A stretch of 43,758 nt of DNA from assembly GCA_036491125.1 (NCBI GenBank), contig DASXCO010000025.1, positions 1-43,758 of the forward strand, written 5' to 3'. Within the stretch, counting starts at the first letter, position 1. The number at the start of each line of letters is the position of its first letter. This document shows positions 1-43,758 of the stretch, one piece after another. The DNA is from Acidimicrobiales bacterium. Lineage in GTDB: Bacteria; Actinomycetota; Acidimicrobiia; Acidimicrobiales; AC-9. The notes under the pieces were generated by a model. The model saw only the letters and a list, made by a program, of their open reading frames with translations, made no database searches and was not told the DNA's origin. The position numbers were made by a program, and so were the translations under genes.

Positions 1-2
1 TC

Positions 3-59
3 AGGAAGCTCAACGTCGACAGCCGCGCCGCCGCGGTTCGACTCGTCGGCCAGGATTGA
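3..59 (+). CDS. C-terminal tail of a LuxR-type (HTH) regulator, partial
   Basis: Only the last 18 codons before a TGA at 57-59 are in the window. They read RKLNVDSRAAAVRLVGQD, which resembles the last helix of a LuxR/FixJ-type DNA-binding domain (the usual pattern is a K-L-x-V-x-S-R-x-x-A-V run). The rest of the gene lies upstream of the window. It matters mainly because the gene immediately before the Mce cluster is therefore not a YrbE permease. The identification rests on a very short stretch. Confidence 0.45.
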   Translation, partial: RKLNVDSRAAAVRLVGQD

Positions 60-144
60 GCCTCTGTCGTCGATCCCGAGCGGATCGAGGGAGGTCGGGA
101 GATCAGAGGAACCTGCTGGGACCGGCCCGCCTCGCTTCCGCTCG

Positions 145-162
145 GTCACACCTCACTGTGAC
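145..162. promoter_or_regulatory. Inverted repeat upstream of the mce operon
   Basis: GTCACA, six bases, then TGTGAC forms a perfect 6-bp inverted repeat 59 bases before the first Mce start codon. It could be a regulator half-site pair or a hairpin ending the upstream gene, although no T-run follows. No clear -35/-10 pair was found in 60-220. Confidence 0.3.
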
Positions 163-220
163 AAGAGGCACGTCGATGACGTGTTGGTCGTTGGAGGCTG
201 CGGGTATCCAGGTCTGATCT

Positions 221-1489
221 ATGGCCGCGGACTCCGGGCGCAGGGATCGGGTGAACCGGAAGATGAGGCCGGGTCCGCGGCTGGTGCTCGTGATCGCCGT
301 CATCGTGGCCACCCTGGCGGTGGTGTACCGGGCGGTGGGCGGGGCCTACGACTTCTTCTCGAGCGCCTATCCGCTCAGCGCCACCTTCTCCCACCTGGGC
401 CAGAACGTGCACCCCGGCTCGGAGGTGGACTACCGGGGGGTGCAGGTGGGCAAGATCAAGGACTGGTCCCTCGTCGACCGCCAGGTGAAGGTGCGCTTCT
501 CGATCAACCCCGGCTTCAAGGTCCCCGCCGACGCCAGCGCCACCCTCGAGCCCCAGAGCGTGTTCGGCTCGGAGATCATGAACCTCGACTTCCCCAACGG
601 CCAGGCCGGGCCCTACCTGAGCTCGGGGGGCCAGATCACCCACACCGCCACCACCGACCAGGTGCAGGACTTCATCAACGCCACGGTGCCGCTGTTCAAC
701 GCCATCGACCCCGCCGACGTGCAGACCATCATCTCCGAGCTGACCGTGGCCTCGCAGAACCTGGGCGAGACCATCGCCCAGAGCATCGACACCGGCACCC
801 AGCTGGCCGACCTGTTCTCCACCACCATCAACGCCCAGGTGACCGCCCTGGACGCCTTCAGCCGCTTCCAGGCCGCCTTCACCCCCACGGCGTCGAACCT
901 GAACGCCATCGCCGCCAACAACAACGTGGGCCTGCCCGTGTTCAACCAGGCCGAGGGCACCTACCAGGCCTTCCTCACCACCTTGAAGCCCCTCGCCGAC
1001 AACCTGGCCCAGCTGCTGTCGGTCTACCGGCCCGACATCAACATCCTCCTCGGCCAGGGCGACAACGTGGTGCGGGTGCTGCTGGCCCGCCAGTCCGACA
1101 TCTCCGACCTCATCCACGGCCTCTACCGCTACACGCTCAAGTTCGCCAAGGGTGCCAGCTCCGAGCAGCTCGCCGATGGGAGCAGGTTCGCCTACTTCAA
1201 GGTCTTCACCAGCTTCAGCGACATCGACAAGTTGGTCTGCAGCCTTGTCGCTCCCGCCGGGACCCCACCCCAGCTCCAGCAGCAGCTGCAGCCTCTCCAA
1301 GCTGCGCTCGGACCGCAGTTCGACTGCTCTCCTGGCGCCAGCGCGACCGGCTCGACCTCGGCCGGGGCGCCCTCGGCGTCGCCCGTCGCCGGTCAGATGG
1401 CCACGTCCGCCATCTCCGGCCTGGCCCAGCCCCAGGTGCCTCAGCGGGCCAGCGTGGGGAGCGTCGTCAACGGGGTGATCGGGCGATGA
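221..1489 (+). CDS. mceA: Mce family protein (first of six, MceA position)
   Basis: A 422-residue substrate-binding subunit of an Mce lipid transporter. A basic N-terminus is followed by one membrane segment at about residues 20-37 (LVLVIAVIVATLAVVYR), then the MCE/MlaD beta domain (about 45-125; SEVDYRGVQVGKI is the typical core). A long helical region follows, then a Pro/Ser/Ala-rich tail. In actinomycetes six such proteins form a tube that moves lipids or sterols across the envelope. The start is the first ATG; the Shine-Dalgarno is weak, and GTG/ATG codons about 10-15 residues in are alternatives. The stop overlaps the next start as ATGA, so translation is probably coupled. Confidence 0.88.
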   Translation: MAADSGRRDRVNRKMRPGPRLVLVIAVIVATLAVVYRAVGGAYDFFSSAYPLSATFSHLGQNVHPGSEVDYRGVQVGKIKDWSLVDRQVKVRFSINPGFKVPADASATLEPQSVFGSEIMNLDFPNGQAGPYLSSGGQITHTATTDQVQDFINATVPLFNAIDPADVQTIISELTVASQNLGETIAQSIDTGTQLADLFSTTINAQVTALDAFSRFQAAFTPTASNLNAIAANNNVGLPVFNQAEGTYQAFLTTLKPLADNLAQLLSVYRPDINILLGQGDNVVRVLLARQSDISDLIHGLYRYTLKFAKGASSEQLADGSRFAYFKVFTSFSDIDKLVCSLVAPAGTPPQLQQQLQPLQAALGPQFDCSPGASATGSTSAGAPSASPVAGQMATSAISGLAQPQVPQRASVGSVVNGVIGR

Positions 1490-2655
1490 GGCTCAAGCTG
1501 CGGGGCTCCCTGACCAGAGTCGCGATCAAGGTGGGCATCTTCGCCGCCATCTGCGTCGTCCTGCTCGCCATCCTGGCCAAGGAGGTGGGGAACCTGAGCT
1601 TCTTCTCCCACCAGGTCAGCTACAGGGCCAACCTTCCCGACGTCACGGGGCTGTTCCCCACCGACGACGTGAAGGTGGCGGGCGTCAAGGTCGGACAGGT
1701 GAGCAAGGTCACCACCGACCATGGGCATGCGGTGGTGACCTTCAGCGTCGACAAGACGACACCCCTGCGGTCGAGCACCCAGGTTGGCCTCCGCTACCGC
1801 AACGTCCTCGGGGAGAAGTACCTCTACGTCTATCCAGGGTCGACGGGGCCCATGATGCGGTCCGGCTCCACGATCCCGCTGAACCAGGCCGTATCGGATG
1901 CCGACATCGACGCCTTCCTCAACGCCCTGGGCCCGTTCGTCAGGGCGATCAACCCTCAAGAGGGAAACCTGTTCGTGCAGGCCATGGTCAGCGCCCTTGA
2001 GGGCAACCAGGACCAGGTCACCCAGTTGCTCGGCAACACGGCGACCGTCTCGGACACCCTGGGCAACCTCAACCAGCAGGTCGGTGCCGTGATCGACAAC
2101 TTCAACACGGTCCTCACGGCGCTGGCCCAACGGAGCGGAGACCTCGGCGCGCTGGTCAACAACCTGAACGCGCTGTCCCAGAGCCTCGTGGCCCGCAACT
2201 CCGACCTGGACACCGCGGTGGTCGAGTTCTCACAGCTGGCCGCCCAGTTCAAGAACCTGCTCTCCACCAACCGCGGCAGCATCGACCAGGCCGTCAACAA
2301 CCTCCAGGGCATCGCCGACGTGCTGTCTCAGCACCACACCGATCTCGAGAAGGACCTCACCACCCTCCCCGCCGGCCTCCAGGGCTACTCGAACATCGCC
2401 TCCTACGGCCAGTGGTTCGCGGTGCGGGTGATCTACAGCTGCCTGGCCAACGAGGGTGGCCCGGGCACACCCTCCGACTGCGGCTACGAGCAGCCCCAGA
2501 TCAGCAACCCGTCCCAACCCACCTCTGGAAACCCCCTGCCCTCGTCCGCAGGCGGCTCGGCGGGGGCACCGGCCGCGCCGACGGGGAGCACATCGGCGGG
2601 CGGACCGAGTGTGTCCAACATCACTGGCTTCGCTGCATCCGGCAGGGCGGGCTGA
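1486..2655 (+). CDS. mceB: Mce family protein (second, MceB position)
   Basis: A 389-residue Mce protein with one N-terminal transmembrane helix (about 11-30, IKVGIFAAICVVLLAILAK) and the MCE domain at about 38-120. DVTGLFPTDDVKVAGVKVGQV is the family signature region. The coiled-coil-like middle is followed by a low-complexity Gly/Ser/Pro tail. The start ATG overlaps the preceding stop (ATGA), and its own TGA overlaps the next ATG by one base. The longer reading frame extending upstream in this frame is not used, because the overlapping start fits the operon pattern. Confidence 0.88.
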   Translation: MRLKLRGSLTRVAIKVGIFAAICVVLLAILAKEVGNLSFFSHQVSYRANLPDVTGLFPTDDVKVAGVKVGQVSKVTTDHGHAVVTFSVDKTTPLRSSTQVGLRYRNVLGEKYLYVYPGSTGPMMRSGSTIPLNQAVSDADIDAFLNALGPFVRAINPQEGNLFVQAMVSALEGNQDQVTQLLGNTATVSDTLGNLNQQVGAVIDNFNTVLTALAQRSGDLGALVNNLNALSQSLVARNSDLDTAVVEFSQLAAQFKNLLSTNRGSIDQAVNNLQGIADVLSQHHTDLEKDLTTLPAGLQGYSNIASYGQWFAVRVIYSCLANEGGPGTPSDCGYEQPQISNPSQPTSGNPLPSSAGGSAGAPAAPTGSTSAGGPSVSNITGFAASGRAG

Positions 2656-3959
2656 TGGCCTTCGTCAAGGAACCGTTCTGGCGCAACCTCAATCTGCGGC
2701 GGGGCCCCAAGTCCTTCACCGAGCGCAACCCCAAGGTCATCGGCGCCATCGCCATCGTGGTGATCCTGGCCGTGACCGCCGCCGCCATCGGCCTCAACTC
2801 AGACATCGTGAAGGACCGCTATCCGATCTCCGCCCGCTTCGCCGATACCGCAGGCATGCAGTCCGGCGACAGCGTCCTCCTGGCCGGAGTGGTGGTGGGC
2901 GAGGTCGACTCGGTCAAGCTGGCCGGCAACGCGGCCGACGTGAAGATGCAGATCAACCACGGCGTGCAGATCCCGACGGACTCCTCAGCCGACGTCTATG
3001 TCGAGACCCTGCTGGGCAAGAAGGACATCCGCATCGACCCCGGCCACGACTGGGCCCACCTGATGGCTTCAGGTGGCCTGATCAGCAAGACGACCACCCC
3101 GACCCAGCTGCTCGACCTGCAGAACGAGTCCGCTCCCGTGCTCGAGCAGAGCGACGCCACCTCGCTCAACAAGCTGATCCAGGACCTGGCCAGCGTGACC
3201 CAGGGCAAGCAGGGCGAGGTCGCCACGATCGCCGACGGGCTCAACCGCTTTCTCGGCACGGTCAACCAGCGCTCGGGCACCGTGAGCAATCTCATCGACT
3301 CGGCCAAGACGGTGACCGGCACGCTCGCCAACCGTGACCAGCAGCTGGTGTCGATCGTCGACAACCTGGGCATCGTCGTCAACGGACTGGCTCAACGCAA
3401 GGACGCCCTTTCCAACCTGTTGAACCAGAGCGAGCAGATGGCGATCCAGACTTCAGCGCTCGTGGGCGCCAACCGCGGCAAGCTCGACTCGATCCTGGCC
3501 GAGCTCCACACCGACCTCGGCATCGTCGGCAGCCACCAGAACGACCTGGCAGAGGCGGTGGCCGACCTCGGTGACACGGTGCAGGCTTACAGCTCGATCG
3601 GCGTCTCCGGCGCCAACAGTGCCAACAACCCGAACTGGGCCAACATCTTCACCCAGCTACCCGGGTCCGCCGGACAGGACGCCGTCTTCGGCTCCTGTGG
3701 CGACTTCGACCAGGCCCTGAGTGCCATCCTCGGACCCGACCCGGCCGAGCACCCCAACGGCTCGTTCCAGTGCACGCCCCAGCCGGCGACGGGCCCGGTG
3801 CCCGCCGGCGGACCCTTCCCCGCGTCGTCGTCGCCGCCCGGTCCGCCCTCGCCACCGTCGGGAGGGATTCCCGCCGCGGGTGGCTCTTCCACGAGCGGTC
3901 CGAGCGCCAACGCCCAGTCCCTCCAGGACATCGTGGGCCCGCTCACGGGAGGACACTGA
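2655..3959 (+). CDS. mceC: Mce family protein (third, MceC position)
   Basis: A 434-residue Mce protein. A soluble head of about 30 residues (FVKEPFWRNLNLRRGPKSF) precedes the membrane helix at about 29-49, and the MCE domain is at about 57-140 (TAGMQSGDSVLLAGVVVGEV). A long alpha-helical region follows, and the last 70 residues are a Pro/Gly/Ser-rich linker. The start overlaps the previous stop by one base (TGATG), and the stop overlaps the next start the same way. MceC proteins often end in proline-rich tails, so the position assignment is reasonable but rests mainly on gene order. Confidence 0.87.
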   Translation: MAFVKEPFWRNLNLRRGPKSFTERNPKVIGAIAIVVILAVTAAAIGLNSDIVKDRYPISARFADTAGMQSGDSVLLAGVVVGEVDSVKLAGNAADVKMQINHGVQIPTDSSADVYVETLLGKKDIRIDPGHDWAHLMASGGLISKTTTPTQLLDLQNESAPVLEQSDATSLNKLIQDLASVTQGKQGEVATIADGLNRFLGTVNQRSGTVSNLIDSAKTVTGTLANRDQQLVSIVDNLGIVVNGLAQRKDALSNLLNQSEQMAIQTSALVGANRGKLDSILAELHTDLGIVGSHQNDLAEAVADLGDTVQAYSSIGVSGANSANNPNWANIFTQLPGSAGQDAVFGSCGDFDQALSAILGPDPAEHPNGSFQCTPQPATGPVPAGGPFPASSSPPGPPSPPSGGIPAAGGSSTSGPSANAQSLQDIVGPLTGGH

Positions 3960-5338
3960 TGCGGACCGGGTGGCTCACCGTGCGCCCCAGGCTTCGTCGC
4001 CGCTCTCTGCGGGGCGGGGCGGCGATCGCCCTGCTCGGCGTCCTCGCCGTGGTGGCCAGCGCCTGCTCGTCAGGGGGGACCTCGAGCTACATCGTCAAGG
4101 CCGACTTCTCCAACGGAATCGATCTGTACCCCAGCTCGCCGGTGACGATGCTCGGCGTGAACGTGGGCACGGTCAGCTCGGTCCAGAACCAGGCCGACCA
4201 CGTCCTCGTGACGATGCGGGTGAACGACACCTACCGGATCCCGGCCGGCGCCAACGCCGCTGTCGTCGGTCAGTCCCTGCTCGGCGAGCGCTACGTCCAG
4301 TTCTCGCCCTCGTACACGGGTGGGCCTCAGCTGACCGATGGCTCGCTCATCCCGCTGTCCCGGACGACCGTTCCCGTCTCCGCCGACGAGGTCCTCGCCG
4401 GGCTCAAGAAGTTCCTGGGGGCCATCAACCCCAACGGAGCGGCCGACCTGACGACGAACCTGGCCCAGGTGCTGGGTGGCAACGGGGCCCGGCTCAACGA
4501 CCTGATCCACAACGCCGCCGGCACTCTCCAGCTGCTGGCCGACAAGGGCAACGACCTGGGGCAGCTGAACGGCTCCCTCGCCCAGCTGACCGGCGCCCTC
4601 GACACGCGGACCCAGACCATCACCCAGCTGATCCAGGACTACAACACCGTCTCGGCCGTCCTCATCCAGAACGGCGGCCAGACCCTCGGCGACACGATCA
4701 CGCAGCTCAACAACGCCAGCGCCCAGGTCGCCGACCTGCTCTCGCCCAACCTGGCCGGTCTACATGACGACATCGGGGTCCTCACCACGGCGGCCCGCAC
4801 CCTCGACCGCAACCTCTCCTCACTCGACCAGGCCAACGCGGCCTCCGTCAACCTGTTCGCCGCCGCCCAGCGCGCCTACGACCCCCAGGCCAACTGGCTG
4901 CGGCTCAACGCCCAGAGTGACCCCAACACCACCTCGTCGCTGATCGAGTCGCGCATTCGCGACCGCCTGTCCGGAGTTTGCCGGCGGCTGGAGGCCAAGG
5001 GCATCAGGAGCGCGACTCTCGACAACTGCAGCCAGGTCGGCACGCACTACTTCGACCCCATTCTGAACGCCGTCCCGTGCATCCTCAACCAGCAGTCGGG
5101 GCCCGGCTGCTCGCCGGCGGCGCTGTTCGGGGCCGGTGTCAACGCCATCCCCGGGCTGACTCCCGGCCAGCGCGCTCAGACCTCGCAGGGCCCCGCCCCG
5201 TCCGCCGCCTCCCCGGCACCGGGTGCCAGCTCCGCTCCGCCAGCCTCGCCCTCGCTCACCGTGCCCCCGTTACTCCCGCCGATGCCCAATCGTCAGAGCG
5301 CGCCCGGCAGCAGCGGCGGTCTGCTGGGGGGTCTGTGA
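3959..5338 (+). CDS. mceD: Mce family protein, probable lipoprotein (fourth, MceD position)
   Basis: A 459-residue Mce protein. An Arg-rich start and hydrophobic helix run into a lipobox-like VASAC with Cys36, so this subunit is probably a lipid-anchored exported protein rather than a helix-anchored one. The MCE domain follows at about 42-125 (NGIDLYPSSPVTMLGVNVGTV), then the usual helical section and a Pro/Ser-rich C-terminus. In the mycobacterial mce operons I know, the clear lipoprotein is the fifth protein. Here both the fourth and the fifth carry a lipobox. The -3 residue is Ala, so the signal is acceptable rather than ideal. Confidence 0.86.
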   Translation: MRTGWLTVRPRLRRRSLRGGAAIALLGVLAVVASACSSGGTSSYIVKADFSNGIDLYPSSPVTMLGVNVGTVSSVQNQADHVLVTMRVNDTYRIPAGANAAVVGQSLLGERYVQFSPSYTGGPQLTDGSLIPLSRTTVPVSADEVLAGLKKFLGAINPNGAADLTTNLAQVLGGNGARLNDLIHNAAGTLQLLADKGNDLGQLNGSLAQLTGALDTRTQTITQLIQDYNTVSAVLIQNGGQTLGDTITQLNNASAQVADLLSPNLAGLHDDIGVLTTAARTLDRNLSSLDQANAASVNLFAAAQRAYDPQANWLRLNAQSDPNTTSSLIESRIRDRLSGVCRRLEAKGIRSATLDNCSQVGTHYFDPILNAVPCILNQQSGPGCSPAALFGAGVNAIPGLTPGQRAQTSQGPAPSAASPAPGASSAPPASPSLTVPPLLPPMPNRQSAPGSSGGLLGGL

Positions 5339-6447
5339 TGGTGGGCCGCGTTGCCGCCGCCCTCAGCGGAAGGGGCCGCCGCACGGCCGGCGGCGGGGTT
5401 GGGGTCCCCGCCGCTCGGAGGAGGGCGGGGATGGGGCCCCGCCCGGGGAGGCGAAGCCGACGGCAAATCGCTGCGGGCGTCGTCGTCCTGGGTCTGGCCG
5501 CCGGGCTCAGCAGCTGCGCGACGAGCGGCTCGGACATGGTGTCGGCCAGCGCGACCTTCCCCGATATCGAGGCCACCACCAGCGGCACGCCGGTGGAGAT
5601 GGCCGACGTCATCATCGGGCACGTCACGTCCACCAGCGTCCAGGGTGGCCAAGCCCGGCTCGGGCTCACGTTCAACCGGTCGGCCAAGGTGCCTGCCGAT
5701 GTGACCGTCGAGGTGACCCAGGACTCGCTGCTGGGCCAGAACATCGTGCAGCTCGTGCCGAACACCAAGGACCCCCACGCCCCGCTGCTGGCCGACGGGT
5801 CGACGATCACCCAGACGCGCGACGTGCCCGGACTCGAGCAGCTGATCAAGTCCGGCACCGACGTCTTCGCCGGCCTGTCCGCCAACCAGTTGGCCTCGTT
5901 GATCCACGAGGGTGCGCAGGCCTTTGGTGGCCAGGGCCCGACCCTGCACCGGCTCATCGATGACCTGACGAACGTCACGGCCGGCTACGCGGGCCAGACC
6001 CAGACCATCCAGACCCTGGTCAACAACCTCGATCAGTTCAGCTCCGTCGAGGCCCCCGCCGCGCAGTCCCAGGTCCAGTCCATCGCCAACCTCGCCCAGA
6101 CCACCGGTGTGCTCAACGACCAGGCCAACCGGTTCGCCGATCTGCTGTCCTCGCTGAGCAACCTGTCGGAGCAGAGCCTCGGCATTCTCAACACCTACCT
6201 GCCCCAGATCGACAACCAGTTCAGCGCCCTACGCTCGGTCACCCAGGCCGTGGCCGACCGACAGTTCGACCTGGGCCAGCTGCTCCAGTACACGTCGCAG
6301 CACAACATCAACGTCTCTGGAGGCATCAAGAACAAGTTCGGCCAGGTCCTCAACGACGTCATCGTCTGTGGCGTTCCCGGAGGAGGCGAGCAACCGAACG
6401 ACCCGGCCTCCTCCTGCCACAACGTTCCGGGGCCTCCGCAGTCATGA
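5338..6447 (+). CDS. mceE: Mce family lipoprotein (fifth, MceE/LprK position)
   Basis: A 369-residue Mce protein with a hydrophobic signal region ending in the lipobox LSSC (Cys60). The MCE domain is at about 68-150 (TSGTPVEMADVIIGHV), followed by the helical region. The N-terminus is oddly long and Arg/Gly/Pro-rich, about 43 residues before the hydrophobic stretch. The part around residues 26-40 is encoded by a GC-rich hairpin repeat that also occurs at 13415-13454. An ATG at 5431, inside that repeat and after a GGAGG-rich stretch, gives a more normal signal peptide and may be the true start. The stop overlaps the next ATG (ATGA). Confidence 0.85.
   Translation: MVGRVAAALSGRGRRTAGGGVGVPAARRRAGMGPRPGRRSRRQIAAGVVVLGLAAGLSSCATSGSDMVSASATFPDIEATTSGTPVEMADVIIGHVTSTSVQGGQARLGLTFNRSAKVPADVTVEVTQDSLLGQNIVQLVPNTKDPHAPLLADGSTITQTRDVPGLEQLIKSGTDVFAGLSANQLASLIHEGAQAFGGQGPTLHRLIDDLTNVTAGYAGQTQTIQTLVNNLDQFSSVEAPAAQSQVQSIANLAQTTGVLNDQANRFADLLSSLSNLSEQSLGILNTYLPQIDNQFSALRSVTQAVADRQFDLGQLLQYTSQHNINVSGGIKNKFGQVLNDVIVCGVPGGGEQPNDPASSCHNVPGPPQS
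5417..5457 (+). repeat. GC-rich hairpin repeat, copy 1 (REP-like), inside mceE
   Basis: A GGGCGGGG / CCCCGCCC stem around a 6-base loop, followed by GGGGAGGCGAAGC. By eye about 36 of 43 aligned positions match the reverse complement of 13415-13454, and the similarity continues more loosely to the left (both have CCCCGCCGCTCGG). This copy lies in coding sequence for the signal peptide region of the fifth Mce protein. Confidence 0.55.
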
Positions 6448-7778
6448 CCTCCCGCCGCGTCATCCTCAACCTCGTCGCCTTCCTCACCGTGAGCCTGGGG
6501 CTCACCGTCTACGGGACGTTCGTCCTGCTGCGCGATCCCTTCGCCACCCGGACCACCGTGAAGACCGTGCTGCCGGACACGGCCGGTCTGATCAAGGGGC
6601 TGACGGCCACCAGCAACGGGGTCACGGTCGGCACGGTCGATTCGGTGAAGCTCAACCCCGGCAACCATTCGGTGACGGTGGCCGTGTCACTGGACCCGGG
6701 CAAGAGTCTCCCCGGCGACGTGGCCGCCAGCGTCATCCGAGCCAATCCCCTCGGTGAGCAGTCCGTCGACTTCGTCCCCCAGCGCGGGGGCACCGCACCT
6801 GCGCTGGCGAGCGGGGCCACGGTGCCAGTGGCCGCGGTCGGGACGCCACCCAACGTGGGCGACATCATCAACATCGCCGACACGCTGTTCAACGCCATCC
6901 CCAAGCAGGACCTCACCACGGCGGTCCACGAGCTCGCGGTCACCCTGGCGGGCCGCGGTCAGGACCTCCGCACCTTCACCCAGAGCAGTCTCGCCTTTTC
7001 CCAGGAGTTCCTGAACTACCAGTCCCAGTTCCAGGCCCTGCTCGCCAATTCCCCCCCGATCCTCAACGCGGTGGGCAACGACGGGCCTCAGCTGCAACAG
7101 GCCATCGCCAACACCGTCGTGCTGAGCCAGGTCCTCGCCGACCACCGCTTCGACACCGTCCACCTGTTCGCCAACGGCATCCGCCTCGGACAGACCCTGG
7201 GCGGGCTCATCGCCAACAACGAGCCCAACCTGGCCTGCCTTCTCCACGACTTCGGCCGGATCACGGCCAACACGGCCGAGCCGGCCAACCTGAACAACCT
7301 GGACACCGCCCTGGCCACCAACCAGGAGTTCTTCGGCCCCGTCGACGCCCTCTCGCCCCTGGGGACCACCAAGGGCCTGTACCCGGGCGATCCCAACCAC
7401 CCCCAGAACTGGCTGCGGACCTACCTCATCCTTCCTCCGGCCCAGCCCAGCGCGGTCTCCTACAACCCGCACCATGAGCTGCCACCCGTCAAGCCAGGGG
7501 CGGGCTGCGACACCGAGTTCGGGCCCGGGGCGGGACCAGCAACGCAGCCTGGCTTCCAGCCGACTGGAGGCAGCACCGTCATTCCGCCCCCCACGAGCGA
7601 GTCCCGGGTGCGGGGCAACGAGACGGGCGATCCGAACGCGGTGCCGGCCGCCTACACGAGGCCAGCCCATACGGCGGCTGGTGGCTCGGGACTCGTCATC
7701 CTCGGGCCCGCACTGATGGCGTTGTTCCTGGTCACAGGGTTCGGTCTCCTTGGCCATCGCCGGCGCCGGGAGGCCTGA
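6444..7778 (+). CDS. mceF: Mce family protein (sixth, MceF position) with C-terminal membrane helix
   Basis: A 444-residue Mce protein with an N-terminal membrane helix (about 6-27, NLVAFLTVSLGLTVYGTFVL) and MCE domain (about 35-120, TAGLIKGLTATSNGVTVGTV). After a Pro/Thr-rich linker it ends in a second hydrophobic helix (GLVILGPALMALFLVTGFGL) plus a short basic tail, HRRRREA. Such a tail could anchor the far end of the Mce tube or its partner protein in the membrane. It starts in an ATGA overlap with the fifth gene, and its TGA overlaps the next ATG by one base. Confidence 0.87.
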   Translation: MTSRRVILNLVAFLTVSLGLTVYGTFVLLRDPFATRTTVKTVLPDTAGLIKGLTATSNGVTVGTVDSVKLNPGNHSVTVAVSLDPGKSLPGDVAASVIRANPLGEQSVDFVPQRGGTAPALASGATVPVAAVGTPPNVGDIINIADTLFNAIPKQDLTTAVHELAVTLAGRGQDLRTFTQSSLAFSQEFLNYQSQFQALLANSPPILNAVGNDGPQLQQAIANTVVLSQVLADHRFDTVHLFANGIRLGQTLGGLIANNEPNLACLLHDFGRITANTAEPANLNNLDTALATNQEFFGPVDALSPLGTTKGLYPGDPNHPQNWLRTYLILPPAQPSAVSYNPHHELPPVKPGAGCDTEFGPGAGPATQPGFQPTGGSTVIPPPTSESRVRGNETGDPNAVPAAYTRPAHTAAGGSGLVILGPALMALFLVTGFGLLGHRRRREA

Positions 7779-7942
7779 TGGCAGTGGCGCGGGCGGGCCG
7801 GGGGCAGGATTCTGCCGCTCGTACGGCGAACACCAGACGGCGTGAGCTGCAGCCGACCGGATCACAACTCACGACGCACGATGGTCGGGCTCAGGCACAC
7901 GGTGCCGTGCTCGTGACGCATCTGCGGTGGAGGGCCAGATGA
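7778..7942 (+). CDS. Possible 54-residue basic protein between mceF and the Mce-associated gene
   Basis: The frame opens with an ATG that overlaps the mceF stop (TGATG) and closes with a TGA that overlaps the ATG at 7939 (ATGA), exactly the spacing used by the rest of the operon. The product is short, Arg-rich and has no membrane segment or motif I recognise. It could be a small coupled gene. It could equally be a translational bridge that carries ribosomes to the next gene without a functional product. Confidence 0.3.
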   Translation: MAVARAGRGQDSAARTANTRRRELQPTGSQLTTHDGRAQAHGAVLVTHLRWRAR

Positions 7943-8736
7943 GCGAGCGAGGCGTACGCGGCGTGCGGACCGTCGGTGGGATTCGGCCATCCCGCCGGGC
8001 TCGGGACGCCGACGAGCTCGAGGACGGGGCGCAGTGGACCGACACCGAGCCCGAGATACAGCCGGAGCCGACGAACGGGACGACCACCGGCGACACCCGT
8101 ACCGATCCCTACGTCGTCGTCACGGAGGAGGCCGCCGAGGGAGCCGGCCGCCGAGCTGGCCGCGGCCGCCGGGCTGACCGCGCCCGCCGGCCCAGCACCG
8201 GAGCGCCCCGGTGGCTGGTGCGGGTGCTGGCCGTCATCGCCGTTCTCGGCACCGCCTTCGCCATCCTGTTCGGCATCTGGTGGAACGGTGAGCGGGTCCA
8301 GGCCGGCAATCGGGCTGCCGCCCAGCGGACGGGGCAGAACTTCCTGATCGCCCTCACCAACTTCGATTCCCGCACCATCAACTCCGACTTCGCCAGGATC
8401 ACGAGCTACGCCACGGGCGACTTCGCCAAGCAGGCCCAGCAGTTCTTTGGTCCCCAGATCCGTCAGCAGCTGGAGGCCAGCAAGGCGGCCAGCCGGGGGC
8501 AGATCAGCTCGCTCTACGTCCAGTCGGCCAGCGGCAACAACGCCAGCGTGTACGCCGTCGTCGACCAGACCATCGTCAACAACAAGTTCAACGCCCCCCA
8601 GGCCGACGAGCTGCGGATCGTCCTCAGCCTCAACAAGGTCAGCGGCGGCTGGCGGGTCGGAGAAGTGACGGTGCTCCAGGCGCCGACGACCAACAGCAGC
8701 GGCGCCGGCGCAGCAACCAGCCCGACGGGCCCTTAG
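7939..8736 (+). CDS. Mce-associated membrane protein (Mas/Mam type)
   Basis: About 265 residues. A charged cytoplasmic region of roughly 90 residues, with an Arg-rich stretch, leads to one membrane helix (WLVRVLAVIAVLGTAFAILF). An extracytoplasmic NTF2/VirB8-like domain follows (NRAAAQRTGQNFLIALTNFD ... SGGWRVGEVTVLQ). Proteins of this shape follow mce genes in actinomycetes and help stabilise the Mce complex. The ATG at 7939 overlaps the preceding TGA; a GTG at 7927 in the same frame is the alternative. Confidence 0.8.
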   Translation: MSERGVRGVRTVGGIRPSRRARDADELEDGAQWTDTEPEIQPEPTNGTTTGDTRTDPYVVVTEEAAEGAGRRAGRGRRADRARRPSTGAPRWLVRVLAVIAVLGTAFAILFGIWWNGERVQAGNRAAAQRTGQNFLIALTNFDSRTINSDFARITSYATGDFAKQAQQFFGPQIRQQLEASKAASRGQISSLYVQSASGNNASVYAVVDQTIVNNKFNAPQADELRIVLSLNKVSGGWRVGEVTVLQAPTTNSSGAGAATSPTGP

Positions 8737-8738
8737 GC

Positions 8739-9338
8739 CTAGGCGGTCCGCGTCCGCGGCAGCCAGGCCGGGCGCCGACCCTCGTAGGTGGCGATGGCGT
8801 CGTCGTGGCGCATGGTCAGGTCGATGTCGTCCATCCCCGCCAGCAGCCGATCGCGGGTGAAGTCGTCGAGGACGAAGGGGGCCTCGATGCCGGCGGCGGG
8901 GGCCGACACGGTCCGCCGCTCGACGTCGACGGTGAGCTCGAGGGCGGGGTCAGCGGCGACGGCGGCGAGCAGCGCCTGGCCGGCGTCGGGATCGATCTCG
9001 GCCGGCACCAGCCCTCCCTTGGTGCAGTTGTTGCGAAAGATATCCGCGAACCGGGATGACACCACGGCCCGGAACCCGTAGTCCTGCAGCGCCCAGACGG
9101 CGTGCTCCCGGGACGAGCCGGTACCGAAGTTGGCCCCGGCCACGAGGATGGTGGCGCCGGCGTGCTCGGGCCGATTGAGCACGAAGTCGCGGTCGTCGCG
9201 CCACTCGGCGAACAGCCCCGCCCCGAACCCCGTGCGCTCGACCCGCTTGAGCCAGTCGCTGGGGATGATCTGGTCGGTGTCGACGTCGCTCCGGGCCAGA
9301 GGGACGGCGGTACCGGCGACGACGCGTACGGGTTCCAT
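8739..9338 (-). CDS. leuD: 3-isopropylmalate dehydratase small subunit
   Basis: A 199-residue swivel-domain subunit of isopropylmalate isomerase, which converts 2- to 3-isopropylmalate in leucine synthesis together with LeuC. Visible family blocks are DVDTDQIIPSDWLKRVERTGF near the start and GANFGTGSSREHAVWALQDYG in the middle (the GSSREH substrate loop). The length is normal. It follows leuC on the same strand with a short gap. A tandem CTCTCTCGCT repeat at 9351-9370 reads as purine-rich on the coding strand and includes an AGAGAGGA Shine-Dalgarno about 9 bases before the ATG. Confidence 0.95.
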   Translation of the reverse strand: MEPVRVVAGTAVPLARSDVDTDQIIPSDWLKRVERTGFGAGLFAEWRDDRDFVLNRPEHAGATILVAGANFGTGSSREHAVWALQDYGFRAVVSSRFADIFRNNCTKGGLVPAEIDPDAGQALLAAVAADPALELTVDVERRTVSAPAAGIEAPFVLDDFTRDRLLAGMDDIDLTMRHDDAIATYEGRRPAWLPRTRTA

Positions 9339-9350
9339 GGGACTGGTCCT

Positions 9351-9370
9351 CTCTCTCGCTCTCTCTCGCT
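9351..9370. repeat. Tandem 10-bp repeat at the leuC-leuD junction
   Basis: Two perfect copies of CTCTCTCGCT fill the gap between leuC and leuD; the second touches the leuC stop codon. On the leuCD coding strand this is a run of AGCGAGAGAG that supplies the leuD ribosome-binding site. Copy-number slippage here would alter leuD translation. Confidence 0.6.
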
Positions 9371-10770
9371 CAGCTGAGGTCGTTCGGGGTGGCGAAGTGG
9401 CCGGCCACCGCCGTGGCCGCGGCCACGGCCGGTGAGACCAGATGGGTGCGCCCGCCCCGACCCTGACGGCCCTCGAAGTTGCGGTTGGACGTCGAGGCGC
9501 ACCGCTCGCCCGGGCTGAGCTTGTCGGGGTTCATGGCCAGGCACATCGAGCATCCCGCCTCGCGCCACTCGAACCCGGCGGCGGAGAAGACCCGGTCCAG
9601 GCCTTCGGCCTCGGCGTCGGCCTTGACCCGCCGGGAGCCGGGCACGACCAGGGCCCGCATCCCGTCGCGCACGCGGCGCCCGTCCAGCACCGAGGCGGCG
9701 GCGCGTAGGTCCTCGAGACGGGCGTTGGTGCACGATCCGATGAACACGGTGTCCACGGCAATATCTCTGAGGGGGGTTCCCGCCGTGAGGCCCATGTAGC
9801 CGAGGGCCCGAGCCGCCGACTCCTGCTCGGCTGGTCGCGAGTAGCTCTGCGGGTCGGGAACGGCGCCGTCGATGGCTGCCACCTGGGCGGGGTTGGTCCC
9901 CCAGGACACGTGGGGCATGAGGGAGGCGGCGTCGATGTCCACCACGCGATCGAAGGGGGCGCCGGGGTCGCTGGCCAGGCTGCGCCAGTCGTCGAGGGCG
10001 GACTCCCAGGCTGGTCCCTCGGGCGCGTGGCGGCGACCGTCCAGGTAGGCGAAGGTCGTGTCGTCGGGGGCGATCATCCCCGCCCGGGCGCCCGCTTCGA
10101 TGCTCATGTTGCACACCGTCATGCGCCCCTCCATCGATAGCGAGCGGATGGCCGACCCCTGGTACTCGATGACGTGGCCGATGCCGCCCCCCGTGCCGAT
10201 GAGGCCGATGATGCCGAGGATGACGTCCTTGGCGACGACGCCGGAGGGCAGGACGCCCTCAACTCTCACGGCCATGGTCCCCGGGCGGGGCTGGGGGAGC
10301 GTCTGGGTGGCGAGCACGTGCTCGACCTCGCTGGTCCCGATGCCGAAGGCCAGCGCGCCGAAGGCGCCGTGCGTCGAGGTGTGGCTGTCGCCGCACACGA
10401 TCGTCATGCCCGGTTGGGTGATGCCCTGCTCGGGACCGATGACGTGGACGATGCCCTGGTTGGCGTCGCCCATCGGGTACAGCGTGATCCCGAACTCCTC
10501 GCAGTTGGCGGCCAGCACCTCGAGTTGACGGGCGGAGATGGGGTCGGCGACGGGACGGTCGATGTCGAGCGTCGGCACGTTGTGGTCGGCTGTCGCCAGC
10601 GTCAGGTCCGGGCGGCGGACGGGTCGCTCCGCGAGCCGCAGCCCGTCGAACGCCTGTGGCGACGTCACCTCGTGCACCAGGTGCAGGTCGACGTACAGCA
10701 GGTCGGGCTCTCCTTCGGCCGCCCGCACCACGTGGCGGTCCCAGACCTTCTCGCTCAGCGTCTTTGCCAC
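9370..10770 (-). CDS. leuC: 3-isopropylmalate dehydratase large subunit
   Basis: A 466-residue aconitase-superfamily [4Fe-4S] enzyme that partners LeuD. Visible blocks include [40 protein letters not shown] and the cluster ligands: a Cys in FIGSCTNAR and the CxxC of [14 protein letters not shown]. The start is GTG at 10770 with a GGGGG Shine-Dalgarno eight bases upstream. It is transcribed away from an IclR-type regulator gene across about 50 bases and is presumably that regulator's target. Confidence 0.95.
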
Positions 10771-10790
10771 TGCTGCCCCCGTTGTCTCTG

Positions 10791-10805
10791 TCTCATATAT
10801 TGAGA
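10791..10805. promoter_or_regulatory. Palindromic operator candidate between leuC and the IclR-type gene
   Basis: TCTCA-TATAT-TGAGA is a 5-bp perfect inverted repeat around an AT centre, in the only AT-rich patch of the divergent leuC/IclR promoter region. Its position and symmetry suit a dimeric regulator controlling both genes, as described for NdgR and leuCD in Streptomyces and relatives. The assignment of this exact site is inference. Confidence 0.5.
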
Positions 10806-10820
10806 TATTGTTCTCGCTAT

Positions 10821-11480
10821 ATGGAAGAGAGTGTAAGCGGCGTCGGCGTCCTCGACAAGGCGGTTGCCATCCTCGCCGCCCTCGAGCCTCGGCCGGCGAC
10901 GCTCAACCAGCTGGTCGACACCACCGGGTTGACCCGGGCGACGGCCCACCGGCTGGCTCTGGCCCTGGGTCGCCACGGCCTGGTGGAGCGCGACGTCGAC
11001 GGTCGCTTCTGCCTGGGGCCGCGTCTCACCGAGCTGGGGGCGGCGGCCCTGGCCGGCCCACCGCTGGCGGTGACCGCCCGGCCCGCCCTCGAGGTGCTCA
11101 GGGACCGCACGGGCGAGAGCGCACAGCTGTACGTGGCCGCGGGTGAGGCCCGACTCTGCGTCGCCTCCCTGGAATCGCCCCACAGCCTGCGCACCATCGT
11201 GGCCGTCGGCGCCGCCCTGCCGATGGACCGCGGCTCGGCGGGGGCCGTGCTGCGCGACGATCCCCGCGTCAACCGGCGGGGTTGGATCGAGAGCGTCGAG
11301 GAGCGCGAGAAGGGGGTGGCGTCGGTCAGTGCGCCCGTGCATCGGGGCGCGCGCGTGGTGGCGGCCGTCTCGGTGTCGGGCCCGGTGGAACGGACGACCC
11401 GGGCGCCAGGGCGGAGGTACGGCGTCGCCGTCGTCGACGCCGCCCGCCAGGTGGAGGACGCGGCCGGCTGGACGTCCTGA
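10821..11480 (+). CDS. ndgR: IclR-family regulator of leuCD (NdgR-like)
   Basis: 219 residues: an N-terminal winged helix (about 8-60, [20 protein letters not shown]) and a C-terminal IclR effector domain (about 75-210). NdgR-type proteins sit divergently beside leuCD in many actinomycetes and control leucine and other amino acid genes. I use the ATG at 10821 because it gives a standard IclR N-terminus; the frame stays open upstream, but that stretch would lie inside leuC. The effector domain is slightly short compared with the usual total of about 240 residues, mainly in the segment before GWIESVEE. Confidence 0.82.
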
Positions 11481-11483
11481 CGG

Positions 11484-12026
11484 TCAGCTGAGCCCGAGCT
11501 TGCGGCTGCAGGCGGGCCACTGGCCCCACCCGCTGCGGGCCTGTAGCCGCTGCGCCGCCTGGTCCTGCATCGCCGGTGGCTCCTGGTCGGGCCGACCCGG
11601 ATAGCCCATGCTCGACCACGTCGACCAGACGAACTGGTAGGCGCCGTAGAAGCCGTTGCCGGTGTTCTCCTGGTAGTTGCCGCCCGACTCGCACTGGCGC
11701 AGCGCCGCCCACACGCCGCCCGCCGTCGCCGCGCGGGAGAGCACCGGGGGCTTGGGTCGCACGGTGGTCGTGGTGGTCGACGGGGTGGCCGAGACGGCCA
11801 GGGCAGGGGCGGGGGCGGTGGTCGGTGGCGCTGCTGGCGCGGGAGGAGGTGGCGGTGACGGAGGCGGGTCGACGACGACGACGTGGGTCGGAGCGAGGCG
11901 GCCCACATACGCCGCTGGCGCGCCAACCGGGAAGCGGTTGATCGCCGCCGCGGTTCCCAGCACCATGAGGGCCAGCGCGCACCCCACCAGCGCCCGCAGC
12001 GGCGCCAGCCGGAGCAGGTCGGACAT
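11484..12026 (-). CDS. Secreted or anchored Rpf-like transglycosylase-domain protein
   Basis: A 180-residue protein. A hydrophobic signal/anchor sits near the start (LVGCALALMVLGTAAAI), followed by a Pro/Ala/Thr-rich wall-spanning linker. The C-terminal domain of about 75 residues is of the resuscitation-promoting-factor/transglycosylase-like type: WAALRQCESGGNY with the expected catalytic Glu, GAYQF, and the typical RSGWGQWPACSRKLGL ending. Such enzymes cut peptidoglycan glycan strands. The frame extends upstream to 12302, but the ATG at 12026 directly precedes a good signal sequence, so I start there. It converges with the IclR-family gene. Confidence 0.75.
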   Translation of the reverse strand: MSDLLRLAPLRALVGCALALMVLGTAAAINRFPVGAPAAYVGRLAPTHVVVVDPPPSPPPPPAPAAPPTTAPAPALAVSATPSTTTTTVRPKPPVLSRAATAGGVWAALRQCESGGNYQENTGNGFYGAYQFVWSTWSSMGYPGRPDQEPPAMQDQAAQRLQARSGWGQWPACSRKLGLS

Positions 12027-12481
12027 GCCCCAGTGCACGGCGCCTGAGTGCGGGTCGGGTGCCGGTGGACGCGTCGCCAGCGGCGCCGCCGTGGCGCGTC
12101 GTCGGGCGGCGCCGACTGGCCCCCGGACGGACATGGACCAGGAGTCGACCGTGAGCGTCGTCCGAGCGAGGACGCGGATCGATGGTGAATGGGACTCGAG
12201 GGCCCACTCCAGTGACTCGGCCAGTGTGAGTGATCGACCCCGCCCCCTGTGGGCCGTACGGTCTCTGTCCGGCTCGACGAACCTCGGAGGGGAGTCGATC
12301 ACGAGCGAGGCGAGGTCAGCCGGGTCCGGGCCACCCCGCGACCCGGCTCGTCCGCCTCTCGGCTGCGGTGCACGACACTTGGGATTCGCCGCTCCGTCGC
12401 CCAGATCCTCCCCTAGCGGCTACCCAAAACGACCCAAATGGGGTAGCCCCGGTGACGGGCGCGGCCCGAGGGGTCGGTCCG
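12027..12481. other. Gene-poor 455-bp gap
   Basis: No convincing gene. A minus-strand frame continues upstream of the Rpf-like gene to 12302 but shows no recognisable domain. The one clear structure is a 7-bp inverted repeat, GCTACCC at 12419-12425 and GGGTAGC at 12441-12447, around an A-rich centre. It could be a terminator-like hairpin for the hydrolase gene that ends at 12482, or a regulatory site. Confidence 0.4.
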
Positions 12482-13354
12482 CTACGGAGCGGCGGTGGGC
12501 TGGCTGGCCCGACGGGCCACCAGCTCGCAGGCCTCGACGAGCGTGGGCACGAACGCCCGCGGCTGAGCGGCGCACACCCCGTGATCGCCTACCACCGGAT
12601 GCACCGTCGCTCCGGGGATGGCGCTGGCGAGGGAGGCCTGATGGAGGGGGTCCACGACGCGGTCCTCAGTGGTGAGGATGACGGCGGTGGGCACGTCGAT
12701 CGAGCCGATCCAGGCCTGGGCGTCGTAGCTACCGATGGCGGCGCCGGCCTGGAGCACGGCCGCCGGGTCGTTGCGGTCGAGCTCGGCGACGGCCCAGCCA
12801 AGGCTCGTGCCGTCGAGTCGGCGTCGGGTGAAAGAGCCGGCGACCTGACGGGACAGTCCGGCTGGGGCCAGGCGGGCGGCCACCGACAGCCCCATCATGC
12901 TGGCGAAGAGCAGGCGCTCGCCGGGGTCCCGCACGAACCGGGCGCTGGTCGCGCACAGCACCAACCCTTCGACCAGCTCGGGGTGTCGGCGCCAGACCAG
13001 CTGGGCCACCGGGCCGCCCATCGAGTAGCCGACGATGATGGCCTGATCCGTCCCCGTGACCTGGGCGAGGGCCGCCACGTCGTCGGCGCAGTCCTCCAGG
13101 CGAAAGGGTCGCCACGACCGGATACCCCGGCCGTGGCCCCGCTGGTCGAGCGCCAGCACGCGGAACCGCCTCGCCAATGGGGCGTAGGTTGCGAACCAGT
13201 TGAGGTCGGCCGTCACCGTCCAGCCGTGGAGCAGAATCACCGTCTGCGCGCCTGGCGGCCCCGCCAGCTCCCGGACGAACGTCGTTCCCCTCCCCGGCAG
13301 CGTCACCCGTCTCCCGGGCGGTAACAGCGGTGGGTCGAGGTCTCCGTTCACCAC
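12482..13354 (-). CDS. Alpha/beta-hydrolase fold protein
   Basis: 290 residues, one complete alpha/beta-hydrolase domain. Visible elements are an oxyanion strand VILLHGWT (about 40-47), the nucleophile elbow GYSMGG (Ser about 108), a probable acid in TTEDRVVDP, and a catalytic His in VGDHGVC near the C-terminus. This layout fits esterases, lactonases and C-C hydrolases. The substrate cannot be told from the sequence, and the neighbours give no hint. The start is GTG at 13354. Confidence 0.82.
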   Translation of the reverse strand: MVNGDLDPPLLPPGRRVTLPGRGTTFVRELAGPPGAQTVILLHGWTVTADLNWFATYAPLARRFRVLALDQRGHGRGIRSWRPFRLEDCADDVAALAQVTGTDQAIIVGYSMGGPVAQLVWRRHPELVEGLVLCATSARFVRDPGERLLFASMMGLSVAARLAPAGLSRQVAGSFTRRRLDGTSLGWAVAELDRNDPAAVLQAGAAIGSYDAQAWIGSIDVPTAVILTTEDRVVDPLHQASLASAIPGATVHPVVGDHGVCAAQPRAFVPTLVEACELVARRASQPTAAP

Positions 13355-13414
13355 CAGAGAGGATACGGGTCGGGCCGCGCGGCGCAGTCGTCACCGATCG
13401 CTCTGTCCCTGGCC

Positions 13415-13454
13415 GCTTCGCCGCCCCGGGCGGGGCTCGTCCCCGCCCTCCGCC
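13415..13454 (-). repeat. GC-rich hairpin repeat, copy 2 (REP-like), intergenic
   Basis: On the minus strand a GGGCGGGG stem, loop ACGAG and CCCCGCCC stem, followed by GGGGCGGCGAAGC. It matches the copy at 5417-5457 at most positions. It lies between the start of the hydrolase gene and the end of greA, where a repetitive extragenic element or a transcription terminator would be expected. Confidence 0.55.
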
Positions 13455-13500
13455 GCTGCAGCCAACCCCGAGCGGCGGGGGCTCCGCCGCCGCGCGCTGT

Positions 13501-13968
13501 TCAGCCGCCGAGGTCGACGATGGTGACCTTGAGGGTGCCGCCCGGGGCCTTGTACTCCACGGTGTCGCCCGGCCGGTGCCCCATCAGAGCCTGCCCGAGG
13601 GGCGAGCCGGGCGAGACCACCGAGGCGTCGTCCCGGCGTTCCTCGATGGAGCCGACGAGGTAGCGCTCGACGCTCTCGTCGCCCTCGTAGCGCAGGCTTA
13701 CCACGGCGCCGGCGGTGACAGCGCCGTCGGCACTGGAGCCGTCGACGATGACCGCAGAGCCGAGGAGGACCTGGAGCTGACGGATGCGGTTCTCCATCTT
13801 TCCCTGGCTGTCCTTGGCCGCGTGGTAGTCGGCGTTCTCGGACAGGTCCCCCAGGGCCCGGGCCGCCTCGATAGCCCGGGCGATCTCCACCCGGCCCCGG
13901 CTGGTCAGGTCGTCGAGCTCGGCTTGGAGCCGCTCGTAGGTCTTTGGAGTGAGGTGTGTCTCGCTCAC
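13501..13968 (-). CDS. greA: Transcription elongation factor GreA
   Basis: 155 residues, the usual GreA length. The N-terminal coiled coil carries LGDLSENADYHAAKDSQGKM, including the acidic tip that reaches the RNA polymerase active site to stimulate cleavage of backtracked RNA. The C-terminal FKBP-like domain has SPLGQALMGHRPGDTVEY. I take the GTG at 13968 (MSETHLTPKTYERL) as the start, since the longer frame adds unrelated residues. It is divergent from the leuB leader. Confidence 0.93.
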   Translation of the reverse strand: MSETHLTPKTYERLQAELDDLTSRGRVEIARAIEAARALGDLSENADYHAAKDSQGKMENRIRQLQVLLGSAVIVDGSSADGAVTAGAVVSLRYEGDESVERYLVGSIEERRDDASVVSPGSPLGQALMGHRPGDTVEYKAPGGTLKVTIVDLGG

Positions 13969-14027
13969 CCGGTCGAGGCTATCGGCAAGGGCAGCCCCGC
14001 CGTCCAGCCCAGCCCAAGGCAACCGGG

Positions 14028-14056
14028 TTGACGGGTGATCGCTGCTGGGCGACACT
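14028..14056 (+). promoter_or_regulatory. Promoter of the leuB-ilvE-cimA operon
   Basis: TTGACG at 14028-14033, a 17-base spacer, then GACACT at 14051-14056. The -35 is strong and the -10 moderate. The expected RNA start is about 14062-14066, which coincides with the GTG of the leader peptide, so the leader would be translated from a leaderless end. Confidence 0.5.
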
Positions 14057-14065
14057 TGCTTCGCT

Positions 14066-14098
14066 GTGACCGCCACCCAGGTATCGATCATTCCGTAG
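14066..14098 (+). CDS. Leader peptide of the leuB operon
   Basis: A 10-residue frame starting with [13 protein letters not shown], then TAG. It has one Val and two adjacent Ile codons placed just before an RNA hairpin and terminator. That is the usual design of ribosome-mediated attenuation for branched-chain amino acid operons. No Shine-Dalgarno is seen, but the predicted transcription start falls on or just before the GTG, and actinomycetes translate leaderless RNAs efficiently. Ile codons fit an operon that contains cimA, an isoleucine-pathway gene. Confidence 0.55.
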
Positions 14099-14152
14099 GC
14101 GCACACCCTCCGGTGTGTGCCTCGTCGACCGTCCACGCAGTGGGCGGTTTTT
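14099..14152 (+). terminator. Attenuator: pause hairpin, antiterminator and intrinsic terminator
   Basis: Hairpin 1:2 pairs 14099-14107 with 14112-14120 (9 bp with one G-U, loop CUCC). Terminator 3:4 pairs 14129-14136 with 14140-14147 (8 bp with one G-U, loop GCA), followed by TTTTTCATTTT. Region 2 can instead pair with region 3 (14114-14119 with 14134-14139), which excludes both other stems. A ribosome stalled at the Ile codons (14087-14092) would cover region 1, so the antiterminator would form and leuB would be transcribed. Confidence 0.7.
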
Positions 14153-14171
14153 CATTTTCTCGGGAGCAAAG

Positions 14172-15200
14172 TTGACCCCACACAAGGTGGGCCTCATAGG
14201 CGGCGACGGTATCGGGCCGGAAGTCGTCGCCGAGGCCATGAAGGTCGTGTCCGCCGTCGGCGTGCGGCTGGACACGGTCGACTACGACCTGGGGGCAGCG
14301 CGGTACCTGCGTACGGGTGAGGCCCTGCCCGACAGCGTGCTGGACGAGCTTCGCAGCCTCGACGCCGTCTTCCTCGGCGCCGTCGGGCCCCCGTTGGGCA
14401 GCCGCGACGTGCCACCGGGTGCGCTCGAGCGGGGACTGCTGCTCCGGATGCGCTTCGAGCTCGACCTCTATGTCAACCTGCGGCCCTTCATCGGCCTGCC
14501 CGGGACCGCTCGAGGCCCGATCGATCTCGTCGTGGTCAGGGAGAACACCGAGGGCACCTACGCCGGAGAGGGCGGCTTCCTCCGTCGTGGTGGACCACTC
14601 GAGGTGGCGACCCAGGGGTCGGTCAACACCCGCTTCGGCGCCGAGAGGTGCGTGCGCTTCGCTTTCGATCTGGCCCAGCGCCGGCCCCGGCACCACCTCA
14701 CTCTGGTGCACAAGACCAACGTCCTCACCTTCTCCGGCGACCTGTGGCAGCGCACCTTCGACGAGGTGAGCGCCGAGTTCCCCGGAGTGGACACGGCCTA
14801 CAACCACGTGGACGCGGCCTGCATCTATCTGGTGGAGGACTCGCAACGCTACGACGTGGTGGTCACCGACAACCTGTTCGGCGACATCATCACCGACCTC
14901 GCCGGCGCCGTGGCCGGCGGGATCGGCCTGGCCGCCTCGGCCAATCTCAACCCGGCGCGCACCGGCCCCTCGCTGTTCGAGCCGGTCCACGGCGCGGCCC
15001 ACGACATCGCCGGCACCGGTCGGGCCAACCCGCTGGCGGCCATCCGCTCTGCGGCGATGATGCTGGACCACCTGGGCGAGGCCGATGCCGCCGCCCGCAT
15101 CAGCAAGGCGGTGCTCGACCAACTGTCCGAGTCCGCCTCCACAGGAGCGACCTTGGGAACCACCGCCGAGATCGGCGATGCCATCGCAGAGAGGGTGTAG
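14172..15200 (+). CDS. leuB: 3-isopropylmalate dehydrogenase
   Basis: A 342-residue member of the isocitrate/isopropylmalate dehydrogenase family, which oxidises 3-isopropylmalate with NAD to give the leucine 2-oxoacid precursor. Visible blocks are [16 protein letters not shown], the substrate-binding [13 protein letters not shown], the catalytic K of HKTNVL, the metal-binding [15 protein letters not shown] and the NAD loop [18 protein letters not shown]. The start is TTG, with GGGAG eight bases upstream; the frame is open further upstream, but that part is the attenuator. Its stop is two bases from ilvE. Confidence 0.93.
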
Positions 15201-15202
15201 CC

Positions 15203-16126
15203 ATGCCGATCACACCGAGCGAGAAGATCTGGATGGACGGCGAGATGGTCGACTGGGATCAGGCCAAGATCCACGTCCTCACCCACAGCCTCCACTACGG
15301 ATCCGGTGTCTTCGAGGGGATCCGCGCCTACGCCACGCCCAGGGGACCCGCGGTGTTCCGCCTTGGCGAGCACATCACCCGCCTATTGGGCTCTGCCAAG
15401 GTCTTCCTCATCGACATCCCCTACAACCACGAGGAGCTGGTCGCCGCGACCAAGCAGACCGTGCAGGTGAACGGGCTCGAGTCCTGCTACATCCGTCCCA
15501 TCGCCTACCTCGGCTACGGCGAGATGGGTCTCAATCCGCTGCCCTCAGAGGTCAACGTCGCCATCGCGGTCTGGCCGTGGGGCAGCTATCTGGGCGAAGA
15601 GGGCGTGGCCTCGGGGGTGCGGGTCAAGATCAGCACCTGGCTGCGTCACGATCCCAACGCCATTCCCACCGCGGTCAAGGCGACGGGCATGTACATCAAC
15701 TCGTCCATGGCAAAGGTCGAAGCCCTCAAGGCCGGCTACGACGAAGCGGTCATGCTGTCGCCGCGGGGACATGTCAGCGAGTGCTCGGGGGAGAACCTGT
15801 TCGTTGTCAAAGGGGGCCGCCTCCTGACCCCTCCGCCCAGCGACGGCGCCCTGGAGGGCATCACCCAGGCCTCGGTGGTGACGATCGCCCGCGACCTCGG
15901 CTATGAGGTCGGGGTGAGTACCCTCCATCGCAGTGACCTGTACACCGCGGAGGAGGCCTTTCTCACGGGGACGGCCGCCGAGGTGGTCCCGATCTCCTCG
16001 GTGGACGACCGGTCCGTGGGCGACGGACGTCCCGGGCCGATGACCCGGAGCATCCAAGAGACCTATTTCGCCACCGTGCGAGGCGAGATCGACCGGTACA
16101 AGGACTGGCTCGACCATGTCGGCTGA
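15203..16126 (+). CDS. ilvE: Branched-chain amino acid aminotransferase
   Basis: A 307-residue fold-type IV PLP enzyme that performs the last step of Leu, Ile and Val synthesis. It has the start pattern EKIWMDGEMVDWDQAKIHVL, HSLHYGSGVFEGIRAY, the PLP lysine in TAVKATGMYINS, ECSGENLFVV and LTGTAAEVVPI. The length suits the bacterial IlvE (about 300) type. Its last 11 bases overlap the start of cimA. Confidence 0.93.
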   Translation: MPITPSEKIWMDGEMVDWDQAKIHVLTHSLHYGSGVFEGIRAYATPRGPAVFRLGEHITRLLGSAKVFLIDIPYNHEELVAATKQTVQVNGLESCYIRPIAYLGYGEMGLNPLPSEVNVAIAVWPWGSYLGEEGVASGVRVKISTWLRHDPNAIPTAVKATGMYINSSMAKVEALKAGYDEAVMLSPRGHVSECSGENLFVVKGGRLLTPPPSDGALEGITQASVVTIARDLGYEVGVSTLHRSDLYTAEEAFLTGTAAEVVPISSVDDRSVGDGRPGPMTRSIQETYFATVRGEIDRYKDWLDHVG

Positions 16127-17843
16127 GCGCCCGCCCGTGCCGCCCGCGGCGGTCGACATCTACGACACGACGCTGCGCGACGGCAGCCAGCAGGAGGGCT
16201 TGTCGCTGAGCGTGGACGACAAGCTGAGGGTGGCCCAGCAGCTCGATCACCTTGGCGTCCACTACATCGAGGGTGGCTACCCGGGGGCCAACCCCAAGGA
16301 CGAGGAGTTCTTTCGCCGGGCGCCCGACGAGCTGGGGCTGGCCACGAGCACCCTGGTGGCGTTCGGCTCCACCCGGCGCCCGGGAGCTCGGGCGGACACC
16401 GATCCGTCCCTGCGCCAGCTCGTCGAAGCGGGGACGGGAGTGGTCTGCATCGTCGCCAAGGCCTGGGACTATCACGTCACCGAGGCGCTGCGGACGTCGC
16501 TGGACGAGGGCATCGCCATGGCCGCCGACTCCGTCGAGCTCCTGCGGCAAGCGGGCCTGCGGGTGTTCCTGGACGCGGAGCACTTCTTCGACGGGTACCG
16601 GGCCGATCCGGGCTTCAGCCTGGGTGTGATCGAGGCCGCGCAGCAGGCGGGAGCCGAGGCCCTGGTCCTCTGCGACACCAACGGCGGCACTCTGCCCCAC
16701 GACGTCGAGCGCGTGGTCGCCGAGGTCGCCTCGCGCACCGGGGCCAAGATCGGCATCCACGTCCACAACGACGGTGGCTGCGCGGTCGCCAACTCGCTCG
16801 GTGCGGTGCGAGCGGGCGCCACCCAGGTGCAGGGTTGCATCAACGGCTACGGCGAGCGCGTCGGCAACGCCGATCTCAGCGCCGTCGTTCCCAACCTGGC
16901 CCTCAAGATGGGTGTGCAGACGATCCCGCTCGATCGCCTCGAGCGACTCACCGCCGCGTCCCACCACGTCGCCGAGCTGGTGAACATCACGCCCGACCCG
17001 CAGCAGCCCTACGTGGGCGCGTCGGCGTTCGCGCACAAGGCCGGCCTGCACGTCAGCGCCATCGCCCGTCGATCGGACGCTTACGAGCACGTGTCGCCCG
17101 ATTCGGTGGGGAACGGTACCCGGTTCGTCGTCAGTGAGCTGGCCGGGCGCTCGACGCTCAGCATCAAAGCGGCCGAGCTGGGCCTCAACCTCGACGGCGT
17201 CGCACTGGGCGAGGTCCTCGACACCCTGAAGCGCCTGGAGCACCAGGGCTACCACTTCGAGGCGGCCGACGGCTCGCTCGAGCTGCTCATGCGCCAGGCG
17301 ACAGGCTGGCGGCAGTCGTTCTTCGACGTGGAGTCGTTCCGGGTGATCACCGAGCACCGGCCCGACCAGACGGCACAGCGGGATGCCGGGCCGACGGCGT
17401 CCGCCGGGTCGGCTGACCGGGTCGATCTCGGGCCACCGAGCTTCGAGAGCATGACGACCGAGGCGACCGTCAAGGTGCACGTGGCCGGCGAGCGCATCGT
17501 CGCCACCGCCGAGGGGAACGGGCCGGTGCACGCCCTCGACGCTGCGTTGCGGAATGCCATCGGCCCGCGCCTGCCCGGCCTGGCCCGATTGCACCTGACC
17601 GACTATCGCGTCCGGGTCCTGGACACTGCCCAGGCCACCGGCGCGGTGACCCGGGTGCTCATCGACAGCACCGACGGCGAGCGGTCCTGGTCGACCATCG
17701 GGGTGTCGGAGAACATCATCGAGGCCAGCTGGCAGGCCCTCGTGGACTCCATCGTCTACGGTCTCGTCCACAATGCCGGCCCGGGAGGCCGGCCGGAGGA
17801 CGAAGCCGGCCCGGGAGGCCGGCCGGAGGACGAGGCGGGATGA
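16116..17843 (+). CDS. cimA: Citramalate synthase
   Basis: 575 residues. An N-terminal HMGL-like TIM barrel (about 12-280) opens with YDTTLRDGSQQEGLSLSV and has metal-ligand HVHNDGGCAVANSL. The linker and a C-terminal allosteric LeuA-like dimer domain follow (about 445-560, TVKVHVAGERIVATAEGNGP). The IEGGYPGANPKDEEFF stretch is typical of the CimA branch rather than LeuA. It condenses pyruvate and acetyl-CoA to citramalate, giving a threonine-independent route to 2-oxobutyrate and isoleucine. The last 20 residues are an in-frame tandem repeat. The start overlaps ilvE by 11 bases. Confidence 0.9.
   Translation: MSAERPPVPPAAVDIYDTTLRDGSQQEGLSLSVDDKLRVAQQLDHLGVHYIEGGYPGANPKDEEFFRRAPDELGLATSTLVAFGSTRRPGARADTDPSLRQLVEAGTGVVCIVAKAWDYHVTEALRTSLDEGIAMAADSVELLRQAGLRVFLDAEHFFDGYRADPGFSLGVIEAAQQAGAEALVLCDTNGGTLPHDVERVVAEVASRTGAKIGIHVHNDGGCAVANSLGAVRAGATQVQGCINGYGERVGNADLSAVVPNLALKMGVQTIPLDRLERLTAASHHVAELVNITPDPQQPYVGASAFAHKAGLHVSAIARRSDAYEHVSPDSVGNGTRFVVSELAGRSTLSIKAAELGLNLDGVALGEVLDTLKRLEHQGYHFEAADGSLELLMRQATGWRQSFFDVESFRVITEHRPDQTAQRDAGPTASAGSADRVDLGPPSFESMTTEATVKVHVAGERIVATAEGNGPVHALDAALRNAIGPRLPGLARLHLTDYRVRVLDTAQATGAVTRVLIDSTDGERSWSTIGVSENIIEASWQALVDSIVYGLVHNAGPGGRPEDEAGPGGRPEDEAG
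17775..17834 (+). repeat. Tandem 30-bp duplication at the 3' end of cimA
   Basis: Two 30-base units (17775-17804 and 17805-17834) differ at one position. They encode two copies of AGPGGRPEDE at the very C-terminus of citramalate synthase, just before the stop that overlaps the next gene. Because the unit is a multiple of three, the frame is preserved. Other strains may vary in copy number. Confidence 0.9.
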
Positions 17844-18397
17844 CGCAGCCCGAGTACGTGCCGATCATGCCGGAGGACCGAATCCGCCCGGTGCTCCGCT
17901 TGCCCGCGCCCCGCCGGTGGAAGGCCGACCGCCCCGCCGAGATCCGGGGCGGGATCCACCCGTCCGGAGCGTGGATGGGCACACCCGGTCCCGATCAGGG
18001 CTACGCGCTCATGCTCGCCGGGCGCTTCGAGGATCGGCTGGTACTGAGCGAGGGCGAGAAGTTCGAGGACGCGGTGGCAGGTTGCCTGGGGGTCGCCCTT
18101 CGGCGGGCGAGCCTGTTCGACCGGGCTCCGGTGATCCACGACTGGGAGGCGGCGTTCGCGGTGTGGGGATTCCTGGGGGGTGCGCCCGACGATCTCGTTG
18201 CCTACCGGCGCCCGTTGTTCCAGGCTGCGGCGCACGACTACTGGGCCCAGCGGGCGGTGAGCGACCGCGTGCCGGACGACACCCTGCGGCTGACGCCAGC
18301 GCAGATCACCGCCCGGCTGAACGACTGGCGGCAGCTCATTGACGCAGACCCGGCCCCGGTCGGACCCGGCACGAGCCGGCCGCTCGTCGAGCGCTGA
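17840..18397 (+). CDS. Protein of unknown function, last gene of the leuB operon
   Basis: 185 residues starting in an ATGA overlap with the cimA stop, so translation is probably coupled. It is soluble, with no signal or membrane segment, and contains many Trp/Arg/Asp residues ([30 protein letters not shown]). I do not recognise a domain. The overlap with a biosynthetic gene suggests a conserved partner in this lineage, but a role in isoleucine synthesis is only a guess. Confidence 0.75.
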
Positions 18398-18465
18398 CCC
18401 CACAACCGGGCGGCCAGCTCCGTCCGCTCGCCCATGAGAGCGGCGCCGGTGGGAGAATCGAGATC

Positions 18466-19611
18466 GTGCAGTCCATCACCCTTTCGGGTACACAACAGGA
18501 GTTTCGCGGCGCGCTGCGCCGGTTCTGCGAGGACAAGATCGCCAAGCGGGCGGCGGACGTCGACCGCCGAGGGGTCTTCCCGTGGGAGAACTTCGAAGAC
18601 TGCGTCGGGATGGGCCTGCCGGCGTTGGGGCTCCCGGTCGAGCACGGCGGCAGCGGGGCGGACCACGTCACCCAGGCGATCATGGTCGAGGAGCTGGCTC
18701 GAGTCTGCGCGTCGACGAGCCTGATGATCATCATCTCGAGGCTCGGGATGATACCGATCATGCGCTGGGGCTCGGAGGAGCTCAAGGCCCGGTATCTGCC
18801 CGAGGTGGCGTCGGGCCGCTCCCAGGCCAGCTACTGCCTGTCGGAGCCGGATGCCGGATCGGATGTCGCTTCGATGAGCACCCGGGCCGTGCGCGATGGC
18901 GACACGTACGTCATCACCGGGACCAAGTTCTGGGTGACCAACGCCGGCATCTCCGACCTCTACATCGTCTTCGCCAAGACCGATCCCGATGCGGGCCACC
19001 GCGGCATCTCCTGCTTCGTGGTGGAGCGGGCCCTGGGCGTGGAGGTCCCGAGACTGGAAGAGAAGATGGGGATGCGGGGGAGCCCGACCGGTGAGGTGGC
19101 GCTCGATGACGTCCGCGTCCCCGCGGCCAACCGGGTCGGCGAGGAGGGTGCGGGCTTCTACATCGCCATGGCCACCCTCGACCGCAGCCGGCCGACGATC
19201 GGCGCCCAGGCGGTCGGTATCGCCCAGGGTGCCATCGACCACGCTGTGAGCTACCTGCACGACCGGCGACAGTTCGGACGGCCCATCGCCGACCTGCAGG
19301 CTCTACGCTTCATGGTCGCCGACATGGCGACGCGGGTGGAGGCGGCGCGCGGTCTGGTCTACAAGGCCTGCGCGCTCGTGGACGAGGGCGACCCGGACGG
19401 TCAGCTCTCCATGACCGGAGCCATGGCAAAATGCTTCGCTTCTGACACCGCCATGTCGGTGACCACTGACGCCGTGCAGCTGCTGGGGGGCTACGGCTAT
19501 ACGCGGGACTTTCCGGTCGAGCGCTTCATGCGAGACGCCAAAGTCACCCAGATCTACGAGGGCACCAATCAGATCCAGCGGGCTGTGATCGCCAATAGAT
19601 TGTTGGGTTAG
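18466..19611 (+). CDS. Acyl-CoA dehydrogenase
   Basis: 381 residues, the typical length of the family. It has an N-terminal helical domain, [20 protein letters not shown] and [17 protein letters not shown] (FAD-contacting middle domain). The C-terminal domain has [22 protein letters not shown] and the ending [20 protein letters not shown] then [18 protein letters not shown], containing the catalytic base Glu in YEGT. It most resembles short/branched-chain acyl-CoA dehydrogenases, which would fit degradation of branched-chain acids, but chain-length specificity cannot be read directly. The start is GTG at 18466; the stop is two bases from gltX. Confidence 0.92.
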
Positions 19612-19613
19612 AG

Positions 19614-21032
19614 ATGACCCCTGACAGAACGTCCGACCCGACGCGTGTTCGCTTCGCACCATCCCCGACCGGCTACTTCCACGTCGGAGGCGCACGCACT
19701 GCTCTGTTCAACTGGCTTTTCGCCCGTCAGCAGGGCGGTGTCTTCATCCTGCGCATCGAGGACACCGACACCGAGCGCAACCGGGAGGAGTGGATCGAGG
19801 GGATTGCCGTTGCCCTCGCCTGGCTGGGGTTGGACTGGGACGAGGGTCCGTTCCTCCAGTCCGAGCGCAGCCACCTCTACGCCGACGCCATCGGCAAGCT
19901 GTTGGCGGGTGGCCACGTCTATTACTGCGATTGCACGCGGGAGGTGGTCGAGGCCCGGACACGGGGTCGCGCCACGCCGGGCTACGACGGCTTCTGCCGT
20001 GACCGGGGCCTTGGTCCGGGCCCAGGGCGGGCGCTTCGCTTTCGCACGCCCGACGAGGGGTCGACGACAGTCTCGGACCTGGTGCGCGGCGAGGTCGTGT
20101 TCCAGCACGCGACGATCGAGGATTTCGTGGTCGTGAAGTCGACGGGGGCTCCGCTGTTCGTGCTGGCAAACGCGGTGGATGACATGGACATGGGCGTGAC
20201 ACACGTGATCCGTGGCGAGGAGCACCTCCCCAACACGCCGAAGGCCATTCTGGTGTGGCAGGCGCTCGGTGGACCGCGCCTGCCGGTCTTCGCCCACCTG
20301 CCTGTCCTCGTGAACGAGAAGCGCCAGAAGCTGTCCAAGCGCCGCGATCCCGTCGCCCTCGAGGACTATCGGCAACAGGGGTACCTGCCCGACGCCATGC
20401 GCAACTATCTGGCCCTACTGGGGTGGGGGCCAGCCGACGGTCAGGAGATCATGGGCTTGGACGTCATGGTCCGCGACTTCCGCCTGACCGACGTGACGCG
20501 GTCGCCAGCCTTCTTCGACGTACGCAAGCTCACCCACTTCAACGGCGAGTACATCAGGGCCATGGGGGTCGAGCGCTTCATCGAGGCGTGTCAGCCTTGG
20601 CTCGAGTCTGGCCCGTGGCCGCCGTCGGCGTTCGACGCGGTGGTGTTCTCGCAGATGGCGCCGCTCGTCCAGGAGCGGGTGGCGACCCTCGCCGAGGTGC
20701 CGGCCATGGTGGACTTCCTCTTTCTCGAGCAGCCCCCGATCGAGCAGGCGTCCTGGGACAGGGCGATCGCCCGCGACGCCGAGGCGGGCCCCATCCTGGA
20801 CGCCGCCCTGTCGGCCTATGCCGACTGCCCGTGGACCGCCGAGGAGATCCGGGCCGCCACCCTCGGCGTCGCCGAGCAGCGCGGCCGCAAGCTGGGCAAG
20901 GCCCAGGCGCCGATCCGGGTGGCGGTGACGGGCAGGACGGTGGGACCCCCGCTCTTCGAGTCGCTCCACCTGCTCGGCCGGGACCGCACCCTCGAACGCC
21001 TGCGGGCGGCTCGAGACCGGCTCCCGTCCTGA
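19614..21032 (+). CDS. gltX: Glutamyl-tRNA synthetase
   Basis: 472 residues, class I synthetase. The HIGH-type motif appears as FHVGG in [20 protein letters not shown], and the KMSKS-type loop as KLSKRR. Downstream is the helical anticodon-binding domain. It charges tRNA-Glu, and in most actinomycetes also tRNA-Gln, which is then amidated by GatCAB. Its position directly before tRNA-Gln and tRNA-Glu genes suits this non-discriminating role. Confidence 0.94.
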
Positions 21033-21090
21033 GGAGGCGGGCGTCGGGGCCGCCATGCCCTTGCGATCGACTACCCTGAACCCGGCCCGT

Positions 21091-21165
21091 TCGGGGGTGG
21101 TGTAATCGGCAACACTGCAGGTTCTGGCCCTGCCATTGGGGGTTCGAGTCCTCCCCCCCGAGCCA
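21091..21165 (+). tRNA. tRNA-Gln (anticodon CUG)
   Basis: The acceptor stem TCGGGGG/CCCCCGA, anticodon stem GCAGG/CCTGC with loop TTCTGGC, and T-arm GGGGG-TTCGAGT-CCTCC all fold. The discriminator is G and the CCA end is encoded (21163-21165). The anticodon CUG reads Gln. It starts 58 bases after the gltX stop. Confidence 0.95.
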
Positions 21166-21179
21166 ACGATCGCCAACAC

Positions 21180-21252
21180 GGCCCCATCGTCTAGAGGCCG
21201 AGGACATCACCCTCTCAAGGTGGAGACACGGGTTCGAATCCCGTTGGGGCTG
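21180..21252 (+). tRNA. tRNA-Glu (anticodon CUC), integration target
   Basis: 73 bases: acceptor GGCCCCA/TGGGGCT (first pair G-U), the conserved GTCTAGAGGCC D-arm, anticodon stem TCACC/GGTGG with loop CTCTCAA (CUC), and T-arm ACGGG-TTCGAAT-CCCGT. CCA is not encoded (CTA follows). The part from 21211 on is supplied by the integrated element, which restores an intact tRNA. Confidence 0.95.
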
Positions 21253-21266
21253 CTAGAGAAAGTGCC
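21211..21266 (+). repeat. attL, 56-bp direct repeat at tRNA-Glu
   Basis: Identical to 38059-38114. It starts in the anticodon loop region (CCTCTCAAGG), covers the rest of the tRNA and ends 14 bases downstream. The anticodon arm (CACC/GGTG around TCTCAA) is the likely crossover core, as for other tRNA-targeting tyrosine integrases. Confidence 0.95.
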
Positions 21267-21291
21267 AGGTCAGGGGGCCTTTCTGTCCTTC

Positions 21292-21315
21292 GGGCGACCT
21301 TCGTCGAGGTCGCCC
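21292..21315. terminator. Hairpin after the integrase gene
   Basis: GGGCGACCT and AGGTCGCCC form a perfect 9-bp inverted repeat around TCGTCG, ending at the last base of the integrase gene. It has no T-run in either direction, so it is a possible factor-dependent terminator. It could also be a structural part of the attachment site. Confidence 0.4.
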
Positions 21316-22505
21316 TAACGGGTGCCGTGTCCCCCACGTGTCCTAACGGATCTCGACACGTACCGTTTGGCGGCCGCGATTGGTGTCGCCTCGGTTGGCT
21401 CGGCCAGCGCGGCTAGGGCGTCCGCGATGGCGCGATCGCGATCTGCCGTGGCGTGCTGGTAGCGCAGTGCCGCGGCGGGACTGGCATGGCCGCCTCGGTG
21501 CATCAGCTCGGCGACGCTGGCGCCGCTCGCCGCCGCCCACGTGAGACCGGAGTGCCGGACGTCGTGCAGCCGAAGGTCGGGACGCCCGACCGTTCGCCGC
21601 GCTCGTTCCCACATGCGGTCGAGGGTTCGCGGGGTGATCGGCTGCTCCTCTCTTCCCGGAAAGAGCCAGGCAGCCGGGCTCGGGTCTATCAACCGGTCCA
21701 GGTGGTCGGCCAGTAGCGGGGTCACGTGTGAGGGCACGGCCAGCACGCGCGTCCCCTTCTCTGTCTTCGGGTCGCCCAGCACCTGCATTCCCTCGGTCGT
21801 GACGGCCCAGCTGCGCTCCACTCTGATCGAACTATGAAGTAGGTCGACATCCCGACGCTGTAGCCCGAGGACTTCCCCTCGGCGCAGCTGACACCAGGCG
21901 GTCAGCAGCAGAGCCAGCTGGTAGCGCTCGGGCACCGACTGCACGGCGGCGGCCAGCTCTGCCACGGTGCCGGTGGGTCGCTCGGGGGAATGCACTTGCC
22001 CGGCTCCCTTGACCTGGCATGGGTTGCGGACGATCACCTCGTCGGCCACCGCTGTGTTGAGGATCGCTCGCAGGAGCCGGTAGGCGTCGTCGGCCGTCAC
22101 CTGGTGCACCGCCCGGAGGGCCATGTACCAACTTCGGACCGACGAGGGCGTCAGGCGGCCAAGCTCCGTTCGTCCCAACACCGGGAGGATGTGGCGGTCG
22201 AGCAGGTGCCGATACTTCGCCCGCGTCGTTGGCCGCAGGTCACTGCGACGCTCGAGCCGATCGGTCGCCCACTCGGCGAGACTCACTCGGCCGAGTCTGG
22301 GATCGACCCAGGCGCCTCGCCCCTCGTCCGTGCGTTGAGCAGCAAGCCAGGCATCTGCGTCAGCCTTTGTCGTGAAGGTCGCGGAGTGCCGGTGACCATC
22401 GGGTCCGAGGTGGCGAGCCCGCCACTTGCCCGAGGGAAGCTGGCTGATGGCTCCCGACGGCCGGCGCCTGGTCGGCTGTCCCCTCCGCTTGCCGCTCGTT
22501 CCCAC
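21315..22505 (-). CDS. Tyrosine site-specific integrase
   Basis: 396 residues: an N-terminal arm-binding segment, a SAM-like core-binding domain (about 75-165, SLAEWATDRLERRSDLRPTT) and a C-terminal catalytic domain. The catalytic residues are visible: Arg in QLRRGEVLGL, the HxxR of LHDVRHSGLTW, His in RGGHASPAAALRYQH and the nucleophile Tyr in that same block. It reads toward the tRNA-Glu end and lies inside the element, next to attL, as expected for its own integrase. Confidence 0.93.
   Translation of the reverse strand: MGTSGKRRGQPTRRRPSGAISQLPSGKWRARHLGPDGHRHSATFTTKADADAWLAAQRTDEGRGAWVDPRLGRVSLAEWATDRLERRSDLRPTTRAKYRHLLDRHILPVLGRTELGRLTPSSVRSWYMALRAVHQVTADDAYRLLRAILNTAVADEVIVRNPCQVKGAGQVHSPERPTGTVAELAAAVQSVPERYQLALLLTAWCQLRRGEVLGLQRRDVDLLHSSIRVERSWAVTTEGMQVLGDPKTEKGTRVLAVPSHVTPLLADHLDRLIDPSPAAWLFPGREEQPITPRTLDRMWERARRTVGRPDLRLHDVRHSGLTWAAASGASVAELMHRGGHASPAAALRYQHATADRDRAIADALAALAEPTEATPIAAAKRYVSRSVRTRGGHGTR
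21325..21348 (+). repeat. Candidate integrase arm site, left
   Basis: A 24-base stretch beginning CCGTGTCCC and ending CGTGTCCTAACG. It matches 37931-37954 at 20 of 24 positions in the same orientation. One copy lies just inside each att repeat, 58 and 104 bases away. Such a pair fits arm-type binding sites of a tyrosine integrase in attP. This copy overlaps the integrase C-terminus. Confidence 0.45.
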
Positions 22506-22571
22506 TTCCGCCTCCGTATCCTCGAGCTGCGCCCGTCCATCAACGCTTCGACGGCTGGCTCGCCCGCTGGG

Positions 22572-22889
22572 TCAACGTCGCGCTGGACGGGAAGCCGACT
22601 CGACCCTGCCCGCCTCCAGGACGGAACGAAGATCCTCGGGTAGGAAGCGGAGCTGGCGGCCGAGCTTAATGAAGGGGACGGACCGCTGCGCGACGGCGCG
22701 CCGCATCCAACGCTCCGAGACGTTGAGAAACCTTGCTGCCTCGGGAAGCGTCATCGGTCGTTCCGACCGGTTCTCCTTGACGAGCTGGCGGATCTCACCA
22801 CGGGAATGACGGTGCTTTCCGCCGCGGAGCGGCGCGACCGCGGCCGTTCTCTCAGACTCGGCAGCCACGGCGTACCTCACGACGAACAA
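22572..22889 (-). CDS. Excisionase-like HTH protein
   Basis: Up to 105 residues. The core MTLPEAARFLNVSERWMRRA followed by FIKLGRQLRFLPEDLRSVLE is the small winged-helix excisionase/AlpA type (HTH_17). It lies just upstream of the integrase on the same strand and probably directs excision. The TTG at 22889 gives the longest form; the frame also allows starts at GTG codons soon after or at the ATG preceding TLPEAARF, so the N-terminus is uncertain. Confidence 0.75.
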   Translation of the reverse strand: MFVVRYAVAAESERTAAVAPLRGGKHRHSRGEIRQLVKENRSERPMTLPEAARFLNVSERWMRRAVAQRSVPFIKLGRQLRFLPEDLRSVLEAGRVESASRPARR

Positions 22890-23759
22890 GCCGGGCTACG
22901 CCCGGACCTTCTGGACCAATGGACGGACCATGACCCGTCCTGGTCGGCCCGTCGAGACAGACGAACATCGGCTCTCCTCTCAGGTTGTCGAGTCTCGTCT
23001 CCGCGAAATGATCCACACCGGCCTGCCCCAACTCCTGCCCTGGCTCCTGCCCTCAAGCCTGTCCTGACCGCGATTCCTCCCGAAGGCTGTCCAGGACGGG
23101 CATGTCCTGGAGACGGACGAGAACGCGGTTGCCACACGCCTACGACCGCCCGTGACCAGGGAAGGGGGCATCAGGGCAGGCGTGTCCTCGGTCGCCGTCG
23201 ATCTCGGCGAACACCCCCCGATTCCGGTGTCCGGCCGAGGGCAGCTGTAAGCCGAGGTGGGATCGCCAGTCACGCTGGAGCCGCTCGGCCTCGCCGCGAT
23301 CACCCGGTCCGTCGGCTGGGGCCGACGGCCGGCCGCTGTCGGCTCTGCCCGCTCCGGTTGACCTCTGGGCGCGTTCGCATGCCGGCGTGACTGCATGGCG
23401 ACATCACTGTCTGGCGGAAGGACTTGCGGTGAGGTTGCTTTGCCGCTCGTCTTCATGGCGGTGATTGTGAACCACCCACCTACCCTGGGTTCTACCCTCG
23501 GCGTCTACGCTCCAGGGATATTTTCCGCTCCGGTCCGCTCATTTTCCGGTGTCCATGAGAGCTGGTGTCGGTCAGCGATGGTGGCGCTGACCAGGGAAGG
23601 GGAGCGGCGAGGGTAGACGTACCCCGAGGTGCTCCCGGGTTGATCGACCTCCGCAAGCGCCACGGCGAGCCGGCCGGACCTCCGGGGTAGCGGGTGTGTC
23701 GGGTGGGTGCCTGGCCAGAAAGGGTAGGGGCGTACCGGTTCTGAGTGGGAAGGACGGCT
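22890..23759. other. 870-bp stretch of the element without a clear gene
   Basis: Several overlapping frames exist, none with a recognisable domain or consistent coding signal. The best small candidate is plus-strand 22930-23067 (45 residues, MTRPGRPVETDEHRLSSQVV onward). The same frame stays open after its TGA to 23250, so this may be a decayed gene. A 15-bp direct repeat (TGACCAGGGAAGGGG) occurs at 23153 and 23588, and two ATTTTCCG boxes lie near 23519 and 23541. In other actinomycete elements a replication gene would sit about here; I see none. Confidence 0.4.
22930..23067 (+). CDS. Possible small protein or gene remnant
   Basis: A 45-residue frame with fairly GC-rich third positions and a plausible helical stretch (VVESRLREMIHTGLPQLLPW). 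No Shine-Dalgarno or domain is evident. The frame continues without another stop for about 60 codons after the TGA, which suggests a broken gene. Low confidence. Confidence 0.2.
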   Translation: MTRPGRPVETDEHRLSSQVVESRLREMIHTGLPQLLPWLLPSSLS

Positions 23760-24164
23760 ATGGAACCGATCGAGCCACACGTGCGCGACGAGACGCCGCC
23801 GACGTCGACGACGTTGGTTGTTCGCGGTGGGCCAGTCACAGTCGAGAAGGTCCTCCAAGCTGCCCGCCGCGAGCAGGCCGTCTACACCTGGCGGGACAAG
23901 CCATTGGCCTGCGTCTCCGTTGAGGCCGTGACGGAGGCATGGCCGCTTGAGCGCCTGCTCGCCGAGCACCTTGCGACCAGGAGCACCTACGCCACCACGA
24001 CTGTCGCCGACGTGCTCAGGGCCGGTCTCATCCTCCTCCCGACCTTCGACCCCCCGCACTACGATGTGGTGCTGGAGGACGCTTCTCCAGCGGAGGCCGC
24101 CCGGTTCATGTCGATCCTGTCCCAGCCCATCGTCAATCCCCACAAGCGCAGGGGGCGAGCTTGA
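23760..24164 (+). CDS. Conserved-looking hypothetical protein, first of a two-gene cassette
   Basis: 134 residues, starting at an ATG preceded by GGAAGGA. The sequence is soluble, with TLVVRGGPVTVEKVLQAARR and VYTWRDKPLACVSVEAVTEA near the start, and ends in PTFDPPHYDVVLEDASPAEA then SILSQPIVNPHKRRGRA. I recall similar paired small proteins in other actinomycetes but know no function. Its TGA overlaps the TTG start of the next gene. Confidence 0.7.
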   Translation: MEPIEPHVRDETPPTSTTLVVRGGPVTVEKVLQAARREQAVYTWRDKPLACVSVEAVTEAWPLERLLAEHLATRSTYATTTVADVLRAGLILLPTFDPPHYDVVLEDASPAEAARFMSILSQPIVNPHKRRGRA

Positions 24165-24442
24165 CCCCCACGAACGGCGGGCTCGTGGCCGTCGACTTGC
24201 CGGCCGACGTGCAGCAGTACGACCAGACAGGGCACGTGTGGACGCTGCTCGAGGATGCCCGCGACCCCTCGATCGTCCTCCCTGGGGCCATCCTTGTGGC
24301 CGGGGACGACGAAGACCCGTTCCTGGCCCGAGTGGTCGATCTGGAGCCGAGTGGGTCGGTGACCAAGGTTCATCTCGAGGTGCTGCCGGGTGATCCCACC
24401 GAGTACGCGGCGGCGCTTCGACGCGCCCACCTCAGCGCCTGA
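24161..24442 (+). CDS. Hypothetical protein, second of a two-gene cassette
   Basis: 93 acidic residues from a TTG that overlaps the upstream stop (TTGA), so translation is probably coupled. The middle, HVWTLLEDARDPSIVLPGAI and LVAGDDEDPFLARVVDLEPS, looks like a compact beta-rich fold, perhaps SH3-like. The size and pairing resemble toxin-antitoxin or small regulatory cassettes, but no such motif is recognisable. Confidence 0.68.
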   Translation: MTPTNGGLVAVDLPADVQQYDQTGHVWTLLEDARDPSIVLPGAILVAGDDEDPFLARVVDLEPSGSVTKVHLEVLPGDPTEYAAALRRAHLSA

Positions 24443-24689
24443 GGTCCTGAGGACAGAGTTCCCCTAACACCTCCCCGAGCCCGCATGCCATCGCGGGGAA
24501 CCAGTTCAGGAACGGTGCCGAGCCAAGGGGGCGTTGCCGCCGGTGCTCGGTTGCTCAGCGAAGGTTCCTCGACGCACCTTCTGCCGCCTGGAGCCGGCTC
24601 TCGCCGACTCCAGTTGGCACCTGAGCGATGAGGTCAGCACAGCATCAAGTCGATCGACTCACTCGTGCTCTTAGGTGCTGGATCCGATG

Positions 24690-24729
24690 TGACCGTGAGT
24701 TACCGTAAATGACCGTTGCTATCCGTTCG
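24690..24729 (+). repeat. Four 10-bp iterons beside oriT
   Basis: Consecutive units TGACCGTGAG, TTACCGTAAA, TGACCGTTGC and TATCCGTTCG share a T-N-A/T-C-C-G-T pattern at an exact 10-base period, so the CCGT core lies on one face of the helix. This looks like a binding array for a relaxosome accessory protein or for the relaxase. It starts 61 bases before the predicted nick. Confidence 0.5.
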
Positions 24730-24736
24730 AGAATTC

Positions 24737-24762
24737 CTGCTAGACAGCAGTGCTTATCGTCT
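24737..24762 (+). other. Candidate oriT nic region (MobF type)
   Basis: CTGCT-AGAC-AGCAG is a 5-bp hairpin directly followed by TGCTTATCGTCT, then GGCATAAC. As I recall the R388 nic region (TGCGTATTGTCT just before the nick), 10 of 12 bases agree, and there too a hairpin precedes the nick. The predicted cleavage is after 24762. The MobF relaxase gene begins 77 bases later. Confidence 0.6.
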
Positions 24763-24839
24763 GGCATAACCTCGATGTGAGCGACACGTTTGCAACCGCG
24801 AGGGTTGCGCGACGGCAGGTCGGTTGAGGTAGCTGAGCC

Positions 24840-27800
24840 GTGGCGTGGATGCGGATGATGGGCGCCGAGTCGGTCGATTACCACCGCGCCACGGTCATGG
24901 ACAGGGCCGACGACCATCCCGGACAGGCCCTCGACTACTACGCGGCACGTGGCGACACGCCGCTTGTCTGGGGTGGCTCCGGTGCCGATCGCCTCGGCCT
25001 CTTCGGCGCGGTCACGCCTGATGCCTACGAGGCGATGTACGGACCGGGCGGGGCCACTGACCCCAGCACGGGGACACGGATGGTGCGGACGACGCGTCCT
25101 GGGATGGAGCTGGTCGTCTCGGCCCACAAGTCTGTGGCCGAGCTGGGCGTGCTGGGCAGGGCAGACGACATGCATCGCATCATGGACGCCGAGCGAGACG
25201 CCACCCTGTCCTATCTCGATGATCTGACCCGCAAGGCGGGTGGCCGGCGGGGCAGGGCAGCAATGCCGACTCCTGCCTCGGGTCTGATCTATGCCCACTC
25301 CCGTCATGCCACGTCCCGAGCCGGTGATCCCTGCCCCCACGATCACGTGCTGCTGGCCAACGTCGTCGAGATGCTCGACGAGCGCGGCGGTTTCAAGGCT
25401 CCCGACACGACCACGTGGAGAGAGCACCTGCACGCGGCGACCATGGTCGGCCGCGTGGCCTCGGCTCGGGTAGCTACCGAGCTGGGCTATGGCATCGAGG
25501 CCGATCCTGGACCCTCGGGGCGACTGGGCCACTGGCGCATCGCGGGGATTCCCGAGCAGGTACTGGAGGTCCACTCCAAGCGCAAGGCAGAAATCGAGGC
25601 AGAAGTCAGGGCCCATGGCCACGACAGCTACCGCGCCCGCAACATGGCCGCGCGCACCACCCGCCGGGCCAAGCGCTACGAGCCCGAGGGCGAGTTGATC
25701 TCCCGCTGGCGAGCCGAACTGCGGCAGGCCGGCTTTCCACTTCCCGAGCTCGAGGCTTCCGTGGAGCGTGCCTCCGCCGCCCGGGTGCTCACCTCGCCTC
25801 CCAGCACCAACCAGATCCGGGAACTCGTGGCAGCGGCACTCTCACCCGAGGGTGCGCTTGGCGCCCGCAAGGTCTTCGCCCGTCGGAACGCGATCGTGGC
25901 CCTGGCTCCCCACTTGTACGGCCAGGAGCCTGCCCTGCTCGATCGGATGGTGGAGCGGACGCTGGCCGACCCCGAGGCCATCCCGCTGGTCGGGATGCGG
26001 GGAGCAAGGGAACCGGTGTGGTCTACGGCCACAACCCTCGCAACCGAGCAGGCCATCGCCGACATGGTCGCCGACCAGCTGGCGCGGTCCGATGCTCCCG
26101 CCGTCTCGGTCCAGCGGACTGTCACCGCCATTCGGGCGGCCGAACACCGCCAGGGCTACCAACTCACCGCGGCCCAGGAGGACGCTGTCACCGCCATCTG
26201 CACCTCGGGACGGGGAGCGGAGCTGGTCCTCGGTGTGGCCGGGTCGGGCAAGACCACCATGCTCTCGATGGTGCGGCACGCCTTCGAGGCCTTCGGCTAC
26301 GAGGTGCTCGGCACCGCCACCTCCGGGCAGGCCGCCCGCAACTTGGGACGCGAGGCGGGCATCGACCAGTCGAGGACTCTGGCCAGCCTCACCTGGCGCC
26401 TCGAGCACGGGAGGACGTCGCTCTCCGATCACAGCGTGGTCGTGCTCGACGAGGTGGGCATGACCGACGACCCCGACCTGGTCGGCCTCTTGGCTCACGT
26501 GGAGGCGGCCCGAGCCAAGGTGGTGCTGGTGGGCGACCATCGCCAGCTCGGCGGCGTCGGCCCCGGCGGGGCTCTGGAGGCGTTGGTCAGCCGGCACCGA
26601 GACCAGGTCCTGGTCCTGTATGAGAACCTGCGCCAGACCGACCCCGCCGAATCCCAGGCCCTCGCCGCTCTGCGGGCTGGTGACGTGGAGGAGGCGGTGT
26701 CCTGGTATCGGACACACGGGCGCGTCGTCGCGGCCGCATCGCCGGACGAGGCCCTCGATCGGGCAGTGGACGCGTGGGCCGCCGACCTTGCAGAGGGCAA
26801 GGAGACGGCGTTGTTGGCCTGGCGGCGCGCCAACGTTGACGAACTCAACAACAGAGCCAGGGAACGCATGGCCGAGGCTGGCATGCTCAGAGGCACCGAG
26901 CTGGTGGCGCCCGGAGGGCGTGCCTACCGGGCGGGAGACCAGGTGGTGATCCTCGCCCCCGGCGCCGACGGGGCCGTGCTAACCAGTGAGCGGGCCACGG
27001 TGCAGGCTGTGGATGTTGAGCGCGAACGGCTCGCGCTTCGCACGAAGGATGAGCGCCGAGTGACTTTCGTCGGCGAGGAGCTCTCCGCTGAGCGTCTGGC
27101 TCACGGCTATGCCGTCACCGCCCACCGCAGCCAGGGCCAGACCACTGAGCGCTCCCACCTCTATGTGGACGGGGGTGGCCGTGAGCTGGCCTACGTGGCC
27201 ATGAGCCGGGCCAAGGAGACGTCCCACGCCTACCTGGTAGCCGACAACCTCGACCAGGCCGTCGAGGACCTGGCCCGGGAGTGGTCTGCCGAGCGGCGAT
27301 TGGGATGGGCGACCGACGTCGCCAGCCCGGTGGCCGCTCCTACCGTCGAGGCTGCGGCCGGCAGGCGCGACCTCGAGGGCGCGCGAACGGTGGCCCTCTC
27401 CCGTGCATGCCTGTCGGCCACCCACCAGGCCCGACAAGCCGCTGCTCCGCCGGACCCGTCGCTCGAGATCGTCGCGGTCAACGCCCGCCTTCGCGAGGTT
27501 CGCCAGCTTCGTCGGGATCTGGGGGCCGGGGAAGGTGTCTGGGAGCACACAAAGGCTGGGCGGACGGCCCGGGAGCTGGCCCAGACTCAGCGCCGTGCTG
27601 CGTGGTCATCATCGATGGCCGAGCACGCCCGAGGGTGGCGGGAGCGCCGCTCGTACCGGAAAGAGGCGGAAGCCTGGTCCGAGAAGCAGGCGGAGGCACG
27701 CGCCAGCTGGGACCGCGACGGCGCCCCGGAGGCCGAGCGCCTCGACAGGCTGATCGCTGACGGTGAGACGGCGATCGGAGACCTGAAGGCAGGCCGGGAA

Positions 27801-28022
27801 CGGCGAGGCGAGAGCCTCTCAGATTCGCAAGAGCGCAAGCGGAGCTCGGGCCGAAGGCTCGACGACCTCCGACTGGACATCGAGGCCCAGCGAGACCGCC
27901 TCGACGGAATCGAACGCCAAGCAGTAGCCAGGAGACCATCCAGGTCGCTCGTACATCTTCGCGGCGGCGTGGATGACGGCCACGGTATCGGCCATGACCT
28001 CGGTCGCGGCATCGGACGCTGA
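24840..28022 (+). CDS. MobF-family relaxase with helicase domain (TrwC/TraA type)
   Basis: 1060 residues. The N-terminal relaxase domain (about 1-300) has catalytic-type tyrosines (VDYHRA, LDYYAARGD) and the His metal triad region ending PCPHDHVLLANVV (about 165). It would nick oriT and stay covalently attached. The C-terminal half is a RecD-like helicase: Walker A GVAGSGKTTML (about 465), Walker B VVLDEVGM, VGDHRQLGGVGPGGALEALV, AYAVTAHRSQGQT-type motif V and YVAMSRAKE. A charged, coiled-coil-like tail follows. The start is GTG. No VirB-type or coupling genes are nearby, so it probably borrows another element's channel. Confidence 0.92.
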   Translation: MAWMRMMGAESVDYHRATVMDRADDHPGQALDYYAARGDTPLVWGGSGADRLGLFGAVTPDAYEAMYGPGGATDPSTGTRMVRTTRPGMELVVSAHKSVAELGVLGRADDMHRIMDAERDATLSYLDDLTRKAGGRRGRAAMPTPASGLIYAHSRHATSRAGDPCPHDHVLLANVVEMLDERGGFKAPDTTTWREHLHAATMVGRVASARVATELGYGIEADPGPSGRLGHWRIAGIPEQVLEVHSKRKAEIEAEVRAHGHDSYRARNMAARTTRRAKRYEPEGELISRWRAELRQAGFPLPELEASVERASAARVLTSPPSTNQIRELVAAALSPEGALGARKVFARRNAIVALAPHLYGQEPALLDRMVERTLADPEAIPLVGMRGAREPVWSTATTLATEQAIADMVADQLARSDAPAVSVQRTVTAIRAAEHRQGYQLTAAQEDAVTAICTSGRGAELVLGVAGSGKTTMLSMVRHAFEAFGYEVLGTATSGQAARNLGREAGIDQSRTLASLTWRLEHGRTSLSDHSVVVLDEVGMTDDPDLVGLLAHVEAARAKVVLVGDHRQLGGVGPGGALEALVSRHRDQVLVLYENLRQTDPAESQALAALRAGDVEEAVSWYRTHGRVVAAASPDEALDRAVDAWAADLAEGKETALLAWRRANVDELNNRARERMAEAGMLRGTELVAPGGRAYRAGDQVVILAPGADGAVLTSERATVQAVDVERERLALRTKDERRVTFVGEELSAERLAHGYAVTAHRSQGQTTERSHLYVDGGGRELAYVAMSRAKETSHAYLVADNLDQAVEDLAREWSAERRLGWATDVASPVAAPTVEAAAGRRDLEGARTVALSRACLSATHQARQAAAPPDPSLEIVAVNARLREVRQLRRDLGAGEGVWEHTKAGRTARELAQTQRRAAWSSSMAEHARGWRERRSYRKEAEAWSEKQAEARASWDRDGAPEAERLDRLIADGETAIGDLKAGRERRGESLSDSQERKRSSGRRLDDLRLDIEAQRDRLDGIERQAVARRPSRSLVHLRGGVDDGHGIGHDLGRGIGR

Positions 28023-28135
28023 GCTCGGTGGCTCTTCGGTGTCGAGAGCCCTCATCGATCGCCTTATCGGCGGTCGTAGATCGCGCTGGGCTTAAGCCGA
28101 ATGGATCGCGCGACCGATCACGCGAGCGCTCAGCG

Positions 28136-28771
28136 TCAACGCCGTCGGGCCAGTCCGATGACGTGGGGAGCTACGGGTCTAGCGATGAAACAGGGCTGGA
28201 ACAGGAACCGCTGTTGACGTTCTATGTCAAAGCCACCCCGCTCGATCACCGATACGGTGTCACGATTGGGATGACATCCGCCGCCGAAGAGCGACCAGAT
28301 CCGATCGACGCGGTCCTGTAGTCCGGCCCTCTCCGGGGAATCGGCCCGGATGTGCTCGTAGAAGCGCAGCTCCCCGCCCGGGCGGACGACTCGGTAGAGC
28401 TCGGCAACGGCACGAGCCTGGTCCGGAACGGAGCACAGGACAAGCGATGCAACTGCGGCATCGAAGCTCTCGTCATCGGCCGGCAGGTGGTCGCTGTCTC
28501 CCTCGAGGACCGAGACTGCCACTGGAGCCTGAGCTGCCTCCTCGACCGCCCGTTGCCGCAGGTACGGCTCGGGCTCGACGGCGACCACCTCAGTCACCTC
28601 GGGCGGGTAATGCGCGAGGTTGAGTCCGTTGCCTGCTCCGACCTCGATCACCCGCCCCCGCAGCCCGGCGAGCGCGTCGCGGCGGTGCTCGGCTGCGCCA
28701 GCCTTCTCGGCTCCTGCCGAGATCAGCGCATAGAAGCGGGCGAAGATGGGATGCGAGATGCGGTTCGCCAC
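28136..28771 (-). CDS. Class I SAM-dependent methyltransferase
   Basis: 211 residues of the UbiE/METTL7-like type. It shows motif I VIEVGAGNGLNLAHYP, motif II acidic VAVEPEPYLRQ, motif III-like FDAAVASLVLCSVPD and a post-motif RVVRPGGELRFYEHIRA. The middle has a GGGCHPNRDT segment common in small-molecule methyltransferases. It follows the MerR gene by 36 bases on the same strand, so it is likely controlled by it. The substrate is unknown. It converges with the relaxase gene. Confidence 0.86.
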   Translation of the reverse strand: MANRISHPIFARFYALISAGAEKAGAAEHRRDALAGLRGRVIEVGAGNGLNLAHYPPEVTEVVAVEPEPYLRQRAVEEAAQAPVAVSVLEGDSDHLPADDESFDAAVASLVLCSVPDQARAVAELYRVVRPGGELRFYEHIRADSPERAGLQDRVDRIWSLFGGGCHPNRDTVSVIERGGFDIERQQRFLFQPCFIARPVAPHVIGLARRR

Positions 28772-28807
28772 CTCATTGCCTCCTCGATCGAGCGGCCGAG
28801 TTCATGG

Positions 28808-29650
28808 TTAGGCTCCGGAGCCCATCTTGATCTGGCTGCCAGTCTGATTGATGCGTCGAATGTTGCCGGCCGAGTCAGTGATGGCCCCGATGCGGATGTG
28901 CTCGATGGTCGCCCGGAGCGCGTCACCGCTCGGGGCTTCGCCGGCTCGATGGAGGAGTGCCGACCCGAGTCGGTCAGCCAGCGTGCTAGCGACCCCTTGG
29001 AGCAGCAGAACCCGTCCACGCTGGAGGAACTGCTCCACCTCCTCGAGACGCCCATCGTCGACGAGGGGCTGCCAGATGCCGTTCACCAGGAGATCGGCGA
29101 TGGCTTCGGCGAGGGTGGTCAGCTCGTCCCCGAGGACACCGATCAGGTCGAATATTTCGCTGAGCTGGAGGCCGGTGTGAACGGCGTCGGCGGCCAGAAC
29201 GAGCAGCGCGGGACTGCGGACGAAGAAATGGTCTGGCCCGTCGGGTTGGGCGAGCCCGACCGAGCACGCGCGGCGTACAGACGCTGTCGTGAGTCCCGGG
29301 AGCCGCGCAAACAGCTCGGCACGTGTGAGCCGTAGCGGTGTCTCGTCGAGCGCGGCGGTCCCAGGTTCGACGCCCAGCACGGCGGGCAGGTTGGTGCCGG
29401 CGTCCCACGCCTCGAGGAGGTCTCGGATGCCAGCGAGGGAGTAGCCACGGCGCTGAAGGCGGGCGATGAGTTCGAGCCGGTGGGCATGGTCTTGGCCGTA
29501 GATCCCGACGCGCCCGGCTCGGCGGGGCGGCGGCAGCAGGCGAATCGTGTGGTACTCGCGGATAGTGCGCACCGGCAGCTGGGCCTGGCGGGCGAGGTCG
29601 TCAATGGTCAGCTCTCCGGCGGGGGCGGCGGTAGGCATCACCCTAGACAT
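28808..29650 (-). CDS. MerR-family transcriptional regulator
   Basis: 280 residues. The winged HTH is near the N-terminus (LTIDDLARQAQLPVRTIREY, then YGQDHAHRLELIARLQRRGY and SLAGIRDLLEAW). A long, non-metal-type effector domain follows, with no conserved Cys cluster. It is divergent from the phosphotransferase gene across a palindrome that is probably its operator, and it heads an operon with a methyltransferase. Confidence 0.86.
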   Translation of the reverse strand: MSRVMPTAAPAGELTIDDLARQAQLPVRTIREYHTIRLLPPPRRAGRVGIYGQDHAHRLELIARLQRRGYSLAGIRDLLEAWDAGTNLPAVLGVEPGTAALDETPLRLTRAELFARLPGLTTASVRRACSVGLAQPDGPDHFFVRSPALLVLAADAVHTGLQLSEIFDLIGVLGDELTTLAEAIADLLVNGIWQPLVDDGRLEEVEQFLQRGRVLLLQGVASTLADRLGSALLHRAGEAPSGDALRATIEHIRIGAITDSAGNIRRINQTGSQIKMGSGA

Positions 29651-29667
29651 TACCGGGGATAACCGTT

Positions 29668-29681
29668 ACGGTAAATACCGT
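29668..29681. promoter_or_regulatory. MerR operator candidate
   Basis: ACGGTA-AA-TACCGT is a perfect 6-bp inverted repeat with a 2-base centre, 18 bases in front of the MerR start and 29 bases before the divergent phosphotransferase start. An additional ACCGTTA direct repeat flanks it on each side. Position and symmetry fit a MerR dimer controlling both directions. Confidence 0.55.
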
Positions 29682-29709
29682 TATTAGTGACCCTAAGCTC
29701 CCTGGTCTG

Positions 29710-30711
29710 TTGTTGGCCGATCTTCAGGCGATGACCGGCGTGCCGACGCTCGCCTATGCGAACCCGCCCGAATGGCTGAGCGGCGGGTTCTGGGCCGAAC
29801 TCCTTGCCTTCTCGCTGCTCAACCCGCCGACGGGCTGGGACGGCGACCTCGTCGCCCGGGTCATGCCCGACGCCGGGCTGGCTCGCAAGGAGACGATCGT
29901 TCAGGCCGCGGTAGCCGCGGAAGGCTTCCCCACGCCAGCCGTGCGTGGCTGGAGTGGCCCCGTTAGCCGGGTGGGCCGAGCGTTCATGATCATGGACCGT
30001 GCGAGGGGGGCGCCATTGTTGTCCGGTCTGGGCGGCATCGGGGTCGTCGCCGCCATGCCCCGGTTGGTGCGGCGAATTCCCGACGCGCTGGCGATCTCGA
30101 TGGCGCGGCTGCACGCATTGGACCCCGAGCCGGTTCGCGACCAGCTTCGCGACGTCCCTGACGTCGCCACGTCCGTTCTTGGCCTGCTCCACGGGCTGCG
30201 GACGTGGGCCGGTCGTTGCCGCCGCGTCGACCTCGCTGACGCCGCCGGGTGGCTCATCAATCACCCGCCGCCATTGGCGCCGGACGTGGTCTGTCACGGC
30301 GATCTCCACCCGTTCAACCTCCTTGCTGAGGGCGACGCCGAACCGGCCGTGCTCGACTGGAGCGCAGCGGTACTCGCGCCGCGGACGTACGACGTCGCCT
30401 TCACTTCACTCCTGCTCTCCGAGCCCCCGATAGCGGTCTCCGGCCCGTTGCGTCCCTTGGTCCGCGCCACAGGCCGTCGCCTCGCCCGACGGTTCGTGCG
30501 CCTGTATGAGCAGCACAGCAATGTGACAATCAACATCGACGAGCAGCGCTGGTACCAGGCCGCCGTCTGCCTGCGGGCACTCGTCGAGGTAGCAGGCTGG
30601 GTTAACGACGGCGTCGTCGAGGCTCGGCAGGGTCATCCTTGGCTTGTGTCAGGCGGAGCCTTCGCCACACGCCTCTCGTTGGCGACCAGCGTTTCCGTGA
30701 AGCCACGATGA
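29710..30711 (+). CDS. Phosphotransferase-family (APH-like) protein
   Basis: About 333 residues with an aminoglycoside-phosphotransferase/choline-kinase fold. The catalytic loop VCHGDLHPFNLL and the metal-binding VLDWSAAVLAPRTYD are present. The N-lobe has the conserved-looking RVMPDAGLARKETIVQAAVA. Such proteins phosphorylate small molecules, and resistance cannot be assumed from the fold. The start is unclear: TTG at 29710 or ATG at 29731, and the frame stays open upstream toward the operator. Confidence 0.78.
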   Translation: MLADLQAMTGVPTLAYANPPEWLSGGFWAELLAFSLLNPPTGWDGDLVARVMPDAGLARKETIVQAAVAAEGFPTPAVRGWSGPVSRVGRAFMIMDRARGAPLLSGLGGIGVVAAMPRLVRRIPDALAISMARLHALDPEPVRDQLRDVPDVATSVLGLLHGLRTWAGRCRRVDLADAAGWLINHPPPLAPDVVCHGDLHPFNLLAEGDAEPAVLDWSAAVLAPRTYDVAFTSLLLSEPPIAVSGPLRPLVRATGRRLARRFVRLYEQHSNVTINIDEQRWYQAAVCLRALVEVAGWVNDGVVEARQGHPWLVSGGAFATRLSLATSVSVKPR

Positions 30712-30916
30712 CAACACTGTCTGCAGAGCTATACAGGGCTCACCAGCCTCGCGGAGCCACGGATCGACGACGGCGGAGGCGGCGCTCCGAAACGCTTCTC
30801 TAAGCTTGACTTCGCCGTGTCTGAGCGAGGTAACGATGGAGGAACCAAGCCCCTGAACGGCGACGATCTGCCATGATGAGTTTCCGTACCGCTCGCCAGC
30901 AGAATGGGGATGATCG

Positions 30917-31285
30917 ATGGCAGAGACCGCGCTTGGCCTCGTGCTCGACTGCGCAGATCCCGACAAGCTTGCGGAGTTCTGGGCACCCGCCCTCGGCTAC
31001 ACGAACATCGGAGCGGCCGGCAACTATGTGCTGTTGATGCCGGGCGATCCTGGACCTCCCAAGCTCTTGCTGCAGGCCGTGCCCGAGGCCAAAGTGACCA
31101 AGAACCGGGTGCACTTCGATATAGAGACTCCCGATGTCGAGAGCGAGGCTGCCCGCCTCGAGCGTCTAGGCGCCCGTCGGCTCGAGGGCGATGCCCGACA
31201 GGAACACGGCACCCGGTGGCTGGTGATGGCTGACCCCGAGGGCAACGAGTTCTGTGTGTGCAATGCCGGCGGCGGCTCGGGCTGA
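30917..31285 (+). CDS. VOC-family (glyoxalase/bleomycin-resistance fold) protein
   Basis: 122 residues: a single VOC module, LGLVLDCADPDKLAEFWAPA at the start and RWLVMADPEGNEFCVC at the end, with a Glu in the usual metal or substrate position (GNEF). Proteins of this size act as dimers in isomerase, dioxygenase or drug-binding roles. It stands alone, converging with the MFS gene, so the context gives no substrate. Confidence 0.83.
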   Translation: MAETALGLVLDCADPDKLAEFWAPALGYTNIGAAGNYVLLMPGDPGPPKLLLQAVPEAKVTKNRVHFDIETPDVESEAARLERLGARRLEGDARQEHGTRWLVMADPEGNEFCVCNAGGGSG

Positions 31286-31330
31286 GCAAGCTCCTTCGAT
31301 GAGGGGAGCGCTCCCTCGCTATCGCGTCGG

Positions 31331-32641
31331 TCATTTGATTGACGCAGCGCCGCTCGAAGGCGATGCCGCCATGGAGCCAACGGGTCGGCGGCGGCCCGCC
31401 AAGGTCTCGTACATCCGCAGCGCAACAACAAGTCCCGAGACCGCGGTGATTGCGGCCACCACCCAGATCGAGGCGACGAGCCCGAACATGTCAGCCACGA
31501 CCCCGGCAAGGAGAGCGCCGACGGCAAAGCCGGCGTCGCGCCACAGCCGGTAGACGCCCACCGACGAGGCTCGCCAGCTGGGATGGGCCACGTCACCGAT
31601 GGCCGCGAGCAGCGTCGGGTAGACCATGGCGGTGCCAACGCCCAAGAGGACGGCGCCCACGGCCCAGGGCAAGAAGCCGTGAACAGCGGCGATGAACCCT
31701 ATGGCCGCCGCCTGGACCCACATGCCCGACGCGATCAGCCACTTGCGGCCGCAGCGATCTGACAAGGCCCCGGTGACGAGCTGGCCCGCTCCCCACACCG
31801 CCGGGTAGAGCGCGGCCAGGATGCCAATTCGGCCGATGGTGAGGCCCCCTCGGGCGAAGAAGATCGGGAAGATTCCCCATGCGAGCCCGTCGTTCAGGTT
31901 GTTGACCATCCCGGCTTGGCTCGCGGCCGACAGCGCCTTTTCCTTGATGCTGGTGAGCCAGAACACCTCCTTGGTCGACAGGCCGGCGTGAGCCTGGGCG
32001 GAGGTGTCGACATGCGTGCGGGCCTCGGCGCGGGCGAAAGCATGGGTCTCTCGGACGAAGAGGCTGGAAAAGCCGAGGCCGAGCCCGGCGAATGCCATGC
32101 CTAGGAAGAATGGGTCGGGTCGCAGTCCGGCGCGGGCGGCGATGAACCCCGTGGCGAGGGCGGTGACGGCCACGGCCCCGTACCCGGCGGCCTCGTTCAG
32201 ACCCATGGCCAGCCCGCGCTGCTTCGGTCCGACGAGGTCGATCTTCATGATGACCGTGGTCGACCACGTCAGTCCTTGGTTGATCCCAAGGAGCACGTTG
32301 GCGACGATGATCCAGCTCCAGCCCGGGCCGAAGGCCAACAGGAACGGCACTGGGAGCGCAGCCACCCACCCGGCGATGAGGACCGGCCTGCGCCCCGTGC
32401 GGTCCGACAAGGTGCCGGCGACGAAGTTAGTGGCCGCCTTCACCACCCCGAAGGCGACGATGTAGGTGAGCGCGGCGGTGAAGGCGTGTAGATGGAACAC
32501 CCGGGTGCCGATGAGCGGCAGCACCGTGCGTTCCTGGCCGATCATCCCACCGACCAGGGCGTTCACCCCGACCAAGAGCGAGAACTGGGCCAGGTTGGCG
32601 CGGAGGCCGAGGCGCACCGGCCCCGACATCCCCGCTCTCAT
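31331..32641 (-). CDS. MFS transporter
   Basis: 436 residues with about 12 predicted membrane helices. The family A-motifs are DRTGRRPV after TM2 and SDRCGRKW in the second half. I start it at the ATG at 32641, which overlaps the stop of the upstream hydrolase gene (ATGA); the longer frame would run through that gene. It is the last gene of the six-gene operon. It could export the operon's toxic product or a methylated/thiolated form of it, but the substrate cannot be read from sequence. Confidence 0.87.
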   Translation of the reverse strand: MRAGMSGPVRLGLRANLAQFSLLVGVNALVGGMIGQERTVLPLIGTRVFHLHAFTAALTYIVAFGVVKAATNFVAGTLSDRTGRRPVLIAGWVAALPVPFLLAFGPGWSWIIVANVLLGINQGLTWSTTVIMKIDLVGPKQRGLAMGLNEAAGYGAVAVTALATGFIAARAGLRPDPFFLGMAFAGLGLGFSSLFVRETHAFARAEARTHVDTSAQAHAGLSTKEVFWLTSIKEKALSAASQAGMVNNLNDGLAWGIFPIFFARGGLTIGRIGILAALYPAVWGAGQLVTGALSDRCGRKWLIASGMWVQAAAIGFIAAVHGFLPWAVGAVLLGVGTAMVYPTLLAAIGDVAHPSWRASSVGVYRLWRDAGFAVGALLAGVVADMFGLVASIWVVAAITAVSGLVVALRMYETLAGRRRPVGSMAASPSSGAASIK

Positions 32642-34008
32642 TGAGAGGTCTCGAGGCGGCGACCCGGACCTTCGGCCCAGTCGTCCGGTCCGCCCAGGGC
32701 CACGGCCAGCCCCTGGCGTCCGTTGGCGGCGAGGATGCTGGCAGCAGTCATGGCTCGCTCTCCGTGCCCGCACATCACTGTGACCGGCCCCGCCTTCGAC
32801 AAGGCTGTACCGGATAGAGAGCCGAGCTCCACGTGGATGGCGCTGGGGAGGTGCCCGGTCGCGTACTCGGCATCCTGGCGGACATCGAGGACGGCGCCGG
32901 TGACTCCGGAGGCGGGCACGAGCCGGATGCGGCCCACCGGCAGGTCAGCGGCCTCCCACGCGTCGATGCCTCCGGCCAGCTCGCCCGAGAAGTGCTCGTA
33001 GCCCACCTTGAGAGCCTGGCGAAGGACCTCGGCGCGATCCTGGTCCTGGTCGAGAACGAAGACGAGTGGCCGACCGGGCTCGACCAGCCAACCGAGCCAC
33101 GTGGCGAACTGGTCGCGCAGGGGGATGGACAACGACCCGGGGACATGCCCGCCAGCGAAGGCGGTTACCGGGCGGACGTCGACGATCACGGCCCCGTCGT
33201 CGGTCAGGCGGCGAACGTCGCTCACGTCCAGACGGGCCAGCGCCGGCGGCTCGGCGCCGTAGACCGTGGGGCCGGCGCGGTTGACCTCCCGCAATCTCAG
33301 GAAGTACGGCGGGTAGCTGCCGAACCCGCCGAGGAGCAGGTTCACGAAGGCATCCTCGTCGGAGGCGGCGAGCAGCGGGTTGGCCGCCTTCTCCCGGCCG
33401 ATGGTGGTGGTGCGCTCGGCGCCGGCCGGCGCCGAACAGAACGACCCCGCCCCATGGGTTGGGTAGACGGGAAGGTCGTCGGGCAGGCTGAGGATCCGCT
33501 CGTGCAGCGAGCGCCACAGCTTCCGGGCCAACTCCTCCGTGCACTCAGGGGCTATCAGGTCGGTGCGGGCCACCGCCCCCACCAGAAGCGATCCTCCGGA
33601 GAACAACGCCAGTGGTTGGCCGCCGGCCAGGACCAGGTAGGAGAGGTGCTCCGGCGTGTGCCCAGGAGTGGACAACGCCGACACCGTTAGTCCCCCGACA
33701 TCGAGCTTGGCGTCGTCACCGAGGCCGCGGTGAGGGAACTCGATCCCGCCAGCGGCGGGGACGAGCACCTGGGCACCCCGGGCGGCCAGCTCGCGGCTGC
33801 CGGACACGAAGTCGGCGTGCAGATGAGTCTCTAGGGCGTAGGCGACGACGAGCCTGCGATCCGTCGCCACGCCGAGATATGGCCCAGGGTCACGCGACGG
33901 GTCGACCACCAGCGCTCTTCCGTCTCCGAGATCGACCACGTAGGAGGCATTGCCCAGGCCCTCGTCAACGACCGGGGTTATTTGCACGGCGTCCTTACTG
34001 ACAGACAT
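32638..34008 (-). CDS. Metallo-beta-lactamase fold protein with two rhodanese domains (persulfide-dioxygenase-like)
   Basis: 456 residues. The N-terminal MBL domain (about 1-230) carries the ETHLHADF metal site and a TPGHTPEHLSY His, the pattern of ETHE1-type persulfide dioxygenases. Two rhodanese domains follow. In the first (about 260-350) the active-site position reads VFVLDQDQDR with no Cys, so it is probably structural. The second (about 365-450) keeps Cys in VMCGHGERA. The likely role is handling glutathione-like or other persulfides and sulfane sulfur. It starts at 34008 and overlaps the MFS gene by four bases. Confidence 0.87.
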   Translation of the reverse strand: MSVSKDAVQITPVVDEGLGNASYVVDLGDGRALVVDPSRDPGPYLGVATDRRLVVAYALETHLHADFVSGSRELAARGAQVLVPAAGGIEFPHRGLGDDAKLDVGGLTVSALSTPGHTPEHLSYLVLAGGQPLALFSGGSLLVGAVARTDLIAPECTEELARKLWRSLHERILSLPDDLPVYPTHGAGSFCSAPAGAERTTTIGREKAANPLLAASDEDAFVNLLLGGFGSYPPYFLRLREVNRAGPTVYGAEPPALARLDVSDVRRLTDDGAVIVDVRPVTAFAGGHVPGSLSIPLRDQFATWLGWLVEPGRPLVFVLDQDQDRAEVLRQALKVGYEHFSGELAGGIDAWEAADLPVGRIRLVPASGVTGAVLDVRQDAEYATGHLPSAIHVELGSLSGTALSKAGPVTVMCGHGERAMTAASILAANGRQGLAVALGGPDDWAEGPGRRLETSQ

Positions 34009-34255
34009 GTCTCGAACGCCATTCGCTCAGGTTCGGCTGGCTGCAATACCAGCTATCCGAGAGACGCGACGCCTGAACCTCAGTCTGGCGGAGCTGGCGA
34101 GAGTGGACCTTGGCCAGGAGATGCCGGCGCCAGAACGTCACGGGGTGGAGGTCGCAGGAGACGCCCACCTCGGTCCCGTCGGCGGCCTCGGCCATCTCCC
34201 AGCGCCACATGGCATACGAAGGGTTCCCGTCATCGGCGCTCGATCGGCAAAGCAT
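33995..34255 (-). CDS. Short protein resembling the C-terminal half of an SRPBCC domain
   Basis: 86 residues from an ATG with AAGGAG four bases upstream. The part YAMWRWEMAEAADGTEVGVS then HPVTFWRRHLLAKVH looks like the last strands and long C-terminal helix of an SRPBCC/polyketide-cyclase domain, without the N-terminal half. It may be a shortened gene remnant kept in the operon, and its last 14 bases overlap the MBL-rhodanese gene. The clear ribosome-binding site argues that it is still translated. Confidence 0.45.
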   Translation of the reverse strand: MLCRSSADDGNPSYAMWRWEMAEAADGTEVGVSCDLHPVTFWRRHLLAKVHSRQLRQTEVQASRLSDSWYCSQPNLSEWRSRHVCQ

Positions 34256-34310
34256 CAGTCTCCTTAGGTCAGGGCTCAGGCCCACGAAGACGTCCCCGTC
34301 ACGCCGAGGC

Positions 34311-34682
34311 TCAGTAGTTGAACGTCAGCGCCCCGCCCTCAGTGAACTCATACAACGACGGCGCGCCCTTGATCTCAGCTCCCTTGGTCCACGTGGCGTC
34401 CTCCATCCCGCGAGTCTTCACGCACACGGGACAGACGTAGAAAAGTCCGCCTTTCTCGACGTACTCGGCGTGCAGCTCGGTGATGGACGGCGCGTTCGGA
34501 ACGTTCACCGTGGTAGCAAAACCATCCGTCGCGACTTTGATGCCGTCCTTAGTCAGCCACATGAGCGCCTGCTTGCCCGCTCGCAGCGCCTCGACGCCGA
34601 GCAAGTAGCAGATCAACACGCTCTCGGGGTCGTCCTCCGCATGCACAAGTCCAAGGACCACTTTGTCGTCAGCAGCCATCAT
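34311..34682 (-). CDS. DsrE-family protein
   Basis: 123 residues with the DsrE/YchN-like fold: VVLGLVHAEDDPESVLICYL, LMWLTKDGIKVA, and a VCPVCVKTRGM loop with two Cys where sulfur-carrying members have their active Cys. DsrE-like proteins pass sulfane sulfur between rhodaneses and other acceptors. The gene follows the methyltransferase by 50 bases, in an operon with two rhodanese proteins. Tandem ATG codons give two equivalent starts. Confidence 0.85.
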   Translation of the reverse strand: MMAADDKVVLGLVHAEDDPESVLICYLLGVEALRAGKQALMWLTKDGIKVATDGFATTVNVPNAPSITELHAEYVEKGGLFYVCPVCVKTRGMEDATWTKGAEIKGAPSLYEFTEGGALTFNY

Positions 34683-34732
34683 GTCCTCCTCTGGTTCGGT
34701 CGGATGTGGAGCAATCGCATTTCAGGTTCAGG

Positions 34733-35509
34733 TCAACCCGGCTTGCGGGCCAGGAACGCGTAGCCGTACACCTCGTAGGTCCGCGCCTTGTCCTCGCCGG
34801 TGGCGCCGCCGAAGGTGTCGACGCCGTCGCCGATCACCACCTCGGCGAATCCGCTGTCTTCGAGCATCTTCTGCCAGCCCGCACGGGGCAGCCCGCCGGC
34901 AATTCAGCCAGTCCACAGGTCGATGTTGCGTAAGGCCTCCTCGGGCACGGGCCGACCGTTAGCGATGTCGGCGAACTGCAGCAACCCCCCGGGGCGAAGG
35001 ACCCTTTGGATCTCCGACAACACGGCCCGCTTGTCGGGGCACAGGTTGATCACCCCGTTGGAGATGACGACGTCAGCCCAGCCGTCCTCAACGGGCAGGG
35101 CCTCAGCCAGGCCCTCGCGAAACTCGACGTTCTCGACATCGAGCGAGCCAGCTATCCGGCGGGACTTTTCGAGCATCTCTGCCGTCATGTCCACGCCAAT
35201 TACCTGTCCGGCCGGCCCCACTTGGGCGCGGGCGACGAACGAGTCGAGGCCGGCGCCTGAGCCGACGTCGACGACCCGCTCTCCGGGGTCCAGCGACCGC
35301 AGGGAGAAGGGGTTCCCCACCCCCGCGAAGGACTCGACGGCCGAATCGGGCAGGTCGTCGACCGCGGATCGCTCATAACCGAGACGTGCGGCGAGACTCC
35401 GGCCCGTGTGGAAGTGGTAGCTACCGCCCGGTGCCTCGGCTACCTGCCGGTACTTGTGGCGCACCTCGGCCCTGAGGGCCTGCGGTTCGACGAGCAGATC
35501 TTCCGTCAT
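34733..35509 (-). CDS. ArsM-like SAM methyltransferase with predicted selenocysteine (UGA at codon 202)
   Basis: 258 residues if UGA at 34904-34906 is read as selenocysteine. The first 201 residues form an ArsM-like methyltransferase: VVDVGSGAGLDSFVARAQVG, VIGVDMTAEMLEKSR, and ADVVISNGVINLCPDK. After the UGA the frame continues as IAGGLPRAGWQKMLEDSGFA and ends VYGYAFLARKPG, both normal for the family. The UGA sits in DLWTG-U-IAGG, where arsenite methyltransferases have a metalloid-binding Cys. The other ArsM Cys (SNCVxNL) is Gly here, so the substrate may not be arsenite. It starts in an ATGA overlap with the ArsR-rhodanese gene. Reading the UGA as a stop would leave a truncated 201-residue protein. 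Confidence 0.78.
34877..34906 (-). promoter_or_regulatory. UGA codon and bacterial SECIS-like hairpin
   Basis: After the UGA (34906-34904) the RNA folds GCCC-CGUGC-GGGC at 34889-34877. The 5-base apical loop starts 19 bases past the UGA, and a G is its second base, followed by U. A bacterial SECIS needs a short upper stem and a G in the first two loop positions at about this distance. An alternative 6-bp outer stem (34900-34895 with 34878-34873) competes with it. Confidence 0.6.
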
Positions 35510-36195
35510 AGGCGTGATCGTCCTTTCCCCCCAGCCTCTGCCCCGCTGGCCACGGGCAGACCGGCCCTGCGCCACTCCGGGAAGCCGTCCTCCAAGCGCC
35601 GAGCGTCGTAGCCGCGCCGGCGGAGCGCCCGTACGGCGTCGTCGGCATAGACGCAGTAACGCCCTCGGCAGTATGCGACCACCTCGACGTCTTTGGGGAG
35701 GATCCGGAGCCGGCGGCGGAGCTCGCTCACTGGGACGGATCGAGCTCCCGGAATGTGACCGGCCTCGTACTCCAGTGGTGGCCGGACATCGACGACCACG
35801 ACTTCCTCGAGCCGACGAGCGAGCTCTCGCCTCGTCACCGCCTCGAGTTGGGCGCGGTCGCCCAGGTAGGACTCCGCCAGGCGGTCGAGGCCGGCCATGT
35901 GGGCACTCGCGACATTGCGCATGGCTGCCCACAGCTCGCTCACCCGCTCGCTCGCCAAGCTGTAGATGATCCTCGTGCCCTCCCTGCGGCTTACCAGGAG
36001 ACCAGATCCGGCGAGGACATGCAGGTGGTGCGAGGTGTTGGCGACGCTCTGCCCGATCTCGCCGGCCAGCTCGTCCACCGAACGCTCACCCTGGGCCAAG
36101 ACGTCCACGAGCTCGGCGCGTCGTCCACTGGCCATGGCCTTCGCCGTGTCGGCGAAGGCGTCGAACATGGCGCTCTTGGCACGTCGGTCACCCAC
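35506..36195 (-). CDS. ArsR-type regulator fused to a rhodanese domain
   Basis: About 229 residues. The N-terminal ArsR winged helix is clear (ASGRRAELVDVLAQGERSVD, SVANTSHHLHVLAGSGLLVS). The C-terminal rhodanese domain (about 125-215) has VVVDVRPPLEYEAGHIPGAR and an active-site loop AYCRGRYCVYA with two Cys. ArsR-rhodanese proteins are known as sensors of reactive sulfur or metalloid stress. A TTGACA (36230-36225) and TACACT (36208-36203) promoter would start RNA near 36196, so I prefer the GTG at 36195 as a leaderless start; the ATG at 36216 would lie inside the promoter. It heads a six-gene operon. Confidence 0.84.
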   Translation of the reverse strand: MGDRRAKSAMFDAFADTAKAMASGRRAELVDVLAQGERSVDELAGEIGQSVANTSHHLHVLAGSGLLVSRREGTRIIYSLASERVSELWAAMRNVASAHMAGLDRLAESYLGDRAQLEAVTRRELARRLEEVVVVDVRPPLEYEAGHIPGARSVPVSELRRRLRILPKDVEVVAYCRGRYCVYADDAVRALRRRGYDARRLEDGFPEWRRAGLPVASGAEAGGKGRSRL

Positions 36196-36202
36196 AAGGG
36201 TG

Positions 36203-36242
36203 AGTGTAGGCGCCATCCTACAATTGTCAAACGATTGTTTGA
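36203..36242 (-). promoter_or_regulatory. Promoter and operator of the ArsR-rhodanese operon
   Basis: TTGACA, 16 bases and TACACT on the minus strand, with the perfect palindrome TCAAAC-GATT-GTTTGA (36227-36242) overlapping the -35. A bound ArsR-type repressor would block polymerase, giving autoregulation of the whole operon. Confidence 0.6.
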
Positions 36243-36248
36243 TCATGT

Positions 36249-36270
36249 TTGCTGTTGCTGTTGCTGTTGC
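36249..36270. repeat. Hexanucleotide repeat (GCTGTT)
   Basis: Three perfect GCTGTT units (36251-36268) plus partial ends, just upstream of the ArsR-rhodanese promoter. Low-complexity; no role evident. Confidence 0.7.
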
Positions 36271-36502
36271 CGCCCAGTCCCGCAGGGCCGCCGTCGGGCG
36301 GCATTGAGGAATCACCCCGAGCCGGCATCATCGCCGCTCCCGTTGTGGCCAAGGTGACGTCGCCCAGAGTGCTCGAGAGGAAGGCCTTCGAACTGCTGGC
36401 TAAACGAGGAGTTCCCTCAGAGCCAACCGAAGCTCCGATGGCGACCTACCGACGGCCGCCCGGAGCCGCCCGCCCTGTGCACTCCTCTCGTGAACGACTG
36501 GC

Positions 36503-36534
36503 TTGACGGGCGATTGCTGTAAGCATTAACTTAC
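36503..36534 (+). promoter_or_regulatory. Promoter and operator of the ArsR-SRPBCC operon
   Basis: TTGACG (36503-36508), a 17-base spacer and TTAACT (36526-36531). The inverted repeat GTAAG-CATTAA-CTTAC (36519-36534) covers the -10. The RNA start would fall at about 36538-36540, matching the GTG start of the ArsR gene, so this transcript is probably leaderless too. Confidence 0.55.
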
Positions 36535-36539
36535 CGTTA

Positions 36540-36860
36540 GTGTCAACTTACGAGATCGACCAATGGGCGGCGCTTGGGGACCCGACCAGGCGGGCGATCT
36601 TCGAGCGTCTTGCCGCCCGCCCTCAGGCCGTCGGCGAGCTCGCCCAAGAGCTCCCGGTCAGCCGGCCGGCGGTCTCGCAGCACCTCAAGGTCTTGAAGGG
36701 CGCGGGCCTTGTCGTTGACCGGCCCGTGGGAGCGCGCCGGGTCTACCGGCTCGACCCGGGTGGGCTCGGTGAGCTTCGCGCCCAGCTCGACCGCTTCTGG
36801 ACCCAGGCCCTCACGACCTACAAGCAACTCGTTGAGCAATCCACAGAGGAGGATGGATGA
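36540..36860 (+). CDS. ArsR-family regulator of the SRPBCC pair
   Basis: 106 residues, a compact winged helix: WAALGDPTRRAIFERLAARP, ELPVSRPAVSQHLKVLKGAG and RRVYRLDPGGLGELRAQLDR. It lacks the metal-binding Cys motif of classic ArsR and belongs to the subgroup paired with AHSA1/SRPBCC proteins. The GTG start lies at the predicted RNA start. The stop overlaps the next ATG (ATGA). Confidence 0.87.
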   Translation: MSTYEIDQWAALGDPTRRAIFERLAARPQAVGELAQELPVSRPAVSQHLKVLKGAGLVVDRPVGARRVYRLDPGGLGELRAQLDRFWTQALTTYKQLVEQSTEEDG

Positions 36861-37342
36861 CCACCCAGGCAGAGCAGACCTCGATTCGGACAGAGGTCCT
36901 GGTTGAGGCGCCGATCGAGCGTGCATTCCGCGTCTTCACCAAGCAGTTCGACAAGATCAAGCCCCGCGAGCACAACATGCTCGCGGTGGACATCGCCGAG
37001 TCAGTGTTCGAACCTCGCGCTGGTGGTCGCGTCTACGACCGTGGCGTCGACGGGAGCGAGTGCCAATGGGCGCGCGTGCTCGCCTATGAGCCACCTGAGC
37101 GCATCGCCTTCACTTGGGACATCAGCCCGCAGTGGCAGATCGAGACCGACCCCGGCAGGGCCAGCGAGGTCGAGGTGCGCTTCATCGCCGAGACCTCAGA
37201 GCGCACCAGGGTCGAGCTTGAGCACCGCAACCTCGACCGCCACGGCGAGGGCTGGGAGGGCCTACGGCAGGGCGTTGCCGGCGATCAGGGTTGGCCGCTC
37301 TACCTCGGGCGGTTCGCCGAGCAGGTCGCGGGGGTGGTCTGA
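36857..37342 (+). CDS. SRPBCC-domain (AHSA1-like) protein
   Basis: 161 residues, one START/SRPBCC fold: IRTEVLVEAPIERAFRVFTK at the start, WARVLAYEPPERIAFTWDIS in the middle and a C-terminal helix (GWEGLRQGV ... LYLGRFAEQVAG). Such domains bind hydrophobic ligands. The ArsR-AHSA1 pairing is common in actinomycetes; the ligand is unknown. It begins in an ATGA overlap with the ArsR gene. Confidence 0.85.
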   Translation: MTTQAEQTSIRTEVLVEAPIERAFRVFTKQFDKIKPREHNMLAVDIAESVFEPRAGGRVYDRGVDGSECQWARVLAYEPPERIAFTWDISPQWQIETDPGRASEVEVRFIAETSERTRVELEHRNLDRHGEGWEGLRQGVAGDQGWPLYLGRFAEQVAGVV

Positions 37343-37789
37343 TTGGCCCCGCTCTCGACAAGCATCGAGGTCGCTCGCCCGCCGGAGGAAGTCTTCGCCT
37401 ACGTCACCGACCCCTCCCGTTTCGCTGAGTGGCAGGCCAACGTGGTCGACGGTCACATGGAGGGCGAGCCGCCCCACGGCGTCGGACAAAGGTGCCTCAC
37501 AACTCGCCGGATCGGGTTTGCCGAGCGGCCAGTCACCTCCGAGATCACGCACCTCGACGCGCCGAGGACATGGGGTGTGAGAGCGATCGACGGCCCTGTC
37601 AGGGCGACCGTCGATGTGGCGGTGGAGCCGCTCGACGAGCGCCGAACGGCGCGGGTCAGGATCGAGCTCGACTTCACCGGACATGGCATCGGCAAACTGC
37701 TCGTTCCACTAATCGTGCGTCGCCAGGCGAAAAGCGAGATGCCGGCGAACCTGCAGAGGTTGAAGGAACGCTTGGAGGTGCCGAAGTGA
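37343..37789 (+). CDS. SRPBCC-family (polyketide-cyclase-like) protein
   Basis: 148 residues starting with TTG directly after the preceding stop. It opens with the typical TSIEVARPPEEVFAYVTDPS and RFAEWQ, and continues with beta strands and a basic C-terminal helix (ANLQRLKERLEVPK). It is a ligand-binding fold without visible catalytic residues. This is the last gene before the right end of the element. Confidence 0.84.
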   Translation: MAPLSTSIEVARPPEEVFAYVTDPSRFAEWQANVVDGHMEGEPPHGVGQRCLTTRRIGFAERPVTSEITHLDAPRTWGVRAIDGPVRATVDVAVEPLDERRTARVRIELDFTGHGIGKLLVPLIVRRQAKSEMPANLQRLKERLEVPK

Positions 37790-38058
37790 GAGATCCGATG
37801 GACCGCCAGGCATAGGCCGCCGGGCTTCGCCGCTGGCTTCAGATACCCAAACACACGTAGGGAGTCTCAGGCGGACTGTCGGCGGTGTTATGGGCGAGTG
37901 CACCTATGAGTGCAGCTACGCAGTCAGTCGCTGTGTCCCGAGCGTGTCCTAACGAGTGGACACGAACGGGTTTTCACAGTCACTCTCGGTCAAATGGAAA
38001 TGGCCCTTGACCAGCGCAAACGACAGAATCGCCTATGCCGCGAGCTGGCCTGCTCCCA
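37790..38058. other. Right end of the element, non-coding
   Basis: No gene. It contains the second candidate integrase arm site (37931-37954) and a GGTCAA/TTGACC inverted repeat (37988-37993 with 38007-38012). Immediately before attR a CCCACC run restores an anticodon-arm-like hairpin with the GGTGG of the repeat. In the circular form this would be one arm of attP. Confidence 0.5.
37931..37954 (+). repeat. Candidate integrase arm site, right
   Basis: Matches 21325-21348 at 20 of 24 positions, with the shared segments GTGTCCC and CGTGTCCTAACG. It lies 104 bases inside attR. Together the two copies flank the att core in the excised circle. Confidence 0.45.
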
Positions 38059-38114
38059 CCTCTCAAGGTGGAGACACGGGTTCGAATCCCGTTGGGGCTG
38101 CTAGAGAAAGTGCC
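38059..38114 (+). repeat. attR, 56-bp direct repeat (tRNA-Glu 3' fragment)
   Basis: Identical to 21211-21266. This is the displaced 3' half of the original tRNA-Glu gene, from the anticodon loop through the discriminator plus 14 bases. It has no 5' half, so it is not a functional tRNA. Confidence 0.95.
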
Positions 38115-38309
38115 TGCTCAGCGGGACTTTCTCGTACTCCGGTGACCCTCGTCGGGACCGTCCGAATCGGCGTCGTGACCCTCTTGGCCCCCACTCGCGG
38201 CCGCCCTCGTAAGACCGGATTGGCGGACGTCGTGCAATCGAGTGCTCGACCGGCTTGCCTGAGCCGGTCAACTACCGGAGCCGTAACCTGGCCCACAGGG
38301 GAGGTCACC

Positions 38310-39674
38310 ATGGGCGATGCAAATCTTGAACGGGCTGAGCCGGTAGAACGCCTCGCCGCTCTCCTGGCCCTCATTGCCCTGACGGCGGCGGTCGTGATCG
38401 TTGCAGTGGCAGCGGCGGCCAACTGGCAAGGCGTTGTCATCACCCTCATCGGGCTGCTGTCCATCGTCGTGGCGGGCTGGTACATCGTGTCACGGCGCGG
38501 TGTCAGCCGGTCCGTTGGCATGGTGATAGGGCTTGCGGGCACGGGCCTCCTCATCGCTGGCTTCATCGTCGCGGATCTCAGTCTCATCACTTGGATCTCG
38601 GTTGCAGTCCTCGCCCTTGTCTCGGTAGCGACGGCGCGTGTGGCCCTCCACCGGAGCACGAGGGCGATGCGCGAGCGCGCGCTTTCGAGGAGCCCGGTTC
38701 CGTCCCCGCGGCACCCTGTCCTGATCATGAATCCATGGTCCGGTGGGGGAAAGGTGGAGAAGTTCGATGTGGTGAAGGAGTGCCAGCGGCGGGGGATCGA
38801 ACCGATCGTTCTCGGGAGAGGCGACGACCTCATTCAGCTGGCTGAAGATGCGATTGCCCGAGGTGCAGACGTAATAGGCATGGCGGGAGGGGACGGCTCT
38901 CAAGCTCTCGTGGCCACCATCGCCATCCGCCACGACGTTCCCCACGTCGTCATCCCCGCAGGCACCAGGAATCACTTCGCGCTCGACCTCGGCCTCGACC
39001 GCAACGACGTGATCGGGGCTCTGGATGCCTACACCGACGGCGTCGAGGAACGCATCGACCTGGCCGTGGTCAACGGTCGGATCTTCGTGAACAATGCCTC
39101 GCTGGGGTTGTATGCGAAGATTGTGCAGTCCCCCGAATACCGCGACGCCAAGCGGCAGACGGCGGCGGCCATGCTCCCCGAGATGCTGGGGACAAGCGCC
39201 GAGCCTCTGGATCTGCGTTTCACGGGGCCTGACGGCACGAGCTACCCGAGCGCCCACATGATCCTCGTCTCCAACAATCCGTACCAGCTCGCGAGCTTGG
39301 CGGGCCGGGGGACGAGAGAGCGGATGGACCTCGGCGCACTTGGAGTCGTCGCCGCTCGGATCTCGGACGCCCGCGACGCGAGCCGCTTCGTGGCCCTCGA
39401 GGCAGCGGGGCAGGTCCGGAGGTTTCCGGGCTGGTTCGAGTGGACCACTCCGCGGTTCCAGGTGGACTCCGGCGGACCGGTCGAGATCGGGGTGGACGGC
39501 GAGGCAATGAAGATGGATCCGCCGCTGGTGTTCGAGTCCAGACCCGGGGCGCTGCGCGTGCGGCTTCCACGTCAGGCGCTCGGCCTATCGCCAGCGGCAC
39601 GAGCGGTCCACGTCTTCTCTCGTTCCACGATTGCCGAGCTCGCCCAAGTGGTGGCCGGACGCTGGGCGTCCTAA
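38310..39674 (+). CDS. Membrane protein with diacylglycerol-kinase catalytic domain
   Basis: 454 residues. About four N-terminal membrane helices (residues 12-110) precede a lipid-kinase/NAD-kinase-like catalytic domain. The latter has LIMNPWSGGGK, the GMAGGDGSQALVATIA signature (the GGDGT-type loop), VVIPAGTRNHFALDLGLDR and NNASLGLYAKIV. It would phosphorylate a lipid such as diacylglycerol at the membrane. I start it at the ATG at 38310 (Shine-Dalgarno GGGGAGG); the upstream open frame runs through attR and is not coding. Confidence 0.86.
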   Translation: MGDANLERAEPVERLAALLALIALTAAVVIVAVAAAANWQGVVITLIGLLSIVVAGWYIVSRRGVSRSVGMVIGLAGTGLLIAGFIVADLSLITWISVAVLALVSVATARVALHRSTRAMRERALSRSPVPSPRHPVLIMNPWSGGGKVEKFDVVKECQRRGIEPIVLGRGDDLIQLAEDAIARGADVIGMAGGDGSQALVATIAIRHDVPHVVIPAGTRNHFALDLGLDRNDVIGALDAYTDGVEERIDLAVVNGRIFVNNASLGLYAKIVQSPEYRDAKRQTAAAMLPEMLGTSAEPLDLRFTGPDGTSYPSAHMILVSNNPYQLASLAGRGTRERMDLGALGVVAARISDARDASRFVALEAAGQVRRFPGWFEWTTPRFQVDSGGPVEIGVDGEAMKMDPPLVFESRPGALRVRLPRQALGLSPAARAVHVFSRSTIAELAQVVAGRWAS

Positions 39675-39861
39675 GCCGACGCCGGAACGACGGTATCCGG
39701 CCGCGAACTGAACGCCCAGAGTGACGTCGTGATCCGAGGCGTCCGAGGCGGGGTCTGACATAGACCTTGACCCCCCGCCGGGCGTCAAGATCTATGGCAA
39801 TCTTGTGGCAGTGGCAGTCGTGCCTCGAGGTGAGGCCGTGGCCACGACTAAAGGGGGAGCG

Positions 39862-40266
39862 ATGTTGGCGACCTTTGGTGACGGCCAGGTCTTCTGGGCG
39901 TTCCTGGTCTTCTTCTTCTGGATCATCTGGATCTGGTTGCTGATCGTGGTGTTCAGCGATCTCTTCCGCAGCGCCGACCTCTCCGGGTGGGCCAAGGCGG
40001 CTTGGGCCTTGGGACTCCTGATCCTGCCGTACCTCGGAGTGTTCCTGTACCTGATTTTCCGGGGCGGAAAGATGCACGAGCGCGCCTTGGCGGCGGCGCA
40101 AGCTCAAGACGCAGCCTTCCGCCAGTACGTGAAGGAGACCGCCGTGACCGAGGGCGATGGTCCCGAGCCGGCGGACGAACTGGCCAAGTTGGAGGACCTG
40201 AAGAGGCGAGGGGTCATCTCGGATGCAGAGTTCGACCAGCTCAAGTCCAAGGTGGTGAGCGGCTGA
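39862..40266 (+). CDS. Small membrane protein with SHOCT domain
   Basis: 134 residues: two membrane helices (FWAFLVFFFWIIWIWLLIVV and AAWALGLLILPYLGVFLYLI) of the PLDc_N/cardiolipase-N type. A cytoplasmic stretch and a C-terminal SHOCT motif (LAKLEDLKRRGVISDAEFDQ) follow. The start is the ATG with GGGGGAG upstream; the frame's earlier GTG has no ribosome site. The function is unknown, and such proteins are common in actinomycetes. Confidence 0.83.
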   Translation: MLATFGDGQVFWAFLVFFFWIIWIWLLIVVFSDLFRSADLSGWAKAAWALGLLILPYLGVFLYLIFRGGKMHERALAAAQAQDAAFRQYVKETAVTEGDGPEPADELAKLEDLKRRGVISDAEFDQLKSKVVSG

Positions 40267-40346
40267 GGACGATCAGCTCACAGTCGATTGAGCATTGGCT
40301 GAATCGGTCGTGAGCCCCCGAGGTCACCCATCTCGGCAGGTGTGCG

Positions 40347-41756
40347 GTGGGTGAAGATATCGCCGCCGCACGGACGTCTCGTTCTGCGCAGGGAGTCCTC
40401 CTTCCTCTGGCCTTGGCTCAGTTCATCTGCAGCTTCGCCGGCTCCAACATGAACGTGATGATCAACGACATCAGCTCGGACCTGGGAACGACCGTCAAGG
40501 GCGTGCAGACGGCGATCACTGTCTTCTTGCTGGTCATGGCCGCCCTGATGATCCCGGGTGGAAAACTGACCGACCGGTGGGGGCGCAAGCGGTGCTTCAC
40601 CCTCGGCCTCAGCATCTACGCAGTTGGCGCTCTGCTCAGCGCCTTCTCGCCCGGACTCGGCACCCTCATCCTCGGCAACTCGATCTTCGAGGGTGTCGGA
40701 ACGGCCCTCCTGATCCCTCCCGTGTACATCCTGGCGACGATGTTCTTCACGGATCTCCGGTCCCGTGCCCGCGCATTCGGTGTCATCAGCGGTATGGGGG
40801 GCGTGGGGGCGGCCGCGGGCCCATTGATCGGAGGTGTGATCACCACGGGAATCACGTGGCGAGCTGCCTTCATCTTCCAGGCTGCGGTGATCGTGGTGAT
40901 CGTCATCCTGAGCCGCCGGATGGAAGATCCCGTGGCGCCGGACCCGACCAGGCCCTTTGACATCGTCGGAGCGATCCTGTCAGCCACTGGCTTGGTTCTC
41001 CTGGTCATGGGCATCCTGGAGGCGGAGAACCACCTCGTCATCACGGCTGTCCTGCTGGTCGTCGGCGCCCTGGTCCTCGCCTGGTTCTTCCACCATGTCC
41101 GGGCTCTCGAGTCAGCCGGCAGAGAGCCGCTGCTGTCGACCGGCCTCTTCCGAAACCACACCTCGAACCTCGCCCTCATCACCCAGAATGTCCAGTGGGC
41201 GGTGCTGCTGGGCTCGGCCTTCGTCGTATCTGCCTATCTCCAGGTCGTGCGGGGCTACGACGCCATCCAGACCGGCGTCATCTTCACCGCCGCCACGGCC
41301 GGCATCCTGGTCTCGTCGCTGGCAGCGGAGCGGCTGGCCAACAGGTTCTCCCAGCGCACCCTGATCCTGGTCGGCTTCACGACCACGGTGATCGGGATCT
41401 TCTTCCTGGTGGCGATGGTCAAGGGCTCGCCGAGCGCCTACGCCTTCACGCCCGGTCTCCTGTTCATCGGCCTCGGGGTCGGGGTGATGCTGACCCCGTC
41501 GGTAAACGTCGTCCAGTCCAGCTTCCCCGAGGAGCGACAGGGTGAGATCTCGGGACTGTCACGGAGCGTGTCGAACCTCGGGTCCGCCTTCGGCACGGCC
41601 ATCGCCGGAACGATTCTGGTGGCCGATCTCGGGTCAGGGCATCAGGCCTATGGGATCGCCATGGGCGTTCTGGCCGTGATCGGCCTCGGCGGCCTCGTTG
41701 TCTCGATCTTCCTACCGGCCGATGCTGGTCAACAGACTGCCGGAGCCGAGACCTGA
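40347..41756 (+). CDS. MFS transporter, drug-exporter type
   Basis: 469 residues with about 14 hydrophobic helices. The TM2-3 motif A appears as GGKLTDRWGRKRCFTLGL, and a Gly-rich motif-C-like helix reads ISGMGGVGAAAGPLIGGVIT. This pattern and helix count fit the DHA2/EmrB-QacA exporter group. No regulator gene is adjacent. The start is GTG at 40347. Confidence 0.88.
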   Translation: MGEDIAAARTSRSAQGVLLPLALAQFICSFAGSNMNVMINDISSDLGTTVKGVQTAITVFLLVMAALMIPGGKLTDRWGRKRCFTLGLSIYAVGALLSAFSPGLGTLILGNSIFEGVGTALLIPPVYILATMFFTDLRSRARAFGVISGMGGVGAAAGPLIGGVITTGITWRAAFIFQAAVIVVIVILSRRMEDPVAPDPTRPFDIVGAILSATGLVLLVMGILEAENHLVITAVLLVVGALVLAWFFHHVRALESAGREPLLSTGLFRNHTSNLALITQNVQWAVLLGSAFVVSAYLQVVRGYDAIQTGVIFTAATAGILVSSLAAERLANRFSQRTLILVGFTTTVIGIFFLVAMVKGSPSAYAFTPGLLFIGLGVGVMLTPSVNVVQSSFPEERQGEISGLSRSVSNLGSAFGTAIAGTILVADLGSGHQAYGIAMGVLAVIGLGGLVVSIFLPADAGQQTAGAET

Positions 41757-41850
41757 GGAGCGGGTGCCCACGAGCGAGTTCTCTCGAACGTTGCCATGAT
41801 CTTGGGCGGTTGGTGCAGCTGAAGGACGAATCGACGAGAACGGAGATGCG

Positions 41851-42165
41851 ATGGCGGAGATGAAGTTCGAGAGGAAGGAGCTGCTCTCGCGCAAAGAGGC
41901 GGCGGCGCGGCTCTTGGAGGTGGCTGAGGCGCTCGGATCCAGCGGTGACTTCGAGCTGCAAGGGGGCGGGGAGAAGCTTCAGCTGGACGTGGCGAATGAG
42001 GTCACGTTTGAGCTGGAGATCGAGCTCGAGGACGGGAAAACGGAGCTGGAGATGGAGATCAAGTGGTCGTCGTCGACACCGCAGGCCGGGCCCACGCCGA
42101 CACGTTCAACAGCTCGCCGAGCTCCGAGCCGACCGCGAAAGACGGGTAGCCGACGCCGCCGGTGA
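41851..42165 (+). CDS. amphi-Trp domain protein
   Basis: 104 residues. The first 75 match the small amphi-Trp type: FERKELLSRKEAAARLLEVA, then strand pairs LQLDVANEVTFELEIELEDG and KTELEMEIKW. The tail of 29 residues is Arg/Ser/Pro-rich and may be disordered. The function of the domain is not known. The start is an ATG following a purine-rich stretch. Confidence 0.75.
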   Translation: MAEMKFERKELLSRKEAAARLLEVAEALGSSGDFELQGGGEKLQLDVANEVTFELEIELEDGKTELEMEIKWSSSTPQAGPTPTRSTARRAPSRPRKTGSRRRR

Positions 42166-42290
42166 AACGACCCAAGGGATTATCGACGCCGGCACGGGAG
42201 TGGCCTCTTGGGGGCTCGCCTACGGGCACAAGTGCGACCCGGTACCGGCAGACGTTCAGCTGACGGCGGAGGCTGCGTCGAGCCCGACGG

Positions 42291-43109
42291 TCAAGACTTG
42301 CCCGACTCGTACACCTCGGTGAAGAGATCGCCCTGTGCTGCACCAGCGCCGGACTTGCCGCCGCCGCGGCCCCGCAGGACGTAGGCGATGCCAACGGCGA
42401 GCACCGCACCGACAGCCGGCCCCGCAACGTAGACCCAGTAACCAGTAAAGGTCGTGCCTACCAGGTCAGGCCCGAAGGTGCGGGCCGGGTTCATCGAAGC
42501 TCCCGAGATCGGACTGCCCCACAGCCCGGCGAGGGCGATGTAGGCCCCCACCCCGAAGGCAGCGAAGACGCCGATGCTCTGTGCGCCCGAAGCCGTGCCC
42601 AGGATCACGCTGACCAGCCCTATGGTCAAGAACACCTCCATCCAGAAGGCGGCCATGTTCGAGTAGCCGTGGGCGGGGTAGTTGGACCCGTAGATGGCCG
42701 AGACGTTGATCACCGCACGGAGGAAAAGAGCCGCCAGAGTTGCCCCGACGAGCTGGACCAGGATGTAGCCAGGAACCCGCCGCCACGGGAAGTCACGGCG
42801 CAGGGCGAAGGCGATGCTCACCGCTGGGTTGAGGTGCGCCCCTGAGAGCCTTCCCATGAACAAGATGATGGCCATGACCATCAGACCGGGTGCCACCACG
42901 GCTGCCTGGCGGCTGATCGTCGCCGGAAAGGCGCGGGACATCATGCCCGCGCCGGCCGCCACCAGCACCAGGAAGAACGTGCCCAGCAGCTCGGAGAACA
43001 GCCGTCGCCATTCCTGGCGCGGGTCGTTGAAGTCCCTGACGCGTTCGATCACGCTCCGCTCATAGCGAGCGAGGGCGCCCTCGGTCGGCAGCTCTTGCTT
43101 CGCGGTCAT
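42291..43109 (-). CDS. Aquaporin-family (MIP) channel
   Basis: 272 residues, six membrane helices and two half-helices. The two NPA motifs are GAHLNPAVSIAFAL and GASMNPARTFGPDL; the Arg after the second NPA is the selectivity-filter Arg. The sequence around the second motif is closer to water-type AqpZ than to GlpF. A 40-residue charged N-terminal extension precedes the first helix. The ATG at 43109 has GAGGTGG five bases upstream, which decides the start over the GTG at 43121. Confidence 0.92.
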   Translation of the reverse strand: MTAKQELPTEGALARYERSVIERVRDFNDPRQEWRRLFSELLGTFFLVLVAAGAGMMSRAFPATISRQAAVVAPGLMVMAIILFMGRLSGAHLNPAVSIAFALRRDFPWRRVPGYILVQLVGATLAALFLRAVINVSAIYGSNYPAHGYSNMAAFWMEVFLTIGLVSVILGTASGAQSIGVFAAFGVGAYIALAGLWGSPISGASMNPARTFGPDLVGTTFTGYWVYVAGPAVGAVLAVGIAYVLRGRGGGKSGAGAAQGDLFTEVYESGKS

Positions 43110-43351
43110 GTACCACCTCACATGGGAGTCGATCTAGGGAACGCTGGGCCTGGAGTCGCTGGATCGGCTCCAGTTTGAACCACCTCGGCAACCACTGGGG
43201 ACCTATCCGGGCGCCTTGACTTGTTGTAGGAGCGAGCTCGTAGCGCTCCCTTTGATGATCGTCTGGTACTACAACGAGCCCGAGGGCCGAACTGGCCTGA
43301 TCTGGCGGCCCACGGCGTGGAGAATATGAGAACGGTGTTGTACTGGAGGGC
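43110..43351. promoter_or_regulatory. Divergent region between the aquaporin and dehydrogenase genes
   Basis: Contains GTTGTAG at 43223-43229 and its complement CTACAAC at 43269-43275, with a further GTTGTA near 43337. Three occurrences of the same hexamer in 120 bases suggest binding sites for a regulator of one or both genes. A GGAGCG/CGCTCC hairpin lies between them. No regulator gene is visible in the window. Confidence 0.35.
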
Positions 43352-43758
43352 ATGGAACAGACCTGGTTCATCACCGGCTCCTCACGTGGCCTAGGCCGCG
43401 CCCTCGTCCGAGCCGCCCTCGACGCCGGCGACCTCGTCGCCGCCACCGCCCGCCAGCCAGCCCAGCTCGAGGACCTCCTCGCGGAATACGGCGACCGCAT
43501 CCGCACGATCGGCCTGGATGTCACCGACGCCCCAGCCGCCCGTTCAGCGATCGCGGACGCCCGCCGCCACTTCGGCCGCCTGGACGTCATCGTCAACAAC
43601 GCCGGCTACGCCAACGTCTCACCGATCGAGACCACCGACGACGAAGACTTCCGCGCCCAGTTCGAGACCAACTTCTGGGGCGTCTACCACGTCTCCAAAG
43701 CGGCGATCCCGGTCCTTCGGGAGCAAGGTGGGGGCCTCGTAATGCAGATCTCGTCCGT
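43352..43758 (+). CDS. Short-chain dehydrogenase/reductase, cut by the window end
   Basis: The first 135 residues are visible: the NAD(P)-binding motif FITGSSRGLGRALVRAALDA, the adenine-ring Asp in LDVTDAP, and the structural motif VIVNNAGY (NNAG). After the NNAG motif comes FETNFWGVYHVSKAAIPVLR. The catalytic Ser of the last visible stretch (MQISS) is at the edge, and Tyr/Lys lie beyond it. It is an oxidoreductase of the classical SDR family. The start is ATG, with GGAGGG six bases upstream. Confidence 0.85.
   Translation, partial: MEQTWFITGSSRGLGRALVRAALDAGDLVAATARQPAQLEDLLAEYGDRIRTIGLDVTDAPAARSAIADARRHFGRLDVIVNNAGYANVSPIETTDDEDFRAQFETNFWGVYHVSKAAIPVLREQGGGLVMQISS

Follow-up and report, generated by a model that had tools for sequence, protein, structure and literature searches.

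Leader-peptide attenuation of branched-chain amino acid (BCAA) operons is already known in actinobacteria at ilvB (PMC1262725, PMC10272879, PMC11857589, PMC13236596). The closest described systems are the ilvB leader attenuators of Mycobacterium tuberculosis (ilvB1; PMC13236596), where a uORF with LVVI codons proved functional when its codons were mutated, and of Corynebacterium (ilvB-II motif, C. glutamicum ilvBNC; PMC10272879, PMC11857589), the leader ORF of C. glutamicum being nearly leaderless. To these can be added the ilvB leaders predicted by Seliverstov et al. in 2005 (PMC1262725). In the open literature searched, we found no report of an attenuator for leuB or cimA, for the class Acidimicrobiia, or built on the shared scaffold described below. 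The leader described here occupies positions 14028 to 14152 of a 43,758-nucleotide stretch (the window, contig C25 of a 3.8-Mb assembly in 251 contigs) from an Acidimicrobiales bacterium, immediately before a leuB-ilvE-cimA operon (Table 1).

Table 1. Features of the leader, its operon, and neighboring genes in the window
Feature	Position	Strand	Basis
Sigma-70-type promoter: TTGACG (14028-14033), 17-nt spacer, GACACT (14051-14056)	14028..14056	+	Sequence; matching elements, equally spaced from the leader start codon, in relatives
Leaderless leader-peptide ORF, GTG ACC GCC ACC CAG GTA TCG ATC ATT CCG TAG (10 codons; GTG start at 14066, TAG stop at 14096-14098), ending Val-Ser-Ile-Ile-Pro-stop	14066..14098	+	Sequence; BCAA codons occupy -5 to -2 of the peptide across 168 classified loci
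Control codons relative to the stop: Val (GTA, 14081) at -5; Ile (ATC) at -3 and Ile (ATT) at -2 (14087-14092)	14081..14092	+	Operon-specific codon identity, rare-codon enrichment
Hairpin 1:2, AGGCGCACACC/GGUGUGUGCCU, loop CUCC, its base being the AG of the UAG stop (11 bp, 14097-14107/14112-14122)	14097..14122	+	Fold; covariation
Intrinsic terminator 3:4, GACCGUCCAC/GUGGGCGGUU (10 bp, 14127-14136/14140-14149), followed by a U-run (T-run in DNA)	14127..14152	+	Fold; covariation
leuB ribosome binding site, GGGAG	14162..14166	+	Sequence
leuB, 3-isopropylmalate dehydrogenase	14172..15200	+	NCBIfam NF002898, 483.8 bits, above cut-off
ilvE, branched-chain aminotransferase	15203..16126	+	NCBIfam NF005146, 427.1 bits
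cimA, citramalate synthase	16116..17843	+	NCBIfam TIGR00977, 666.1 bits
greA, divergent from the leader	13501..13970	-	
Two tandem tRNA genes	21091..21252		Rfam matches

The original prediction, that the element is a ribosome-mediated attenuator of leuB-ilvE-cimA, is supported by the identity of the three genes, named by NCBIfam equivalogs, and by the conservation of the codons and hairpins. We consider it highly probable that the element controls transcription of the operon in a codon-dependent manner by sensing charged Val- and Ile-tRNA. As to the direction and size of the regulation, we infer that the operon is very probably switched on by a shortage of charged valine or isoleucine tRNA. 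Transcription would begin at or beside the GTG, and a 70S ribosome would translate the leaderless 10-codon ORF behind RNA polymerase; by default, the strong terminator 3:4 would end transcription before leuB. Were Val- or Ile-tRNA short, the ribosome would halt within codons -5 to -2, and the polymerase would continue into leuB-ilvE-cimA.

The promoter that had been proposed is present in the window and recurs in relatives, as does the leaderless start of the predicted 10-codon peptide with its Val and Ile-Ile. About 83 of 136 leaders have -10-like hexamers 6 to 10 nt 5′ of the start codon, and almost nowhere else, and TTGAC is positioned 31 to 34 nt 5′ of the leader start codon, the choice of that codon in relatives being heuristic. 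From this spacing we infer that transcription starts at or adjoining the leader start codon. The TTG start of leuB lies about 20 nt downstream of the leader element, and leuB is followed by ilvE in 43 of the 45 relatives with enough flanking sequence. In several relatives, a greA-like gene starts at the same upstream place as the greA of the window.

When 40 relatives were searched at the DNA level, the alignments in several families already included the leader. A covariance model built from 13 leuB leaders (alignment A2) matched 204 of 298 genomes in the order and 33 of 60 in a class-wide sample. In a phylum sample 56 of 296 genomes were matched; the clear matches (E below about 1e-6) were fewer, and those outside the class were few and confined to a few other lineages. 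Low-scoring phylum matches that were inspected (about 20 to 25 bits) appear to be due to chance, the weak ones in Streptomyces-like genomes (up to about 25 bits) falling in unrelated sequence, and the large Streptomyces-sized genomes sampled gave no clear match to the model. Exact-pattern matches in Nocardiopsis, Streptomyces, Sphingomonas, Chloroflexi, and Hydrogenedentota scored poorly with the covariance model, and one in Agreia was not scored by it at all. Named records with the motif are mostly metagenome assemblies of Acidimicrobiia or Acidimicrobiales, including “Candidatus Microthrix”; one motif-bearing genome record carries the label Ferrithrix. Rfam, including its T-box and riboswitch families, gave no match at the gathering score and nothing relevant up to an E value of 10. 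The genome of the window itself holds a second copy of the leader, before ilvB (locus L075, G000:C223:14785-14856), with the peptide MPARDTLVVIT*. At another locus (L292, G354:C11), a leader ending in VLLIT* lies upstream of a region with a prephenate dehydratase-like ORF.

Except for a first set of leuB leaders, loci were found through their RNA structure irrespective of the gene, and the downstream gene was assigned afterwards. This gave 168 classified loci: 122 before leuB, 32 before ilvB, 12 before cimA, and 2 before leuA-type genes (one assigned by an NCBIfam match above cut-off, the other by similarity only). The codons at -5 to -2 differ between these types. They are mainly Ile and Val in leuB leaders (I 0.52, V 0.30, L 0.01), almost exclusively Ile in stand-alone cimA leaders (I 0.96, in runs of three or four), Val and Leu with some Ile in ilvB leaders (V 0.51, L 0.32, I 0.15; Leu-Val-Val-[Ile] and similar), and Leu before leuA (L 0.75; Leu-Leu-Leu). 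Leu is present in 27 of the 32 ilvB leaders versus 5 of the 122 leuB leaders (Fisher P = 4e-20), and Val in 105 of the 122 leuB leaders versus none of the 12 cimA leaders (P = 1e-9); these P values are overstated, related loci not being independent, but the pattern nonetheless runs across many families. In leuB leaders, Ile occupies position -2 in 113/117 (97%), with a BCAA codon at -1 in only 15%. For all of these loci, the stop-codon register is partly set by the model that located them.

Codon usage at these positions is also unusual. GTA makes up 64% of the leader Val codons versus 3.3% in the downstream genes, an enrichment of about 20-fold, and ATT makes up 39% of the leader Ile codons versus 9.8%, an excess as expected for control codons. 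The family thus has a short ORF whose codons match the end product of the pathway under control, and this natural codon swapping provides the best evidence for attenuation. CimA yields citramalate, by way of which pyruvate and acetyl-CoA enter isoleucine synthesis, and LeuB acts both in this citramalate route and in leucine synthesis; because of these roles, control of leuB-ilvE-cimA by valine and isoleucine makes sense. Leu codons account for just 5 of 488 control positions in leuB leaders, which supports isoleucine rather than leucine as the likely signal, as first suggested, with valine to be added as a second one.

Both hairpins and the U-run were found in the window as predicted, the intrinsic terminator lying between the ORF and the first gene, and the two-hairpin segment is far more stable on folding than shuffled sequences (z = -6.67; 0/200). 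Both also covary. Among 100 relatives, changes on both sides were seen at 10/10 consensus pairs of hairpin 1:2 and at 8/9 of terminator 3:4, i.e., at 18/19 pairs together, in a model-based alignment of 100 sequences that is biased towards the structure of its model. The both-side-change cells numbered 169 versus 38 in shuffles, with none of 500 shuffles as high; as a control for the alignment bias, pairings slid out of place were only 31 to 51% paired, against 96% for the true register. Conservation in relatives, to which the original prediction had tied its own fate, hence extends to the peptide codons and to both hairpins. The GCGCAC/GUGCGC stem of hairpin 1:2 is kept beyond what pairing requires. 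Terminators differ by operon type (alignment A3), being ACCGUCCAC/GUGGGCGGU for leuB with a conserved U-G wobble (retained in 71 of 80), GCCGCCC/GGGCGGC for cimA, and ACCUCCC/GGGAGGU for ilvB, the latter two likewise conserved.

How a halted ribosome would let the polymerase pass can be read in several ways. That hairpin 1:2 antiterminates by crowding, without alternative base pairing, is possible and is the reading that we tentatively prefer. A ribosome at codons -5 to -2 would leave hairpin 1:2 formed or half formed, and this hairpin, a stationary ribosome, and a polymerase at the U-run would together leave too little RNA for the terminator hairpin. A ribosome at the stop would instead cover the 5′ arm of hairpin 1:2, so that more single strand would remain and the terminator hairpin could form. 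The leading edge of a ribosome is taken to lie 12 nt past the A site, in line with toeprint distances. With this edge, an A site at -5 to -2 leaves the free part of hairpin 1:2 stable (-20 to -6 kcal/mol), whereas an A site at -1 or the stop abolishes it. The slack, i.e., the single-stranded nucleotides between the ribosome and polymerase active sites (P site to RNA 3′ end) with the terminator formed, is 27 to 32 nt in the former positions and 40 to 44 nt in the latter, a two-state pattern alike in leuB, cimA, and ilvB leaders, with a -2/-1 boundary that moves by one codon if the edge is set at +9 or +14. Reviews place collided ribosome-polymerase complexes at 26 to 34 nt, with an upper figure of 37 nt, and coupled complexes at 41 to 47 nt (PMC10953045, PMC11711091), so that the shorter slack falls in the collided range; the collided form has been called sterically incompatible with termination hairpins (PMC7858274). 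Crowding would account for BCAA codons filling positions -5 to -2 but not -1. However, the link was fitted post hoc to the anatomy, with spacing numbers from Escherichia coli and not from this class, and the E. coli thr and leu leaders have a slack of 33 nt with the ribosome at the stop, a terminating state. Either a slack of 33 nt does not necessarily forbid termination, or the ribosome may already be gone. The broader reading, a lineage-wide attenuator family lacking any antiterminator pairing, in which the stop-codon hairpin and the stalled ribosome would consume the RNA between ribosome and polymerase and so exclude the terminator, must be regarded as doubtful; if true, codons one step closer to the stop would fail as control codons.

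Hairpin 1:2 could also be an antiterminator, as has been modeled for ilvB of C. glutamicum and M. tuberculosis, by a direct, non-crowding effect, for example, through competition at the hairpin bases or because RNA polymerase or some factor contacts the GCGCAC/GUGCGC stem. The topology is the same, i.e., a leader ORF, a stop-adjacent hairpin, and a terminator immediately behind, and the conservation of the stem sequence beyond pairing also speaks for such an effect. We nevertheless regard it as unlikely, since the two hairpins do not overlap here but are separated by a linker of 4 to 9 nt, region 3 has almost no partner in the stalled states, and no binding factor is known.

A classical trp-type switch, in which a ribosome at the Ile codons covers region 1, 2:3 pairs, and the terminator is blocked, corresponds to what was originally predicted and appears quite improbable. 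The letters of the proposed 6-bp 2:3 antiterminator (UGUGUG/CACGCA) do exist in the window, where some 2:3 pairing is possible once region 1 is covered (probability 0.37 with the A site at -2 and 0.54 at -1 or the stop), but they need a terminator loop CGCA that is confined to close relatives and a few others and is absent from most relatives. The possible family-wide alternative, seven pairs between GGYGUGCG and CGUCCACC, has a mismatch fixed in the middle, its central pair failing to form in 99 of 100 sequences. Its covariation is no higher than in shuffles, its pairing probability is near that of shuffled sequence (0.49 versus 0.43), and its median energy is -3.4 kcal/mol versus -15.0 for 3:4, which is retained in all full-length folds. 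The claim that a ribosome at the Ile codons covers region 1 stands in part: with the +12 edge, a ribosome stalled at the second Ile reaches stop+6 and so hides roughly half of the region 1 arm, whereas one stalled at Val or at the first Ile hides hardly any of the arm or none. In keeping with the classical switch, it is the most highly conserved codon (Ile, -2) whose stall covers region 1 the most; a stall at -5 (the first Ile of cimA leaders, the Leu of ilvB leaders), in contrast, leaves region 1 free.

In ribosome-masked folds, the terminator dominates every full-length case, and region 3 has next to no pairing when the stall is at -5 to -3 and pairs in part with region 2 at later positions, its upstream pairing in the window rising from 0.06 at -5 to 0.54 at the stop. 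An interaction between the codon region and the terminator arm was also considered (about 0.2 without a ribosome) and rejected, since in each stalled state the ribosome sits on those codons. Four E. coli leaders (thr, trp, leu, and his) were folded as a method control. The first three tie up the terminator arm upstream when the ribosome is at the main control codons (mostly 0.53 to 0.82) and leave it free at the stop, and his did not discriminate between ribosome positions. Because the window is the reverse of the thr, trp, and leu controls, and a 2:3 antiterminator exclusive with 3:4 and available on stalling was not found, a classical trp-type switch is not supported. Finally, a chance ORF ahead of a constitutive terminator, with no regulation at all, is barely conceivable given that codon identity tracks the downstream pathway in 168 loci and that the rare GTA is enriched about 20-fold in leaders.

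The family amounts to a natural experiment at the level of a regulon. Within the Acidimicrobiia, whose members are mostly uncultured, a single RNA scaffold has been given different codons to suit control by leucine, by isoleucine, or by a mixture. If the absence of an antiterminator holds, ribosome position alone can decide termination, and the leader would then be a simple test bed for transcription-translation coupling.

Among known systems, the E. coli trp, thr, leu, and his attenuators similarly have control codons, matching the amino acid that they regulate, a short distance ahead of a terminator; the present leader differs from them in that a 2:3 antiterminator is not supported and that the terminator arm is free in the stalled state. 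The LEU element, which precedes leuA in Actinobacteria (PMC1262725), likewise comes with a Leu-containing leader ORF ahead of a leucine gene, but it forms a pseudoknot at the Shine-Dalgarno box of leuA, whereas the present family is a hairpin-terminator pair. With the actinobacterial ilvB attenuators our leader has in common a short ORF, Leu/Val/Ile codons, a hairpin at the ORF end, and a terminator directly behind. The C. glutamicum hairpins share 3 nt, and the Corynebacterium/Mycobacterium ilvB type has an antiterminator base overlapping the terminator; the hairpins described here, 4 to 9 nt apart, do not overlap. The family also belongs to another class, is found before leuB, cimA, and leuA and not just ilvB, and is built, unlike the known ilvB attenuators, on a common stem, UAGCGCAC...GUGCGC.
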